A DNA stretch of 64,000 nucleotides from Rikenella microfusus (GTDB lineage: Bacteria; Bacteroidota; Bacteroidia; Bacteroidales; Tenuifilaceae), in contig DYKO01000012.1 in the NCBI GenBank assembly GCA_020722565.1, positions 28,739-92,738 of the forward strand, written 5' to 3'. The first letter of the stretch is position 1; each line of letters opens with the position of its first letter. Below are positions 1 to 64,000 of this stretch, piece after piece. The notes beneath the pieces were generated by a model, which searched no databases, was not told the origin of the DNA, and worked only from the letters and a program-made list of their open reading frames with translations. Both the position numbers and the translations under genes were made by a program.

Positions 1-25
1 AGGCAGCTCTTGTTCGGTAAATCCT

Positions 26-571
26 TTATCGAATCTGCTTTACAAGTTCCATCCCCCTTGTAAGAGCATCTTTGTTCATGGGTATAAGGTGATGGTGACG
101 TTGAGGAAGCGATTTTTCTAATCCTTTGGTTACATTTTCCAATTTTACGATGGGTTTAACCTTCAGGAAGGCTCCCAAAACAATCATATTAAATGTTTTA
201 GCATTTTTCAGGCGTGTAGCTTCTTCAACGGCCTCCACCTGATAAATGCTGATATCGGTGCGCTGTGGAGGACGTGTAATGCCATTGGGGTCATAAATAA
301 GAACACCACCTGGTTTTAGCATTTTCTCAAATTTATCCATGGATTGCTGGTTGAGAATAATGGCTGTATCGAATTCCTGAAGAATGGGGGAGCTGATACG
401 CATATCGCTAAGGATTACAGTAACATTAGCAGTACCACCACGCATCTCGGGACCATACGATGGCATCCATGCCACTTCCTGATCCTGCATGATGCCTGAA
501 TAGGCAAGTATCTTACCCATTGACAGTACGCCTTGCCCACCAAAACCGGCTATGATGATTTCTTCGGTCAT
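26..571 (-). CDS. 2-oxoacid:ferredoxin oxidoreductase, gamma subunit (KorC/VorC-like)
   Basis: ORF 181 aa; GFGGQGVLSMGKILAYSG and PSYGPEMRGGTANVTVILS motifs typical of the gamma subunit; clustered with beta, alpha and ferredoxin subunits. Confidence 0.92.
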   Translation of the reverse strand: MTEEIIIAGFGGQGVLSMGKILAYSGIMQDQEVAWMPSYGPEMRGGTANVTVILSDMRISSPILQEFDTAIILNQQSMDKFEKMLKPGGVLIYDPNGITRPPQRTDISIYQVEAVEEATRLKNAKTFNMIVLGAFLKVKPIVKLENVTKGLEKSLPQRHHHLIPMNKDALTRGMELVKQIR

Positions 572-595
572 TTTTTTCCCTTTAAAGTTTTAAAA

Positions 596-1357
596 TTATT
601 CATCCTTAAAATCTCCAATTGGATAGAATGGGAACATATGTTCAACCATCCATTCATTTGCTTTAACAGGCGATAACTTCCATCCTGAGTTGCAGGTTGA
701 AACTACTTCGATAAACGAGGTTCCCTTCTTCTTCCCTACATTTTCAAATGCCTTTGTAATAGCTTTCTTAAGTTTACGAACCGCAGCAGGAGTATGGCCT
801 GATTGGCGGGTTACGTAACAGGTACCAGGGAGCTGGGCTATCAAATCGGTAATTTTTAAGGGATACCCGTTAAGTTCAACCTTTCGACCATAGGGTGTGG
901 TAGAGGTAGGCATGTCGAGTATAGATGTTGGGGCCATTTGTCCCCCGGTCATACCGTAAATGCCGTTGTTGATAAAAATAACCACAATATTCTCACCGCG
1001 GTTACAAGCATGAATGATTTCGGCAGTACCAATTGATGCAAGGTCGCCATCACCCTGGTAGGTAAATACATACTTATCGGGATACAATCGATTAATTGCG
1101 GTGGCAAGAGCAGGAGCTCTACCGTGGGCGGCCTCGTGCCAATCAATATCAATGTAGTTGTAGGCCAATACCGAGCAACCAACAGGAGCAACACCGATGG
1201 TTTTTTCTTGTATTCCCATCTCATCGATTACCTCTGCTAAAACTTTATGAACCACGCCATGGGTACATCCTGGGCAGTAGTGCATAATATTATCGGTTAG
1301 AAGTTTGGTTTTACCGTAAACCAAGTTTTCTTCCTTAATTATATCCTTAACATCCAT
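596..1357 (-). CDS. 2-oxoacid:ferredoxin oxidoreductase, beta subunit (TPP-binding)
   Basis: ORF 253 aa; CPGCTHG, GDGDLASIGTAEIIHACNRGENIVVIFINNGIYGMTGGQMAPTS TPP-binding region. Confidence 0.94.
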   Translation of the reverse strand: MDVKDIIKEENLVYGKTKLLTDNIMHYCPGCTHGVVHKVLAEVIDEMGIQEKTIGVAPVGCSVLAYNYIDIDWHEAAHGRAPALATAINRLYPDKYVFTYQGDGDLASIGTAEIIHACNRGENIVVIFINNGIYGMTGGQMAPTSILDMPTSTTPYGRKVELNGYPLKITDLIAQLPGTCYVTRQSGHTPAAVRKLKKAITKAFENVGKKKGTSFIEVVSTCNSGWKLSPVKANEWMVEHMFPFYPIGDFKDE

Positions 1358-1361
1358 TTTT

Positions 1362-2447
1362 TTATCCTTTTATAATTTTTTCTTCCAAAGCAGCAACCAC
1401 TTCATTGGGTGTGGCAATAACACCACCCATTCTACCAAAGTGTTCTACCTTAACTTTACCATCAACAGCAAGACGAACGTCCTCAACCATTTGTCCTGCA
1501 CTCATTTCAACGGCAAGAATACCCTTAACCTGTCCCAGCATTTCCCTAATTGCCTTGGTGGGGTAAGGGAACAGGGTTATGGGACGAAGCAATCCAACCT
1601 TTATGCCTTTTTCACGAGCCAAATCAACAGCTTTTTGGCAAATACGGCTAGCTGACCCATAGGCAACAAGGAGATATTCTGCGTCGTCGCAAGCAATCTT
1701 TTCAAAACGGACCTCCTTTTCCTCTATCTCACGGTACTTTTTCTGGAGCTTGAGGTTAAATTGTTCCTGACGGTAGGGATCAAGATCGAGTGAGGTAATA
1801 ATATTCCTGGGACGATCATGGGTTTTACCAGTGGTTGCCCATGAACCGTAACGAGCCACTATTTCCTCATTGGTAAGACGGGGCTTGTAAGACCCTAACT
1901 GAACCTTTTCCATCATTTGGCCTATGACACCATCGGAAAGGATGAGGGCTGGGTTACGATACTTGAAAGCCAGTTCAAAGCCAAGATTTACAAAATCGTA
2001 CATTTCCTGAACGGATGCCGGAGCCAGAACAATAAGTCGATAATCGCCATGTCCGCCACCCTTTACTGACTGGAAGTAGTCGCTCTGGGCAGGTTGAATG
2101 GTACCCAATCCAGGGCCCCCACGAACCACATTAACAATAAGACAAGGAAGTTCAGCGCCTGCAATGTATGATATACCCTCCTGTTTCAAGCTAATACCAG
2201 GGCTAGACGATGAGGTCATTACCTTTTTGCCACATCCAGCACCACCATAAACCATGTTTATTGCAGCCACCTCGCTTTCGGCCTGAAGCACAATCATCCC
2301 TGTTTCATCCCAGGGTTTACGGGCCATTAAAGTTTCAAGTACCTCCGATTGAGGGGTAATAGGGTATCCGAAATATGCATCACAACCGCAACGTATGGCT
2401 GCCTCTGCAATAGCTTCGTTACCCTTCATCAATTTATAATCTGCCAT
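1362..2447 (-). CDS. 2-oxoacid:ferredoxin oxidoreductase, alpha subunit (VorB/KorA-like)
   Basis: ORF 361 aa; KGNEAIAEAAIRCGCDAYFGYPITPQSEV N-terminus typical of VOR/KOR alpha. Confidence 0.93.
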   Translation of the reverse strand: MADYKLMKGNEAIAEAAIRCGCDAYFGYPITPQSEVLETLMARKPWDETGMIVLQAESEVAAINMVYGGAGCGKKVMTSSSSPGISLKQEGISYIAGAELPCLIVNVVRGGPGLGTIQPAQSDYFQSVKGGGHGDYRLIVLAPASVQEMYDFVNLGFELAFKYRNPALILSDGVIGQMMEKVQLGSYKPRLTNEEIVARYGSWATTGKTHDRPRNIITSLDLDPYRQEQFNLKLQKKYREIEEKEVRFEKIACDDAEYLLVAYGSASRICQKAVDLAREKGIKVGLLRPITLFPYPTKAIREMLGQVKGILAVEMSAGQMVEDVRLAVDGKVKVEHFGRMGGVIATPNEVVAALEEKIIKG

Positions 2448-2483
2448 TTTTTTAACTGTTTAATTTTTTTTACCACTGTTGTA

Positions 2484-2720
2484 TTAAACGTTTGCTTCGG
2501 TATTAACCTTATAAACCGTTATTACGGTATCGGGACAAACAATAGCGCAGTTTGCGCAGCCAATACAAGCGTCGGGATTGGCCATGTAGGCATAGTTGTA
2601 GCCTTTGCCGTTTACCTCTTTTGCCAAGTCAATAACCTTTGACGGACAGGCAACCACGCAAAGGCCGCAACCCTTACACTTTTCTACATCGACCACAATT
2701 GCTCCTCTAACTTTTGCCAT
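2484..2720 (-). CDS. 4Fe-4S dicluster ferredoxin subunit of 2-oxoacid oxidoreductase (KorD/VorD-like)
   Basis: 78 aa; two CxxCxxCxxxCP motifs (CKGCGLCVVACP, CIGCANCAIVCP). Confidence 0.92.
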   Translation of the reverse strand: MAKVRGAIVVDVEKCKGCGLCVVACPSKVIDLAKEVNGKGYNYAYMANPDACIGCANCAIVCPDTVITVYKVNTEANV

Positions 2721-2750
2721 TTTAGTTTGATTTGTAGTTATACAATTTGG

Positions 2751-4070
2751 TTAACTATTTGTATGATCAACATGAAAACGTTTAAGCCTTTCTTCTAAAT
2801 CGGGGAATTGACTACTTTGAACCTGCGAAACACAGGCCCTAAGCCCTTCGGTTCGTTCGCTGCCGGTTATGGCAAGCGATATGGCGCTAATTCCATAATA
2901 GAGTAATTCCTCAATAAGTTGTTCCCCACTAAGTCCGGGATACGATATGGTAAAGTAGAAACCATCGGCCAATGGTTTGTCTTCATCCATATCATATACT
3001 ATTTTAAAGCCATTATCGGTAAAGAGTTTTTTCATTATTTTGGCTTTCGCACCATATTCCCTAACGCTTTCAACAAAATTTAAATTTCCGTCGTTGGCAG
3101 CCTTTAGCATGGCCGCAAGACCATACTGTGTGGAGTGGCAAACACCAGATGATAGAGAGTAAACCGCCCCATACAACATGGCGTAGCCAAATTCATCGGA
3201 TGAGAAAAACCTTTTTAAATCGGGGAAGCGACGTTTATACAACTCATTACCAATAACCATAGTCCCTATGCGCTGACCAGCGTATGAAAAGACTTTTGAA
3301 CTCGATATCAGCATTAGCCAATTATTTGTATAGTTGGCTACTGTGGGTTGATAAGGTGGTACACCGGGTTTCGAGAGATCCCTTCTGAAATCCATGGCAA
3401 AGTAAGCTAAATCTTCAATAACTATAGCATCGTAGGCAGTTGCCAGTTCGCCAATTATTTGGAGCTCCTTTTCGGTAAAACAAATCCACGATGGGTTGTT
3501 GGGATTAGAATACAGTATGGCCGATATGTTACCCTTTTTAAGATACGACTCCAATTTATCGCGTAGCTTATCGCCCCTGAAATTATACACATCAAAGGTT
3601 TCGTAACTCATGCCAAGTACTCGCAGCTGTTGCTTTTGAACCGGAAATCCTGGATCAATAAAAAGAACAGTATCTTTAGCAGCATTACAACGGTTAACAA
3701 CCAGAAAAGTTGCCATGGCACCCTGCATGGAACCAACGGTAGGGATACAGCCCTGTTCGCTAACATCTATATTTATGAAATTCTTTACAAATCTTGCTAT
3801 TTCCCTTTTGAGCTCGGGTACTCCATCAATCATGGGGTATTTTGAGGCTACACCGCGACGTAAGGCATCAATTTCAGCCTCAATGCCAATTTGTGAGGGC
3901 TCCAGACCCGGCACCCCCATTTCCATACGTACATATTTAATCCCTGTAGCCTGCTCAATTTCATTTACAAGCCTAACCAGTTCGCGTATCGAAGCTTTAC
4001 CTAAAACAGATAGCCGAGATTCCTGAATCTTTTGCTTTACAATATCAAGGGGAATGGGTGTCGTTTTCAT
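2751..4070 (-). CDS. PLP-dependent aminotransferase, class I/II
   Basis: 439 aa; SNPNNPSWICF, VIEDLAYFAMDF, SSSKVFSYAGQRIG (PLP lysine). Confidence 0.88.
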   Translation of the reverse strand: MKTTPIPLDIVKQKIQESRLSVLGKASIRELVRLVNEIEQATGIKYVRMEMGVPGLEPSQIGIEAEIDALRRGVASKYPMIDGVPELKREIARFVKNFINIDVSEQGCIPTVGSMQGAMATFLVVNRCNAAKDTVLFIDPGFPVQKQQLRVLGMSYETFDVYNFRGDKLRDKLESYLKKGNISAILYSNPNNPSWICFTEKELQIIGELATAYDAIVIEDLAYFAMDFRRDLSKPGVPPYQPTVANYTNNWLMLISSSKVFSYAGQRIGTMVIGNELYKRRFPDLKRFFSSDEFGYAMLYGAVYSLSSGVCHSTQYGLAAMLKAANDGNLNFVESVREYGAKAKIMKKLFTDNGFKIVYDMDEDKPLADGFYFTISYPGLSGEQLIEELLYYGISAISLAITGSERTEGLRACVSQVQSSQFPDLEERLKRFHVDHTNS

Positions 4071-4338
4071 GTACTTGTTATTCTATATTGATACCTAATA
4101 CATTGCAGTCATTATGTTCAACAAGTGTGATTTTCGAATCAACTCACAATTTTACAAAAAAATCTTTTATTCTATCACAAAAATCTAAAAAAATGTAATA
4201 ATCTGTTATTATTTTAAATTGATAATGAAAATATTTTTGAAAAACAGCCGACTTATACTTATAGAATGTTAATAAAATAAGCCCCAATAAAAAATGTGTG
4301 TATCAAAACCTCCTGTACATACCGTACATAGATTAAAA

Positions 4339-4374
4339 AAAGAGGGTGCCTAAAACCTCATCGACACCCTCTTT
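4339..4374 (-). terminator. Rho-independent terminator of the T9SS protein gene
   Basis: AAAGAGGGTGcc...gacACCCTCTTT stem with T-run on the minus strand, directly downstream of the 4391..7114 gene. Confidence 0.75.
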
Positions 4375-4390
4375 GATTATCTATTTGGTA

Positions 4391-7114
4391 TTATTGCTTT
4401 ATTAACTTATGAGTGGAGTATCCCTTGCGGGTTATTAACTTAACAATGAACAAACCCTTGGGTAAGTGACTCAAGTTTACCCGATTTTCGGTTTGCCTGC
4501 GGTTATAAACTATTTTACCGTTAATATCAAAAATAAGTATGGTATAATCATCGGTGAAGGAGATATCAATGAAATCAGTTGCTGGGTTGGGATAAATACT
4601 CGGACTTATTTGATTATGCTCAGTACCAATTCCAAGCGGTGTTAAATTTACGGTAACAAATGAATCGTCGTTCCAAAGATTAAATGTACCTGTATAGGTA
4701 TAGTAGTCTTTAACCGAAACAGAATAGGGTATGTTACTCCCAAATGGCTGGTATGAATATGCATAACCACTAATGTTGGTATAAACGGTATCGCTATTAT
4801 TTACTACTATATTTGCATTTATAATTGGACTACCCTTGGAGGTTACATAAAACGTCACTCGGTAGTATTCGGGTTGCATTTTTACAGTAAAAGTGGAATC
4901 GGAATCAAGATTTATGTATATGGATCCGGGGAAGTAATTATCTACATACACGCTCCCCGTTATTGCTCCGGGAAGTAAACCGTTAAATGTACATATGCCC
5001 TCACTATTAGTATTAAGAGCACCATAATCATCAATTCTTACCTTAGCATTAGGAATATTTACATCATAGTTATCCTTTACAGCAACCGTCAAATTGTAAG
5101 TAGCTGCAGCCTCCATGTATATGGTAATTAAGGTATCGCTATTGTTTACAACAACTTCATCAAAGTTTTGCATTTTGTAATTTGACAGCAAAACATTTAC
5201 AGGATATACCCCATTTGGCAGGGATAGGCTATCCTCACCATTCTGGTTAGTTGTAAGCTGATATGGGTAAGAAATTATTATTGCATTCTGCAAGGGGGTC
5301 TCGCTAACATCCAAAACCCTGAACTTAACCTTATAGTTTTTTTGGAGCGAATCAATTATAACAACATCCTGGGAGAACACCGAAAATTTTTTATCAATAG
5401 AATAGTATCCTGAGGAATCGATTCTATAGGTGTATTGACCATTGTCTAATTTGATGGATACCTGACCCTGGTCATTGGTGCGGAGCGTTGAATCGATCTC
5501 AGAAATTTTAATTTTTACATTTGTTGCGGGCTCTTTTTGTTGATTGAGAATACTAAAATAAACTGTTGGATTTTGGACAGGTGCACCGATTATTGCTCTT
5601 ATTGCAAGATTACCAATGGATTGATTTGACATTAGCGAAACGTTAAAGGGATAATAGTTTACTGTTTTCCAGAAGAAACCGTATGAATTTCCATCGTATC
5701 CTATACCTAAAGGCAAATCAGTTGTTTGAATAACATTAATGTAGTATTTAAAGCCGGGTTTACAGTATATAGGTTTGGAAAAGATGTAATCCCCGGTCCC
5801 TCCCAGAACAGAAAAACTTTTTTGGAATACTTCCATAGCCACTGACCGAGCATCATTGGGTAGAGCCGGATTAACTTCAAGCACCTCAATGTAAAAATTA
5901 AGTGGATAATTTTCTTCAATTGTCCCAGGATTGTTTCCCCATCCTATTTGAGCTCCTTTTATAAAGCATGTCTTATTAATTTCGAATAAATTTCCAACTG
6001 CAGTACTATTACCAAAAGAAATTCCTCCTACTACTCCCCGATCAGTTGAGTAAATATCATTGGTAATCTCAAAAGAGGTTTCATCGCTATTATTTTCAGT
6101 GATGGTATCAGGTGGAGTAGCTGCAGCTATGGAAATGGTGTAGCTGTCAATATTTGGTTTAACTAATAATTTGTCGTTAAAAACAACTACTCGTTGGTCG
6201 CCAGTTTCCAAAGTATCACTAATTTTTATAGTTGAAGAGAATCCAGAAACCTTATCACAACTCGAAGAAATAGTTAACGTGTCGGTTAGCCTATTCCCAA
6301 GGTTATATACTGATGTTTTAATATTTAAAAGTAGTGAATCAAAAGTAGTATAAGGGACTTTAGAGTAAGTAAGGGGTATGGCTGTCAATTGAATATCAGG
6401 AATATTAAGGTTTGTAATGGTAACATCATCTAAGGCAAGTTGGGTTCCCATGTTTTGATTATTTCGGTTTTCATAAACAAAGGCAAGCCTGATATTTTTG
6501 CCTGCATAATCCAATAACGAGATGTTAATTAGCGTTTTGTACTGGTTGGGTATGGATGTGATGGAATCCTTTCCTAGGTATAATAAGGTATCCAATGATT
6601 GATTATCAACATTGTAAACAAGGGTGTAAAAATTGGTAATATAGTTTTGGGTATAGTTGCTATAGTACCAAAGCCAGAATCTAAGAAATGTTTCATGATC
6701 AGCTGGAATGGCTAGGGTATCCAAGCTTATAAGCCAAGTGAAGTCTGGTGCCGTGTATGATATTGCCACAGAGCCCTCACCGTGTTTGATGTATGTTGCT
6801 CCATTTCCATTGAAACTTTGAGGGGTGCACCAGAACCACTTTGGGGTTGATGCTTCGGTTACCGCTTGAAAATCAAGTGAGCCACTCCTGAGAATTTCCC
6901 ATTTCTGGGTTAACTGGTAACCATCTCCTTCAAAATCATCATAAAATAAAGACAAGGTTGGGGTACCGTTACCCTTATGGAATTGGTTATATTTATGCTG
7001 ATTTACACGGTAAACGGTTTTGTTACCAAATGGCATTCTTTCGTTTTGTGCCATAGAAGCGACATAGATTATCGAAAGCAGGAAAAGAGATATAAATCTT
7101 TTCATAAATTTCAT
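4391..7114 (-). CDS. Secreted multidomain protein with carboxypeptidase-regulatory-like repeats and T9SS type A C-terminal sorting domain
   Basis: 907 aa; signal peptide MKFMKRFISLFLLSIIYVASMAQ; C-terminus SIYPNPATDFIDISF...KGLFIVKLITRKGYSTHKLIKQ. Confidence 0.85.
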   Translation of the reverse strand: MKFMKRFISLFLLSIIYVASMAQNERMPFGNKTVYRVNQHKYNQFHKGNGTPTLSLFYDDFEGDGYQLTQKWEILRSGSLDFQAVTEASTPKWFWCTPQSFNGNGATYIKHGEGSVAISYTAPDFTWLISLDTLAIPADHETFLRFWLWYYSNYTQNYITNFYTLVYNVDNQSLDTLLYLGKDSITSIPNQYKTLINISLLDYAGKNIRLAFVYENRNNQNMGTQLALDDVTITNLNIPDIQLTAIPLTYSKVPYTTFDSLLLNIKTSVYNLGNRLTDTLTISSSCDKVSGFSSTIKISDTLETGDQRVVVFNDKLLVKPNIDSYTISIAAATPPDTITENNSDETSFEITNDIYSTDRGVVGGISFGNSTAVGNLFEINKTCFIKGAQIGWGNNPGTIEENYPLNFYIEVLEVNPALPNDARSVAMEVFQKSFSVLGGTGDYIFSKPIYCKPGFKYYINVIQTTDLPLGIGYDGNSYGFFWKTVNYYPFNVSLMSNQSIGNLAIRAIIGAPVQNPTVYFSILNQQKEPATNVKIKISEIDSTLRTNDQGQVSIKLDNGQYTYRIDSSGYYSIDKKFSVFSQDVVIIDSLQKNYKVKFRVLDVSETPLQNAIIISYPYQLTTNQNGEDSLSLPNGVYPVNVLLSNYKMQNFDEVVVNNSDTLITIYMEAAATYNLTVAVKDNYDVNIPNAKVRIDDYGALNTNSEGICTFNGLLPGAITGSVYVDNYFPGSIYINLDSDSTFTVKMQPEYYRVTFYVTSKGSPIINANIVVNNSDTVYTNISGYAYSYQPFGSNIPYSVSVKDYYTYTGTFNLWNDDSFVTVNLTPLGIGTEHNQISPSIYPNPATDFIDISFTDDYTILIFDINGKIVYNRRQTENRVNLSHLPKGLFIVKLITRKGYSTHKLIKQ

Positions 7115-7173
7115 TTTTTATGATTTAAGTTATACTCAAATTAGGAATAAAGGTATAAAAAAAAGTGTAATAA

Positions 7174-7205
7174 AAAAACCCGTAGCTGAAATCTACGGGT
7201 TTTTC
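7174..7205 (-). terminator. Rho-independent terminator downstream of the 7223..8404 gene
   Basis: AACCCGTAG-ctgaaat-CTACGGGTT hairpin flanked by A/T runs. Confidence 0.75.
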
Positions 7206-7222
7206 GGAATACAAAGCGATGA

Positions 7223-8404
7223 TTATATTTTTGCCAAAGCCTGATCTAAATCGGCAATTATATCCTCAACATCCTCAATGCCAACAGAAAAACGAACGAG
7301 ACCGTCGGTGATATTTGCCTTTAACCTTGCATCAGGACTTATTTTTGAGTGGGTCATTGATGCAGGATGCTGAATCAGCGTTTCAACACCACCAAGTGAG
7401 ACCGCTAGCATAGCCAACCCTACATTGTTCATAAGGGTTTTCCCTGCATCAATTCCTCCTTTAAGTTCAAAGCTAATCATAGTACCAGGACCCTTCATTT
7501 GCTTCTTAGCAAGTTCGTATTGGGGGTGCGATTTGAGCCCAGGATACTTAACCCATTCTATTTTTGGGTGATTCTCAAGGTATTCTGCTACTTTTTGAGC
7601 ATTTTGCTGAGCACGCTCAACACGAAGAGCTAGAGTTTTAATCCCACGGAGTACCATGAAAGCCTGATGTGGATCCATATTACAACCCATATTCACCATG
7701 GCAGGCCGAACAATTTTGTAAAGTTCTTCGGTTTTGGTAACAATAATACCTGCCACAATATCGGCATGACCGTTTAGGAATTTAGTCATGGAGTGGAATA
7801 CCACATCAGCACCAAGGTCAAGAGGTTTCTGGAGGTAAGGACTGCAGAATGTGTTGTCCACCACCACAACCAAACCGTGTCTATGTGCCAATTCCGATGC
7901 TGCCTTTATATTGGTAATAACCATTGTAGGATTGGTAGGACTTTCAAGGTAAAGCATGCGGGTATTTGGCTTTATGGCAGCTTCAATGTTTTCCAGCTTC
8001 GATGTATCAATATAGGTGCTCTCAACACCAAAACGTTTGAAGTAGGTTTCCATAATTACGCGCGAGGGTCCATATACAGCATTTGTGCTAACTATATGAT
8101 CGCCTGCCTTCAAAAAAGCCACGTAAATTGATGAAACTGCTCCCATTCCCGAAGCTGTGGCTATCCCACCAAAGCCATTTTCCAGAATGGCCACCTGACG
8201 CTCAAGCGTTGAAATGGTGGGATTACCAATTCGGGTGTAGATGTAACCATCGCTTTCACCAGCAAAACACTTTGCCCCCTCATCTGCATTTTCAAATGCA
8301 AATGTTGATGTTTGGTAAATGGGTACCGTTGCGCTCCCCAGGGGATCTGGCTCCATGCCTCCATGTATGAGAAGGCTGTTAAATCCTAATTTCTCGTTAT
8401 GCAT
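7223..8404 (-). CDS. Cys/Met metabolism PLP-dependent enzyme (methionine gamma-lyase / cystathionine gamma-lyase family)
   Basis: 393 aa; YTRIGNPTISTLERQVAILE, SMTKFLNGHADIVAGIIV PLP motif, SLGGVETLIQHPASMTHS. Confidence 0.92.
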   Translation of the reverse strand: MHNEKLGFNSLLIHGGMEPDPLGSATVPIYQTSTFAFENADEGAKCFAGESDGYIYTRIGNPTISTLERQVAILENGFGGIATASGMGAVSSIYVAFLKAGDHIVSTNAVYGPSRVIMETYFKRFGVESTYIDTSKLENIEAAIKPNTRMLYLESPTNPTMVITNIKAASELAHRHGLVVVVDNTFCSPYLQKPLDLGADVVFHSMTKFLNGHADIVAGIIVTKTEELYKIVRPAMVNMGCNMDPHQAFMVLRGIKTLALRVERAQQNAQKVAEYLENHPKIEWVKYPGLKSHPQYELAKKQMKGPGTMISFELKGGIDAGKTLMNNVGLAMLAVSLGGVETLIQHPASMTHSKISPDARLKANITDGLVRFSVGIEDVEDIIADLDQALAKI

Positions 8405-8627
8405 TGGATATGTGCTTTAAAATGATTTTTTTAAATTCTTACCCTGCAAAGGTTGTAATCTTTTCTTAAAAAATGAATATCTTGAATATTTTTAAGGCGA
8501 CATGATTCTAACATGCCAACTAAAACATCGAAACTTCTTTCCACTAATATTCCGTGGGTATTCCTACTTTTTGGGTATATTACATCTATTAGCTAATTTC
8601 GTTGGATAAAATACACTCGTTAAAAAA

Positions 8628-9665
8628 ATGTTTGACCCTAGTAACGCCGAGCTATCCGAAGTTGTTGTTCATTCTGTTGGAATGGCAGAACAACCCGCTA
8701 TTTTATCGGATAAAAGTGTTGATATTTCCGATAATCTTTTAAATGATGTCCTAAAGGATTATTTTTTAAGAAACTTCAGAAGCCATGGATTTTATTCCTT
8801 TGAGCATTCCTCAAATATTGCTCTGAATGAAATCTATAGCTATTGTTGCAATTTTTTTGAAGGCAATGTGAATTTTATAGATTTCTCAAAAAAGGTTGCT
8901 TTGCACCTAAAACATGTTTCGGTACACCCAAAAATAAAGAGTGGGGAACTGTATATTTTATCTTTTAACAACATGGTGGTTGAAGGTGAACTTGTTGATG
9001 GGATTGGCATTTTTAAATCGGAAAGCAAGGAAAAGTTTCTTCAAGTTATTCAAGAACCCACAGGTTTAAGGGTTTCCTGCCAGTTTGGAACAACCCCTCG
9101 CAAACTCGATAAAGCTTGCTTGGTATTCAATACCGAAAAGGAGATGGGATTTAAGCTGTCCATTATTGATAATACCAACCACGATGAGGCCAAATACTGG
9201 GTCGAAAACTTTTTAAGAGCTAAGCTGCGCAACGACGATTTTTATCAGACCAAACAGACTATCAACCTCTGTCGTGAATTTGTAGAGGAGGTGGTGAATA
9301 CTAATAATAATTTTGCAAAGGTTGACCAGGCTGATATCCTCTGCAAAACCCGCGACTTTTTTAAGGCTAATGAGGTGTTTGATTTGAAGGAGTTTGAAGA
9401 GGTGGTCCTTGAGGAACCTCAGATTGCTGAATCGTTCAGAAAATATAAGCAAAAATATGAAGAGGCTATTGGGTGCGACATTCCCGACTCATTTAAAATT
9501 TCCACTGATGCCACCCGCCAATCGCAAAAGTATTTTAAGAGTGTAATTAAGCTTGATAAAAATTTTCATATTTATATCCATGGCGGACGGGAACGTGTTG
9601 AACGTGGATTTGACAGCGATACAGGGTTAAACTATTATAAACTTTATTTTGATAACGAAATGTAA
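8628..9665 (+). CDS. Nucleoid-associated protein (NdpA/37-kDa family)
   Basis: 345 aa; overall pattern LSFNNMVVEGELVDGIGIFKSESKEKFLQV and C-terminal KLDKNFHIYIHGGRERVERGFDSDTGLNYYKLYFDNEM. Confidence 0.8.
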   Translation: MFDPSNAELSEVVVHSVGMAEQPAILSDKSVDISDNLLNDVLKDYFLRNFRSHGFYSFEHSSNIALNEIYSYCCNFFEGNVNFIDFSKKVALHLKHVSVHPKIKSGELYILSFNNMVVEGELVDGIGIFKSESKEKFLQVIQEPTGLRVSCQFGTTPRKLDKACLVFNTEKEMGFKLSIIDNTNHDEAKYWVENFLRAKLRNDDFYQTKQTINLCREFVEEVVNTNNNFAKVDQADILCKTRDFFKANEVFDLKEFEEVVLEEPQIAESFRKYKQKYEEAIGCDIPDSFKISTDATRQSQKYFKSVIKLDKNFHIYIHGGRERVERGFDSDTGLNYYKLYFDNEM

Positions 9666-9780
9666 CCCGGTAATCGGCAGATTATCGGGAATAATTATTA
9701 TTTCCCCAAAAAAATATTGATTATTTTGAACTTTTTTTGTAACTTTATGTTATCCTAAATAAGAATATTTCTTTTATAAG

Positions 9781-10227
9781 ATGGATTATAATTATCTGAT
9801 AAAAATGCTTACCGACAAAGGTCTTAAAGTAACGCCCCAAAGAGTTGCCGTACTTGAGGTTTTACATGAGATAAGGAATCATCCCTCAGCAGAACAGGTT
9901 CGACAACAGCTTCACCTTAGGCATCCGAACATTGCAATTGGAACTATATACAATATACTTGAAACTTTTTGTGAGTATGGAATTATTAAAAAGATTAAAA
10001 CTGATAGCGATTATGTGCGATATGATGTAGAAATGGAAAGGCATCATCATATTTACTGCGAGAGCTGCAATAGCATTGAGAATTACTTTGACCCTGAGCT
10101 TGATGAGCTTATAAGTAGCTATTTTAAATATAAAAAAATACCCAACTTTCAGATTAAAGACTTTAACCTGCAAATTGTAGGAAATTATACCAATGAACAA
10201 AATGTTAAAACAAACCAAAACGAATAG
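9781..10227 (+). CDS. Fur/PerR family transcriptional regulator
   Basis: 148 aa; GLKVTPQRVAVLEVLHEIRNHPSAEQV, HPNIAIGTIYNILETF, HHHIYCESCNSIENYFD. Confidence 0.92.
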   Translation: MDYNYLIKMLTDKGLKVTPQRVAVLEVLHEIRNHPSAEQVRQQLHLRHPNIAIGTIYNILETFCEYGIIKKIKTDSDYVRYDVEMERHHHIYCESCNSIENYFDPELDELISSYFKYKKIPNFQIKDFNLQIVGNYTNEQNVKTNQNE

Positions 10228-10230
10228 ATT

Positions 10231-10743
10231 ATGGGAAAAGAAGGAATCAGAATAGCATCGGTTGATATAGAAAAGCTGCTTGAGATGCTAAATGCTGCAC
10301 TTGCCGAGGAATGGCTGGCATACTACCAGTACTGGATTGGTGCAAAAGTTATGGAAGGCCCCATGCGCAGCGAAATTGAGCCAGAACTATTGCTCCATGC
10401 CAACCAGGAACTGAACCATGCCATCATGGTTGCCGATCGTATTATTCAATTGGGGGGAACACCACTGCTACATCCTAACGAATGGTTTAAGCATGCCGGT
10501 TGCAGCTACGATGCGCCAGTTGACCCTTACATTGAGACCATTCTTGAACAAAACCTAAATGGTGAACGTTGCGCCATACGCAGGTACAATGAGATTGCCA
10601 CATTTACCAGTGGCAAAGACCACATGACCCATCAAATGGCAACTCAAATACTTACCGAAGAAATTGAACATGAGAATGATATCGAGGATTGGATAACAGA
10701 TATCAATCGCATGAAAGAGGAACTGAGAAAATTCAAAGTGTAA
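10231..10743 (+). CDS. Ferritin-like DPS-like (DPSL / thioferritin-type) protein
   Basis: 170 aa; ferroxidase-like E...E..H helices (LAEEWLAYYQYW, HANQELNHAIMVADRI, EEIEHENDIEDW) plus paired Cys (HAGCSYD, GERCAIRRYNEI). Confidence 0.85.
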   Translation: MGKEGIRIASVDIEKLLEMLNAALAEEWLAYYQYWIGAKVMEGPMRSEIEPELLLHANQELNHAIMVADRIIQLGGTPLLHPNEWFKHAGCSYDAPVDPYIETILEQNLNGERCAIRRYNEIATFTSGKDHMTHQMATQILTEEIEHENDIEDWITDINRMKEELRKFKV

Positions 10744-10775
10744 CCAAATATGTTTAACTCCTAAATTTCAAAAAA

Positions 10776-11486
10776 ATGGAAGAAAATCAAGTAATTGCAA
10801 TGCCAAGAATTGGCGACAAGGCACCTGAGTTTAAAGCTATGACCACTCAAGGTGAAATCAACTTTCCTAACAATTACAAGGGAAGTTGGGTAATTCTGTT
10901 TAGCCACCCTGCCGATTTTACACCGGTTTGTACCTCTGAGTTTATGACATTTGCTTCAATGGAACAAAAGTTCAATGAGGCTAACTGTAAGCTTGTAGGT
11001 TTATCGGTTGATGGTTTGTATAGTCATATTGCATGGCTTCGTACCATCAAAGAAAAAATTGAGTACAAAGGAATGAAAAATGTTGAGGTTAATTTCCCTC
11101 TCATTGAAGATATCACCATGGAGGTGGCTAAAAAGTATGGAATGATACAACCCGGCGAAAGTAGCACTAAAGCCGTTCGTGCTGTATTTTTCATTGATCC
11201 CAAGGGAGTTATCCGAACTATTATTTACTATCCTTTAAGCCTTGGACGAAACTTTGAGGAGCTGTACCGAGTACTAATTGCTCTGCAAACCGCTGATGAG
11301 TTTGGTATTGCAACACCTGCAGATTGGCAGCCGGGCGATGATGTAATTGTACCACCTGCTGGTTCTTGCGGAACTGCCAAGGATAGAATGGAAGGAAAAG
11401 AGAAAGATGTTCGGTGCTACGATTGGTTCTTCTGCACTAAAAAAATTGATAAAGATACAGTGATGAAGAAAATATTGAAAAAATAG
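10776..11486 (+). CDS. Peroxiredoxin (AhpC/TSA, Prx6-like)
   Basis: 236 aa; FSHPADFTPVCTSEF peroxidatic Cys motif, C-terminal extension with extra Cys (GSCGTA, RCYDWFFCTKK). Confidence 0.94.
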   Translation: MEENQVIAMPRIGDKAPEFKAMTTQGEINFPNNYKGSWVILFSHPADFTPVCTSEFMTFASMEQKFNEANCKLVGLSVDGLYSHIAWLRTIKEKIEYKGMKNVEVNFPLIEDITMEVAKKYGMIQPGESSTKAVRAVFFIDPKGVIRTIIYYPLSLGRNFEELYRVLIALQTADEFGIATPADWQPGDDVIVPPAGSCGTAKDRMEGKEKDVRCYDWFFCTKKIDKDTVMKKILKK

Positions 11487-11508
11487 ATGTATATTCCCCA
11501 TTGAATGA

Positions 11509-11537
11509 AAAACGGCTCAAAAATTTGAGCCGTTTTT
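11509..11537 (+). terminator. Bidirectional Rho-independent terminator
   Basis: AAAACGGCTCAA-aaa-TTTGAGCCGTTTTTT hairpin between peroxiredoxin and a convergent small ORF. Confidence 0.8.
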
Positions 11538-11746
11538 TAGTATTTCTTGAAGTGTTCATTAAACATCTTAATGCTAAAATTTTCACTTAAATTTTCATCA
11601 AGACTAAAAACCCTATAATACGGTGCATTATCCTTGATAGGTGGAATGTAATCGAATTCGTAATAAGCATTAAGTTTAAACATACTCGGTCCATTCTGCG
11701 TTTGAGGTACTTTAATACATTTACAACGATTCATAATACAATTCAA
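11537..11746 (-). CDS. Small hypothetical protein (69 aa)
   Basis: Open frame between convergent and divergent neighbours, close to a terminator; no recognised domain. Confidence 0.5.
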   Translation of the reverse strand: MNCIMNRCKCIKVPQTQNGPSMFKLNAYYEFDYIPPIKDNAPYYRVFSLDENLSENFSIKMFNEHFKKY

Positions 11747-11773
11747 GGTTTAGGTTGGGTTATTAATAAAAAC

Positions 11774-12628
11774 TTATTTTACTTCAACTAAAAACTTATA
11801 GGTTAAAAGTTTGTACAAAAGTTTGGCGGCTAAAAAATCCGATGCCTTATCGTTTGTATTAGGGCACAATTCAACAATGTCAAAACCAACTAAATTACGT
11901 TTTTCTATCACCTTTCTCAAAAAATTCAGGGTTGGGTACCACATTAATCCGCCGGGTTCGGGAGTTCCGGTGCTTGGTAATATAGATGGGTCAAATCCAT
12001 CGAGGTCAATTGTAAGATAAACATTCTCGGTTAGCTGATCAATGGCCCGATCCATCCATTCCTCACTATTAATAATATTATGAGCCCAATAAACTTTATC
12101 GGGTTCGAGATTGTTTTTTTCACCTACATCCATGCTTCGTATTCCAACCTGTACAATCGGACAAAGTTCCTTTGCTCGAGCCATAACACAGGCATGATTG
12201 TATTTACTGCCTTCATAGCTATCGCGCAAATCGGCATGTGCATCAACTTGGAGAATTGTAAGGTTGATGTACTTTTGTGCGTGTGCCTGAATGGTTCCAA
12301 TACTTACACTATGTTCGCCCCCAATAATAACAGGGAACTTACCATGGTCAATCAGGAAAAGAGTTCTAGCTTTCACTGCCTCCACCATCCTATCAGGTGT
12401 TTTATCTTCGGTAATGGGGGCATCGGTATAGATGCCAATTTTATACACCTCAGAGTCGGTTTCAATATCGTAAAGTTCCATGTTGGCAGATGCATCGAGC
12501 AGGGCCTTGGGTCCCTTATCGGCACCTTTTATCCATGTACTAGTACCATCGTAGGGCACAGGCATAATTACAACCCTTGAGGTCTCAAAACTAGAAAATT
12601 CCTTGCTTAAACCCCCATAATTAACCAT
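11774..12628 (-). CDS. speB: Agmatinase / ureohydrolase family protein
   Basis: 284 aa; GGEHSVSIG, QVDAHADLRDSYEGSKYNHACV, TIDLDGFDPSILPSTGTPEPGG Mn-binding motifs. Confidence 0.93.
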   Translation of the reverse strand: MVNYGGLSKEFSSFETSRVVIMPVPYDGTSTWIKGADKGPKALLDASANMELYDIETDSEVYKIGIYTDAPITEDKTPDRMVEAVKARTLFLIDHGKFPVIIGGEHSVSIGTIQAHAQKYINLTILQVDAHADLRDSYEGSKYNHACVMARAKELCPIVQVGIRSMDVGEKNNLEPDKVYWAHNIINSEEWMDRAIDQLTENVYLTIDLDGFDPSILPSTGTPEPGGLMWYPTLNFLRKVIEKRNLVGFDIVELCPNTNDKASDFLAAKLLYKLLTYKFLVEVK

Positions 12629-12954
12629 TCCTCATTTTTTTTGCAAAAGTATTAAAAAAAGCGATTATAAGTTTATTGAAAAGGAAAGAAACATGAAGAG
12701 GCATGTGATTATAAATTTGACAACACCTATTGTATGCTTCAAATTTTTTAAAAAAATATTTAAAAACTGTATTTCCTTCAAACCTAAATTATGCATTAAC
12801 TAATTCGATTTTACCTAAAGTCCAACTAAATCAATGATTTGTCGGGATTAACCCAGATACCCATTGAGCGACCAACAAACTAATTATTAGTTCATTACAT
12901 TCCTAATGTTTAATCTGGATTAAAAAAATACACGTAATTACTAATTATTTATAA

Positions 12955-12982
12955 TAAAAAAGCCCCGCAGCAAGCGGGGCTA
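12955..12982 (-). terminator. Rho-independent terminator of htpG
   Basis: AGCCCCGC-agcaa-GCGGGGCT hairpin followed by T-run on minus strand. Confidence 0.85.
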
Positions 12983-13002
12983 AAAACTAAGGCTAAATAA
13001 TA

Positions 13003-15057
13003 TTAATCAACTTTAATTAGTTCCAAGCTGCGTTTTACAAATCGGCTTAGGTCTTCGCCCTTAAGCATATTGTTTGCCAAAAGTGCCAAGTCGATCAATT
13101 GTTTAACCAACTTAAAGTCCTTTCCAAAACCCTTTAAAATTAGGGTACGTTCCTCTTCGAGAGAATCGAGTTGTTTTTCGGCTTCTGCAAGGGCATCCCT
13201 ATCGATTTGAGGTATTTCCTCATCCTCTTTACCCTTTTGTGCCTTCTCCAGTTCATCAACACGAGTCTTAATAGGCTTAATGCTTTCATCCAACTCATTT
13301 AGCTTATTGCTAAGTTCTTTATTCTTGCCATCGATAATGGTCTTAACCAATGGGTGTGAAACGTTAACCACAAGGTTTCGACTATCGGGCATGCTACCGT
13401 AGAAGTTTGATGTAGGACTCATGGCAGCCATATCCTTCATACGGCGCATGAACTCTGATTGGGTAATCACAACAGGATTTGCATTCTCGCTTAATTCCTC
13501 GAACGAAACCCAGTAGTGATCGGCAGGCGGTAGAGCTCCTTCAAAAATTGCTCTCAAATCGGCCTGCTCCTCAACCGATAGGGTAACCTCTTTTCGATCA
13601 TCCTTAACTATTAACTTATCAATAACATCTGAATCGACACGAGCAAAGCGGGTTTCCTTCAACTTACCCTCCAACGAGTTGATAAAATGTGGATCGAGCT
13701 GGCCATCCATTAATAGCACATCGTATCCCTTGCTCTTAGCTTCCTCTATGTAGCTATGCTGTGCCTCCTTGTCGCTGGCATAAAGGTACACCAATGTTTT
13801 ATTCTTATCGGTTTGGTTATCCTTAACCAAGGTTTGGTACTCTTCAAAGGTGAAGTATTTGCCATCGACATTTTTAAGAAGTGCAAACTTTTCAGCTCTC
13901 TCATAGAACTTTTCATCGGAAATCATGCCGTAGGTGATAAACAGCTTCAGGTCGTCCCACTTTTTTTCGAACTGGTCACGATCGTTTTTAAAGATTTCCT
14001 GAAGCCTGTCGGCTACTTTTTTAGTTATATGCGACGATATTTTTTTTACGTTGGAGTCGCTTTGGAGATAGCTTCGCGATACATTTAATGGTATATCGGG
14101 TGAATCAATTACCCCATGTAAAAGGGTCAGGAACTCTGGCACGATTCCCTCAACTGAATCGGTAACATAAACTTGATTGCAGTAGAGCTGAATCTTATTT
14201 TTTTGAATATCAAAATTGGTTTTAATACGTGGGAAGTAAAGAATACCGGTAAGATTAAAAGGGAAATCCACGTTTAGATGAATATTGAAAAGGGGCTCTT
14301 CCTGACCGGGATACAAATCGCGGTAGAATTTAAGGTAATCCTCCTCTTTTAAATCGTTGGGTTTACGGGTCCAGAGGGGATTGGTATCGTTAATTATTCT
14401 ATCCTTGCCTGTTTCAACCTCTTTACCGTCCTTCCACTCCTTTTCGGTCCCAAAAACAATGGGAATGGGAAGAAAGCGGCAGTACTTGCTAAGCAGCTCT
14501 TCTATTTTGTGTTCTTCGAGGAACTCATTGGAGTCGTCACTAATGTGAAGTATGATATCGGTTCCGCGAGCTTCCCGTTCAGTATCCTCAATTTTATACT
14601 CTGGGGTACCATCACAGCTCCAGCGCACAGCTTTGGCGCCTTCCTGCCATGAATGGGTTACAATTTCAACCCTATCGCTCACCATAAAAGATGAGTAGAA
14701 GCCAAGTCCAAAATGGCCTATTATACCATTGGCCTGGGTTTTATACTTTGCGAGAAACTCTTCGGCACCCGAAAAAGCTATTTGGTTGATGTAGCGTTCA
14801 ATTTCATCGGCAGTCATACCCACGCCGCTATCGGATATGGTAAGCGTTCCAGCTTTTTTATCAACTTTTACCTTAATGGTTAAATCGCCAAGTTCTTCCT
14901 TGAAATCGCCAACCGAGGCCAAGGTTTTAAGTTTTAAAGTGGCATCTACGGCATTAGATATGAGCTCGCGCAGAAAAATCTCATGATCGGAATAGAGAAA
15001 TTTTTTGATTATCGGAAAAATGTTCTCAGTGGTTACAGCAATCTTTCCTGTTTGCAT
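13003..15057 (-). CDS. htpG: Molecular chaperone HtpG (Hsp90)
   Basis: 684 aa; DHEIFLRELISNAVDATLKLKTL, SDSGVGMTADEIERYINQIAFSGAEEF, GIIGHFGLGFYSSFMV. Confidence 0.97.
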   Translation of the reverse strand: MQTGKIAVTTENIFPIIKKFLYSDHEIFLRELISNAVDATLKLKTLASVGDFKEELGDLTIKVKVDKKAGTLTISDSGVGMTADEIERYINQIAFSGAEEFLAKYKTQANGIIGHFGLGFYSSFMVSDRVEIVTHSWQEGAKAVRWSCDGTPEYKIEDTEREARGTDIILHISDDSNEFLEEHKIEELLSKYCRFLPIPIVFGTEKEWKDGKEVETGKDRIINDTNPLWTRKPNDLKEEDYLKFYRDLYPGQEEPLFNIHLNVDFPFNLTGILYFPRIKTNFDIQKNKIQLYCNQVYVTDSVEGIVPEFLTLLHGVIDSPDIPLNVSRSYLQSDSNVKKISSHITKKVADRLQEIFKNDRDQFEKKWDDLKLFITYGMISDEKFYERAEKFALLKNVDGKYFTFEEYQTLVKDNQTDKNKTLVYLYASDKEAQHSYIEEAKSKGYDVLLMDGQLDPHFINSLEGKLKETRFARVDSDVIDKLIVKDDRKEVTLSVEEQADLRAIFEGALPPADHYWVSFEELSENANPVVITQSEFMRRMKDMAAMSPTSNFYGSMPDSRNLVVNVSHPLVKTIIDGKNKELSNKLNELDESIKPIKTRVDELEKAQKGKEDEEIPQIDRDALAEAEKQLDSLEEERTLILKGFGKDFKLVKQLIDLALLANNMLKGEDLSRFVKRSLELIKVD

Positions 15058-15253
15058 GGCACTATACTTTTAGTTTAACATTCATATTAATCATAGTTTA
15101 CTATTCAATAAAAGTGCCATAACGGGCATTGCTGCCAATTGATTAAATAATGATTTGTTTAACATTAATATTCAATCACTTACCAAACAAAAAACAAAGG
15201 AATTGGTTATGTCATTTCGGCAAGTTTTGTGCAATTTTGACAGGAGAATCAAT

Positions 15254-15772
15254 TTATGAAACAATAAACCATAAAATAAGTGCAGCAATTGAGGCAACCC
15301 AAAGGTATATGCCCATTTTAAAATCCTTTTTATAGAGAGCTAAACGCTTTCGGCTGTTGAGAATTCTAAGGTAGTTATTAATTTTTAATAGCGCATTGTC
15401 ATCCTTATTAATAAAAGTTATCGCTCCCATTTTTTTTACGTATCCTCCGTATTCCTGCTCACCATCGCTTGCAAGCATTATTACTTCAATATAAGGTTTT
15501 ATTTTTTTAAGCGACTCAAGAACTTCAATACCATTCATAAGGTTATAGTTCTTTTCGTCGTAAAAAGTGTAACCAATAAGAGCTACGTGGGTAACCCTAT
15601 GCCGAAAACGTGTTTTTCTAACGTATTCAATAAACTCTTCACCAGTGAAAAAACTTTTAGTAACTACTGATTCATCCAAATCAATACCCGAAGCCAAAGC
15701 ATTTGACCATTTTATACTGTTATCAACAATATAAAGTGCTATTCGAGAGGTAATTTCTTTTAATCTATCCAT
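15254..15772 (-). CDS. Receiver-domain-like protein with C-terminal transmembrane helix; phosphoacceptor apparently lost
   Basis: 172 aa; LYIVDNS...HVALIGYTF...GIEVLESLKKIKPYIEVIMLASD...MGAITFINKDD follows the CheY fold pattern; C-terminal MGIYLWVASIAALILWFIVS hydrophobic helix. Confidence 0.7.
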   Translation of the reverse strand: MDRLKEITSRIALYIVDNSIKWSNALASGIDLDESVVTKSFFTGEEFIEYVRKTRFRHRVTHVALIGYTFYDEKNYNLMNGIEVLESLKKIKPYIEVIMLASDGEQEYGGYVKKMGAITFINKDDNALLKINNYLRILNSRKRLALYKKDFKMGIYLWVASIAALILWFIVS

Positions 15773-16073
15773 AAACCGGTAATTACCAGTTAATCTTGAA
15801 TTATAAGATAAATATTAGGTAAAAATACAAATTTTTGAATACTTTTAAGTATAGTGTTTGGCATAAGATATTCGAAAAAAAGCAATGTAACATTAGGTAT
15901 TACCAGCTGCGCTCAGGATAGAAACACTTTTCAGGCATCCCGGTCAGGATATCATTAGCAAAATTTTGTTTCTCTTATCAGTTGTCATTATACCATTCGG
16001 AATATTATAGGGTCATTGCGAAACTTAATGAACATTTTTATCATTTTTCGTATTTTTATAAGAAATTGATCTC

Positions 16074-17480
16074 ATGGAGCGCGAAATACTTAGCACCAAA
16101 CGTAAAGCGCTTGTCATTAATCTTGACACAAGTTTTTACGGCACCATTGCAGAGATTGGGGGTGGTCAGGAGGTGGCACGAGCCTTTTTTCAGGCAGGGG
16201 GTGCATCGGGTACTATTGCCAAAACCATATCGGCTTACGATAAGGTATTTAGCGATCACCTTTACAGTCATGGCGATAGCGGTAGGTATGTTTGCCTAAA
16301 GCGCCTAAGGCAAATGCTCAGCACCGAATTTGATGAACTCATTCAACTTTTGGGTAACAACCGCACCAATGGTAAGCGTTTTTTTGCTTTTGCCAACACT
16401 GTCGAAACACTTAACTTTCGCAAGGACAATCAGGGTCATGGCTGGCTAGGTGTTAGGTTTGAACTAACCCGACCCGGCGAACCCAATGAGGTGGTAATAC
16501 ACGTAAGACTTAACGAAAACGATGGAGTGCTCCAGCAATACACCCTTGGAATGCTTGGAATAAACCTGATATATGCCTGTTTCTACCACTATAATAGCCC
16601 CATGATTTTTCTACAATCGTTAATGGACAACCTCTCTACCGATAGGGTGGAAATTACCATGGCCCAGATGACGGGACCTGATTTAAGTTACGTAGATAAC
16701 CGTTTGCTTGGCGTTCAGTTGGTCAAAAACGGAATGACACCTGCTATTTTTTTCGATCGTTATGGCAATGTTCAGGAACCCGACGATATGTTGTACAAAA
16801 AAAACGCTATTGTTCTACGTGGTCGATTCCGTCCAATTACCTATGTGGGTTTCGATATCCTTAAAACCTCATATGCCCAATTTAAAAAGAATGCTCTATT
16901 TAAACCTGAGAACACCCTGCAAATATGCGAAATCACACTTAATAACCTGTTGGAAGAGGGTGAACTCAACGAGCGCGATTTTCTCAACCGTGTTGATCTG
17001 CTTAATGGTATGGGGCAAAATGTATTGATATCAAATTTCAGGGAGTTCTACCGCTTGGTTGAGTATTTTGGACGATTCAAACACAAAAATTTAAGAATTG
17101 TAATGGGTATACCAACTTTTGTGCGGGTGCTCGATAAATCGTACTATACCGATTTACCTGGAGGGCTCCTTGAGGCCGTTGGTAAGATGTTACCCGCCCG
17201 AACAAAGTTTTATATTTATCCTGCACTTGACCGAAAAACAGGGAAAATAATGACAATAACTGATTTAATTCTTCCCGAGGATGTGATGAATTTATACAGG
17301 TATTTAAAAGATAACGATTTGATAGTGAGCCTTAGCGGAGTTAAAAAGGAATGGCTTAATATCAAAACTAATGATGTACTTGAATTGATACAATCCAATG
17401 ACAGCCGTTGGGAAGAAATGGTGCCCCAGTATGTTGTAAGAACTATTAAGCAAAAGAAACTGTTTGGGTTTCAGGGATAA
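16074..17480 (+). CDS. Conserved hypothetical protein (468 aa), no signal peptide
   Basis: Long open frame with strong coding character; MEREILSTKRKALVINLDTSFYGTIAEIGGGQEVARAFFQAGGASGTIAKTISAYDK; function not assigned. Confidence 0.85.
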   Translation: MEREILSTKRKALVINLDTSFYGTIAEIGGGQEVARAFFQAGGASGTIAKTISAYDKVFSDHLYSHGDSGRYVCLKRLRQMLSTEFDELIQLLGNNRTNGKRFFAFANTVETLNFRKDNQGHGWLGVRFELTRPGEPNEVVIHVRLNENDGVLQQYTLGMLGINLIYACFYHYNSPMIFLQSLMDNLSTDRVEITMAQMTGPDLSYVDNRLLGVQLVKNGMTPAIFFDRYGNVQEPDDMLYKKNAIVLRGRFRPITYVGFDILKTSYAQFKKNALFKPENTLQICEITLNNLLEEGELNERDFLNRVDLLNGMGQNVLISNFREFYRLVEYFGRFKHKNLRIVMGIPTFVRVLDKSYYTDLPGGLLEAVGKMLPARTKFYIYPALDRKTGKIMTITDLILPEDVMNLYRYLKDNDLIVSLSGVKKEWLNIKTNDVLELIQSNDSRWEEMVPQYVVRTIKQKKLFGFQG

Positions 17481-17556
17481 TAACTATCTTATAATACTTT
17501 AGTTTTCTTTGAACATAAAAAAACATTCGCTGTTACATAGTAAAACAAAAAAATTT

Positions 17557-20355
17557 ATGGAAAATCCATTAGGGAATCTCGACCCAAAGGCAATTGACGC
17601 ACTATACCATTCATGGAAAAACGATTCCAGTTCAGTTGATGAGGGTTGGCGAAAGTTTTTTATGGGGTTCGAACTTGCACTCTCAGACTCGTATAATTCT
17701 GCCAATTGCATTGCTGATTCTGAGCCTAAGGTTATGAAACTTATAGAGGCCTACCGATTACGAGGGCATCTGTTTACTAAAACCAATCCAGTTAGGGCTC
17801 GCCGAAAACACACCCCCACGCTAGATATGGAAAATTTTGAACTATCGGAAAATCAGATAAATCAAACCTTTAGGGCTGGAGAGCTAATTGGTCTTCGCAA
17901 TGGAACACTGGCTGAAATTATTGAGCGCCTTAATCAGATATACTGTCGTAGTATAGGCGTTGAGTATATGTATCTACGTGAGCCCCAAATGGTTGAATGG
18001 ATTCAGAGCAAAATTGAGCAAACATTAAATAAAACTGATTTTTCAACCAACCAGCAAAAACATATATTATACCACCTTACTGCTGCAGTAGGTTTTGAGC
18101 AGCTCATTCATCGAAAGTTTGTAGGTCAAAAGCGATTCTCGCTTGAGGGCCTCGAGACACTTATCCCTGCCCTTAACGAAACCATTGAACACGGTGCTAA
18201 GAAAGGCGTAAAGGAATTTGTAATAGGTATGGCGCACAGGGGGCGGCTAAATGTTATTAGCAATATTATGCGCAAACCCTACGACGAAATATTTGCTGAG
18301 TTTATTGGTGAGGCCTACGATGATGAATCAACACTTGGCGATGTTAAATACCACCTTGGATACAGCAACACCATAAATACCGATAGCGGCCAGTTGGTCC
18401 GGATACATTTGGTTCCTAATCCATCGCACCTCGAAACTGTAGGCCCGGTTGCCCAGGGTATAGCACGAGCCCGTATCGACGATGAATATAGTGGTGATGT
18501 TGATAAACTAATACCAATTATTATTCATGGTGATGCCGCAGTTGCCGCGCAGGGCGTGGTTTACGAAACCATTCAGATGTCGAGGTTAAAGGGATATGGT
18601 ACAGGTGGGACCATTCACATTGTGCTGAATAATCAAGTTGGATTTACCACTAATTACATCGATGCCCGAAGCAGCACCTATTCCACCGATGTAGCTAAAG
18701 TTACGCTTTCGCCGGTATTCCATGTGAATGCCGATGATCCCGAGGCACTGCTTCACGTAATCAGGCTGGCAGTGGAATTCCGTCAAACCTTTCATCGTGA
18801 TGTTTTTATCGACCTGCTAGGCTACCGCAAGTATGGCCATAACGAAGGCGATGAACCCCGTTTTACACAGCCCCTACTACACAATTTAATAGCCCAGCAT
18901 CCCAATGTAAGAGATATCTATTCAAATAAACTAATTGAGGCCGGTACCATTACAGCCAATGAGGCTGTAGCCATGAGAAAGAAATACGATAGCCTGTTGG
19001 AAGAACGCTACGCCTACGCACAAATCAATCCCAAAATAAAAATCGGACGTTTTATTCCTGAAAAATGGAAGGGGTATCGATACTCAAACAATGCAGATTT
19101 TGATGAATCCCCTGAAACTAGTGTATCAATAAAAATTCTAAATGCCGTTGCAAATGTGCTAACTGAGCAACCCAGCAATATAAGCCTTTTCAAAAAGTTG
19201 GTCAAAATAATTGAGGATAGGCGAGAAACTTACAAGCAAGATAGGGTCGATTGGGCCATGGCCGAACTTTTAGCTTATGGAACACTAGTTGCCGAAGGAC
19301 ACCCGGTGCGCTTGAGTGGTCAGGACTCGGAACGTGGTACCTTTTCGCATCGCCATTCGGTTTATGCCATCGAGGATAGCGAGGCAAAGTACTACCCGTT
19401 GGATCATTTGCCTAAGGCCAAAGCTAAATTTACTGTTTACAACAGTTTGCTTTCCGAGTATGGTGTTTTAGGGTTTGAATACGGCTATTCTGTTGCTCTA
19501 CCCGAAGGGTTATCCATATGGGAAGCCCAGTTTGGCGATTTCCATAATGTGGCACAGGTAATTATTGACCAATACATTAGCTCTGCTGAAGACAAATGGG
19601 GTTTACAATCGGGGCTGGTGATGCTTTTGCCCCACGGATTCGAGGGACAAGGACCCGAACATTCCAGCGCCCGAATTGAGCGGTTCCTCACACTTGCTGC
19701 AAGAAATAACATGCAGATAGCTTATCCCACCACGCCAGCCAATTTCTTCCATCTGCTGCGCAGGCAACTCAAACGCAATTTCAGAACACCCCTGGTAGTG
19801 TTTACGCCTAAAAGTATTCTCCGCCATCCCAAAAACGTTTCTACTATTGGGGAACTTGAAAACGGACGATTTCAGGAAGTGATTGATGATAGCAATGTTG
19901 ATGAACCAACTGTTTCGAGAGTGGTATTCTGCACAGGAAAAATATACTACGATTTGCTGCAGCGCAAGGAAGAACTGGATGTCAATGATATTGCTCTGGT
20001 TCGGATGGAGCAGCTATACCCTTTCCCTGCAAAACAAGTCCAAAAGGTTTTAGATAGATACCCCAACGCTCGCAAGTGGCTTTGGGTTCAGGAGGAACCC
20101 CAAAATATGGGTGCATGGAATTTTATTAAGGATAGGATAAAAGGAGTTCCCCTTGAGGTGGTTTCGCGTGCACCAAGTGGAAGCCCTGCTGTTGGGTTGA
20201 GCAAAATTCATGCTCTTGAGCAAACAGAAATAGTAACCAGGGTATTTCGTCCGTGCACCTGTGAACTTAAGAATAAGTACTGCGGGCTGCAGTGCGAGGA
20301 GGGAACCAAAAGGTTCGATAGGCGTAACCAGTATGAGTACCTCAAAGAAAAATAA
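17557..20355 (+). CDS. sucA: 2-oxoglutarate dehydrogenase E1 component
   Basis: ORF track 17509..20355; likely start at the internal ATG 17557 ([35 protein letters not shown]). [63 protein letters not shown]. Confidence 0.97.
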
Positions 20356-20378
20356 CCAACATAAAAATATTAATATTC

Positions 20379-21647
20379 ATGCAGATAGATGTAAATATTC
20401 CATCGCCGGGCGAATCTATAACCGAGGTTGAGCTAACCCAATGGCTTGTTAGCGATGGCGATATGGTTCAAAAAGACCAAGAAATTGCTGAAGTTGAATC
20501 GGAAAAAGCAACCCTACCCATTATAGCGCCAGTTAGCGGTAAAATTAAGCTATTGGTAAACGAGAGCACCATGGTTAAAGTTAGCGCCGTTTGTTGCTCA
20601 ATCGATACATCAATTTTGGATTCATCATCACCACAGAGAAAGGATGTAGAAAAAAGCTCTGCCGCAGAAGTTGTAACTGTGGCTATAAGTAATAAAAAAA
20701 CTGAAACAGATAAATTAGAACCCTTAAAGGCCAGCAATAATACAACGCATGGCATAAAGGTTACCCCTTTGGCCCGGGAGCTGATGAAGGAACACAACCT
20801 GAATGTTGATGATATATTAAATGGTTTGAGAAAGATTACTGCTGCTGATGTTCAGTTGGTAATGGATTCAAGTTCTGGTTCTGCTAATTTTCAATCAGAA
20901 AAGTTAATTGCTGGCGAAAGAACCGAGGAACGAAAACGCATGTCGCAGCTTCGCAAAAAGGTTAGCGAACGCTTGGTAACAGCAAAAAATACTACTGCCA
21001 TGCTCACCACTTTTAACGAGGTGGATATGAGCAGGGTTCAGGAAATTAGGAGTAAGTACCAAAAGGAGTTTCAGGATAAGTACGGTGTAAGGCTTGGGCT
21101 TATGTCGTTTTTTGTAAGGGCGGCTGTTGAGGCACTTAAACTCCACCCCATGACCAACTCTATGATTGATGGAGAGGAGATAGTTATCCCTAACTACATA
21201 GATATAGGGGTTGCAGTGCAAACCACTAAAGGGCTAATGGTCCCAGTTCTGAGAAATGCTCAAAAAATGGGTTTTGCCGATATAGAGAATGAAATCCTGC
21301 AATTGGCCAAGAAAGCCCGAGAAGGGAAAATCACGCTGAATGAGCTAAGTGGTGGTACTTTTACCATAACCAACGGTGGAATCTTTGGTTCAATGCTGTC
21401 AACCCCAATACTGAATTACCCGCAATCGGCCATTCTGGGGATGCACAATATTATTGATAGGCCTGTTGCCGTTAACGGCAAAGTTGAAATCCGTCCCATA
21501 TTGTACGTAGCTCTATCGTACGATCATCGGATTATTGATGGCAAAGATTCTGCCGCTTTTCTAATGGATATTAAACGAATGATTGAAAATCCAGAAGAAT
21601 TGATGTTTGGAGGCACTGACCCTATTAAAAGTTTGATTGGCCTATAA
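20379..21647 (+). CDS. sucB: 2-oxoglutarate dehydrogenase E2 (dihydrolipoyllysine succinyltransferase)
   Basis: 422 aa; lipoyl motif [65 protein letters not shown]. Confidence 0.97.
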
Positions 21648-21675
21648 AAAAAGCGGCTTCTTTTGCCGCTTTTTT
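21646..21675. terminator. Bidirectional Rho-independent terminator
   Basis: AAAAAAGCGGC-ttcttttGCCGCTTTTTTT between convergent sucB and sensor gene. Confidence 0.85.
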
Positions 21676-21680
21676 TACTT

Positions 21681-23984
21681 CTACTTAAATTCAGTATCTT
21701 CGAATGCCAGTTTCATAATTTTATAAACCCTGCCATCGCTATCCTTAATAGGGATATAGGTTTCCAGCAAATGGGACTGTTTCCCTTTCCAGTTAATAGT
21801 GGAACGAACCTTCTTGCTGATTCCTGCCTTAAGGTTATCCCAGAATGAGCCGTACTCTTTCTTCATCTCCTCAGTTAATTCCAAATTATCGGCATGATGC
21901 GATCCAATTATTTGCTCCCGGGGAACGCCAACAAACTGGATAAAAGCATCATTCACGCTAATAATATTTCCGTTTAAATCGTACTCTAAAACATACGCCG
22001 AGCTATGTATCGAATTAATGAACCCCTCAATTTCGGCCGATTTACGCTCAACCTCTTCCTGTGTTGCCTGAAGTTCCTCCATGTTCTGACGCATCTCTTC
22101 CTCCTGGGCCTTCATCTCTTCGGCTTGCATTTGCGATTGCTCCAATAGCATCTTGGTTCGAGCATTAATCTTTACCGATAGAATGGTGGATGCAATACTT
22201 TCGGCAATCTTTTCGATGAACTCAATTTCAAATTTTTCAAGAACCTTAAACGAAGCCATCTCAAGTACACCTAAAACATTATCCTCGTGCTTAAGGGGAA
22301 CCAGAATTACGCAACGGGGATTGGCATCGCCTAAACCCGAGGTGATGTTAACGTAATCGTCAGGAACGTCGGTCATAAATATGGTTTCCTTTTCCATGGC
22401 GCATGCGCCAACCAAACCTTCACCCTTTTCAATCTGTTTGGTCAAGTATTTCTTTCTGTCCCAAGCATAAGCCGATACAAGTTCAAAGTATTGATTAGCT
22501 TTATCATCATCATTCCATAGGAATATGCCCCCCTGATTGGTTCCCACATATTTAACCAAAGCAGCAATTACGCTATCGCAAAGTATTTGTAAATCGTTAT
22601 TATTCTGCCTGAGTATTTCTCCAAACTTGGCATAGCCCTCGTTGGCCCAGGAACGTTTTTGGTCTTCAACCTTTCGTTTCTCCTCTTCCTCTGCGGCTTT
22701 TTTGAGGCTATCGCGCATGTGAATAAGCGATTTACCCAATACATCCTTATCGCTTAACAATTCAAGGTAAGAAGCGTAGTTTCCCTTACCAATCTCGTTG
22801 GCAAAAGATGTTTTATGTCCAATGCCATCGATGGTTGTGTTCAGCGCCAAGGCCATTTCTTCAATTTCATCGCCTGTATTTAATTCTACTTTAAGTTCTT
22901 CGAAAATTTCGCCCTTTGCCATTCGCTTTAAAATATTGGTAATGTGCATTATGGGCTTTGTTAAATTATTGGAAACATACAGGAGTACAAGCACCATGAG
23001 GAGTAAGCCTACAAGGCTAACCAGAAGCGATACATAAAGTGTTTTTTTTGCCCCAGCAGTAATTACATCAAGAGGTGCAGAGAGTGCTAATGACCATGGG
23101 GTTTTAACTTTACCGGCAAAAATAGGTGAATGACAAATAAGATGTTGTTTCCCTGCCTCGTCGGTTTTTATATAGTAAAACTCCTCTCCTTTTGCAACTC
23201 TTTCAACTATTTGTTCTTTCTGGTTATCATTTTTTAGTGCCTCTTCCACTTTTTTATTTAAAAAATCTTTTGACGGATGCGCAGCAATAATCCCCTCATT
23301 AGATACTAAATATGCATAGCTCCCCTTAACTGGTTTAATCTTGCCAATCATTTCCTGTAGGCTTTCGAGGCTTACATCGCTGGCTATAATTCCTGAAAAC
23401 GAACCGTTAATAAATATCGGCGAATCGTAGGTTATCATCAGTTTAACATCAGACTTCCCTTTGGTGACCTGGTCAACATAGGGCTCCCATATGGCCTCCT
23501 GACCCAGCTTCTTATATTTTCCATAAATTGGTGGGTCTCCACTCATACTACGCTCATCGTAAAGCCATTTAATTTCATTTCCTTCGCGCCATGTTGTAAT
23601 TACAAATCGACCATAATCTTTATCATGACCCGGCACAAACGATTTGTACTCCCAGCTATCCCAAATTGAGTAAATATCGGGATTCTCCTTAAGCACAGGG
23701 ATGTACATGTTCAAAAACAACTTTTTCCATTGCTCATGGGGCATAGTTTGATAAATCGAAAATGCCTGCGAAAGGGTACGTACAATGGCAAGTTCTTTTT
23801 CAAAAATAGCTCCCACCTCTTTTGCTGCTACTCTGGCTGTTAGTTGAGTTTTTTCTATGGCATTGCTATATGTGCTGTTTCGAGATTGCCACAGAATGTA
23901 GCCCACCGATACAATATACAAAAGGACAGCAACACTTAAGATGTAAAGCAGTATTTTTTGCCTAATCTTTAATTTGCGTTTCAT
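21681..23984 (-). CDS. Membrane sensor protein: Cache - HAMP - GAF - coiled coil - PAS
   Basis: ORF track extends to 24092; likely start at internal Met MKRKLKIRQKILLYILSVAVLLYIVSVGYIL at 23984. TM segments, NNLTKPIMHITNILKRMAKGE (HAMP), GAF-like and PAS-like segments; no HisKA/GGDEF/MCP motif. Confidence 0.82.
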   Translation of the reverse strand: MKRKLKIRQKILLYILSVAVLLYIVSVGYILWQSRNSTYSNAIEKTQLTARVAAKEVGAIFEKELAIVRTLSQAFSIYQTMPHEQWKKLFLNMYIPVLKENPDIYSIWDSWEYKSFVPGHDKDYGRFVITTWREGNEIKWLYDERSMSGDPPIYGKYKKLGQEAIWEPYVDQVTKGKSDVKLMITYDSPIFINGSFSGIIASDVSLESLQEMIGKIKPVKGSYAYLVSNEGIIAAHPSKDFLNKKVEEALKNDNQKEQIVERVAKGEEFYYIKTDEAGKQHLICHSPIFAGKVKTPWSLALSAPLDVITAGAKKTLYVSLLVSLVGLLLMVLVLLYVSNNLTKPIMHITNILKRMAKGEIFEELKVELNTGDEIEEMALALNTTIDGIGHKTSFANEIGKGNYASYLELLSDKDVLGKSLIHMRDSLKKAAEEEEKRKVEDQKRSWANEGYAKFGEILRQNNNDLQILCDSVIAALVKYVGTNQGGIFLWNDDDKANQYFELVSAYAWDRKKYLTKQIEKGEGLVGACAMEKETIFMTDVPDDYVNITSGLGDANPRCVILVPLKHEDNVLGVLEMASFKVLEKFEIEFIEKIAESIASTILSVKINARTKMLLEQSQMQAEEMKAQEEEMRQNMEELQATQEEVERKSAEIEGFINSIHSSAYVLEYDLNGNIISVNDAFIQFVGVPREQIIGSHHADNLELTEEMKKEYGSFWDNLKAGISKKVRSTINWKGKQSHLLETYIPIKDSDGRVYKIMKLAFEDTEFK

Positions 23985-24109
23985 GGAAATATTTTTTTTG
24001 GATAAACATATATCTTTTTTGATAAAATTGCAATTACCCGGTTTAAATAATATTGAATTAAACCATAATTTTTTACGACGGTCATAATACAAACCTTAAT
24101 CAAATAAAT

Positions 24110-27022
24110 ATGGAACAGCATATTAAGAAAATTCAAATTTTGCTGATATCCCTCATTATGTTGAGTTATCAGGGATTCGCACAGCAATACAGGTTTGAAA
24201 CTGTACCCAATGATCCAATGGGTACACGTATTTACACACTCGATAACGGGCTAAAGGTTTACATGTCGGTTACCAAAGATGAGCCGCGAATTCAAACCTT
24301 TGTAGCAGTTAGAGTGGGCAGCAAAAACGACCCCAAGGAAACAACGGGTTTAGCCCACTATTTTGAACATATGATGTTTAAAGGCACTCCTGATTTTGGT
24401 ACATTGAACTGGGATAAAGAAAAAGAGCTGATTGATAAAATTGAGACACTTTTTGAGGTGTACCGAAACGAAACCGATTCACTGAAACGTGCGGCCATTT
24501 ACCATCAAATCGATAGCATTTCGTTTGAAGCTTCAAAATTAGCTATACCCAATGAATACGATAAGCTGATGACTGCCATCGGTTCAACTGGCACCAACGC
24601 AGCAACTTCGAACGATTACACCATATACATAGAAAATATTCCCAGCAACCAGCTTGAGAATTGGGCCATGATTCAAGCCAACCGCTTTAGCCATCCTGTT
24701 CTGCGGTTATTCCACACCGAACTGGAAACAGTTTATGAGGAAAAAAATATGTCGCTCACCAACGATGGGCGAAAAGTTAGCGAAACCCTTCTCAATGGAC
24801 TTTTCCCAAACCATCCCTACGGCCAACAAACCACACTTGGTAAGACTGAGCATCTAAAAAACCCGTCAATGAAAAATATACGCGAGTTTTTTGATAAATA
24901 CTATGTCCCCAACAACATGGCTGTAATCTTGGCAGGTGATTTTAATCCCGATGAGGCCATAAAAATAATTGACAAACATTTTAGGGCATTGAAGCCAAAG
25001 ACGATTCCGAAACTCACTTTTGCACCCGAGAAGCCAATAAATCAACCTAAATCATATGAAGTAGTAGGTCTTGAAGCTGAAAATGTTGTTATTGGTTATC
25101 GATTTGCAGGGGTAACCTCATCCGATGCCGATTTACTTACCCTTATAAGTTCAATTCTCTACAATGGGAAAGCTGGTTTAATCGACCTTAACTTAAATAA
25201 AAAACAATTAGTGCTGGGTGCTTATGCTGGAGCAAGATTGATGAACGACTATTCACTCTTGCAACTTTCGGGTCGAAACAAAAAAGGGCAATCGCTTGAA
25301 GAGGTTAAAAACTTGTTGCTGCAACAAATTAATCTACTTAAGAAGGGAGAGTTTCCGGATTGGATGCTCGAAGCAGCCATAAACAACTATAAGTTGGGCA
25401 GAATGCGCACACTCGAAACTGCCGGAGTAAGAGCCCGCCTGATGATGAACGCCTTCCTGAACGGCCAGGACTGGAGCGATATAGTAAACAGCATAGAAAA
25501 ACTGCAAAAAATCTCGAAGGAACAGGTTGTACAATTTGCCAATGAGCGCCTTGCCGATAACTATGTAGTGGTTTACAAGCGCCAGGGGAAACCCTATAAT
25601 GTTGCCAAAGTAACTAAACCGCCCATTACCCCCATACATATTAATCGTGATGCAGAATCGGTGTTTTTAAAGAAGGTAAAGAAAACCAAGGTAGCTCCTG
25701 TTGATCCCGTATTCATTGATTATAATAAGGATATTACCCGCTTAAGCCTTAATAAAAAGGTAGAGGTTCTGTACAATCAAAATAATGAGTCTGGAACTTT
25801 TCAGCTTATTTACTACTATCCATTTGGTGCTTTAAACAATCCAGCATGGAAGCATGCTGCCGATTATATTCAATTTGTTGGTACTTCAAAAATGAGCGCC
25901 GAGCAAATTAGCCAGGAATTTTACCGTCTGGCCTGCACCTTTAGCATCTCGGTCAACGATGAGGATTTAAGCATCAGCTTATCTGGTTTAAGTGAAAATG
26001 CACCTAAGGCTTTGGCCTTAATGGAAACCATCCTAACCGATTGCCAACCCGACGAGACCAAACTCAAAGCCTATGTTGCCAATCAGCTAAAGGCTCGTAA
26101 CGATGCTAAAAAAAACCAATCGGCAATATTCAATGCACTAGTCAGCTATGCAACATATGGTGAAAACAGCCCTCAAAAATTTATCCTCAGTGAGAATGAA
26201 CTAAGTAACCTAAAAGCAGAAAGCCTTACCAACCTCATAAAAGGCCTTACATCCTATGTACACACCATTCTTTATAATGGACCCTATAATTCAAAGGAAC
26301 TTTTAAACTTGCTACAAAAGGAGCATAAGTTACCTAAAAAATTTGCAGTATTGCCACAAAACAAAAAGTTTATGCTTCAGGAAACAACTTCCGATAGAGT
26401 TGTCTTTGCTCATTACGAGGCTAAGCAGTCATATCTGCAAACCTACACCAGATGCGAAATGTATAACGATAGTATATACCCAATTGCAACCATGTACAAC
26501 GAGTATTTTGGCGGAGGAATGAACGCCATTGTATTTCAGGAAATGCGAGAGAAGCGTGGCTTAGCCTATACCGCCCGTTCCCGTTATGTTATTCCCCGCT
26601 GGCCCAATGATTACTATGGAAATATGAGTTTCATAGCTACACAAAACGACAAAGTGGTTGATGCCTTCAACGCGTTTAACGAGCTGTTTAACGGAATGCC
26701 ATTAAATCAGATCGGATTCAACCTTGCCAAGGAAGCACTTATTTCGGATATTCGTAACAATCACATTCGAAACATGCAGCTTCTCTTCAACTATCTGAAT
26801 GCTAAACGAATGGGTTGGAACGAAGATATCCGTAAAAAACTCTTTACTCAAATCCCTACCTTTACTTTAGATGATGTAAAAAAATTTCAGGAAAGGCATA
26901 TTAAGGGAAAACCCAAAACATACATAATTCTTGGTCGTGAAGATGATTTGAATTTCCAAGAACTCGAACGGCTCTATGGACCAGTATCAAAGGTTACTTT
27001 AGAAGATATTTTTGGATACTAA
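24110..27022 (+). CDS. M16 family zinc metallopeptidase (insulinase/pitrilysin-like, two-domain)
   Basis: 970 aa; signal peptide; HYFEHMMFKGT (HxxEH), C-terminal half EYFGGGMNAIVFQEMREKRGLAYTARSRY. Confidence 0.94.
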   Translation: MEQHIKKIQILLISLIMLSYQGFAQQYRFETVPNDPMGTRIYTLDNGLKVYMSVTKDEPRIQTFVAVRVGSKNDPKETTGLAHYFEHMMFKGTPDFGTLNWDKEKELIDKIETLFEVYRNETDSLKRAAIYHQIDSISFEASKLAIPNEYDKLMTAIGSTGTNAATSNDYTIYIENIPSNQLENWAMIQANRFSHPVLRLFHTELETVYEEKNMSLTNDGRKVSETLLNGLFPNHPYGQQTTLGKTEHLKNPSMKNIREFFDKYYVPNNMAVILAGDFNPDEAIKIIDKHFRALKPKTIPKLTFAPEKPINQPKSYEVVGLEAENVVIGYRFAGVTSSDADLLTLISSILYNGKAGLIDLNLNKKQLVLGAYAGARLMNDYSLLQLSGRNKKGQSLEEVKNLLLQQINLLKKGEFPDWMLEAAINNYKLGRMRTLETAGVRARLMMNAFLNGQDWSDIVNSIEKLQKISKEQVVQFANERLADNYVVVYKRQGKPYNVAKVTKPPITPIHINRDAESVFLKKVKKTKVAPVDPVFIDYNKDITRLSLNKKVEVLYNQNNESGTFQLIYYYPFGALNNPAWKHAADYIQFVGTSKMSAEQISQEFYRLACTFSISVNDEDLSISLSGLSENAPKALALMETILTDCQPDETKLKAYVANQLKARNDAKKNQSAIFNALVSYATYGENSPQKFILSENELSNLKAESLTNLIKGLTSYVHTILYNGPYNSKELLNLLQKEHKLPKKFAVLPQNKKFMLQETTSDRVVFAHYEAKQSYLQTYTRCEMYNDSIYPIATMYNEYFGGGMNAIVFQEMREKRGLAYTARSRYVIPRWPNDYYGNMSFIATQNDKVVDAFNAFNELFNGMPLNQIGFNLAKEALISDIRNNHIRNMQLLFNYLNAKRMGWNEDIRKKLFTQIPTFTLDDVKKFQERHIKGKPKTYIILGREDDLNFQELERLYGPVSKVTLEDIFGY

Positions 27023-27028
27023 TTCGAT

Positions 27029-27057
27029 AAAGGCCAACCTGTTAGGTTGACCTTTTT
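27029..27057 (+). terminator. Rho-independent terminator after the M16 peptidase gene
   Basis: AAAGGCCAACCT-gtt-AGGTTGACCTTTTT hairpin (one mismatch). Confidence 0.65.
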
Positions 27058-27173
27058 CATATTGCAATACCCGGAAAAAAGAGTAAAAGAAGTAAACCTA
27101 AATTGATACTTAATTTGCTGGTGTAATAAACCAGAAATGCAATTTAAATTCAAAACATTTTATTTATTTTAAA

Positions 27174-28862
27174 ATGGAAGCAATAAAACTACTGATATTT
27201 TTTACAGCGCTTCCACTGATATTGCTATCACAGGATAGGATAACCGGTCTAAATTTTGCCACCCGTTCGGAGGTAATTGCCCGAAATGGTATGGCTTGTA
27301 CAAGTCAGCCACTGGCAACACAGGTGGCTATTGATATACTCAAACAGGGTGGTTCAGCCGTTGACGCCGCCATAGCAGCCAATGCCATGCTTGGGCTTGT
27401 TGAACTCACCGGTAGCGGTATTGGAGTCGATTTGTTTGCTATTGTATGGGATGCTAAAACCAGAAAACTTTACGGGCTCAATGCCAGCGGACGTTCCCCT
27501 AAAACGCTCACTTTGGAGCATTTTAGAGAAAAAGGTATTAAGCGAATACCTGCATTTGGCCCATTGCCAGTATCGGTGCCGGGCTGTGTTGACGGCTGGT
27601 TTGAGCTGCATAAAAAACTTGGGAAACTTTCAATGAAGCAAATTCTTAGCCCAGCCATTGGTTATGCTCGGGAGGGATGTCCTGTATCGGAACTCATAGC
27701 ATACTACTGGCAGCGCAACGCTGAGCGAATCAAACAGTTCGAGGGTTTTGCAGATGTGTTTATGCCTAATGGTAAAGCACCTGCAAAGGGCGAAATTTTC
27801 CGGAATCCTTTCCTTGCCAACACCTATGATTTAATTGCCACTAAGGGACGCAATGAATTTTATAAGGGATCGATAGCCCGTACTATCGATGAATACATGA
27901 AACGCAATGGAGGTTTCCTATCGTACGACGATATGGCCTCGCATAAGTCCGAATGGGTGGATCCGGTTTCAACAACCTACAGGGGTTATGATATCTGGGA
28001 GCTTCCACGCAACGGTCAGGGTATAGCCACTCTACAAATACTCAACATGATGGAGCTATTCGACGTTAAATCGATGGGATTTGGAAGTGCCGATTACATG
28101 CATCTTTTCATTGAGGCCAAAAAACTGGCATTCGAGGATAGAGCCCGCTACTATGCCGATCCGGCATTTGTTGATATTCCCTATCATCAATTGGTATCCA
28201 AGGAGTATTCCGCTGAGCGGGTTAAACTTATTAATCCTAACCGTGCTGCACGCACCTATGATGCCGGAGATTTAAATGTTGGAAATACCATCTACCTAAC
28301 TGTAGCCGATAAGGAGGGCAACATGGTTTCACTAATCCAGAGTAACTATCGGGGAATGGGGTCTGGAATGACCCCCACGGGGTTAGGTTTTGTTCTTCAG
28401 GATAGGGGTGAACTTTTTAGCTTCGAAGATGGACATCCAAATGTTTACGCACCCAGCAAACGACCATTCCACACCATTATCCCCGGGTTTATTACCAAAG
28501 ATGGCCAGCCATGGGTTAGCTTTGGCGTAATGGGGGGTAGCATGCAGCCCCAAGGGCATACCCAAATCATTGTAAATCTTATCGATTTTGGAATGAATTT
28601 ACAGGAGGCCGGCGATGCACCACGAATCATGCACGAGGGCAGTTCAGAGCCTACCGGTGAAAAAATGACCGATGGCGGAACCGTTTACCTTGAATCGGGT
28701 TTTGACTACCAAGAGATAAGAAAACTATTGGCTAAAGGCCATAGAATAGGCTTCAGCCTCGATGGGTAGGGTGGTTACCAGGCAATTCTGTTCGATTCCC
28801 AAAACAGCGTTTACATCGGCGCATCGGAATCGCGAAAGGATGGGCAAGCCGCAGGGTATTAG
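27174..28862 (+). pseudogene. ggt: Gamma-glutamyltransferase family protein interrupted by in-frame TAG (28767-28769) 30 codons before the expected end
   Basis: 27174..28769 encodes a 531-aa GGT-like protein (QGGSAVDAAIAANAMLGLVE, GNTIYLTVADKEGNMVSLIQSNYRGMGSGMTPTGLGFVLQDRG). In-frame continuation after TAG reads GGYQAILFDSQNSVYIGASESRKDGQAAGY*, the canonical GGT C-terminus. Confidence 0.85.
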
Positions 28863-28863
28863 T

Positions 28864-28893
28864 AAAAAAGAGGGCAAGTGCGCCCTCTTTTTT
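28864..28893. terminator. Rho-independent terminator (bidirectional)
   Basis: AAAAAAGAGGGC-aagtgc-GCCCTCTTTTTT. Confidence 0.8.
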
Positions 28894-28915
28894 ACTAAAA
28901 TATGCATTGTAAAGT

Positions 28916-29116
28916 TTACCTGTGTATAATTGGATCGGGTTTACCATCTGGATCATTAAGAACATAACCATTGGTTTTGGGAGCACCAAGTAGAACAACA
29001 CCGCAGGCATGGGGCGATGCCATTGATGTTCCACTCAGGGTTGCGTACTTTCCGCTCTTATTGGTTGAATCTAAACCCAATATTGTCAAGCATTTAAAAC
29101 TCATTTTTTGGCACAT
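28916..29116 (-). pseudogene. 5'-truncated S8 (subtilisin-like) serine peptidase remnant
   Basis: 66-aa frame contains the S8 catalytic Ser motif SGTSMASPHACGVVLLGAPKTNGYVLNDPDGKPDPIIHR*, but no catalytic Asp/His regions upstream on this strand; a TonB receptor remnant begins at about 29161 on the other strand. Confidence 0.8.
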
Positions 29117-29160
29117 ATTTTGAAATTAGAGCAAAAAGTATAAGCAACCCAAGTTAACTT

Positions 29161-31331
29161 ATGAAAGTGAAATACTTTTTTATATCTATTTTTTAACGCT
29201 AATTGCCTATGAGATTTCTGCCCAAAAAACCACTCAGACGGTTAGAGGTATTGTAATGGATAAGAACACAAAGGCAACGCTTTTTGGCGCATCGGTGGTA
29301 ATTCTCAACACGAACCCATAGGTTGGAACGGTAACCGATGAACATGGTAGATTTCATTTCGATAATGTGCCCATTGGTCGAATTAGTCTAAGAGTTAGTT
29401 ATATAGGTTATGCCGATGCAGCGATTTACAATATCAACCTGTTATCGGGTAAAGAACTGGTGCTCAACATGCAGCTTGAAGAAATGGCTATACCCGTTAC
29501 AGAGGTGATAGTAAAAACCAATACCATCCAAGATCACCCTGTTAACAAGTTATTGCTTGTAAGTTCCCGCAACTTTACGGTTGAGGAAACCCAGCGATAT
29601 GCCGGTAGTCGTGGCGATGTTGCTCGAATGGCTTCGAATTTTGCAGGCGTTCTAGGAGATGATGATTTCCGAAACGATATCATTATTCGTGGCAATAGCC
29701 CGGTAGGGTTTAACAGTTTTAAAATTGGTGCCGAGGGGCCAATTTCACGTTCAAATGGTTCATCGTTTTTAATTAATTACAGGTATTCAACACTAGGCCT
29801 ATTCGAAAAATTGGGGATGAATTTTGGAACAATCGGAATTCCCTATTATCAGGATTTATCGTTTAAGCTTAACTTCCCAAAAACCCGAGTTGGCAATATA
29901 TCAGTTTTTGGCCTTAGTGGTATAAGCGATATTCAGCTGTGGGACAGTAAGCGCGATACAATTAAAGATAACATTGATTTTTATGGTGGTGAGGGATTCG
30001 ATCTTACCAATGGATCCGATTTGGGAGTTGTCGGCTTTAATCATTTCTACATTATAAACCCATCAACATATACACGCCTTACGCTCTCGTATCATGCCCA
30101 CAGATATGAATCCATTCTGGACTCACTTTCCAAGGATTTAGCATCAAAATACCCTTTCTATCGCAACGATTTTATTGATAATGCGCTATTTACCAGCCTA
30201 TACGTTAATCATAGGTTTAACTCAAAAAGTACATTGCGCATTGGCGCAATTGTCCGTAGGATGGGCTACAATTTTGCCGATAGTGTATATAAGGTTTTAG
30301 ATGATAGATTTTTTGTAATCCGAAACGATAAAGGGAATACATGGCTCTATCAACCCTATGCTAACTGGCAGATTAAACCGACAAACAACCTTTCCCTTAA
30401 CGTATGACTGGACTATATGTATTTTGCTCTAAACCAAAACCGCTCACTTAAGCCTCGCATAGCCCTGCGCTGGGGACTAAATGCCATTAGCGCAGTAAGC
30501 CTTGGTTACGAGTTACACAGTCAGGTTGTTTCTCTTCCTTTAGTTCTAGGCAGGGTTCGATTACCCGATAATACCTACATTCAACCCAATGCCAATCTTG
30601 GATTTATCCGTAGCCATCACTTTGTGGTTAGCTACGTTTGGCTATTGACAGCGAATACACGCCTTAAGGCAGAGGCATATTACCAACGAATTTTTGATGC
30701 TGCAGTTGATGCATCTGCTAATAATTCATACTCAATTCTAAATCAGGGAGCGAGTTTCTACAATGAAATACCTAATTATATTAAAAGCGCTGGTACCGAT
30801 AACAACTGGGGTGTTGAACTTACCATGGAACGATTCCTTACCAAGGGCCTATACTTCCTCATAACCATGTCGATATTTGAGTCTCAGTATCGCGGCAGCG
30901 ATGGAATCCTTCATAACACGGCATTTAACCAGCAACATATAACTAATGTACTGATTAGCAAGGAGTTTAACCTTTCAAATAATGAAAAATCACAAAAGTT
31001 CCTGGCAATTGATGCCAAGGTGGTTTATAGTGGGGGTAAACGAGCAACACCCTGGCATGCATGGTATAACCCTGTTACTCAAAAATATGCTAGAATTTAT
31101 GACGATAGTCAGGCTTACTCATTACAACTTAAGGATTTCTTTAAAACCGATTTAAGTATTCGATATAAACTAAATAAAATGGGCTACACACAGGAATGGG
31201 CTATTGAGATTACCAATATGTTCAACAACAAAAATATATTTTCCGAAAAGTTTAACACCTCTACCGGCGAGGGTAAGTACACCTATCAATTAGAAATAAT
31301 GGTGATTCCACAGTATCGAATAATCTTTTAG
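29161..31331 (+). pseudogene. Degraded TonB-dependent receptor (CarboxypepD_reg-like N-terminus, beta-barrel)
   Basis: Frame 1 MKVKYFFISIF* shifts at a T6 run (29189-29194); restoring one T gives MKVKYFFISIFLTLIAYEISAQKTTQTVRGIVMDKNTKATLFGASVVILNTNP. In-frame TAG at 29319 and TGA at 30405; ORFs 29367..30407 and 30417..31331 are in the same frame and join without gap. Confidence 0.85.
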
Positions 31332-31619
31332 GTGTGATGCAAAGGTGATTTTCATTTCGGAGCTAAAACCAAAAAATGTCCTAAAAACTAAACATTAAGG
31401 TTTAAAAACGCTCTTTAACGTCAAAGTCCCATGATTAATTTTATCGACTTAATAGTTGATAGCTCAATAGAGCCCTGATAATTTTCCTTTCGATTTCCTA
31501 AAAAAATCATCAGTGAATATTCGAGAAATTACAAGTTCGTCTAAAGTCTCAAGGATAACGAAAATTATGCCAGCTATGGCCAAGTAAAATCGTTATACTG
31601 AATAGCCCCCATGGAATTA

Positions 31620-33638
31620 CTAGTTATATAAAGGCAGATATGAATATTTTTTTGAATATTCCATCATTTGCTCAACGTAGCTACTGGGGTACTCAACTTT
31701 GGCATCAACTACACTATCACCTTGAATAATCGGGACAATAAGCGGATTAACAAATCCGCCGTAGGGTGCAATGTTTAACTTAGCAAACCTTTCGAGAAGC
31801 TGTTTGTGTAAATCATAATCAACTTTAACGGCATAGGTTTCAACCAAAGATTTTCCTGCCTCAAAATCACCTGTTGATTTTACGCGTTGGATTTCCCTAA
31901 GTAATTGGCCAAAAAGTTGACGTAACTTCTCATAATCGTTAACCACAAAGTAAGTTTTACCCTCTCGCTCCATACGCTCAATTATGTTATCTGCCCTACC
32001 CTGTTCATAACACCATTTTGCTATAAGTTGACGGTTACGCATATGGGCTTGTTCTATGTTCTTGCCCAACTCAACACGTGTGAGCTGAGTCATCAGTCCA
32101 TTTCGTATATAATTAGAGTACTGAACTCTAGCCACATCAAGGCTAGGCATTAGTCCTAGTTCCACCATTTTGGGATCCATAATGTAGTAAAGCGCAAATA
32201 AATCGGCACGAGCTTCTTCGAGTGGCGATCCGTAATTCTTGAGTTCATCGCCCTTAACCCCCTCAGCCAACTGTCCGGAACCATGTCCAAGACACTCGTG
32301 CAGATCGGTATGGATGCTACTGGCCAGATAACCATACCTCTTATTTAAATCCACCTCTTCCTCGGACCAGGCAAATTCTTCAAGAAAGCCATTGCCAAGG
32401 GCAGCCTGATCGTAGGCATAGGTAATATTATCCATAGTAACCGATTTGGAACCATGAACCTTTCTAATCCAGTCGGCATTGGGTAGGTTTATACCTATGG
32501 GAGTTGAGGGATAGCAATCGCCCCCAAGCTGGGCAACAGTTATAACCTTTGCCGTAACTCCCCGAACCTCCTTTTTCTTGAACCTATCATCAATAGGTGA
32601 ATGATCCTCGAACCACTGAGCATTATTACTAATGATACGAGTTCGGCGAGTTGCTTCCTCATCACGGAAGTTAACCACCGATTCCCAGCTAGCTTTGTAA
32701 CCTAATGGATCGCCATAGGTTTCGATAAAACCATTTACAAAATCGACCCTTGATTGCAAATCGTTTACCCATAAAATATTGTACTCATCAAACTTTCTTA
32801 AATCGCCTGTTTTGTAGTACTCAATCAATTTTTCAATGATTTTTTGTTGCTGCTCGTTTTCGGCAAGAGCTGCTGCCTTTTCAAGCAAAAAAACAATTCG
32901 CTCTATTGCTTTACCATACATGCCACCGATGCACCATACCTTTTCAAACAATTTGCCATTTTCTTTAACTAACTTCGAATTTAGACCATAAGAAATTGGC
33001 GTTGAATCGGTTGGATTAGCCATATCTGCATAAAAACGCTCGGCCTCAATCTGAGTAACCCCTTCGTAATAGTTGCAAGCCGATTGAACAACCATGTCAA
33101 TACCTGCATCCTGATTCACCCGTTTAGGTGCAATAGTAGGATCAACTATAATAGGTATATAAATTTCCTTTATGCGCTCTTTCCCGCCTAATAGGCTGCT
33201 AAAAAATTTATCGGGGGTAAGGTTTATGAGTTCTGTTAGGTATTCGGTGCTGAAACCGGGTAATATCTTATCGCTTGAGTAGTGGTGATGAATGCCATTG
33301 GAAAACCACACCCGTTTCAAGTAAATCATAAATTGCTCCCACTGCTCACCGCTTCGTTCACCTGTGTATCCGGAATATATTCCCTCAATTATCGAACGGA
33401 TTGCAAGATTATGCTTATAGTTCTGATCCCAAATAATATCGCGACCGCACTTGGCAGCTTCGCTTAAGTAGTATATCAGCACGCGTTGCTGCGGCGATAG
33501 CTGTTCAAAGCCAGGGATCCGGTAACGCATTATACGTATATCAGCAAACTGATCGATTTGCCACTTAAAATCATCCTCCTTATCCTTGCAGCCATGCAGA
33601 GCCAATGTAACCATTAGTAATGTCATTATTTGTTGCAT
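31620..33638 (-). CDS. Dipeptidyl peptidase III (M49 metallopeptidase), lipoprotein-like N-terminus
   Basis: 672 aa; HECLGHGSGQ (HExxGH) and EEARADLFALYY; LALHGCKDKED lipobox-like start. Confidence 0.93.
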   Translation of the reverse strand: MQQIMTLLMVTLALHGCKDKEDDFKWQIDQFADIRIMRYRIPGFEQLSPQQRVLIYYLSEAAKCGRDIIWDQNYKHNLAIRSIIEGIYSGYTGERSGEQWEQFMIYLKRVWFSNGIHHHYSSDKILPGFSTEYLTELINLTPDKFFSSLLGGKERIKEIYIPIIVDPTIAPKRVNQDAGIDMVVQSACNYYEGVTQIEAERFYADMANPTDSTPISYGLNSKLVKENGKLFEKVWCIGGMYGKAIERIVFLLEKAAALAENEQQQKIIEKLIEYYKTGDLRKFDEYNILWVNDLQSRVDFVNGFIETYGDPLGYKASWESVVNFRDEEATRRTRIISNNAQWFEDHSPIDDRFKKKEVRGVTAKVITVAQLGGDCYPSTPIGINLPNADWIRKVHGSKSVTMDNITYAYDQAALGNGFLEEFAWSEEEVDLNKRYGYLASSIHTDLHECLGHGSGQLAEGVKGDELKNYGSPLEEARADLFALYYIMDPKMVELGLMPSLDVARVQYSNYIRNGLMTQLTRVELGKNIEQAHMRNRQLIAKWCYEQGRADNIIERMEREGKTYFVVNDYEKLRQLFGQLLREIQRVKSTGDFEAGKSLVETYAVKVDYDLHKQLLERFAKLNIAPYGGFVNPLIVPIIQGDSVVDAKVEYPSSYVEQMMEYSKKYSYLPLYN

Positions 33639-33649
33639 TTTAAACAGTT

Positions 33650-34555
33650 TTATTCCTTGATAGTTGAGGGGCGATATAAAAATCCGGGGTCCTTGATTTC
33701 CTCGGGAGCCCAGGTGGGTTTAGCTTTTGGACGATTCGGATTTCGTAAGTCGAGATCTCTAACATACATCCATTTTATTCCATCAAACTTAAATCCATCG
33801 AATGAACCATCGGGACCGTAGTACTGAAAATCTCCTGTAAATTCAGGACTCGACGGTGATAGATGGTCAAATACCAGCATTTTTCTATCATCAAGAAACT
33901 TTAGCACTATTGATGCTCTGGTATTAAATTCAAATACTATGCGTGAAAGGTTATATTTACCATCTACATTAAAAATGGGGAAACCGAAAATTGGGTTATC
34001 GTCATTATCAAAAGTTAGCACCTCTACTATTTTCTTTGATGTAAATAAATTGTTGAAATCGAACCCAAGAAGTAAGTAAACTTTTTGTCCCCCAACGGTA
34101 AACTCGGTAAGTTGATAGTAAAGGGCAGCCATCCAGATATTGGCGTTTAACTGTTCGTTTTTCGGGTCTTTTATCTTGTCCCTTCCATCCCTAAGCTCCA
34201 CAAGTTTTATTTTATTAGACCCAGTTTTAACCTGCATCAATCCAAAATAGTTTTGATATCCTCCAGGCTGTGGTATATTCCATGTAAAAATCCTAAACTT
34301 GTCATCGGATGACCGCAGCTTTCCAATGTACAGCGAATCAAATGGGTAGCTATACGAATCCCTATGGCCCAAGACTATTTTTAGTGAATCGTAAAAAATC
34401 GTATTTAACGAATCGCGGCGGGAATAAGATGTTTCTGATTGAATTCTTTTAAAAAGATCATCTAAAACCTTTTCTTCGAACAAATTGACACTCTGAGCAA
34501 ACAATAGATGTGAAAGACCAAAAAGAAACCCCATCAACCCAATACGCCTTACCAT
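33650..34555 (-). CDS. Hypothetical secreted protein
   Basis: 301 aa; signal peptide MVRRIGLMGFLFGLSHLLFAQS; no recognised domain. Confidence 0.75.
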   Translation of the reverse strand: MVRRIGLMGFLFGLSHLLFAQSVNLFEEKVLDDLFKRIQSETSYSRRDSLNTIFYDSLKIVLGHRDSYSYPFDSLYIGKLRSSDDKFRIFTWNIPQPGGYQNYFGLMQVKTGSNKIKLVELRDGRDKIKDPKNEQLNANIWMAALYYQLTEFTVGGQKVYLLLGFDFNNLFTSKKIVEVLTFDNDDNPIFGFPIFNVDGKYNLSRIVFEFNTRASIVLKFLDDRKMLVFDHLSPSSPEFTGDFQYYGPDGSFDGFKFDGIKWMYVRDLDLRNPNRPKAKPTWAPEEIKDPGFLYRPSTIKE

Positions 34556-34567
34556 ACTAAAAAAATG

Positions 34568-35758
34568 TTACGAAATGCTGTTTAAACCCTCTAAAATTAA
34601 ACCTGCGGCGGTACGGCACTCCTCCTCAGTAATGGTGAGCGGAGGGGCAATGCGAACCGCAGTATTGCAGAACAAAAACCAGTCCACAATAAAACCGTGA
34701 GCTAAACCAAAATCGATAAGTGCTTTTACCCTATCATAGGAGCCCAGTTCAACTGCAATCATTAGTCCTGCCTGCCTTATTTCCAATACTTTAGGATGAT
34801 TTTTAAGAACATCAACAAAGATTTTACCCTTTGCATTTACAGTTTGAACTAAGTTGTTACTTTGTAAATACTTAAGCGAAGCCAGCGCTGCAGCGCATGA
34901 AACCGGGTGTCCACCAAAAGTTGTAATGTGTCCCAAAATTGGATTTTGGGTTAATGAGTCCATAATGGCTTTTGACGATATAAAGGCACCAAGTGGCATT
35001 CCCCCACCCAGTGCTTTTGCCAGCAAAAGAATATCAGGGATAATTCCAAATTGCTCAAAAGCAAATAGGGTTCCTGTGCGCCCCATTCCGGTTTGAATCT
35101 CATCAAAAATTAGAAGCGCTCCTGTTTCCGAACATCTATCCCTTAGCGCACGGATGTATTCCACATCGGGAATGCGAATGCCGGCTTCGCCTTGAATGGG
35201 CTCAATTACCACACATGCGGTTTTGGTTGTAATTCTATCTAACTCATCCTTATTATTAAAGGTAAGAAAACTTATATCGGGTAGCAAAGGCCGAAAATTT
35301 CGTTTTTGCTCTTCAAATCCCATAATACTAAGTGCCCCATGAGTGCTGCCATGGTAAGCATTTTTATAGGCGATAATTTCGGCACGCCCAGTGTGGCGTT
35401 TTGCTAATTTTAGTGCACCTTCAACCGCTTCGCTACCGGAGTTAACAAAGTAAACCGAGTACAGCTGCTGTGGTAACAACCGCACCAGCTCGGCGGCGAG
35501 TTCGACCTGTGGTTTTTGAACAAACTCGCCATAAACCATTAAATGCATGTAATCAGCAGCCTGTCCCTGAACAGCACTAACTACTTCAGGGTTTCCATGT
35601 CCAACATTGCTCACCGAGATACCCGAAATCAAGTCGAAATACTTTTCTCCTTTCGGCCCAAATAGAAAAACCCCTTGCGCTTTAGATATTTCGAGCATAA
35701 GGGGGGAATCAGAAGTTTGGGCAACATGCTCGCGAAAGAGCTGCCTAAGATTAGTCAT
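34568..35758 (-). CDS. Class III PLP aminotransferase (acetylornithine aminotransferase-like)
   Basis: 396 aa; YFVNSGSEAVEGALKLAKRHTGR, IFDEIQTGMGRTGTLFAFEQFG, LAKALGGGMPLGAFISS. Confidence 0.92.
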   Translation of the reverse strand: MTNLRQLFREHVAQTSDSPLMLEISKAQGVFLFGPKGEKYFDLISGISVSNVGHGNPEVVSAVQGQAADYMHLMVYGEFVQKPQVELAAELVRLLPQQLYSVYFVNSGSEAVEGALKLAKRHTGRAEIIAYKNAYHGSTHGALSIMGFEEQKRNFRPLLPDISFLTFNNKDELDRITTKTACVVIEPIQGEAGIRIPDVEYIRALRDRCSETGALLIFDEIQTGMGRTGTLFAFEQFGIIPDILLLAKALGGGMPLGAFISSKAIMDSLTQNPILGHITTFGGHPVSCAAALASLKYLQSNNLVQTVNAKGKIFVDVLKNHPKVLEIRQAGLMIAVELGSYDRVKALIDFGLAHGFIVDWFLFCNTAVRIAPPLTITEEECRTAAGLILEGLNSIS

Positions 35759-35762
35759 TTAT

Positions 35763-36476
35763 CTACTTGTTTACTATCAGGTTTAACTCATTAATTAGCG
35801 TTTCACGATACGATTTACCTATAGGGATTGTTTTCCGTCCCTCAGTGCTACGCATGGTAATAACATTATCCTCAATACTATCAATTTTACCAATATTTAC
35901 TATAAAAGAGCGGTGCACACGTTTAAATCTAACGCTAGGTAGTTGATTTTCAATTGATTTCATGGTAAGATGTATGGTAAATCGCTCGTTCACTGTTGAT
36001 ATAATCACATAGTTTTCCATGGCCTCAATCCAAAGAATATCTCCATACCTTACCCTAACAAGCGAGTTATTCTTCTTGATGAAAATTTCACGGTCATCAT
36101 CAAATGGGGAACGCAAAGAGTTATACCTTTCATAGGCTCGGGAAACGGCCTTTAAAAAACGGGGAAAGGTAATAGGCTTGAGTAAGTAATCGGTTACGCT
36201 ATACTCAAATGCCTGAAGGGCATACTTGTCTTTTGATGAAACTATAATGACCTGTGGTTTTGTTGAACTGGTCTCCATAAAATCAATGCCTGACATTTCG
36301 GGCATTTCAATGTCAAGAAACACGAGGTTTACATCGTTTTGTGGATTTTGCAAAAAACTAAGAGCCTGAACGGGATTGGAAAAAGACTGAATAAGGTTTA
36401 CAAAATCCACTCTTGTTGCATAGTCCTCGATTAATCGTCTCGACATTTCGTCGTCATCAACAAGTATGCAGTTCAT
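35763..36476 (-). CDS. LytTR family response regulator
   Basis: 237 aa; receiver (ILVDDDEMSRRLIEDYA, VFLDIEMPEMSGIDFM) plus LytTR domain (ILWIEAMENYVIISTVNERFTIHLTMKSIE, FKRVHRSFIVNIGKID). Confidence 0.94.
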   Translation of the reverse strand: MNCILVDDDEMSRRLIEDYATRVDFVNLIQSFSNPVQALSFLQNPQNDVNLVFLDIEMPEMSGIDFMETSSTKPQVIIVSSKDKYALQAFEYSVTDYLLKPITFPRFLKAVSRAYERYNSLRSPFDDDREIFIKKNNSLVRVRYGDILWIEAMENYVIISTVNERFTIHLTMKSIENQLPSVRFKRVHRSFIVNIGKIDSIEDNVITMRSTEGRKTIPIGKSYRETLINELNLIVNK

Positions 36477-36520
36477 AAAATTAGTATTTGGTTGATTTTT
36501 ATGTTACGAATTTACATAAT

Positions 36521-37243
36521 TTAATACAATATCGAAAGGTTGAGATCATTTAAAAAACGCTGCTCAATTAATTTAGAGCTTTTAACGCTTAGCCTTAGCC
36601 AATCAAGAAGGATCAACTCACCTTCGGTTTCACTTAAATTTATATTGATACCTGATTCTCTTAATCTTCCCATTACTTCGTAGAGGGTTAACGCCACTGA
36701 AACCGAGATATTGTAGCTCTCAGTAAATCCAAACATGGGTATTCTAATGTAATCATCGGCCAAATTCATTGCCTGTGAGCTTAGACCAGTAAGTTCCGTT
36801 CCAAAAATCAATGCAAATCTGCCCCTCGATATATCAAAATTGCCTACTTCACAATCATTAACATGTGGTGATGTTGCTACTATTCTGTACCCCTTCCTCT
36901 TCATGGCTGTAAGTGCTTTTGCTGTAACATCATCGTCTCCGCTATAACGATGAATTGTTAGCCATTTGGATGCCCCCATGTCAACTTCAGAATCTATTTT
37001 AAATCGATTTCGATTTTCAATCACATGAACATCCTGAACTCCCATACAATCGCAAGTTCTAAGCACAGCACTTGCATTCTGAGACTGAAAAATATCCTCA
37101 AGCACTACTGTTACATAACGGGTTCTTTTTGAGAGTACTCTTTGAAAAAGATCAAACCTATGCTCCAGAACAAATTGCGACAGGTGTTCAATTAGCTTTC
37201 TACGAAGCAGATCGTTTTGCTCTATGATTTGCGATTTATCCAT
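36521..37243 (-). CDS. SpoU/TrmH family RNA 2'-O-methyltransferase
   Basis: ORF track extends to 37300 but that extension crosses the terminator of the HU gene; likely start MDKSQIIEQND at 37243. FQSQNASAVLRTCDCMGVQDVHVIE, FALIFGTELTGLS, IPMFGFTESYNISVSVALTLYEV. Confidence 0.92.
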   Translation of the reverse strand: MDKSQIIEQNDLLRRKLIEHLSQFVLEHRFDLFQRVLSKRTRYVTVVLEDIFQSQNASAVLRTCDCMGVQDVHVIENRNRFKIDSEVDMGASKWLTIHRYSGDDDVTAKALTAMKRKGYRIVATSPHVNDCEVGNFDISRGRFALIFGTELTGLSSQAMNLADDYIRIPMFGFTESYNISVSVALTLYEVMGRLRESGININLSETEGELILLDWLRLSVKSSKLIEQRFLNDLNLSILY

Positions 37244-37256
37244 AAAGCAAAAATAA

Positions 37257-37287
37257 ACAAGGAGGGTCAAACATTGACCCTCCTTGT
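37257..37287 (-). terminator. Rho-independent terminator of the HU gene
   Basis: ACAAGGAGGGTCAA-aca-TTGACCCTCCTTGT, 14-bp perfect stem. Confidence 0.85.
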
Positions 37288-37306
37288 ATAAATAATTCAA
37301 AAAATA

Positions 37307-37579
37307 TTATTGAACCTTGCCGCTAAGTTCGCTACCAGCTTTGAACTTAACAACTTTCTTAGCCTTAATGTTAATGGGCTTCCCAGTTTGTGGATTGCGG
37401 CCGGTCCTTGCATTTCTCTTGGCAACAGAGAAAGAACCAAAACCTACTAAAGCAACGCGATCGCCTTTCTTAAGAGCAGTGCCAGTTGTTTTGATGAAAG
37501 CATCAAGAGCTTTCTTTGCATCAGCCTTGGTAATCTTAGCTTCGGCTGCAATTGCATCAATTAATTGAGCTTTGTTCAT
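37307..37579 (-). CDS. HU family DNA-binding protein
   Basis: 90 aa; [53 protein letters not shown]. Confidence 0.97.
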
Positions 37580-37824
37580 AATTGATAGATTTTAGGATTA
37601 ATAATTGATTTAGTTGACTATCAATGACAAAATTATTACTTTTATTAGTAAATGCAAGTTTTTCTTAAAAAAATTTGCCATGACAGCCATTTTTGTTGGT
37701 TCTTAAAAAATTTCAATTTGATTTAACGCCAATTTATTGACATTTTTGTATACAATGCAAGTTTTTTACAATGTTTTTTCAACAATTTTATAAACACTCC
37801 CTTTGGAGATATAAAAAAAACAAA

Positions 37825-37832
37825 TATTTTTG
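37825..37832 (+). promoter_or_regulatory. Bacteroidota-type -7 element (TAnnTTTG) upstream of tRNA-Ser(UGA)
   Basis: TATTTTTG immediately upstream of the tRNA; same octamer upstream of the second tRNA-Ser. Confidence 0.6.
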
Positions 37833-37836
37833 CAGC

Positions 37837-37926
37837 GGAGAAATGGCAGAGCGGTCGAATGCGGCGGTCTTGAAAACCGTTGTCCGTTTATGCGGACCGG
37901 GGGTTCGAATCCCTCTTTCTCCGCCA
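37837..37926 (+). tRNA. tRNA-Ser (anticodon UGA), CCA encoded
   Basis: GGAGAAA/TTTCTCC acceptor stem, anticodon loop CTTGAAA, long variable arm, GGTTCGAATCC T-arm, G discriminator + CCA. Confidence 0.95.
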
Positions 37927-37929
37927 AAA

Positions 37930-37965
37930 TAAAAAAACGAAGGGCTTTCCCCTTCGTTTTTTTTA
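37930..37965 (+). terminator. Rho-independent terminator after tRNA-Ser(UGA)
   Basis: AAAAAAACGAAGGG-ctttCCCCTTCGTTTTTTTT. Confidence 0.8.
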
Positions 37966-38031
37966 TTTTAACTTGTTGGTTTATAGCATAATTAATTACT
38001 AATTACATTAAGATTCACCTAACAATTGATT

Positions 38032-38256
38032 TTATTTCCATACCAATAACCATCCCATTAGACCACCAATGGCCATGCTTCTCCAGGGCGATGAGGTAAT
38101 GGGACAGCTACCACTCCGGCAACCAATGAAGTAGTAATATAAATAACCCGCAATCACCCCAATAATTATGGCTACTAAGGGATAAAGCCATTTTCTTTTC
38201 CTTTTAACCCATTCCTGAATTGTGGCTATTCGGCCTGAATTTAGATATATATTCAT
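38032..38256 (-). CDS. Small membrane protein (DUF6132-like)
   Basis: 74 aa; WLYPLVAIIIGVIAGYLYYYFIGCRSGSCPITSSPWRSMAIGGLMGWLLV two hydrophobic segments. Confidence 0.7.
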   Translation of the reverse strand: MNIYLNSGRIATIQEWVKRKRKWLYPLVAIIIGVIAGYLYYYFIGCRSGSCPITSSPWRSMAIGGLMGWLLVWK

Positions 38257-38338
38257 ATTTACATATATTTATATTTTTACAAATCTAATTATTTCTTAAA
38301 ATCTTCCATACGATTTTTGCAGAAACATATAAAGTTTC

Positions 38339-38346
38339 TATTTTTG
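38339..38346 (+). promoter_or_regulatory. Bacteroidota-type -7 element (TAnnTTTG) upstream of tRNA-Ser(CGA)
   Basis: TATTTTTG 22 nt upstream of the tRNA. Confidence 0.6.
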
Positions 38347-38367
38347 CAGACAATTTTGAAATAACGG

Positions 38368-38456
38368 GGAGAGATGCCAGAGCGGTCGAATGGGGCGGTC
38401 TCGAAAACCGTTGACCTGGGTAACCGGGTCCGAGGGTTCGAATCCCTCTCTCTCCG
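38368..38456 (+). tRNA. tRNA-Ser (anticodon CGA), CCA not encoded
   Basis: GGAGAGA/TCTCTCC acceptor stem, anticodon loop CTCGAAA, long variable arm, GGTTCGAATCC T-arm; 3' genomic sequence after the discriminator is CAA. Confidence 0.95.
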
Positions 38457-38461
38457 CAACA

Positions 38462-38489
38462 GCAAAAGGAACCAGAAGGTTCCTTTTAT
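38462..38489 (+). terminator. Rho-independent terminator after tRNA-Ser(CGA)
   Basis: AAAAGGAACC-aga-AGGTTCCTTTT. Confidence 0.7.
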
Positions 38490-38667
38490 TATTTCCCCAC
38501 AAAACCATGTGTTCGAGTATTAGATTAATTAAAAAAGCAACCCCAGTATAGGGGTTAAGTTGCACATAATGAAGACTTTAATGCCAGATATTCAAAAAAT
38601 GAATTATAACAACGTTACAATGCTTTAATTATAAGCATCTCTTGGATTGTACCTTGGGTAATGATAG

Positions 38668-40485
38668 CTACAATAGCTGCATACCGTGCAACCTTGCATA
38701 ATAGCCATTAAGGGCTAAAAGTTCATCGTGCCTACCGCGCTCAACAATTTCGCCCTCGTGCAGCACACAAATTAAATCGGCGTTCTTAATGGTTGACAAT
38801 CTGTGGGCAATAACCAATGATGTACGGTGCTTCATCAGATTATCAATGGCATCCTGCACCAATCTTTCCGACTCAGTATCAAGAGCACTAGTGGCCTCAT
38901 CCAAAATCATAATGGGGGGATTCTTGAGTATAGCCCGTGCAATGCTAATTCTTTGCCGTTGTCCTCCCGATAATTTACTACCCCTATCGCCGACATTGGT
39001 ATAGTAACCGTTGGGTGTAGCCATTATGAATTCATGAGCATTGGCAATTTTAGCCGCTGCTATAACATCCTCTAAAGTAGCATTATCCACCCCAAAAGCT
39101 ATATTATTATAAAAGGTATCGTTGAAAAGTATTGGATCTTGATTTACATTACCCATCAAGTTACGAAGGCTTGTCAAATCATAATCATATATGTTGATGC
39201 CGTCTATAAGAATTTCACCCTCAGTTACGTCCCAGAAACGAGGAACCAAATCGACCATAGTGCTCTTTCCTGAACCCGATTGCCCAACCAGGGCAACAGT
39301 CATACCTTTTTTAATTTTTAGGTTGATGTTGTGCAGCACCCAATCGTCCTGATACCTGAAATTTACGTTACGGTACTCAATTTCATTCTCAAAGGATGAA
39401 ATTCTTATTGCTCCAGCTTTTACCTTAATCGGATTTTCAGCTGTAAGAATGGTGTCAATTCTATCGGCTGAGGCCATTCCCTTAAGCACGTTGTAGTAAG
39501 CACTTGAAAACGATTTGGCTGGATTGATAATCATGTAGAAAATACCAATGTATGCAATTAAAGCCTCAGGACCAAGATTTCCCTTACCGGCAAAAATCAA
39601 ATTACCACCATACCACAGCACCAGAACCACCACAATGGTACCCAAAAATTCACTTAAAGGAGAAGCCAAATCGCGACGCCTCCACATTTTCTTCATCAGT
39701 AATGAGTAAAAACTATTCATGCTCTCAAAGTGCCTAATAACCTTTGACTCGGCGTTAAATGCCTTGATAATTCTCAAACCACCAATAGTTTCCTCAATAA
39801 TGGAAAGAATAATTCCCATTTTGGTTTGCCCCTTAAATGATGTTTTACGTAGATTCTTACCCACACGTCCAATAATCCCTCCAGTTAATGGTAGTATCAA
39901 CAGCACAAAAAGGGTAAGCTGAGGGCTAATGTAAATCAAACCGGCAAGATGAATAATAATGATTATGGGGTCACGGAAAAACATTTCCAATGAGCGAATA
40001 ATGGATATTTCAATCTCATTAACATCGTTAGTCATTTTACTAATAATGTCACCCTTCTTTTCCTCGGTATAGTAGCCCAATGGCAAATCAACCACTTTAC
40101 GGTAAAGGAGATTTCGCATGTCCTGAAGGACACCAACACGGATTGGTGCCAGATAGTATAACGACAAATAGGTAAATAGGTTCTTTAGCAAAGAGGCAGC
40201 TAGCACAAGTGCAATGATAAAAAGAAGTGCAGTTGCCTTATCGTGTTCACGTATTAATGTGCTAAGAGAGTAGTTGAGGTAATGCGTTAAGCCTTTTGTC
40301 GATAGCACAAATTCGGGTTTAACCTCAACAAGGGGAACCGTTCCAAAGAGCAATTGTAGGAAGGGTATTAGCATGGCAAGAGAGAACAATGAAAATATTG
40401 CAGCAAGTATATTTGTAAAAACATTGGCAGTTACATACCACTTGTAGGGTTTGAGATAGCCAAGTAGTTTTAAAAATTTTTCCAT
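38668..40485 (-). CDS. ABC transporter, fused permease/ATP-binding (MsbA-like lipid/multidrug exporter)
   Basis: 605 aa; Walker A GQSGSGKST, signature LSGGQRQRISIARAIL, Walker B IMILDEATSALD, TM N-terminal half. Confidence 0.95.
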   Translation of the reverse strand: MEKFLKLLGYLKPYKWYVTANVFTNILAAIFSLFSLAMLIPFLQLLFGTVPLVEVKPEFVLSTKGLTHYLNYSLSTLIREHDKATALLFIIALVLAASLLKNLFTYLSLYYLAPIRVGVLQDMRNLLYRKVVDLPLGYYTEEKKGDIISKMTNDVNEIEISIIRSLEMFFRDPIIIIIHLAGLIYISPQLTLFVLLILPLTGGIIGRVGKNLRKTSFKGQTKMGIILSIIEETIGGLRIIKAFNAESKVIRHFESMNSFYSLLMKKMWRRRDLASPLSEFLGTIVVVLVLWYGGNLIFAGKGNLGPEALIAYIGIFYMIINPAKSFSSAYYNVLKGMASADRIDTILTAENPIKVKAGAIRISSFENEIEYRNVNFRYQDDWVLHNINLKIKKGMTVALVGQSGSGKSTMVDLVPRFWDVTEGEILIDGINIYDYDLTSLRNLMGNVNQDPILFNDTFYNNIAFGVDNATLEDVIAAAKIANAHEFIMATPNGYYTNVGDRGSKLSGGQRQRISIARAILKNPPIMILDEATSALDTESERLVQDAIDNLMKHRTSLVIAHRLSTIKNADLICVLHEGEIVERGRHDELLALNGYYARLHGMQLL

Positions 40486-40604
40486 TCTTCAGCCGTTAAA
40501 TTGATATTATAATGTTCCATTCAGACCTTGTAACAAAACAGGCAAATGTAGCTCAATTTATTATGATGATAAAAACACATCGTGTTTTACACTGTGAAAA
40601 TGTG

Positions 40605-41951
40605 CTATGGGATTCCCAAATAGTTAAAAGGCGATAATGCTTTAAGTTCCAACTTTACTGACTCACTTACATTTAACCCTTCTACAAATCTTGTAAATGC
40701 ATCAGGAGTTACCTGCTGGTTTGTACGAGTAAGTTCCTTGAGTGCATCGTAGGGATTTGGATAACCTTCGCGGCGCAGGATTGTTTGAATGCCCTCGGCA
40801 ATTACCATCCAATTCGCCTGAAGATCGTTGGCTATTGCCTCATGGTTCACAATAATTTTATCGAATCCCTTTAATAGCGATTTAAGCGAAATAATGGTGT
40901 GGGCAATGGGCACCCCAATATTTCGAATAACGGTGGAATCGGTTAAATCGCGCTGAAGGCGCGAAATGGGTAGCTTTGCCGAAAGGTGCTCAAATATTGC
41001 GTTAGCCAATCCAAGGTTTCCCTCTGCATTCTCAAAGTCTATGGGGTTTACCTTATGTGGCATTGCAGATGAACCCACCTCATTTTTCTTAATTTTTTGC
41101 TTAAAATACTCCATTGAAATATACATCCAAATATCTCTACTTAGGTCGATGAGAATGGTGTTGACACGTCGAAGACAATCGAAGAGGGCTGCCATGTTAT
41201 CGTAGTGCTCAATCTGTGTGGTGGTTTGGCTACGATTTAACTGCAGCACACCGTTTACAAATTGATTGGCAAATTTTACCCAATCAATATCGGGGTAGGC
41301 TGCAAGGTGCGCATTAAAGTTTCCGGTCGCCCCACCAAACTTGGCAGAATAGGGTATTTGGGTTAATTGTTCAAGTTGCACTTCAATGCGTTCAACAAAA
41401 ACCCTAATCTCCTTTCCCAATCGGGTTGGCGACGCTGGCTGGCCATGAGTATGCGCAAGCATGGCAATGTCAGCCCATTCATTGCTAAGCTCCTTTAATT
41501 TAGCTAGCAGCTTTTCAATTAAAGGCAAATACTCTTTATTTAAAGCATCGCGAAGCATGGCCGGGAAGGCGGTATTGTTTACATCCTGTGATGTCAATCC
41601 AAAATGTATGAACTCCTTGTAGCCACTTAACCCTATTTCATCAAATTTTTCACGTAATAAATACTCTACAGCCTTAACATCGTGATTGGTAACACCTTCA
41701 ATCTGCTTAACCCTTAGAGCATCTTGCTCAGAAAAATTTTGATAGATATTACGAAGGGTACCAAAATGCATATCATTTAAGCCAGTGAGCTGAGGTATAG
41801 GTATTTTACAAAGGGCAATAAAGTATTCAATCTCAACCCTAATACGGTATTCGATTAGTGCGAATTCCGAAAAGTATTTGCTGAGCATTTGAACCTTGTC
41901 GGCATATCGGCCATCAATAGGTGAAATGGAATAAATATTATGGTTCGACAT
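40605..41951 (-). CDS. purB: Adenylosuccinate lyase
   Basis: 448 aa; SPIDGRYADKVQML, THGQPASPTRLGKE, GSSAMPHKVNPIDFENAEGN. Confidence 0.97.
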   Translation of the reverse strand: MSNHNIYSISPIDGRYADKVQMLSKYFSEFALIEYRIRVEIEYFIALCKIPIPQLTGLNDMHFGTLRNIYQNFSEQDALRVKQIEGVTNHDVKAVEYLLREKFDEIGLSGYKEFIHFGLTSQDVNNTAFPAMLRDALNKEYLPLIEKLLAKLKELSNEWADIAMLAHTHGQPASPTRLGKEIRVFVERIEVQLEQLTQIPYSAKFGGATGNFNAHLAAYPDIDWVKFANQFVNGVLQLNRSQTTTQIEHYDNMAALFDCLRRVNTILIDLSRDIWMYISMEYFKQKIKKNEVGSSAMPHKVNPIDFENAEGNLGLANAIFEHLSAKLPISRLQRDLTDSTVIRNIGVPIAHTIISLKSLLKGFDKIIVNHEAIANDLQANWMVIAEGIQTILRREGYPNPYDALKELTRTNQQVTPDAFTRFVEGLNVSESVKLELKALSPFNYLGIP

Positions 41952-42072
41952 ATCAGTAAAAAATTTTGCTCAAATTTAGTAAACATTACGTTACAGGGCC
42001 GGTTAATAAATGATTATGTTTAAGTTCAATTTATGCCAATCATTTTTTACCTTAGCAAAACACTTTGAGTTT

Positions 42073-42828
42073 ATGTCAACAATAAGAATTTCCGCCATAT
42101 CGTATTTAAACACAGCGCCTTTTGCTTATGGACTAAGGCATTCACCAATCTCAAAATCCATAGAGCTGCTTTACGGATATCCATTGGAATGCGCCCAGCG
42201 ACTAAAAAATGGTGAGGTTGATGTAAGCCTGCTCCCAGTGGGTTCTTTACCCAATTTTTCATCCTATAATTTTATTAGCGATTACTGTATTGGAGCAGAG
42301 GGTAAGGTACGAACGGTTGCATTGGTAACCAATTCACCTCTCAATCAGGTAAAAAAAATCTATCTTGACTATCAATCACGAACGTCCGTTCTTCTTATCA
42401 AAATACTATGCCGGGAAAAATGGGGCATTCAACCCGAATTCATCAACCTTAAACCAGAACAGAACTACCTAACCCTAATGGATGGCGAGGCTGCTGTATT
42501 AATTGGCGATAAGGTTTTTAGGGCTGAAAAGATTTTTAAACACATTTACGACCTTTCCAATGAATGGTATCAGGCCTATGGACTCCCCTTTGTTTTTGCG
42601 GTTTGGGTATCAATCCGGAGGTTCCCCGATGATTTTATTGCCGAATTCAATAAGGCACTACAACTGGGAATTAGTTCCATACCCCAGGCTATCGAAGAGT
42701 TCCAAAATTTAAGCATCAGCAAAGAAGAGTCCCTTGAGTATCTGCAAAAAAATATTTCATTCAAACTCGATGAACAAAAATTTAAGGCCGTTGAAAAATT
42801 TCTGTCGCTCATAAAATCGCTTCCATAA
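42073..42828 (+). CDS. mqnA: Menaquinone biosynthesis protein MqnA (chorismate dehydratase)
   Basis: ORF track 42010..42828; likely start MSTIRISAISYLNTAPFAYGL at 42073; DVSLLPVGSLP, IGDKVFRAEKIF, LPFVFAVWVS. Confidence 0.88.
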   Translation: MSTIRISAISYLNTAPFAYGLRHSPISKSIELLYGYPLECAQRLKNGEVDVSLLPVGSLPNFSSYNFISDYCIGAEGKVRTVALVTNSPLNQVKKIYLDYQSRTSVLLIKILCREKWGIQPEFINLKPEQNYLTLMDGEAAVLIGDKVFRAEKIFKHIYDLSNEWYQAYGLPFVFAVWVSIRRFPDDFIAEFNKALQLGISSIPQAIEEFQNLSISKEESLEYLQKNISFKLDEQKFKAVEKFLSLIKSLP

Positions 42829-42869
42829 TACCTTTTTTATATAACTTTACCAGTAAAATATTACCATCA

Positions 42870-44276
42870 ATGAGACCAAAAATATTTTGTGTTTTCCTAC
42901 TTATTATCTTGACCGTTGGATTTGTTCATCGGTTGATTGGTCAGGATAGCATACAACACAAAAAAATTATTTACAAGATAAACATAAAGGAAAATATAAT
43001 GCCTACGGCGTGGCGTATGGTAAAGGTTGGTTTTGATGAGGCAAAGAAAAAGAATGCCGATGTCATTTTAATCCATCTTAACACCTATGGTGGCATGGTT
43101 GATATGGCCGACTCCATTCGAACCAAAATACTCAACAGCACCATACCTGTATGGGTGTTTATTGATAATCAGGCAGCATCGGCTGGTGCGCTAATATCCC
43201 TAGCGTGCGACAGCATTTACATGCGAAAGGGCGGGAGTATTGGTGCTGCCACTGTTGTAGACCAATCGGGCAACGTGGTCCCCGATAAATTTCAGTCGTT
43301 CATGCGGAGCACCATGCGGGCAACCGCTGAAGCAAAAGGCTACGATACGATTATCACTGGTAATGACACCATTCTGAAGTGGCGGCGCGATCCACATATT
43401 GCCGAGGCCATGGTTGACCCATCAATCTACATAGAAGGAATTATCGACTCGGGCAAGGTTCTAACCTTTACAGCCGATGAGGCCATTAAACATGGATACT
43501 GTGAGGGAAATGCCGAATCGGTAAATGAAGTTATTGAGAAAGCCGGTATTAAATCATACCAAATTGAGGAGTTTCGTCCAACATGGCTCGATAAAATAAT
43601 TGGTTTTCTGACCAATCCTTTTGTATCTGGGATACTGATAATGATTATCATTGGTGGCATCTATTTTGAGCTGCAAACCCCCGGTGTGGGATTCCCATTA
43701 GCAGCTGCTGCAACAGCAGCCATACTCTATTTTGCACCATTTTACCTTGAAGGACTGGTTGAGCATTGGGAAATTCTAATCTTTATACTTGGCATAATTC
43801 TGGTTATGGTCGAAATTTTTGCCATACCCGGATTCGGCGTTATAGGAATATCGGGCATTATACTCATGGTTGCAGGGCTTACTCTGGCAATGATTGATAA
43901 TGAAATTTTCCGTAACCCTGTTAACTTTAACTTATTAACTATTCTGAAACCCTTTGGTATAGTAGTTTTCTCAATATTCATTGGACTAATTGGCAGCATA
44001 TTGCTGAGCAAGAAGCTGCTGACCTCTACCCTATTTCCAAATCTTGCGCTGCAGAACAATCTTAATGCCCAAGATGGATATGTTGGGATTGATGCAAAAA
44101 TAAAAAGCATGGTAGGTGCCGAAGGAATGGCTATTACAATGCTTCGGCCTTCTGGAAAAATTCAGTTAGGTAACGATTGGTTCGATGCAATTGCCGAGTT
44201 TGGCTATATTGAAAAGGGTTCCAAAATAAAGGTTTCAAGAGACGAAGCAGGTCAACTATACGTTATCAAAGCATAG
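42870..44276 (+). CDS. NfeD family membrane-bound ClpP-class serine protease
   Basis: 468 aa; HLNTYGGMVDMADSIRTKIL, FIDNQAASAGALISLACDSIYM (catalytic Ser), C-terminal TMs and OB-like NfeD domain. Confidence 0.93.
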   Translation: MRPKIFCVFLLIILTVGFVHRLIGQDSIQHKKIIYKINIKENIMPTAWRMVKVGFDEAKKKNADVILIHLNTYGGMVDMADSIRTKILNSTIPVWVFIDNQAASAGALISLACDSIYMRKGGSIGAATVVDQSGNVVPDKFQSFMRSTMRATAEAKGYDTIITGNDTILKWRRDPHIAEAMVDPSIYIEGIIDSGKVLTFTADEAIKHGYCEGNAESVNEVIEKAGIKSYQIEEFRPTWLDKIIGFLTNPFVSGILIMIIIGGIYFELQTPGVGFPLAAAATAAILYFAPFYLEGLVEHWEILIFILGIILVMVEIFAIPGFGVIGISGIILMVAGLTLAMIDNEIFRNPVNFNLLTILKPFGIVVFSIFIGLIGSILLSKKLLTSTLFPNLALQNNLNAQDGYVGIDAKIKSMVGAEGMAITMLRPSGKIQLGNDWFDAIAEFGYIEKGSKIKVSRDEAGQLYVIKA

Positions 44277-44280
44277 GACT

Positions 44281-44718
44281 ATGAGCAAAATTGTGATTCG
44301 GGATTTCACACCCGCCGATTTTGAAGGCTTGAGTGAAGTGTGGCAGCTCACCAACCTGGGCAACCCAGCAAGAGGCGACAACCTGCAAATTATAATGCAA
44401 AGCATTGCCATGGGCGGTAAGTTACTTGTGGCCGTAGACGAGAGTAACAAGGTTATCGGAACCAATTGGATGACCTTTGATGGTCGTCGAATACACCTTC
44501 ACCATTTTGGTGTACACCCCGATTACCAGCGCAAAGGAATAGGCAAAATGCTTACCCGCGAATCGCTTCGATTTGTGAAGATAAAAGGCTACCAAGTAAA
44601 ACTTGAGGTGCACCGCAATAACCTGCCTGCAATCAACCTTTATAAACAATTTGGATTTCAGTATCTGGGCGATTACGACGTTTATATTATTAGGAATTTA
44701 AGTAAAATAGAGGCTTAG
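44281..44718 (+). CDS. GNAT family N-acetyltransferase
   Basis: 145 aa; LHHFGVHPDYQRKGIGKMLTRESLRFVK acetyl-CoA motif A, AINLYKQFGFQYLGDYDVY. Confidence 0.93.
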   Translation: MSKIVIRDFTPADFEGLSEVWQLTNLGNPARGDNLQIIMQSIAMGGKLLVAVDESNKVIGTNWMTFDGRRIHLHHFGVHPDYQRKGIGKMLTRESLRFVKIKGYQVKLEVHRNNLPAINLYKQFGFQYLGDYDVYIIRNLSKIEA

Positions 44719-44731
44719 CCGCCTCTATTTT
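44705..44731 (+). terminator. Rho-independent terminator
   Basis: AAAATAGAGGC-ttagcc-GCCTCTATTTTTT. Confidence 0.75.
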
Positions 44732-45353
44732 TTATTTACCCACCCGTGTTATTGTTCATTATTGGATACTAAGCTGATTTAAGTCGAAGTCCCCCTTTAA
44801 TTTATCCTAATGCTTCCAAAACCTTGGGCTGGTTTTTAGTCAGGGAACCGGACAAAAAATGTTAATATTTCCCGAAATAATATATAAATCCATGGCTGCC
44901 CAGGTCATTTTGGAAACCTGCCCCATTAATAACTTGATATATCCAAAACCATTACCAAGAACAAGGGTGCACGTACAAATAACCACTGGCTTTCGACCAC
45001 TACATGGCGATAATCGCCAGCTGAAACAGGAATTAAGCGATACTCCTTTGCAACGTAAAGTTAGCGCCTAAAATAAGGTAAATAATATCCTTTGCACTAA
45101 TTACCGATGACTTAGTCCGTTTCCCATCAGTAAAACGGTTTATTCCGCTTGCAGCCCAGCACAAATTAAAAATTTACCACAGCTACAGCCAAATAGTATC
45201 AAGTTCAAAGACCAATGCACCGCTGGTAGAGATTCTCATTAATTTCCCCATAAGATTTTTAAAATCAGCGCAGTGTAACTACCTGAAAACATTATGATTA
45301 ACAGTATAAGCGCCAAGTGTATTCAACGGCTACTCAATTGGAATTCTATTGGT

Positions 45354-46394
45354 TTAGCGGTAAATTTTTTCCTTGTTAAGAGCGCGGCGATATGCCTCTG
45401 CATTTCGGTTATGCTCGCTTAATGTTTTGGCAAAAACATGCCGTCCTGAGAAATCGGAAGATGCACAGAAGTAAAGGTAGCTATGTTTTTGGGAATTAAG
45501 AACAGCATCAATAGCACGGGTTGATGGAATACGAATGGGGCCTGGTGGAAGGCCTCTGTATTTATAGGTATTGTAAGGAGAATCAACCATAAGGTGACGG
45601 GTAAGAATTCTTCGTAACGAAAAATAGCCAACAGCAAACTTTACTGTTGGGTCGGCCTGTAAGGGCATACCCTTACTTAGGCGATTCAGATAAACACCGG
45701 CAATAATTGGCATTTCATCGGTTACATTTGTTTCTTCCTCAACAATTGATGCCAAAATTGACACTTCAACCCATGTTAACGAAAGATTTCGTGCTTTCAT
45801 AGCTCGTTGCTCATTCCAGAATCGGCGGTACTCCTTTTGCATTCGGTTTATGAAACCAATAGCATTGGTATTCCAGTAAAACTCGTAGGTATTGGGGATG
45901 AACATGACCATAAAGGTTTGCTGGCTAAATCCTCTGTTTGCAGCAACAGTATCGCTTAAAAAGAAATTTAGGAGGGTTACTGAATCGGCTTCAATTTGAT
46001 TTGAAATTCTACCGGCCAATTGGTGCCAGCTTCTCATACCGGTAAAGGTAACCCTAACGGGTTTCTGATGCCCCGCCTTAAGCATAGCGACAATTGCCCT
46101 GTTGCTCATTCCCGGTTTAATAACATAACTTCCTGGTTTTATTGCTTTTGTATATCCATAATAATCCGCTACCCTTTCAAAACTCTTAAAATCTCTTAAT
46201 ACCTTAGAGCTCATTAGGACCTTTTTGACATCTTCAAAGTTTGAAAAGGTAGGGATATAAATTCTGGCCTCCTTTATAATAAGGGTATTAGCGCCTATGA
46301 ATGTTCTATAATATTTGTATAATACTCCCATTCCAATGGAAAATCCTATAATACCCAAAAGCAAAACTATTCGGAGTAATCTTTTAGTTTTCAT
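45354..46394 (-). CDS. mltG: Endolytic murein transglycosylase MltG (YceG)
   Basis: ORF track to 46412; likely start MKTKRLLRIVLLLG at 46394; LASIVEEETNVTDEMPIIAGVYLNRLSKGMPLQADPTVKFA, SPYNTYKYRGLPPGPI. Confidence 0.94.
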   Translation of the reverse strand: MKTKRLLRIVLLLGIIGFSIGMGVLYKYYRTFIGANTLIIKEARIYIPTFSNFEDVKKVLMSSKVLRDFKSFERVADYYGYTKAIKPGSYVIKPGMSNRAIVAMLKAGHQKPVRVTFTGMRSWHQLAGRISNQIEADSVTLLNFFLSDTVAANRGFSQQTFMVMFIPNTYEFYWNTNAIGFINRMQKEYRRFWNEQRAMKARNLSLTWVEVSILASIVEEETNVTDEMPIIAGVYLNRLSKGMPLQADPTVKFAVGYFSLRRILTRHLMVDSPYNTYKYRGLPPGPIRIPSTRAIDAVLNSQKHSYLYFCASSDFSGRHVFAKTLSEHNRNAEAYRRALNKEKIYR

Positions 46395-46480
46395 CAATAT
46401 TAATTTAATCAAACATCAATATAATAAAAGCATCGTTTCTCACCAAAGAATCGATGCTAAATATTAAAGATATAAAAAGA

Positions 46481-47674
46481 TTACTGAAGCATTGATACAG
46501 CCTTACGAACCCGCTCAATAGCTTGTTTCAATTTATCGTCGGAAGTGGCATACGACAAGCGTATGCAGCTGGGTGAGCCAAATGCTGAACCGGGAACCAC
46601 TGCCACATGTGCGTAATTAAGCAGAAACATAGCCAAATCGTCGGATGAGTTGATGGTTTCACCGTTGTAGCTCTTACCAAAAAGTGATGAAATTTCAGGA
46701 AAGATATAAAATGCACCCTGAGGCTTGTTGAGCCTAAATCCAGGAATAGATGAAAACCCTTCATACATCAAATCGCGACGGCGCCGAAAAGCCTCTCGCA
46801 TTTGGCGGGTGTATTCCCCATCGGAGTTAAAAGCAGCAACGGCTGCTTTTTGGGCAATGCTGCAAACCCCCGATGTTTGTTGACCCTGCAACTTCTCGCA
46901 GGCTTTTGCTATCCATTTTGCCGATGCAGAAAAACCAATTCGCCAACCCGTCATGGCATAACCCTTTGAAACACCATTGATAATAACCACCCTATCGCGA
47001 AGGGATTCGAATTGGGCAATGCTTTCATGCTTTCCAATAAAATTGATATGTTCGTAGATTTCGTCTGATATAATGATGATATTGGGGTGTTTCTCAAGAA
47101 CCGATGCAATAGCCTTTAGCTCATCGTAGGAGTAAACACTTCCGGATGGGTTGGAAGGCGAACAAAGTAGCAATGCCCTTGTTTTTGGGGTAATTGCAAC
47201 TTCAAGCTGCTGAGGGGTAATTTTAAAATCAGTTTCTACTGTGGTATTTATTATCACACTTTTACCCTCTGCAAGTTTAACCAATTCAACATAGCTAACC
47301 CAATAGGGCGCAGGAACTATCACTTCGTCATCCTTATCAACCACACACATTAACACATTCGAAAGGCTATGCTTGGCTCCACCCGAAACCACAATTTGGT
47401 CGGACTGGTAATCAAGACCGTTTTCACGCTTCAACTTCCCGCAAATGGCCTCCAGCAAATCCTTATATCCGGCAACGGGGGTATAAAAGGAATAGTTCTG
47501 ATCAATAGCTTTTTTAGCAGCCTCCTTTACAAAATCGGGGGTAGTAAAATCGGGTTCACCTACACTGAGACTAATAACATCAATGCCCAGAGCAGCAAGT
47601 TCACGCGACTTTTTCGACATAGCAATGGTTTGCGATTCTTCAAGGGCGGCTATACGGGCTGAAACTTTCTCCAT
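46481..47674 (-). CDS. Class I PLP aminotransferase (aspartate aminotransferase-like)
   Basis: 397 aa; SVGEPDFTTPDFVKEAA, LLLCSPSNPSGSVYS, INGVSKGYAMTGWRIGF. Confidence 0.95.
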   Translation of the reverse strand: MEKVSARIAALEESQTIAMSKKSRELAALGIDVISLSVGEPDFTTPDFVKEAAKKAIDQNYSFYTPVAGYKDLLEAICGKLKRENGLDYQSDQIVVSGGAKHSLSNVLMCVVDKDDEVIVPAPYWVSYVELVKLAEGKSVIINTTVETDFKITPQQLEVAITPKTRALLLCSPSNPSGSVYSYDELKAIASVLEKHPNIIIISDEIYEHINFIGKHESIAQFESLRDRVVIINGVSKGYAMTGWRIGFSASAKWIAKACEKLQGQQTSGVCSIAQKAAVAAFNSDGEYTRQMREAFRRRRDLMYEGFSSIPGFRLNKPQGAFYIFPEISSLFGKSYNGETINSSDDLAMFLLNYAHVAVVPGSAFGSPSCIRLSYATSDDKLKQAIERVRKAVSMLQ

Positions 47675-47780
47675 AACACATTTATTTTAGGAAGTAAAAA
47701 AAATCTTTTACTAAATTTATAGCTTCAAAATTACACTTTATTGTCCATTATAAACGTTAAGTGTTTAAAAACATTAATTC

Positions 47781-48296
47781 ATGTTTTCCGAAATACTAAA
47801 AATCACCCTTCCGGCCCTATTCGTTTTTCTGGCGGGCTATCTGGCACTTAGGGCAATGATCAAAAACGAGACCCGACGTCAGAAATCGGAGCTAATGTTC
47901 AATAGCATGAAAATTTCGCTACCAATAAGGCTGCAGGCATATGAAAGGTTAACACTGCTAATGGAGCGCATCTCGCCCGAATCGGTTATTATTAGGGTTA
48001 ATCAAAATGGTATGCTTGCCAGCGACTTGCAATCGGCCCTACTCAGCAATATTAGAGCCGAATGGGAGCATAACCTTTCACAGCAGCTATACGTTAGCAA
48101 CGAGGCTTGGGAACTTGTAAAGAATGCCAAGGAGAATATTATTAAGTTGATAAATATTTGTGCCGATAAGGTAGCTCCCAACGACAGCGGCTATGACCTG
48201 AGCAGGAAAATCTTGGAACTATACGCTGAACTGGAAATTAACCCTACTGCTCTGGCAATCGATTTTCTTAAAAAGGAAATTAAAGAGTTCCTATAG
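47781..48296 (+). CDS. Conserved hypothetical membrane-anchored protein
   Basis: 171 aa; N-terminal TM (ILKITLPALFVFLAGYLALRAMI), then SLPIRLQAYERLTLLMERISP. Confidence 0.78.
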   Translation: MFSEILKITLPALFVFLAGYLALRAMIKNETRRQKSELMFNSMKISLPIRLQAYERLTLLMERISPESVIIRVNQNGMLASDLQSALLSNIRAEWEHNLSQQLYVSNEAWELVKNAKENIIKLINICADKVAPNDSGYDLSRKILELYAELEINPTALAIDFLKKEIKEFL

Positions 48297-49115
48297 CTAT
48301 TCCAAGATTTTTTTTACCGCATAGCAGAAACCCGCTTCGTTATTCGAAGGAACATTTTTAAACTTTTGTCTTAAATCCATTGGTGCATTTTCAACAATAA
48401 AAGCATCACCCGCAAGTTCCAACATGTCTAAATCGTTAAAATCGTTGCCCAATGCTAACACGTTACTGGGTAGAGCACCGTTTAAATAGCGGCAAAGCCA
48501 CTTAACGCCACCAGCCTTGGAAACATCCTGCGGAAGAATCTCCAACCAAATCGATTTTCCATCGATTGGAGAAGTAGCCCTGATGAAATGGACATCGGGT
48601 AAATGTTGTGTTATACTATTAAACCTATTGACATCGGGAGGTAAAATTGCTATCACCTGCGACGCAGGTGATGGAAAAGGCAACCCAACTATGAGCGGTT
48701 GAGCGTATTCGCTATAAAGGCTAATCCTTTGCAGAAAATCAGAATTGTTGGGACCTGCTTGATAGTAGTAGAAATAGTGGTTAAAGGGTATGGGATCATG
48801 TACCATAAAATCGACCTGCATTTCAATGAGTTGGTCAATTATTTGCTGAACCTGCCCGGCTGTAAGATGATTGGAATGAATTATCGATTTGTCGGACCAA
48901 CGAATTACTCCTGCACCAGAAGAAAAAATAAGAAAATCGATGGGGAAACCGGATGGCAAAACTTTTGCTGCTGAATAGGGAGAACGCCCAGTTGCAATTA
49001 CCCTGGTAATACCCTTTTCCCCAAGTTTACGTAAGGCATCAATATCTGAATCGTTGAATTTTGAATCAGAGCGCAGTAGAGTACCGTCGAGGTCAGTCAC
49101 TACAATACTAATCAT
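48297..49115 (-). CDS. HAD superfamily (Cof-type) hydrolase
   Basis: 272 aa; VVTDLDGTLLRSDSKF, VIATGRSPYSA, ALGNDFNDLDMLELAG. Confidence 0.93.
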   Translation of the reverse strand: MISIVVTDLDGTLLRSDSKFNDSDIDALRKLGEKGITRVIATGRSPYSAAKVLPSGFPIDFLIFSSGAGVIRWSDKSIIHSNHLTAGQVQQIIDQLIEMQVDFMVHDPIPFNHYFYYYQAGPNNSDFLQRISLYSEYAQPLIVGLPFPSPASQVIAILPPDVNRFNSITQHLPDVHFIRATSPIDGKSIWLEILPQDVSKAGGVKWLCRYLNGALPSNVLALGNDFNDLDMLELAGDAFIVENAPMDLRQKFKNVPSNNEAGFCYAVKKILE

Positions 49116-49443
49116 GTAGATATAGAAAGATTTCTACAAAGATAACGGATTGCATGCTAACAATAGCGACCAGCAGAGCCCTTTGCAAAAGGCTTTTAGT
49201 AAAAGTTTTTTTGGAGGGAGCGGCCAGATTGCTATCAGTTTCTGCTACCAACAAAACCGACACATCGTCGTTGATATTACATTAGAAAAATCTTCTGAAA
49301 CAACAACCTAAACGGATTGAATCTTATTAATATTTATTTAAAAAAAAGAATTTATTCTTGTTAAAAAATTGTTAAACCATTTTTAATTTTTAATTTCATT
49401 TACTATATTTAAGGTGTTAAAACAATTTAAAAACCATTTAATT

Positions 49444-49704
49444 ATGACTAAAATAATCACATTTAATGAGCTCAGGAGGGTTAAGGATAACCTTCCTGAT
49501 GGTAGCATGCAGATAATTGCGGACAGGTTGAACATGAATGTTGAAGCTGTCCGCAATTATTTTGGCGGAACCAACTACAAAGAGGGAGGAACTGTAGGTT
49601 TTCATCTGGAACCGGGGCCCGATGGTGGAATTGTTACACTGGACGACACAACAATACTTGATATGGCATATGAAATCATCGCCAAAACAAAAGAGATTGC
49701 CTAA
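49444..49704 (+). CDS. Small HTH-like DNA-binding protein
   Basis: ORF track 49414..49704; likely start MTKIITFNELRRVKDNLPDGSMQIIADRLNMNVEAVRNYFGG at 49444; IADRLNMNVEAVRNYF resembles a helix-turn-helix. Confidence 0.75.
   Translation: MTKIITFNELRRVKDNLPDGSMQIIADRLNMNVEAVRNYFGGTNYKEGGTVGFHLEPGPDGGIVTLDDTTILDMAYEIIAKTKEIA
49513..49560 (+). repeat. Perfect 14-bp inverted repeat within the HTH-like CDS
   Basis: ATAATTGCGGACAG (49513-49526) / CTGTCCGCAATTAT (49547-49560), 20-nt spacer. Confidence 0.95.
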
Positions 49705-49725
49705 ACAATAATCGATTACTTATCG

Positions 49726-49753
49726 TAAAAGCAGGAAATTATTCCTGCTTTTT
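49726..49753 (+). terminator. Rho-independent terminator of the HTH-like gene
   Basis: AAAAGCAGGAA-atta-TTCCTGCTTTTTT. Confidence 0.8.
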
Positions 49754-49785
49754 TATTTATTTTGTAAAAATTTATTCCATTAGAT

Positions 49786-50649
49786 ATGGAAACGCTACTA
49801 AATACTATTCATAAAATTGAGGATAAGCATCTTTACCTGCTTTATTCATCGCTAAATACAATATTTAAGGATACACGGCTTCCCTCACACGATCTTCAGC
49901 ACCATATTAGGGTATGGCTACACTGCCGAGGACTTATGATTGAGCTGCATAAAGCAGGACTAAGTATTGATGAAACACTTATTGAAAAGGCTCTGATAGC
50001 ATGCTTCTTCCACGATACTGGACTAACCGTTACCCTGGACGAGCAACATGGTTACAGTAGCGCACAATTCTGTAAGAACTACCTTGAAAACCACCTATCA
50101 ATCCTAACCAATGCCGAAAAAAACGAAATAATTACTGCCGTTGAGCTTCACGATGACAAATCGGTGAAAGCTAAGCCGGTAACCAAACCCGATGAAATGC
50201 TGCAGTTAAATCTTCTGGTATCAACCGCCGATGACCTAGATGCACTGGGCTTTATTGGCGTTTTTAGATACATTGAAATATACCTTAAAAGAGGAATAGA
50301 CTTAAAAGAGCTTCCCCGCAAGGTAACCCATAACCTACGTAACCGATTTACCAGTTTTACCAATGCCTATTCATCGCTACATCGGTATGCCGACAGGCAA
50401 CGCTTACGCTATCATGAAACCATCGACTTTTTTACACGATTGGAGGCTGATATTTCAGAAAACAGTAACTCAACGGATAGTCCACTTCATGTAACTAAAA
50501 TCCTAAAACAGAAATTAGTTGTTGAAAGTAGTAGCATTGATGAAACCATAACTTACGCTCTCAAAACCCAAACCGCACCCTACCCTTCATCATTTTTTAC
50601 AAAACTTCGCAGCGAACTTGAAGTTACCACAGCTATTCCCATTTACTAA
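49786..50649 (+). CDS. HD-domain protein (putative phosphohydrolase)
   Basis: 287 aa; H...RVWLHCRGLM, ACFFHDTGLT (HD), EIITAVELHDDKS, STADDLDALGFIGVFRY. Confidence 0.85.
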   Translation: METLLNTIHKIEDKHLYLLYSSLNTIFKDTRLPSHDLQHHIRVWLHCRGLMIELHKAGLSIDETLIEKALIACFFHDTGLTVTLDEQHGYSSAQFCKNYLENHLSILTNAEKNEIITAVELHDDKSVKAKPVTKPDEMLQLNLLVSTADDLDALGFIGVFRYIEIYLKRGIDLKELPRKVTHNLRNRFTSFTNAYSSLHRYADRQRLRYHETIDFFTRLEADISENSNSTDSPLHVTKILKQKLVVESSSIDETITYALKTQTAPYPSSFFTKLRSELEVTTAIPIY

Positions 50650-51923
50650 TGCAGAGCCAAGCATACGATGTTATTGTTGTTGGGGCAGGCCCGGCAGGCC
50701 TTATTGCTGCTGGAAAAGCAGCTATTGATGGCGCAAGGGTTGCTGTGATTGAAAAAATGGAAAAACCGGCCCGCAAGCTACGTATTACTGGGAAAGGTCG
50801 ATGTAATATTACCAATAACAAAAACTACAGCGATTTTTTTAGGGAAATTACTCCCAACCCTAAATTCCTTTCCAAAGCTTTTGGATCATTTTTTAGCCAA
50901 GATATTATAACACTTCTTGAAAAACAGGGTGTAAAAACCATCGTGGAACGAGGACAACGTGTTTTTCCAAAATCAGGAAAGGCTTGGGACGTAGCCAATG
51001 CCATAGAACGTTGGGCAATTAAGCAGGGAGTAGAAATCATTCTGAAATCAAAAGTTACCCAAATAATTCAAAAAGGCAATAAGGTCTCCGAGGTTGCTGT
51101 TGTAAACGCAGATAAAAAAAGAATTATGTATGCGGCAAAAAGCGTAGTGATTGCAACAGGGGGAAAATCTTATCCAGCCACCGGCTCAACCGGCGATGGT
51201 TACCAATTGGCACAGGAGCTAGGGCATACAATTACCCATCTACGCCCATCACTTACAGGATTAGAAACCCACCCCAGAATTCCAAAAGCGAAGGGATTAA
51301 CCCTGAAAAATGTTGAAACGTTCCTTGTTTCAAATAACAATGTCATAGCAAAAGAATTTGGAGAAGTAGAGCTAACGGAGTATGGCCTTGATGGCCCATC
51401 GATACTTAAATTAAGTTTGAAAGCCATTGATGAGTTCACAAGCGGCAATGAGGTTAAGATTTGCCTGGACCTAAAACCTGCTCTTGATGAAGTAAAACTT
51501 GACAAGCGTATTTTAAGAGATATAAATCAACCTGGCTATAACAGCTGCGAAAAGCTAATCAGGGGATTAGTCCCACAACAGCTGGTGGAGTACATTACCT
51601 CTAAGATGGGAACTAATTCCAAAATGCATGCATCTCAGCTAACAGCTGCAGAACGTAAAAAGTTGATAAAAACGCTAAAGGAACTTACTTTCACCATGAC
51701 GGGCTATAGGGGATGGAGCGAGGCAATTGTAACAGCTGGAGGCATATCGCAAGAAGAAATTGATAGCAATACCATGCAATCGAAGAAAGTTAAAGGGCTA
51801 TTCTTTTCAGGCGAAATAATTGATGTTTCGGGTAATACGGGCGGGTATAACCTGCAAATAGCCTTTTCCACCGGTTGGTTGGCCGGGAAATCGGCAGCCA
51901 ATTATGCACGAAGTGCTACCTAA
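50649..51923 (+). CDS. NAD(P)/FAD-dependent oxidoreductase (HI0933/YhiN family)
   Basis: 424 aa; VIVVGAGPAGLIAAGKAA, KLRITGKGRCNITN, SGEIIDVSGNTGGYNLQIAFSTGWLAG. Confidence 0.95.
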   Translation: MQSQAYDVIVVGAGPAGLIAAGKAAIDGARVAVIEKMEKPARKLRITGKGRCNITNNKNYSDFFREITPNPKFLSKAFGSFFSQDIITLLEKQGVKTIVERGQRVFPKSGKAWDVANAIERWAIKQGVEIILKSKVTQIIQKGNKVSEVAVVNADKKRIMYAAKSVVIATGGKSYPATGSTGDGYQLAQELGHTITHLRPSLTGLETHPRIPKAKGLTLKNVETFLVSNNNVIAKEFGEVELTEYGLDGPSILKLSLKAIDEFTSGNEVKICLDLKPALDEVKLDKRILRDINQPGYNSCEKLIRGLVPQQLVEYITSKMGTNSKMHASQLTAAERKKLIKTLKELTFTMTGYRGWSEAIVTAGGISQEEIDSNTMQSKKVKGLFFSGEIIDVSGNTGGYNLQIAFSTGWLAGKSAANYARSAT

Positions 51924-52536
51924 CAAAAAAGTCGAGCATCAAACGATCGCCCAGGTAGGCCTGTAGCCTATCACCTATCTTTACAGGCCCTACGCCTACA
52001 GGAGTACCCGTGAAAAGCAGATCCCCGGTTCGAAAAGTAACAAAGCGCGAAACGTAAGCAATAAGCTCATCGTAGCTAAAAATCATATCGTGGGTATTAC
52101 CCTGCTGAACCAGTTTACCATTGATTTCCAGCCTAAAATCGAGCGATCCCAAATCGCCAAGTTCTTCTTTTGGTATGAACAGACCAATAGGAGCGGAGTG
52201 GTCAAACGCCTTGGCCATTTCCCAAGGCAATCCTTTTTGTTTACACATCCGTTGTAAATCACGGGCAGTAAAATCGATTCCAAGAGTTACTGCATCGTAA
52301 TAGCGATGGGCAAATTTTTGTCCAATACTTCGCCCAAGACGGTTTACTCGAAGAACCACCTCGAGTTCGTAATGCAGCTCGCTGGTAAATTTGGGGTAAA
52401 AAAAAGGTTGATTATTGCGAAGCAAACAACTATCGGGCTTTATAAAGAAAATTGGAGCCTCGGGAATATCCGACTGCATTTCCTGTGCGTGCTCACGGTA
52501 GTTCCGACCGACACAAATAATCTTCATACAAATCAA
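51916..52536 (-). CDS. Fumarylacetoacetate hydrolase family protein
   Basis: 206 aa; MKIICVGRNYREHAQEM, ELHYELEVVLRV, GIDFTARDLQ, GDLLFTGTPVGVGPV. Confidence 0.94.
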   Translation of the reverse strand: MICMKIICVGRNYREHAQEMQSDIPEAPIFFIKPDSCLLRNNQPFFYPKFTSELHYELEVVLRVNRLGRSIGQKFAHRYYDAVTLGIDFTARDLQRMCKQKGLPWEMAKAFDHSAPIGLFIPKEELGDLGSLDFRLEINGKLVQQGNTHDMIFSYDELIAYVSRFVTFRTGDLLFTGTPVGVGPVKIGDRLQAYLGDRLMLDFFVR

Positions 52537-52695
52537 TTTAACAGAAAAAACAAATTCACCATTGTAAAACCACCTATCCGAACATCAACCCAAAGGTTCT
52601 AAAAATTAATCAAAGATAATCAGAGCTTGAGGATAACTGGTTATTTGAGTTCATAAAAAATGGTTATACTTTTGCGATAACTCACTCTTAATGCT

Positions 52696-53598
52696 ATGGA
52701 TGAAAGGGAATCAATACTGAAACGAAAAAAAATTGCATTCATCATCAATCCCATTTCGGGAACTCGGAGTAAGGAAAATACCCTGCACCGCATTAGCGAT
52801 AGCATCGATTTGGACAAGTTTGAACCCGAGATTTTGTTTACCCGCAAAAAGGGTGATGCCCACCAAATCATAAAAGAAAAGATAGCCGAAAGCTATAAGT
52901 ACTTTGTGGCTGTGGGGGGCGATGGAACCGTAAACGAGGTGGGTAGCGCGCTGGTAAACACAGATTGTGCTATGGGAATTATACCCCTGGGTTCAGGAAA
53001 TGGTTTGGCACGACATCTAAAGATTCCTATTGATACCGAAAAGGCTATTGAAATAATTAACCGTCTTAATATCGATGAGATAGACTTTGGTACGGTAAAT
53101 GGTATACCGTTTTTTTGCACCTGCGGTGTTGGCTTCGATGCCCACATTGGATATCGGTTTGCCAAAGAAAAAGGACGAGGTTTCTTCAACTATGTTAAGG
53201 TTGCCTTATCGGACTTCATTAGGTATAAGCCCAAAAAATACAAGATTAAATTAGATGATGGACCTAAAATGAAGTTTAGGGCTTTTCTGATTACGTGCGC
53301 CAATGCTTCGCAATACGGCAATAACGCCTACATAGCCCCAAATGCAGATATTCACGATGGATTGCTCGATATAGCCATAATGTCGCCAATAAATTTACTA
53401 CAAGCACCAGCCATTGGTGCCATGCTGTTTACCCGCTTGATTGATAAAAGTACCGTAATGCAAACGGGGAGGGCATCAAAAGTAGTGATAAAACGTAAAC
53501 GCGAAGATATAGTTCACTTTGATGGTGAACCCATTATTCTGGGACGAAAAATAAAAATCAAAGTAGTAAGCAGAGGCCTAAGGGTAATTGTTCCCTAA
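52696..53598 (+). CDS. Diacylglycerol kinase family / YegS-like lipid kinase
   Basis: 300 aa; AFIINPISGTRSKE, VAVGGDGTVNEVGSALVNT, GIIPLGSGNGLARHL. Confidence 0.95.
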   Translation: MDERESILKRKKIAFIINPISGTRSKENTLHRISDSIDLDKFEPEILFTRKKGDAHQIIKEKIAESYKYFVAVGGDGTVNEVGSALVNTDCAMGIIPLGSGNGLARHLKIPIDTEKAIEIINRLNIDEIDFGTVNGIPFFCTCGVGFDAHIGYRFAKEKGRGFFNYVKVALSDFIRYKPKKYKIKLDDGPKMKFRAFLITCANASQYGNNAYIAPNADIHDGLLDIAIMSPINLLQAPAIGAMLFTRLIDKSTVMQTGRASKVVIKRKREDIVHFDGEPIILGRKIKIKVVSRGLRVIVP

Positions 53599-54350
53599 CG
53601 GCCATCAACATCAAAAAGTCTGGTCTTCTTTCGTAAAGTTCTAATTACCAAGTACAGTACTCCTGAAGAAACGAAAGAAATAAACCAAAATTGTCCCCAA
53701 AAACTCAACTCAATGGTGAAATTTAAATCATTAACTAAATACTCGTGCAGGTACTGAAATACAAAGAAAAGCAAGGTAAGCTTAAACAAACCTATTGTTT
53801 CGCGTTTTACTACGTTCCTAAAAGAAAAGTGTAATCCTGGTGAGTGCCATCTAAATCTTCGGGGAATAAACGAGGGGACACTATTTGCCCAGTTAAGATA
53901 AACAGTTCCAAACTTATCCCTTAAAAAGAACTCTTCAGCATACATTATTCTTTCATAGTAAAGCCAATATACCAGAAGGAAAAAAACTATAAACCATACG
54001 CTTTTGGTTAATAGGGCTAAACCCAACCACATAAAAAAATTTCCCAGGTAAAGTGGATGCCTAACTATTGAGTACATGCCTGATGTGTTCACAGTATCTG
54101 CTACTTGGGATTTAGTATTACGGCCAGATGTATTTTTTGGGGTATAGCCAATGGTTACAATTCTGATTACTAAGCCTATCAGGCTTACAGCAAAACAAAT
54201 CAAAAAATAAAAGGGATTATAACTATATGCTCCAATACTGTGTAAGTAAATATAGTATGAAATTCCTGCAATAACTAAAATAATGGGGAAATAGCTTCTG
54301 TAACGGAAAAGAAAATCGCCCTGTCGACGAAAGATTTCAATTAACGCCAT
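53595..54350 (-). CDS. Isoprenylcysteine/phospholipid methyltransferase-family membrane protein
   Basis: 251 aa; multiple TMs; GMYSIVRHPLYLGNFFMWLGLAL and EEFFLRDKFGTVYLNWANSVPSFIPR motifs. Confidence 0.85.
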   Translation of the reverse strand: MALIEIFRRQGDFLFRYRSYFPIILVIAGISYYIYLHSIGAYSYNPFYFLICFAVSLIGLVIRIVTIGYTPKNTSGRNTKSQVADTVNTSGMYSIVRHPLYLGNFFMWLGLALLTKSVWFIVFFLLVYWLYYERIMYAEEFFLRDKFGTVYLNWANSVPSFIPRRFRWHSPGLHFSFRNVVKRETIGLFKLTLLFFVFQYLHEYLVNDLNFTIELSFWGQFWFISFVSSGVLYLVIRTLRKKTRLFDVDGR

Positions 54351-54416
54351 ATCAAATACTATTTTTTCTGGCGTAAATATATTAAAAATAACGATAAGTT
54401 AACAAATGTTAATAAA

Positions 54417-55184
54417 CTATTTTTGTTTCATTCGAAGGTATATTGAGGTAAGCACCTTTTTGGTGTGCAGGGGAAAATCGCCGTTCATCATCCATGAGTA
54501 GTAGCTGGGTTCAGCTTTAAGAACTTCAACAACAGGCTTCCCCTTATGCTTACCGAAATTAAATACCTCTACATTATTATCATCGAGAATAATCCTACCT
54601 GCAAAATCAACGTTTCGATTGAATGAGCTGAACTCCGAAAGGGAATCGACATCGTTTTTAAGTTCATGATAGCGCTCAACCTGAGCGCAGAGTACTTCAA
54701 AAGTGGCAAGTGTATCGGCCTCGGCGCTATGAGCATTTTCTAAATCCTTGTTTAAATAGAACTTATATGCTGCTGCCAGCGTTCGCTTCTCCATTTTGTG
54801 AAAAATGGTTTGCACATCGATGAATTTTCTTTTTTTAAGGTCGATGTCCACCCCTGCCCTTAAAAATTCCTCAGCCAACAAGGGCAAATCAAAACGATTT
54901 GAGTTAAACCCAGCAAAATCGCAACCCTCAATGAAATTGGCCAACGATTTAGCAATTTTCTTAAATGTTGGCGAATCTTTTACATCCTCGTCGGTTATGC
55001 CATGAATAGCAGTTGCTTCTGGTGGAATGGGCATTTCGGGATTTATGCGTCTTACCTTGGATTCTCTATTTCCGTTAGGGAAAACCTTAAGAATGGCTAT
55101 CTCAACAATCCTATCCTTTGCAATATCAACTCCTGTTGTTTCAAGATCAAATACAACCAGCGGATTTTTTATATTTAAAGCCAT
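54417..55184 (-). CDS. 3'-5' exonuclease, DnaQ/DEDD family
   Basis: 255 aa; VVFDLETTGVDIAKDRIVEIA, IHGITDEDVKDSPTF, FAGFNSNRFDLPLL, NAHSAEADTLATFEV. Confidence 0.95.
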   Translation of the reverse strand: MALNIKNPLVVFDLETTGVDIAKDRIVEIAILKVFPNGNRESKVRRINPEMPIPPEATAIHGITDEDVKDSPTFKKIAKSLANFIEGCDFAGFNSNRFDLPLLAEEFLRAGVDIDLKKRKFIDVQTIFHKMEKRTLAAAYKFYLNKDLENAHSAEADTLATFEVLCAQVERYHELKNDVDSLSEFSSFNRNVDFAGRIILDDNNVEVFNFGKHKGKPVVEVLKAEPSYYSWMMNGDFPLHTKKVLTSIYLRMKQK

Positions 55185-55235
55185 TGTTACATTTTAAATT
55201 GCCAGAAATTACTAATTCTGCTATTTGAAACCAAA

Positions 55236-55259
55236 CTCCCCGAGGGTGTCCCCGGGGAG
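55236..55259 (-). terminator. Possible terminator hairpin after dnaN
   Basis: CTCCCCGaGGGTgtcCCCGGGGAG GC-rich stem immediately downstream of dnaN (minus), weak T-run. Confidence 0.45.
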
Positions 55260-55276
55260 CTAACAACAATAATTAC

Positions 55277-56407
55277 TTACGCCCCTATCATCATTGGCAT
55301 AAGTAGCATCAATATATCCTCATCGGGATTTTCGTTTTGATGGGGGAAAATAAGCCCAGCCCTTGACGAATCGGACATGGAAATTACCACATAGTTTGAT
55401 GAAATGTTGGAGAGAATTTCGATAAGGAAAGCCGACTTAAACCCAATTTCCATTTCATCGCCCTCATAGTCGCAGTTAAGGCGCTCATATGCTGAAACCG
55501 AAAAATCGAGGTCCTGAGCTGAAACCATGCACTGGTTTGCACTTAATCCCAACTTTATAAGATTGCTAGCCTGATTTGAGTAAATGGATACACGCCGAAC
55601 AGAATTGTAGAAATCGAGCCTATCGATAATCATTTTGTTGGGATTATCTACAGGGATAACCTGATTGTATGCAGGATAAGCACCCTCTATTAAACGGCAA
55701 ATCAGGGTGAATCCACTCATGGAAAACCTGGCATTTTTGTTATCGAACTCCAGATTTACAGCCCCTGTTTCCTTTACTAATATAGATTTTAATAGGTTTG
55801 CGGGTTTTTTGTGTAAAATGAATGATGAGAACTTATCAACCTGTAAATCCTTACGACGGTAGCGCACCAGCTTATGCGAGTCGGTGGCAACAAAGGTAAT
55901 CCCCTCCTCGGTGAGTTCAATAAAAATACCATTCATCACGGGGCGCATCTCATCGTCGGCAGTAGCAAAAATGGTCTTGGTAATACCATTATGCATAATA
56001 TCGGCCGTAAGTTTAACGCTAATAGTGCTTTCGGGGTTGAGCTCAGCTGCTTTGGGAAAATCATCGGAGGGTTGGCCAACTATATTGAACTGCCCATTTT
56101 CCGAGTGAATTACAATGCTCAATGCTCCCGGATCGATTTCAAAAGTTAATGGCTGCTCCGAAAACTCTTTTAGGGTATCAATTAATATTTTGTATGGAAT
56201 GGCAATGGCACCATCATCCTGAACATTATCGAGGGTGATGGTTGTAGTAAGGGTTGATTCCAGATCGGATGCTGTGATTTCCAGATCGTTTCCTTTCAGC
56301 CGAAACAAAAAGTTGTCGAGAATGGGTAGGGTGTTCTTGCTGCTGATTACCCTGCTAACCACCGACAGGTGGCTGAGTAGCATGGTGCTTGATACAACAA
56401 ACTTCAT
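55277..56407 (-). CDS. dnaN: DNA polymerase III beta subunit (sliding clamp)
   Basis: 376 aa; LPILDNFLFRLKGNDLEITASDLESTLTTTI, LLMPMMI C-terminus. Confidence 0.97.
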   Translation of the reverse strand: MKFVVSSTMLLSHLSVVSRVISSKNTLPILDNFLFRLKGNDLEITASDLESTLTTTITLDNVQDDGAIAIPYKILIDTLKEFSEQPLTFEIDPGALSIVIHSENGQFNIVGQPSDDFPKAAELNPESTISVKLTADIMHNGITKTIFATADDEMRPVMNGIFIELTEEGITFVATDSHKLVRYRRKDLQVDKFSSFILHKKPANLLKSILVKETGAVNLEFDNKNARFSMSGFTLICRLIEGAYPAYNQVIPVDNPNKMIIDRLDFYNSVRRVSIYSNQASNLIKLGLSANQCMVSAQDLDFSVSAYERLNCDYEGDEMEIGFKSAFLIEILSNISSNYVVISMSDSSRAGLIFPHQNENPDEDILMLLMPMMIGA

Positions 56408-56577
56408 CGTTCTAATTATTTTAGTTACTGTTTCTTATTAATTTCTTGATAACCAACAATCTATAAATAAAAAACTTTTAAACTTATATACGTTATAATT
56501 GCTTTCGCTTTGAAAATCAATTTCATTCACCTTAATTCGGGATTTCAATAATACAAAAAATATGCATAAATGGCACC

Positions 56578-57561
56578 CTAATTTGAGGAATTATTTACTA
56601 AATAATTGATAGATTGCAGCAAATGGTGAAAGTGGAAGTAATATCCAATCAAAAACCTTTTTTCGTTTTGATACTCAATAAGAAATTTATTGGGATCGTA
56701 ATCAATTGGTTCATTTAAAACATTTTTAAAATTTTCACCGTTTATTCTGTACAAGGAAAATTCATATTTTTTCCCATTCTGCATTTCAAATGCCACATTT
56801 GCTATAAGATTTGCAGGTTTAGCTGACTCCTGTTGCTCCACGGTTGCCCCTTCTAGTTTTAGCGCATCAAGTGAGAAATACAACATACTAACTTCTACCA
56901 TTTTAACACTATCATACCTAACGCCATTACCATCGGTAACGAATAGCTGCCGATCATCAAAAGTTAATCTATATGAACTTTGTGGCCTATTGGGATATGA
57001 AACTGAAATGTTAGCTAACCATTCAATGGGCTCGGGAAACAACCTTCCTGCCAACCAACGATTTGGACTTGTAGAAAAATATTCTATTAAATCGTCGGAA
57101 GCCGTTGGCGTTTCAATGTAATAGGGGCAATGCGAGTTCATGAGTAAACCTATAGGTTTATAGTTAAACGCTGGTATGGATGCCACCCAATACTCTTTAA
57201 TTACATTTCTACCCTTGAAAATACGAACTAAGGTACCTTTACTTTTTATCAACGATAGTACAGAATCGGATGGATTAATGCTGGCCTGCGCATAACCCTT
57301 GAGCGATTGTAGTATTCCAATAAAAAATTGAATCTCCTCAATATTGGCTGGATAAGAGTAGTTGATGTACCATGTGCCCTGATTTTGATTAATGCACAAG
57401 GTATCATTACCTCGCAAAATTTTTATTTGGGTTGGTTCTAACTTACCTATAGCAAACGGTTCACGTTTGCCTTCATAATATATAAAGACCAAAAAGGAAA
57501 GCAAAAGGGCACCCGCTGCAATACCCAAAATTAAAAATTCTTTTTTAAACCTTGGGATCAT
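56578..57561 (-). CDS. DUF4340-like membrane-anchored protein
   Basis: 327 aa; N-terminal TM, IKILRGNDTLCINQNQGTWYIN...; directly linked (ATGA overlap) to gldG, typical neighbourhood. Confidence 0.75.
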   Translation of the reverse strand: MIPRFKKEFLILGIAAGALLLSFLVFIYYEGKREPFAIGKLEPTQIKILRGNDTLCINQNQGTWYINYSYPANIEEIQFFIGILQSLKGYAQASINPSDSVLSLIKSKGTLVRIFKGRNVIKEYWVASIPAFNYKPIGLLMNSHCPYYIETPTASDDLIEYFSTSPNRWLAGRLFPEPIEWLANISVSYPNRPQSSYRLTFDDRQLFVTDGNGVRYDSVKMVEVSMLYFSLDALKLEGATVEQQESAKPANLIANVAFEMQNGKKYEFSLYRINGENFKNVLNEPIDYDPNKFLIEYQNEKRFLIGYYFHFHHLLQSINYLVNNSSN

Positions 57562-59270
57562 AACCTATGGGTATATTTTCTTCGTCGAATTACAAACCAA
57601 ATCCCCCCCCCAATGACAAGCACCAGTGAGGGTAAAACCGTGTTTATGACTTGCCAGGTAAGTTGTTCTGCTACAACTTTTTTCCTGTTGAGTAACCGAA
57701 GTTTTATGTCCTTAGAACGTAGCTGCAAAAGGTTTACGTTATCGCAAAGGTAATGCACCATATTTACCACTAGTTCTTTATTACCAAAGGTTTGCTGGGT
57801 AAATCTATCGTAGCCCAAAGGTAAAATATAGGCTCCATTGGGGCGCCGTTGAACATCGTTACGGATAATATCGGCATCGCCCACAACTATTATCCTGGTA
57901 TATGGACTCTTCTCAAGAATATTAATTTTTCCGCTGGAAATAATGTGATGCACTGGACGGTTTCTGAAGTTTGATGTAAAGTTTCCACTGAGCAAAACGG
58001 CAACTGGAACGTATGGTCTATTAAACTCGTAGCGCATAATGCTCCTGCTAACCTGGCTGAGACTAATTAGTGCGGGCACCTTAACCATCTTGCCTTCCTG
58101 CGACGTAAAAAGAAGTATCTCTTTTTTTACATTAAAATCAAGCCCCACTGTGTCAACTGAACTAATAAATCGCGACAGAATAAGGTTAAGCCCTTTAGTG
58201 ATAGGATTACCTGATGGTGGATTAAGCAAGGGATAATACAACCAGCGTGCTGGAACAAAGTGGGCCTCCTGTCCGGCAAACGCCGTATTAACAGGAATAA
58301 CGGCGCATTGTAAATCCTGAACAAGCAAAGGGTTTAGTCTTACCCCGTAACGGAAAAGCATATCATCTATATTATGCTGATTGACAAAGGCAAGGGTGTT
58401 TGCTCCAGTAGATAGGCTATCGATGTTAACGCTAACCGGATCCACAAAGAATAGGGCTCTGCCTCCATTCATTATAAACTGATCAATAACCAATTTATCG
58501 GCTTCGGGTATGGGTTTAGAGGGGCCTGCAATAACAATAGTTTTGTAGGGTTTCAGAGCGTTAACATCTCCATTTATGGTAATCCTCTCAACACGATAGT
58601 ATTGATTAAGTTCCCCTTCAATATCGCCGGTTTCAAACTCATCAAACTCACCATGCCCCTGAATAAAAGCTACCCTTTGTTTTGTTTCATTGGTTAATCG
58701 GAGTATGGCATCAATAAGAGCAAATTCAAAATTTTGAATGGATAGGTTGATGTTCTCCTCACCAGAAAGATTCGGATTATTGCGCAATAAATTAACTGCC
58801 AATTCCTTTCCCCTATAGGTTATTAGGCAACCTGGAAAGATGATGCGCTGTAAAATTGCGCCATCTTTATCCTTAATATGAACATTTGTGGGCTGAAGGC
58901 CAATATCAGAAAGTTTCTTAAGCAGCTCCTCTTGATTTTTTGTCCCTTTAGTGCTATAGGGATTCACAAATTCAAATTGCAACTTTTTGCCTGCAATCAC
59001 CTTAAATTCACTTAGAGTTTCATAGAGTGCCCGCTTCATTCTGACAAATGCGGTAGGAAGCTCACCGTCGAGATATATTCTAATGTATATCAAATCGTTA
59101 GTGTTCCTCAGCAGCTGCTGGGTGAAGGGCTTAATGGTATATCGCTTATCCTCTGTTAAATCGAGACGGAAATAAAAAAAACTTGATACAAAATTGATTA
59201 CGAATATTGAAACAATTAAAATTAAAAATTTCAGAATACTTCTTTTTCTATTACTCAAACCTTGCTTCAT
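57558..59270 (-). CDS. gldG: Gliding-motility-associated ABC transporter substrate-binding protein GldG
   Basis: ORF track to 59309; likely start MKQGLSNRKRSILKFLILIVSIFVINFVSSFFYFRLDLTEDKRYTI at 59270; RVAFIQGHGEFDE, GGRALFFVDPV. Confidence 0.93.
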   Translation of the reverse strand: MKQGLSNRKRSILKFLILIVSIFVINFVSSFFYFRLDLTEDKRYTIKPFTQQLLRNTNDLIYIRIYLDGELPTAFVRMKRALYETLSEFKVIAGKKLQFEFVNPYSTKGTKNQEELLKKLSDIGLQPTNVHIKDKDGAILQRIIFPGCLITYRGKELAVNLLRNNPNLSGEENINLSIQNFEFALIDAILRLTNETKQRVAFIQGHGEFDEFETGDIEGELNQYYRVERITINGDVNALKPYKTIVIAGPSKPIPEADKLVIDQFIMNGGRALFFVDPVSVNIDSLSTGANTLAFVNQHNIDDMLFRYGVRLNPLLVQDLQCAVIPVNTAFAGQEAHFVPARWLYYPLLNPPSGNPITKGLNLILSRFISSVDTVGLDFNVKKEILLFTSQEGKMVKVPALISLSQVSRSIMRYEFNRPYVPVAVLLSGNFTSNFRNRPVHHIISSGKINILEKSPYTRIIVVGDADIIRNDVQRRPNGAYILPLGYDRFTQQTFGNKELVVNMVHYLCDNVNLLQLRSKDIKLRLLNRKKVVAEQLTWQVINTVLPSLVLVIGGGIWFVIRRRKYTHRL

Positions 59271-59289
59271 ACCACTGATTTTAAGATAA

Positions 59290-60021
59290 CTACCATTTAC
59301 GTGATTCAAGTTTTAAGCGTGTGAGAGCCAGAAAAGTAGTAGCAAACGATATAAAGTAAATTAAATCGCGCAAATCAATCACGCCCCTGCTAATTGAACT
59401 ATAGTGCTCACTTATGCTCAGCCAAAGAAACACCTCTCGGATACCGCTTAAACCCTGAAGATCCAATGCCATTGAAATACCGGAATAGAAAAGGAAGCAT
59501 AGTGTAACCGAAATCATAAATGCAACAATCGCATTATCGGTTAAACTAGAAGCAAAAATTCCAATTGATGCATAAGCTGATGCCAAAAGAAAAAGACCAA
59601 TAAATGAGCCCCATGTTGCCGCCCAATCCAGATTACCTATGGGACTTCCTAGGCTATAGATACTAAAAACAAATGTAAGAGTAGGAATAAGGATGATAAG
59701 AACCAAAATCACCGCAGCTATAAACTTACCTATAACCAATGATGTATCAGATATTGGACGGGTGAGTATTAGTTCAATGGTTCCGTATCTTTTCTCATCG
59801 GAAAACATCCGCATGGTGGCGGCAGGAACAAGAAAAAGAAACAACCATGGCGCTATGTAGAAAAGCGACTCAAGTGATGCATAGCCAGAATCTAAAATAT
59901 TGATGCTCCCTGGCAAAACCCAAAGGAATAAACCGGTAAGTATTAAAAATACTATCGCTATTACATAACCTGTTAGCGATGAAAAAAAATTCTGTAATTC
60001 CCTGATGAGTACCGATTTCAT
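59290..60021 (-). CDS. gldF: Gliding-motility-associated ABC transporter permease GldF
   Basis: 243 aa; multiple TMs; RELQNFFSSLTGYVIAIVFLILTGLFLWV, PAATMRMFSDEKRYGTIELILTRPISD. Confidence 0.93.
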   Translation of the reverse strand: MKSVLIRELQNFFSSLTGYVIAIVFLILTGLFLWVLPGSINILDSGYASLESLFYIAPWLFLFLVPAATMRMFSDEKRYGTIELILTRPISDTSLVIGKFIAAVILVLIILIPTLTFVFSIYSLGSPIGNLDWAATWGSFIGLFLLASAYASIGIFASSLTDNAIVAFMISVTLCFLFYSGISMALDLQGLSGIREVFLWLSISEHYSSISRGVIDLRDLIYFISFATTFLALTRLKLESRKW

Positions 60022-60088
60022 TCTCTATCGATTTTGATGCAAAATAAAAAATGTTCTACAAGAAGGCTCTATATATAAACACACCAGC

Positions 60089-61300
60089 TTATGGAATAAA
60101 ATTTAAGAATGGCAAAGTTTCAACGGCTTCAAAGGGCTGAAGCTTAAGGCTATCGACTTTATCCTTGTCGATAGCAACTTTTGAAACATCAACAATACTA
60201 ACACCCTTAAAATAGTATTTTATTATTTGTTCGTAGTCCCAGCCCTTTTGCGCCATAGCAAGGGCACCATCCTGACACATACCAACCCCATGCCCATAGC
60301 CCCGCCCCGATAACCGGACCTCGGTTTTAGCAACATTAACAGAAAACCATGCTGACCTTAACCGAAAATGCTTTCGCACAGCGGTAACTGGTATATTGAT
60401 CCCCATTACAGGGTAGAACCTAGGTCTATTTTTGGGATTAAAATTCATGTCGTTTCGGGTAGCTTGTGCTGTGTCAACCCCTTGAGCCGCTAAAAACTTT
60501 TTCCATTCCGTTATGGGAATGGTCCTTTCCCATCGCGCATTTCGGGCCGAAGTACAATAAGGATCCCTTACGGAACGTAAATACGGAAGTTCCGATATCC
60601 AAACATCTTCGGAATTTGCCGTTTGTCCGCCACAATTGGCATGAAATGCTGCGGTTATGGGACGATTAAGTGAATCTACCACAATCAGCCCCTTAACATC
60701 CATTACAGCATCAAGAATATCCTGAAATTTTTCTGTTCTACCTTTATAAGCCTGGCAATGCTCTTCGTCGCAAAGGTTAAAGCCCTCCGATTGATGTTTA
60801 GTGGTATGGGTTAGTGTATAGGTTCGAACCAAAAGGGCCTGGGCCTTGTAAAGTTCATCCTCTTTTCCGGGGCCTGCTTCAGCTAGTACTACAGCAGCAA
60901 TATATTTCTCAGTATCAATTACATTAACCGCCATAAGCCTATCGTACTCCACGTAAAAGGTAATGTTATCGTCGTAAAGCCTTGCCGGCTTAGCGGGTAT
61001 CACTGGCTTTAGCCTAAACACATCGTCACCGGAATTGCCCACTAATGTAACTCTACTATAAAGTCCGTAGCTACAATTTTCATCGCGAACCAATACTGAA
61101 TCACCTTGTCGGCTGATATATATTATCTGATTGGGCTTAACGGTTACAATGGTATCGGCAAACATAAGATTATAGCTGCCCTGCATTGGTGTGAGCAAAA
61201 TGGTGTTAAGACGAGTATCGTTGAAAATGCTAATGGTAACCTTTTGAGCAAAAAGGCAAAAAGATTGAACCAAAAGAGTAATAGTAAGTAAAGCCTTCAT
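60089..61300 (-). CDS. SpoIID/LytB domain protein
   Basis: 403 aa; signal peptide; KYIAAVVLAEAGPGKEDELYKAQALLVRTYTL, FHANCGGQTANSEDVW, RLSGRGYGHGVGMCQDGALAMAQKGWDYEQIIKYYF. Confidence 0.94.
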   Translation of the reverse strand: MKALLTITLLVQSFCLFAQKVTISIFNDTRLNTILLTPMQGSYNLMFADTIVTVKPNQIIYISRQGDSVLVRDENCSYGLYSRVTLVGNSGDDVFRLKPVIPAKPARLYDDNITFYVEYDRLMAVNVIDTEKYIAAVVLAEAGPGKEDELYKAQALLVRTYTLTHTTKHQSEGFNLCDEEHCQAYKGRTEKFQDILDAVMDVKGLIVVDSLNRPITAAFHANCGGQTANSEDVWISELPYLRSVRDPYCTSARNARWERTIPITEWKKFLAAQGVDTAQATRNDMNFNPKNRPRFYPVMGINIPVTAVRKHFRLRSAWFSVNVAKTEVRLSGRGYGHGVGMCQDGALAMAQKGWDYEQIIKYYFKGVSIVDVSKVAIDKDKVDSLKLQPFEAVETLPFLNFIP

Positions 61301-61307
61301 AAGAATA

Positions 61308-62435
61308 TCATTTATGTGTTTTTAACATTTCTACCATACATTTACCAACCCTGAGCGAGGCCCCAGATTCGCCCAACTTGTGCCAAAGCTTTTCATAAAG
61401 TTCTAATTGCCGGGCTCGCTCAATACGACCAGGTAAAAGTTTAGAAGCCTCAGCATAAAGCCTATCGTGAGTTAAGTCGTACTGCTTCAGCTCCGTAACC
61501 ACCTCACAACCCATGTTAAGGTTGACAAGCGAAATATATTTAACCTTAATAACCATCCATGCAATCAGCATTGAAAAGAAATTGCCCCTATAGCAAACCA
61601 CCTGCGGGACATTCAGAAGGGCTGCTTCAAGCGTAGCAGTTCCAGATGTTACAATTGCTAAAGTTGAACACGAAAACAACTCGTAGGTCTGATTAAATAC
61701 TAACTTAACATCTGTTCCTTTGATAAAAGGTTCATAAACATTGATATCCAGCGATGGTGCTCCTGCAATAACAAACTGGTAGTCGGGAAACCGTTCAATC
61801 ATTTCTAACATAATAGGCAAATTGTAACGAATTTCCTGCCGCCGGCTTCCGGCAACCAGAGCTATAATAGGTTTTTCGGGCAAAGAATTCCTGTTGCAAA
61901 ATTCAGCTAGTGATAAGGATTTGGGTAAACGATGCTTTATGGCATCGATTGAAGGATTACCCTCATACACAGGTTCAATACCCTTACTTTTAAAGTAATC
62001 GATTTCAAAGGGAAAAATCACGAAAAGTTTATCTACATACTGCTTTAGTATTTTAACCCTCGATTCCTTCCATGCCCATACCTTTGGGGCAATATAGTAA
62101 AATACCTGATATCCTGTTTTTTTTGCAAATTTAGCAATGCGAAGATTAAACCCGGGATAATCAACTAGTATTACCACATCGGGATTATACACAACAATAT
62201 CGTTTTTACACATCTGCATATTTGCCTTAATGGTTTTAAGGTTCTGAAGAACCTCAAGAAACCCCATAAAGGCCATCTCACGATAGTGCTTTACCAGCGT
62301 TCCCCCCTGTGCCTGCATGAGTTCGCCACCAAAGTAACGAAACTCTGCTTCGGAATCCGCTTGTTTTATTCCCCTCATAAGGTTAGATGCATGTAAATCG
62401 CCAGATGCCTCGCCGGCAACAAGGTAGTAACGCAT
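61308..62435 (-). CDS. lpxB: Lipid-A-disaccharide synthase
   Basis: 375 aa; YYLVAGEASGDLHASNLM, VDYPGFNLRIAKFAKK, YYIAPKVWAWKESRV, TSGTATLEAALL. Confidence 0.96.
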   Translation of the reverse strand: MRYYLVAGEASGDLHASNLMRGIKQADSEAEFRYFGGELMQAQGGTLVKHYREMAFMGFLEVLQNLKTIKANMQMCKNDIVVYNPDVVILVDYPGFNLRIAKFAKKTGYQVFYYIAPKVWAWKESRVKILKQYVDKLFVIFPFEIDYFKSKGIEPVYEGNPSIDAIKHRLPKSLSLAEFCNRNSLPEKPIIALVAGSRRQEIRYNLPIMLEMIERFPDYQFVIAGAPSLDINVYEPFIKGTDVKLVFNQTYELFSCSTLAIVTSGTATLEAALLNVPQVVCYRGNFFSMLIAWMVIKVKYISLVNLNMGCEVVTELKQYDLTHDRLYAEASKLLPGRIERARQLELYEKLWHKLGESGASLRVGKCMVEMLKTHK

Positions 62436-62439
62436 AATC

Positions 62440-62730
62440 TTATAAAAATCGCATTAAAACAATAATTAAAGCAAGAATGATGGTACTCCCCAGTACTCCC
62501 TGCGCAGCTTTAAGCCTGTTAGTCCAAATGAAAGCAAAAAATAGTCCGAGATTGGGAAGAACAGCCATCGATAATGCCCTCGACAAATCACCCTTATAAT
62601 TCAAATATTTAAGAAAGTCGATAAAATCAAAATTCATAGCAAGAGTATATTTAATTACAAGCAATGAAATTATGGGGAGCAGAATACCTGAAAGGTAACC
62701 ATGCCACTGATTATTTATTTTTCTCTGCAT
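62440..62730 (-). CDS. Small hypothetical membrane protein
   Basis: ORF track to 62772; likely start MQRKINNQWHGYLSGILLP at 62730, overlapping surE by about 20 nt; several hydrophobic segments; sits between lpxB and surE. Confidence 0.7.
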   Translation of the reverse strand: MQRKINNQWHGYLSGILLPIISLLVIKYTLAMNFDFIDFLKYLNYKGDLSRALSMAVLPNLGLFFAFIWTNRLKAAQGVLGSTIILALIIVLMRFL

Positions 62731-63535
62731 AAACATTGATATTTTCCAGGTTCCACTTCTTAATTTTATCAATCTCTGAGTAATTGGTCAAGTCAACCTG
62801 AACAGGGACCACCGATATGTAACCGTTATTAAGCCAATACTCATCTGTATCGGTGGCATCGGGTTCTTCGTTATGAAAGTATCCTGTAAGCCAGTAGTAG
62901 TCGACGCCACGGGGGTCGGTTCGTTTTTCAAACTCTTCGCGCCATGTTCCCTTATTCTGTCGGGTAACCCGAATCCCCTTAATTGATTTCATAGGCAGAA
63001 CCGGAATATTTACATTCAAACAGCATCCCCTACTAATACCATTGTCTAATACCTGCTTCAATATTATACGACCGTATTCAATTGACGCTTCAAAATCTGG
63101 GTTTTCGTCATAATCGAGGAGTGAAAAACCAATGGAAGGAATGTTGTAAAGACAACCCTCAATTGCGGCTGCCATTGTCCCGCTGTAAATTATGCTAATT
63201 GAAGAGTTAGAACCATGATTTATCCCCGAAACCAACAAATCGGGTAAACGATTGGTAAATAGCTGACTCATGGCCAGTTTCACACAATCGACAGGAGTAC
63301 CATTAATGGTATAAAATTTAACCCCCTCGCTATGTTTGCGCTGCTTTAACCTTAAGGGAACCTTTATAGTAATGGCATGCGACATACCCGAGTACCCCTC
63401 CTCCGGCGCCACCACCACCACATTGCCAAAAGGTTTAACCATCTCCACCAGTGCCTCTATGCCGGCAGCTTTGTAACCATCGTCGTTTGTCACTAAAATT
63501 AAAGGTCGTTTCACTCCCCCTTTTTCTTCGAACAT
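62711..63535 (-). CDS. surE: 5'-nucleotidase SurE
   Basis: 274 aa; LILVTNDDGYKAAGIEALVEM, VVAPEEGYSGMSHAITI, DLLVSGINHGSNSSISIIYSGTMAAAIEG. Confidence 0.97.
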   Translation of the reverse strand: MFEEKGGVKRPLILVTNDDGYKAAGIEALVEMVKPFGNVVVVAPEEGYSGMSHAITIKVPLRLKQRKHSEGVKFYTINGTPVDCVKLAMSQLFTNRLPDLLVSGINHGSNSSISIIYSGTMAAAIEGCLYNIPSIGFSLLDYDENPDFEASIEYGRIILKQVLDNGISRGCCLNVNIPVLPMKSIKGIRVTRQNKGTWREEFEKRTDPRGVDYYWLTGYFHNEEPDATDTDEYWLNNGYISVVPVQVDLTNYSEIDKIKKWNLENINVYAEKNK

Positions 63536-63771
63536 GGCCTATCAGATTATGTGAATTTACAAAGATACATTTTTTTGTCAACCCCGACCACTCCGAACCC
63601 AGCTCCACTAATTTGATAACATGGAATTATGGTAAATACGTAATTATTCCGGTACACACATGCAAACCACAGCAAATACCGTGCTAATGCTACCCAAGAA
63701 AGCATATGGGGAGCTACCCCGAAGCCACTCTACTGATGGGTGATAGTAAGTTTATATGGGACCGATAACAC

Positions 63772-63851
63772 AACTTGTCCGGCAAAGACGGAACCTGTCC
63801 AGCGCACACGTAACTTGTCCGGCGAAGACGGAACCTGTCCGGCGAAGACGG
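63772..63851. repeat. Four tandem copies of a 20-nt GC-rich repeat
   Basis: AACTTGTCCGGCAAAGACGG / AACCTGTCCAGCGCACACGT / AACTTGTCCGGCGAAGACGG / AACCTGTCCGGCGAAGACGG. Confidence 0.95.
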
Positions 63852-63957
63852 ACGAAACCGATACATGAACCCTGACCTACAAACCAGGGCAACCAAAGCA
63901 CCTAATAAAGTATCGAAAAAAAACTTAAAAAAGATTAAAAATCCGTTTAGAGCCTGT

Positions 63958-64000
63958 TTAAATTTTCTTTAACATCATAGCAATAGAAGCAATTAATACA
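63958..64000 (-). mobile_element. Possible C-terminal end of a transposase truncated by the window edge
   Basis: Minus-strand frame entering from beyond the window reads VLIASIAMMLKKI*, like the hydrophobic C-terminus of DDE transposases in Bacteroidota; followed by AAACAGGCTC. Only 13 codons visible. Confidence 0.3.

Follow-up and report, generated by a model that had tools for sequence, protein, structure and literature searches.

Structured elements in mRNA, coding regions included, are of a known kind, and so is constraint on silent sites near start codons. In E. coli, a stem-loop in the mRNA of ribosomal protein L31 (rpmE) is bound by L31 (L31p), forming an autogenous ribosomal-protein leader (PMC9825181). 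The locus described here resembles that leader: the gene is short, its product is a small protein of nucleic-acid-binding-like character, and conserved stem-loops lie near the start of the gene's own mRNA. It differs in that the L31 element lies in the 5′ UTR and its feedback has been shown, whereas here the hairpins lie wholly in the coding sequence, the protein is not ribosomal and its binding is putative. On a genome-wide scale, mRNA structure slows silent-site evolution at structure-sensitive sites, most strongly near the start codon, as a weak trend (PMC4021280). The present gene shares the slower silent-site evolution near the start codon, but it is a single gene with two strong, discrete hairpins and a sharp boundary at codon 41. 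Structured-RNA candidates in Bacteroidota have been obtained by comparative genomics (PMC2864571); they are likewise conserved RNA structures of this phylum found by comparison, but the present element lies inside an ORF and has no Rfam family at threshold. An Rfam scan of positions 49200–49800 gave best matches that were all far below the gathering scores, and a limited search of the open-access literature found no paper on the gene.

The window analysed is a stretch of 64,000 nucleotides from Rikenella microfusus, and positions are counted from its first letter. Besides the protein, the first 120 nt of the gene probably encode a further message with a regulatory role, because relatives have kept the hairpins through their choice of silent sites. 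One stretch of DNA in a little-studied family would then be used under two codes, for an HTH-like protein and for an RNA element of two hairpins.

The gene, its transcript and the encoded protein

The gene occupies 49444–49704 on the forward strand (codons 49444–49701, followed by the stop), is present as a single copy in the genome and encodes a protein of 86 residues. Orthologues were found in 25 of the 27 genomes examined from the family and at 64 GTDB loci (Bacteroidales and neighbours); the coding sequence of L013 (Perlabentimonas gracilis) is identical to that of the family locus L083, which makes Tenuifilaceae the probable family. The protein of the window has no match in Pfam or NCBIfam, and its relatives give weak matches to several HTH families. 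The AlphaFold2 model (pLDDT 74, pTM 0.59) contains, in order, a strand, helices 7–16, 21–29 and 33–40, a low-confidence stretch, a second strand and a C-terminal helix. We describe the protein as HTH-like on the strength of this predicted helix spacing and the weak HTH matches among its relatives; it is widespread in the family and has no name. A fold search with the model returned nothing confident (best E 1.2). A PDB profile search matched entry 8vd6 in five repeats of one chain, under the label CAP REPEAT; the entry is apparently a designed repeat protein, and was set aside as a clue because it tells no function.

Upstream, a candidate −7 promoter element (TATATTTA, 49404–49411, forward strand) is kept in place in genera g1, g5, g6 and g9, with one base different in L072, and the rest of the upstream region cannot be aligned. 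The element is similar to the Bacteroides −7 consensus TAnnTTTG (PMC7366714), and places the probable transcript start about 25–30 nt 5′ of the ATG. Downstream, a terminator scan called an intrinsic terminator at 49727–49752 on the forward strand, with an 11-bp stem and a T-rich tail, in agreement with the original prediction that the gene has a terminator of its own. From the candidate start to this terminator, the gene would form a short single transcription unit.

Two stem-loops in the early coding region

A perfect pair of 14-bp arms with a 20-nt spacer had been proposed inside the coding sequence, and is present as ATAATTGCGGACAG (49513–49526) and CTGTCCGCAATTAT (49547–49560). These arms are enclosed in a longer dyad, H2, with 23-nt arms at 49513–49535 (of which the first 14 nt are the perfect arm) and 49538–49560 on the forward strand, complementary at 21 of 23 positions and separated by 2 nt. 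The dyad of 48 bp covers codons 24–39 of the 86, and its arms fall in the predicted helices 21–29 and 33–40, which fits the earlier suggestion that they encode the two helices of the HTH. The RNA of 49500–49573 folds at −34.9 kcal/mol, with z = −7.8 against dinucleotide shuffles. Of 46,999 57-nt coding segments sampled from this genome (298 kb), that of H2 ranks first in stability, at −30.0 kcal/mol and with a synonymous z of −7.1; the synonymous z of 600 random coding segments had a standard deviation of 1.08 and a minimum of −3.98.

Synonymous sequences for the same protein were drawn with the codon usage of the genome, taken from 295 kb of its coding DNA. None of 20,000 draws gave 14-bp perfect arms, and the paired positions over 23 averaged 12.9 (s.d. 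1.65), against 21 observed. Perfect inverted repeats in ORFs (298 kb coding, loops of 3–45 nt) numbered two at a length of at least 12 bp and two at a length of at least 14 bp, where shuffling of synonymous codons gave expectations of 0.6 and 0.05, respectively. Stretches totalling 345 kb of this genome, 800 kb of G012 and 800 kb of G018 supplied the background statistics. By the synonymous draws, the ranking of coding segments and the inverted-repeat counts, H2 is well beyond chance even with the protein sequence given, and the earlier estimate that it was unlikely to arise by chance is borne out. The residue pairs I/N, A/R, D/V, L/E and N/V across the arms have complementary middle bases, so the HTH motif accounts for a long stem being possible, and codon choice accounts for its near-perfect pairing. 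Codon bias for high expression was rejected as the sole cause, because the stem holds the rare codons GCG (6.8% of Ala codons) and GTC (5.0% of Val codons).

The second inverted repeat counted within an ORF lies at 28859–28898 and is a perfect 17-bp repeat with a 6-nt loop and A/T tracts on both sides. It is likely to be an intergenic, bidirectional intrinsic terminator, and the minus-strand ORF drawn over it (28753–29010) is probably spurious. Among the ranked coding segments, L103:825–882 had the second most extreme synonymous z (−6.05, at −26.7 kcal/mol); it falls within a gene whose product resembles a methyl-accepting chemotaxis protein.

The original prediction missed a further hairpin, H1, which lies just upstream of H2 in codons 10–19, is more widespread, carries compensatory changes and appears to be the older of the two. 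It has the form CAGGAGGGTT-AAGGAT-AACCTTCCTG, with the 5′ arm at 49473–49482 (codons 10–13) and the 3′ arm at 49489–49498 (codons 16–19), both on the forward strand; folding adds one pair at each end, for 12 bp and −17.7 kcal/mol. In a fold of the 339-nt transcript region 49417–49755, H1, H2 and the terminator stem all appear. From 16 family sequences RNAalifold predicted H1 unprompted, with compensatory pairs; H2 was not recovered from these sequences, as expected if it is clade-specific. The compensatory changes in H1 are C–G/A–U/U–A at the base of the stem and G–C/A–U inside it. H1 retains one G·U pair in every hairpin-bearing genome but L079, in which this pair is A–U. A Shine–Dalgarno-like hexamer, AGGAGG (49474–49479), is buried in H1, and its two AGG codons are conserved in g1, g5, g6 and g9; Bacteroidota seldom use sites of this kind.

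Silent-site constraint and its distribution among relatives

The genera were labelled g1 (that of this genome) to g9. A zone of strong synonymous constraint extends over 49453–49563 on the forward strand (codons 4–40), holds both hairpins and ends in a sharp drop at codon 41; within it, g1, g5 and g6 use largely the same synonymous codons. Synonymous identity in the zone is 0.77 between this genome and G012 (g5) and 0.81 between G018 and G012, compared with means of 0.45 and 0.47 for the same zone in 20 and 44 other orthologue pairs, none of which (0 of 64) is as high, and one of 77 other genes equals the identity of the zone in some 37-codon stretch along its length. From codon 41 onward, the values for the HTH-like gene are 0.46 and 0.44, which is typical of the genome, and the 3′ half is saturated. 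Of the 20 paired third positions in the stems, including those of the H2 3′ arm, 15 are conserved across g1, g5 and g6, compared with 4 of the 44 third positions in codons 42–86 (p = 2 × 10−7); within g1 alone the counts are 20 of 20 and 8 of 44. Unpaired silent sites in codons 4–41 are also conserved above the level of the 3′ half (9 of 17), and part of the constraint over these codons is therefore not due to pairing; inside the zone, the comparison of stem with unpaired sites gives p = 0.15 for g1, g5 and g6 together and 0.04 for g1.

Five stem sites vary, and at two of them the partner compensates: in L075, CTT is matched by A at codon 19, and in L072 the sole silent change from AAT to AAC at H2 codon 32 within g1, g5 and g6 pairs with G at codon 31. 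Codon 31, in the H2 loop, takes six forms (ATG, GTT, GTC, ATC, ATT and GTA), while the flanking stem codons hardly vary. Counting of structure pairs gave modest covariation only, a value that protein constraint inflates. There is little true covariation in H2, and the case for it is made by stability and conservation.

Each orthologue was folded and compared with its own synonymous null. For H2, the mean z was −5.8 in g1, −5.0 in g5 and −4.3 in g6, with values of −4 to −7 in these genera; it was about 0 in g9, −0.5 in g3 and −1.2 in g2, and −3.1 in one g4 genome (L081). Selection on H2 across the whole order was rejected, as the mean z in 48 wider orthologues was 0.04. For H1, the mean z was −4.8 in g1, −3.7 in g5, −3.1 in g9 and −4.5 in g8; in g3 it was −2.3, with most of the genus beating the null, and in g6 a borderline −1.9. 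Values for g4 and g2 were about 0 and −0.7, and the wider orthologues averaged −0.3. In Rikenellaceae/Alistipes loci (L038, L044, L045, L037 and others) the H1 region scored mostly about −1 to −3, perhaps reflecting a weakly formed or earlier version of H1, these samples not being independent of one another. Selection on the structure of H1 and H2 at silent sites is well supported. The proposal that selection acts on the DNA or RNA as well as on the protein thus stands for g1, g5 and g6, where silent stem sites are conserved and the synonymous nulls are beaten, but for H2 it does not extend to g9, where the arms of L074 are broken, a case of the kind named in advance as a refutation.

H2 is dispensable, being missing in g9, g3, g2, g7, g8 and one g4 genome with a protein that is much alike. 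It is a lineage-specific element and no general feature of the protein family, since L074 (g9) encodes MQHIADRLNMNVETVRNYF with broken arms. A RecA tree places g5 beside g9 as its sister, at 100% support; g1 and g6 lie elsewhere in the tree, and the deeper branches are weakly supported. On the simplest reading of this tree, H2 would be ancestral to g1, g5, g6 and g9 and would have been lost in g9. RNA elements in coding regions can, on this evidence, arise and vanish within one family.

Possible roles of the hairpins

We think it fairly probable that a cis-acting RNA structure in the early coding region is under selection, with autogenous feedback as the leading guess for its action. Codons 4–40 would serve two uses, specifying the protein and forming an RNA element in which stem-loop H1 (codons 10–19) is followed by stem-loop H2 (codons 24–39), both kept by selection on synonymous sites. 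The hairpins presumably form in the cell and act as RNA, in cis and post-transcriptionally, on their own short mRNA; the encoded protein or another factor might bind them and lower the translation or the stability of the message. This last step is a guess, favoured because a small, nucleic-acid-binding-like protein would here be encoded by a short transcription unit of its own, a situation known from ribosomal-protein leaders. Of the features of a cis-acting structured RNA, the locus shows stability beyond that given by protein and codon usage, as well as compensatory pairs in H1 and conserved paired sites in H2 across g1, g5 and g6. In hairpin-bearing genomes, stem substitutions yield G·U more often than A·C, in few independent events; together with the G·U pair of H1, this leans weakly towards sense RNA over both DNA and antisense RNA, because such pairs form in sense RNA only.

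The high stability of H2, with a G+C core (GCGGACAG/CUGUCCGC) followed by AAUUAUUUU, together with the invariance of the TAT and TTT codons in g1, g5 and g6, would suit an attenuator or conditional terminator that stops or pauses transcription if ribosomes fall behind and yields a 5′ RNA of about 150 nt. We regard this as improbable: the A/U tract pairs inside the stem, leaving just UUU after the full hairpin, and the arrangement of an intrinsic terminator, with a T run directly after the stem, is not found in H2, where just TTT follows the complete stem. The scan that called 49727–49752 did not call H2, and attenuation leaves H1 unexplained, an older hairpin that lacks a U tract. Small HTH proteins commonly autoregulate, and an HTH-like product with two dyads in its own gene invites the reading that this protein, or another, binds the palindromes as DNA and represses the gene from inside its coding sequence. 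It is a doubtful reading. The two dyads have no sequence or recognition motif in common, the H2 dyad occurs once in the genome and H1-like sites elsewhere carry 2–3 mismatches; with neither dyad recurring convincingly, one protein reading both as operators is disfavoured; moreover, the conserved G·U of H1, kept in all hairpin-bearing genomes but one, is a mismatch in DNA, and H2 spans 48 bp. Among the mechanisms first put forward, a hairpin acting at the mRNA level is accordingly favoured and a DNA operator has become less likely.

The transcript would be short, would carry a single gene and would be stably structured at its 5′ end, and a 5′ fragment processed from it could also act in trans as a small RNA. 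There is no Rfam match and no conspicuous unpaired seed that is conserved, and a dual-function RNA of this kind seems very unlikely. The reading in which there is no selection on structure, the HTH motif favouring complementary codons and the shared codons being inherited or recombined between genera, can point to the middle-base complementarity built into the motif, to the null H2 z-scores in relatives outside g1, g5 and g6 and to an old exchange of gene fragments, which is formally possible. It is nevertheless strongly disfavoured and highly improbable: the motif alone is ruled out by the codon-usage null, which gave the perfect arms in none of 20,000 draws, the 3′ half shows the saturation typical of the genome, variation occurs in the loop and at unpaired positions but not in the stems, and g5 matches g1 and g6 in spite of being the sister of g9.

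Under the preferred reading of a cis-acting RNA element, the locus would offer a compact system for autogenous control in Bacteroidota, with g9, which has the same protein without H2, as a natural control. A more specific version, rather unlikely as it stands, is that the HTH protein regulates itself by binding the two RNA hairpins within its gene; as the codons of the HTH helices make up one of these, a DNA-reading motif would encode its own RNA operator.

An overlapping antisense gene (minus-strand ORF 49438–49605) was rejected, as the same-phase frame is interrupted by stops in every g5 sequence. The stem of H2 is in codon register, and the antisense frame consequently reads a near copy of the peptide (IIADSFNIHVQPVRNY compared with IIADRLNMNVEAVRNY).
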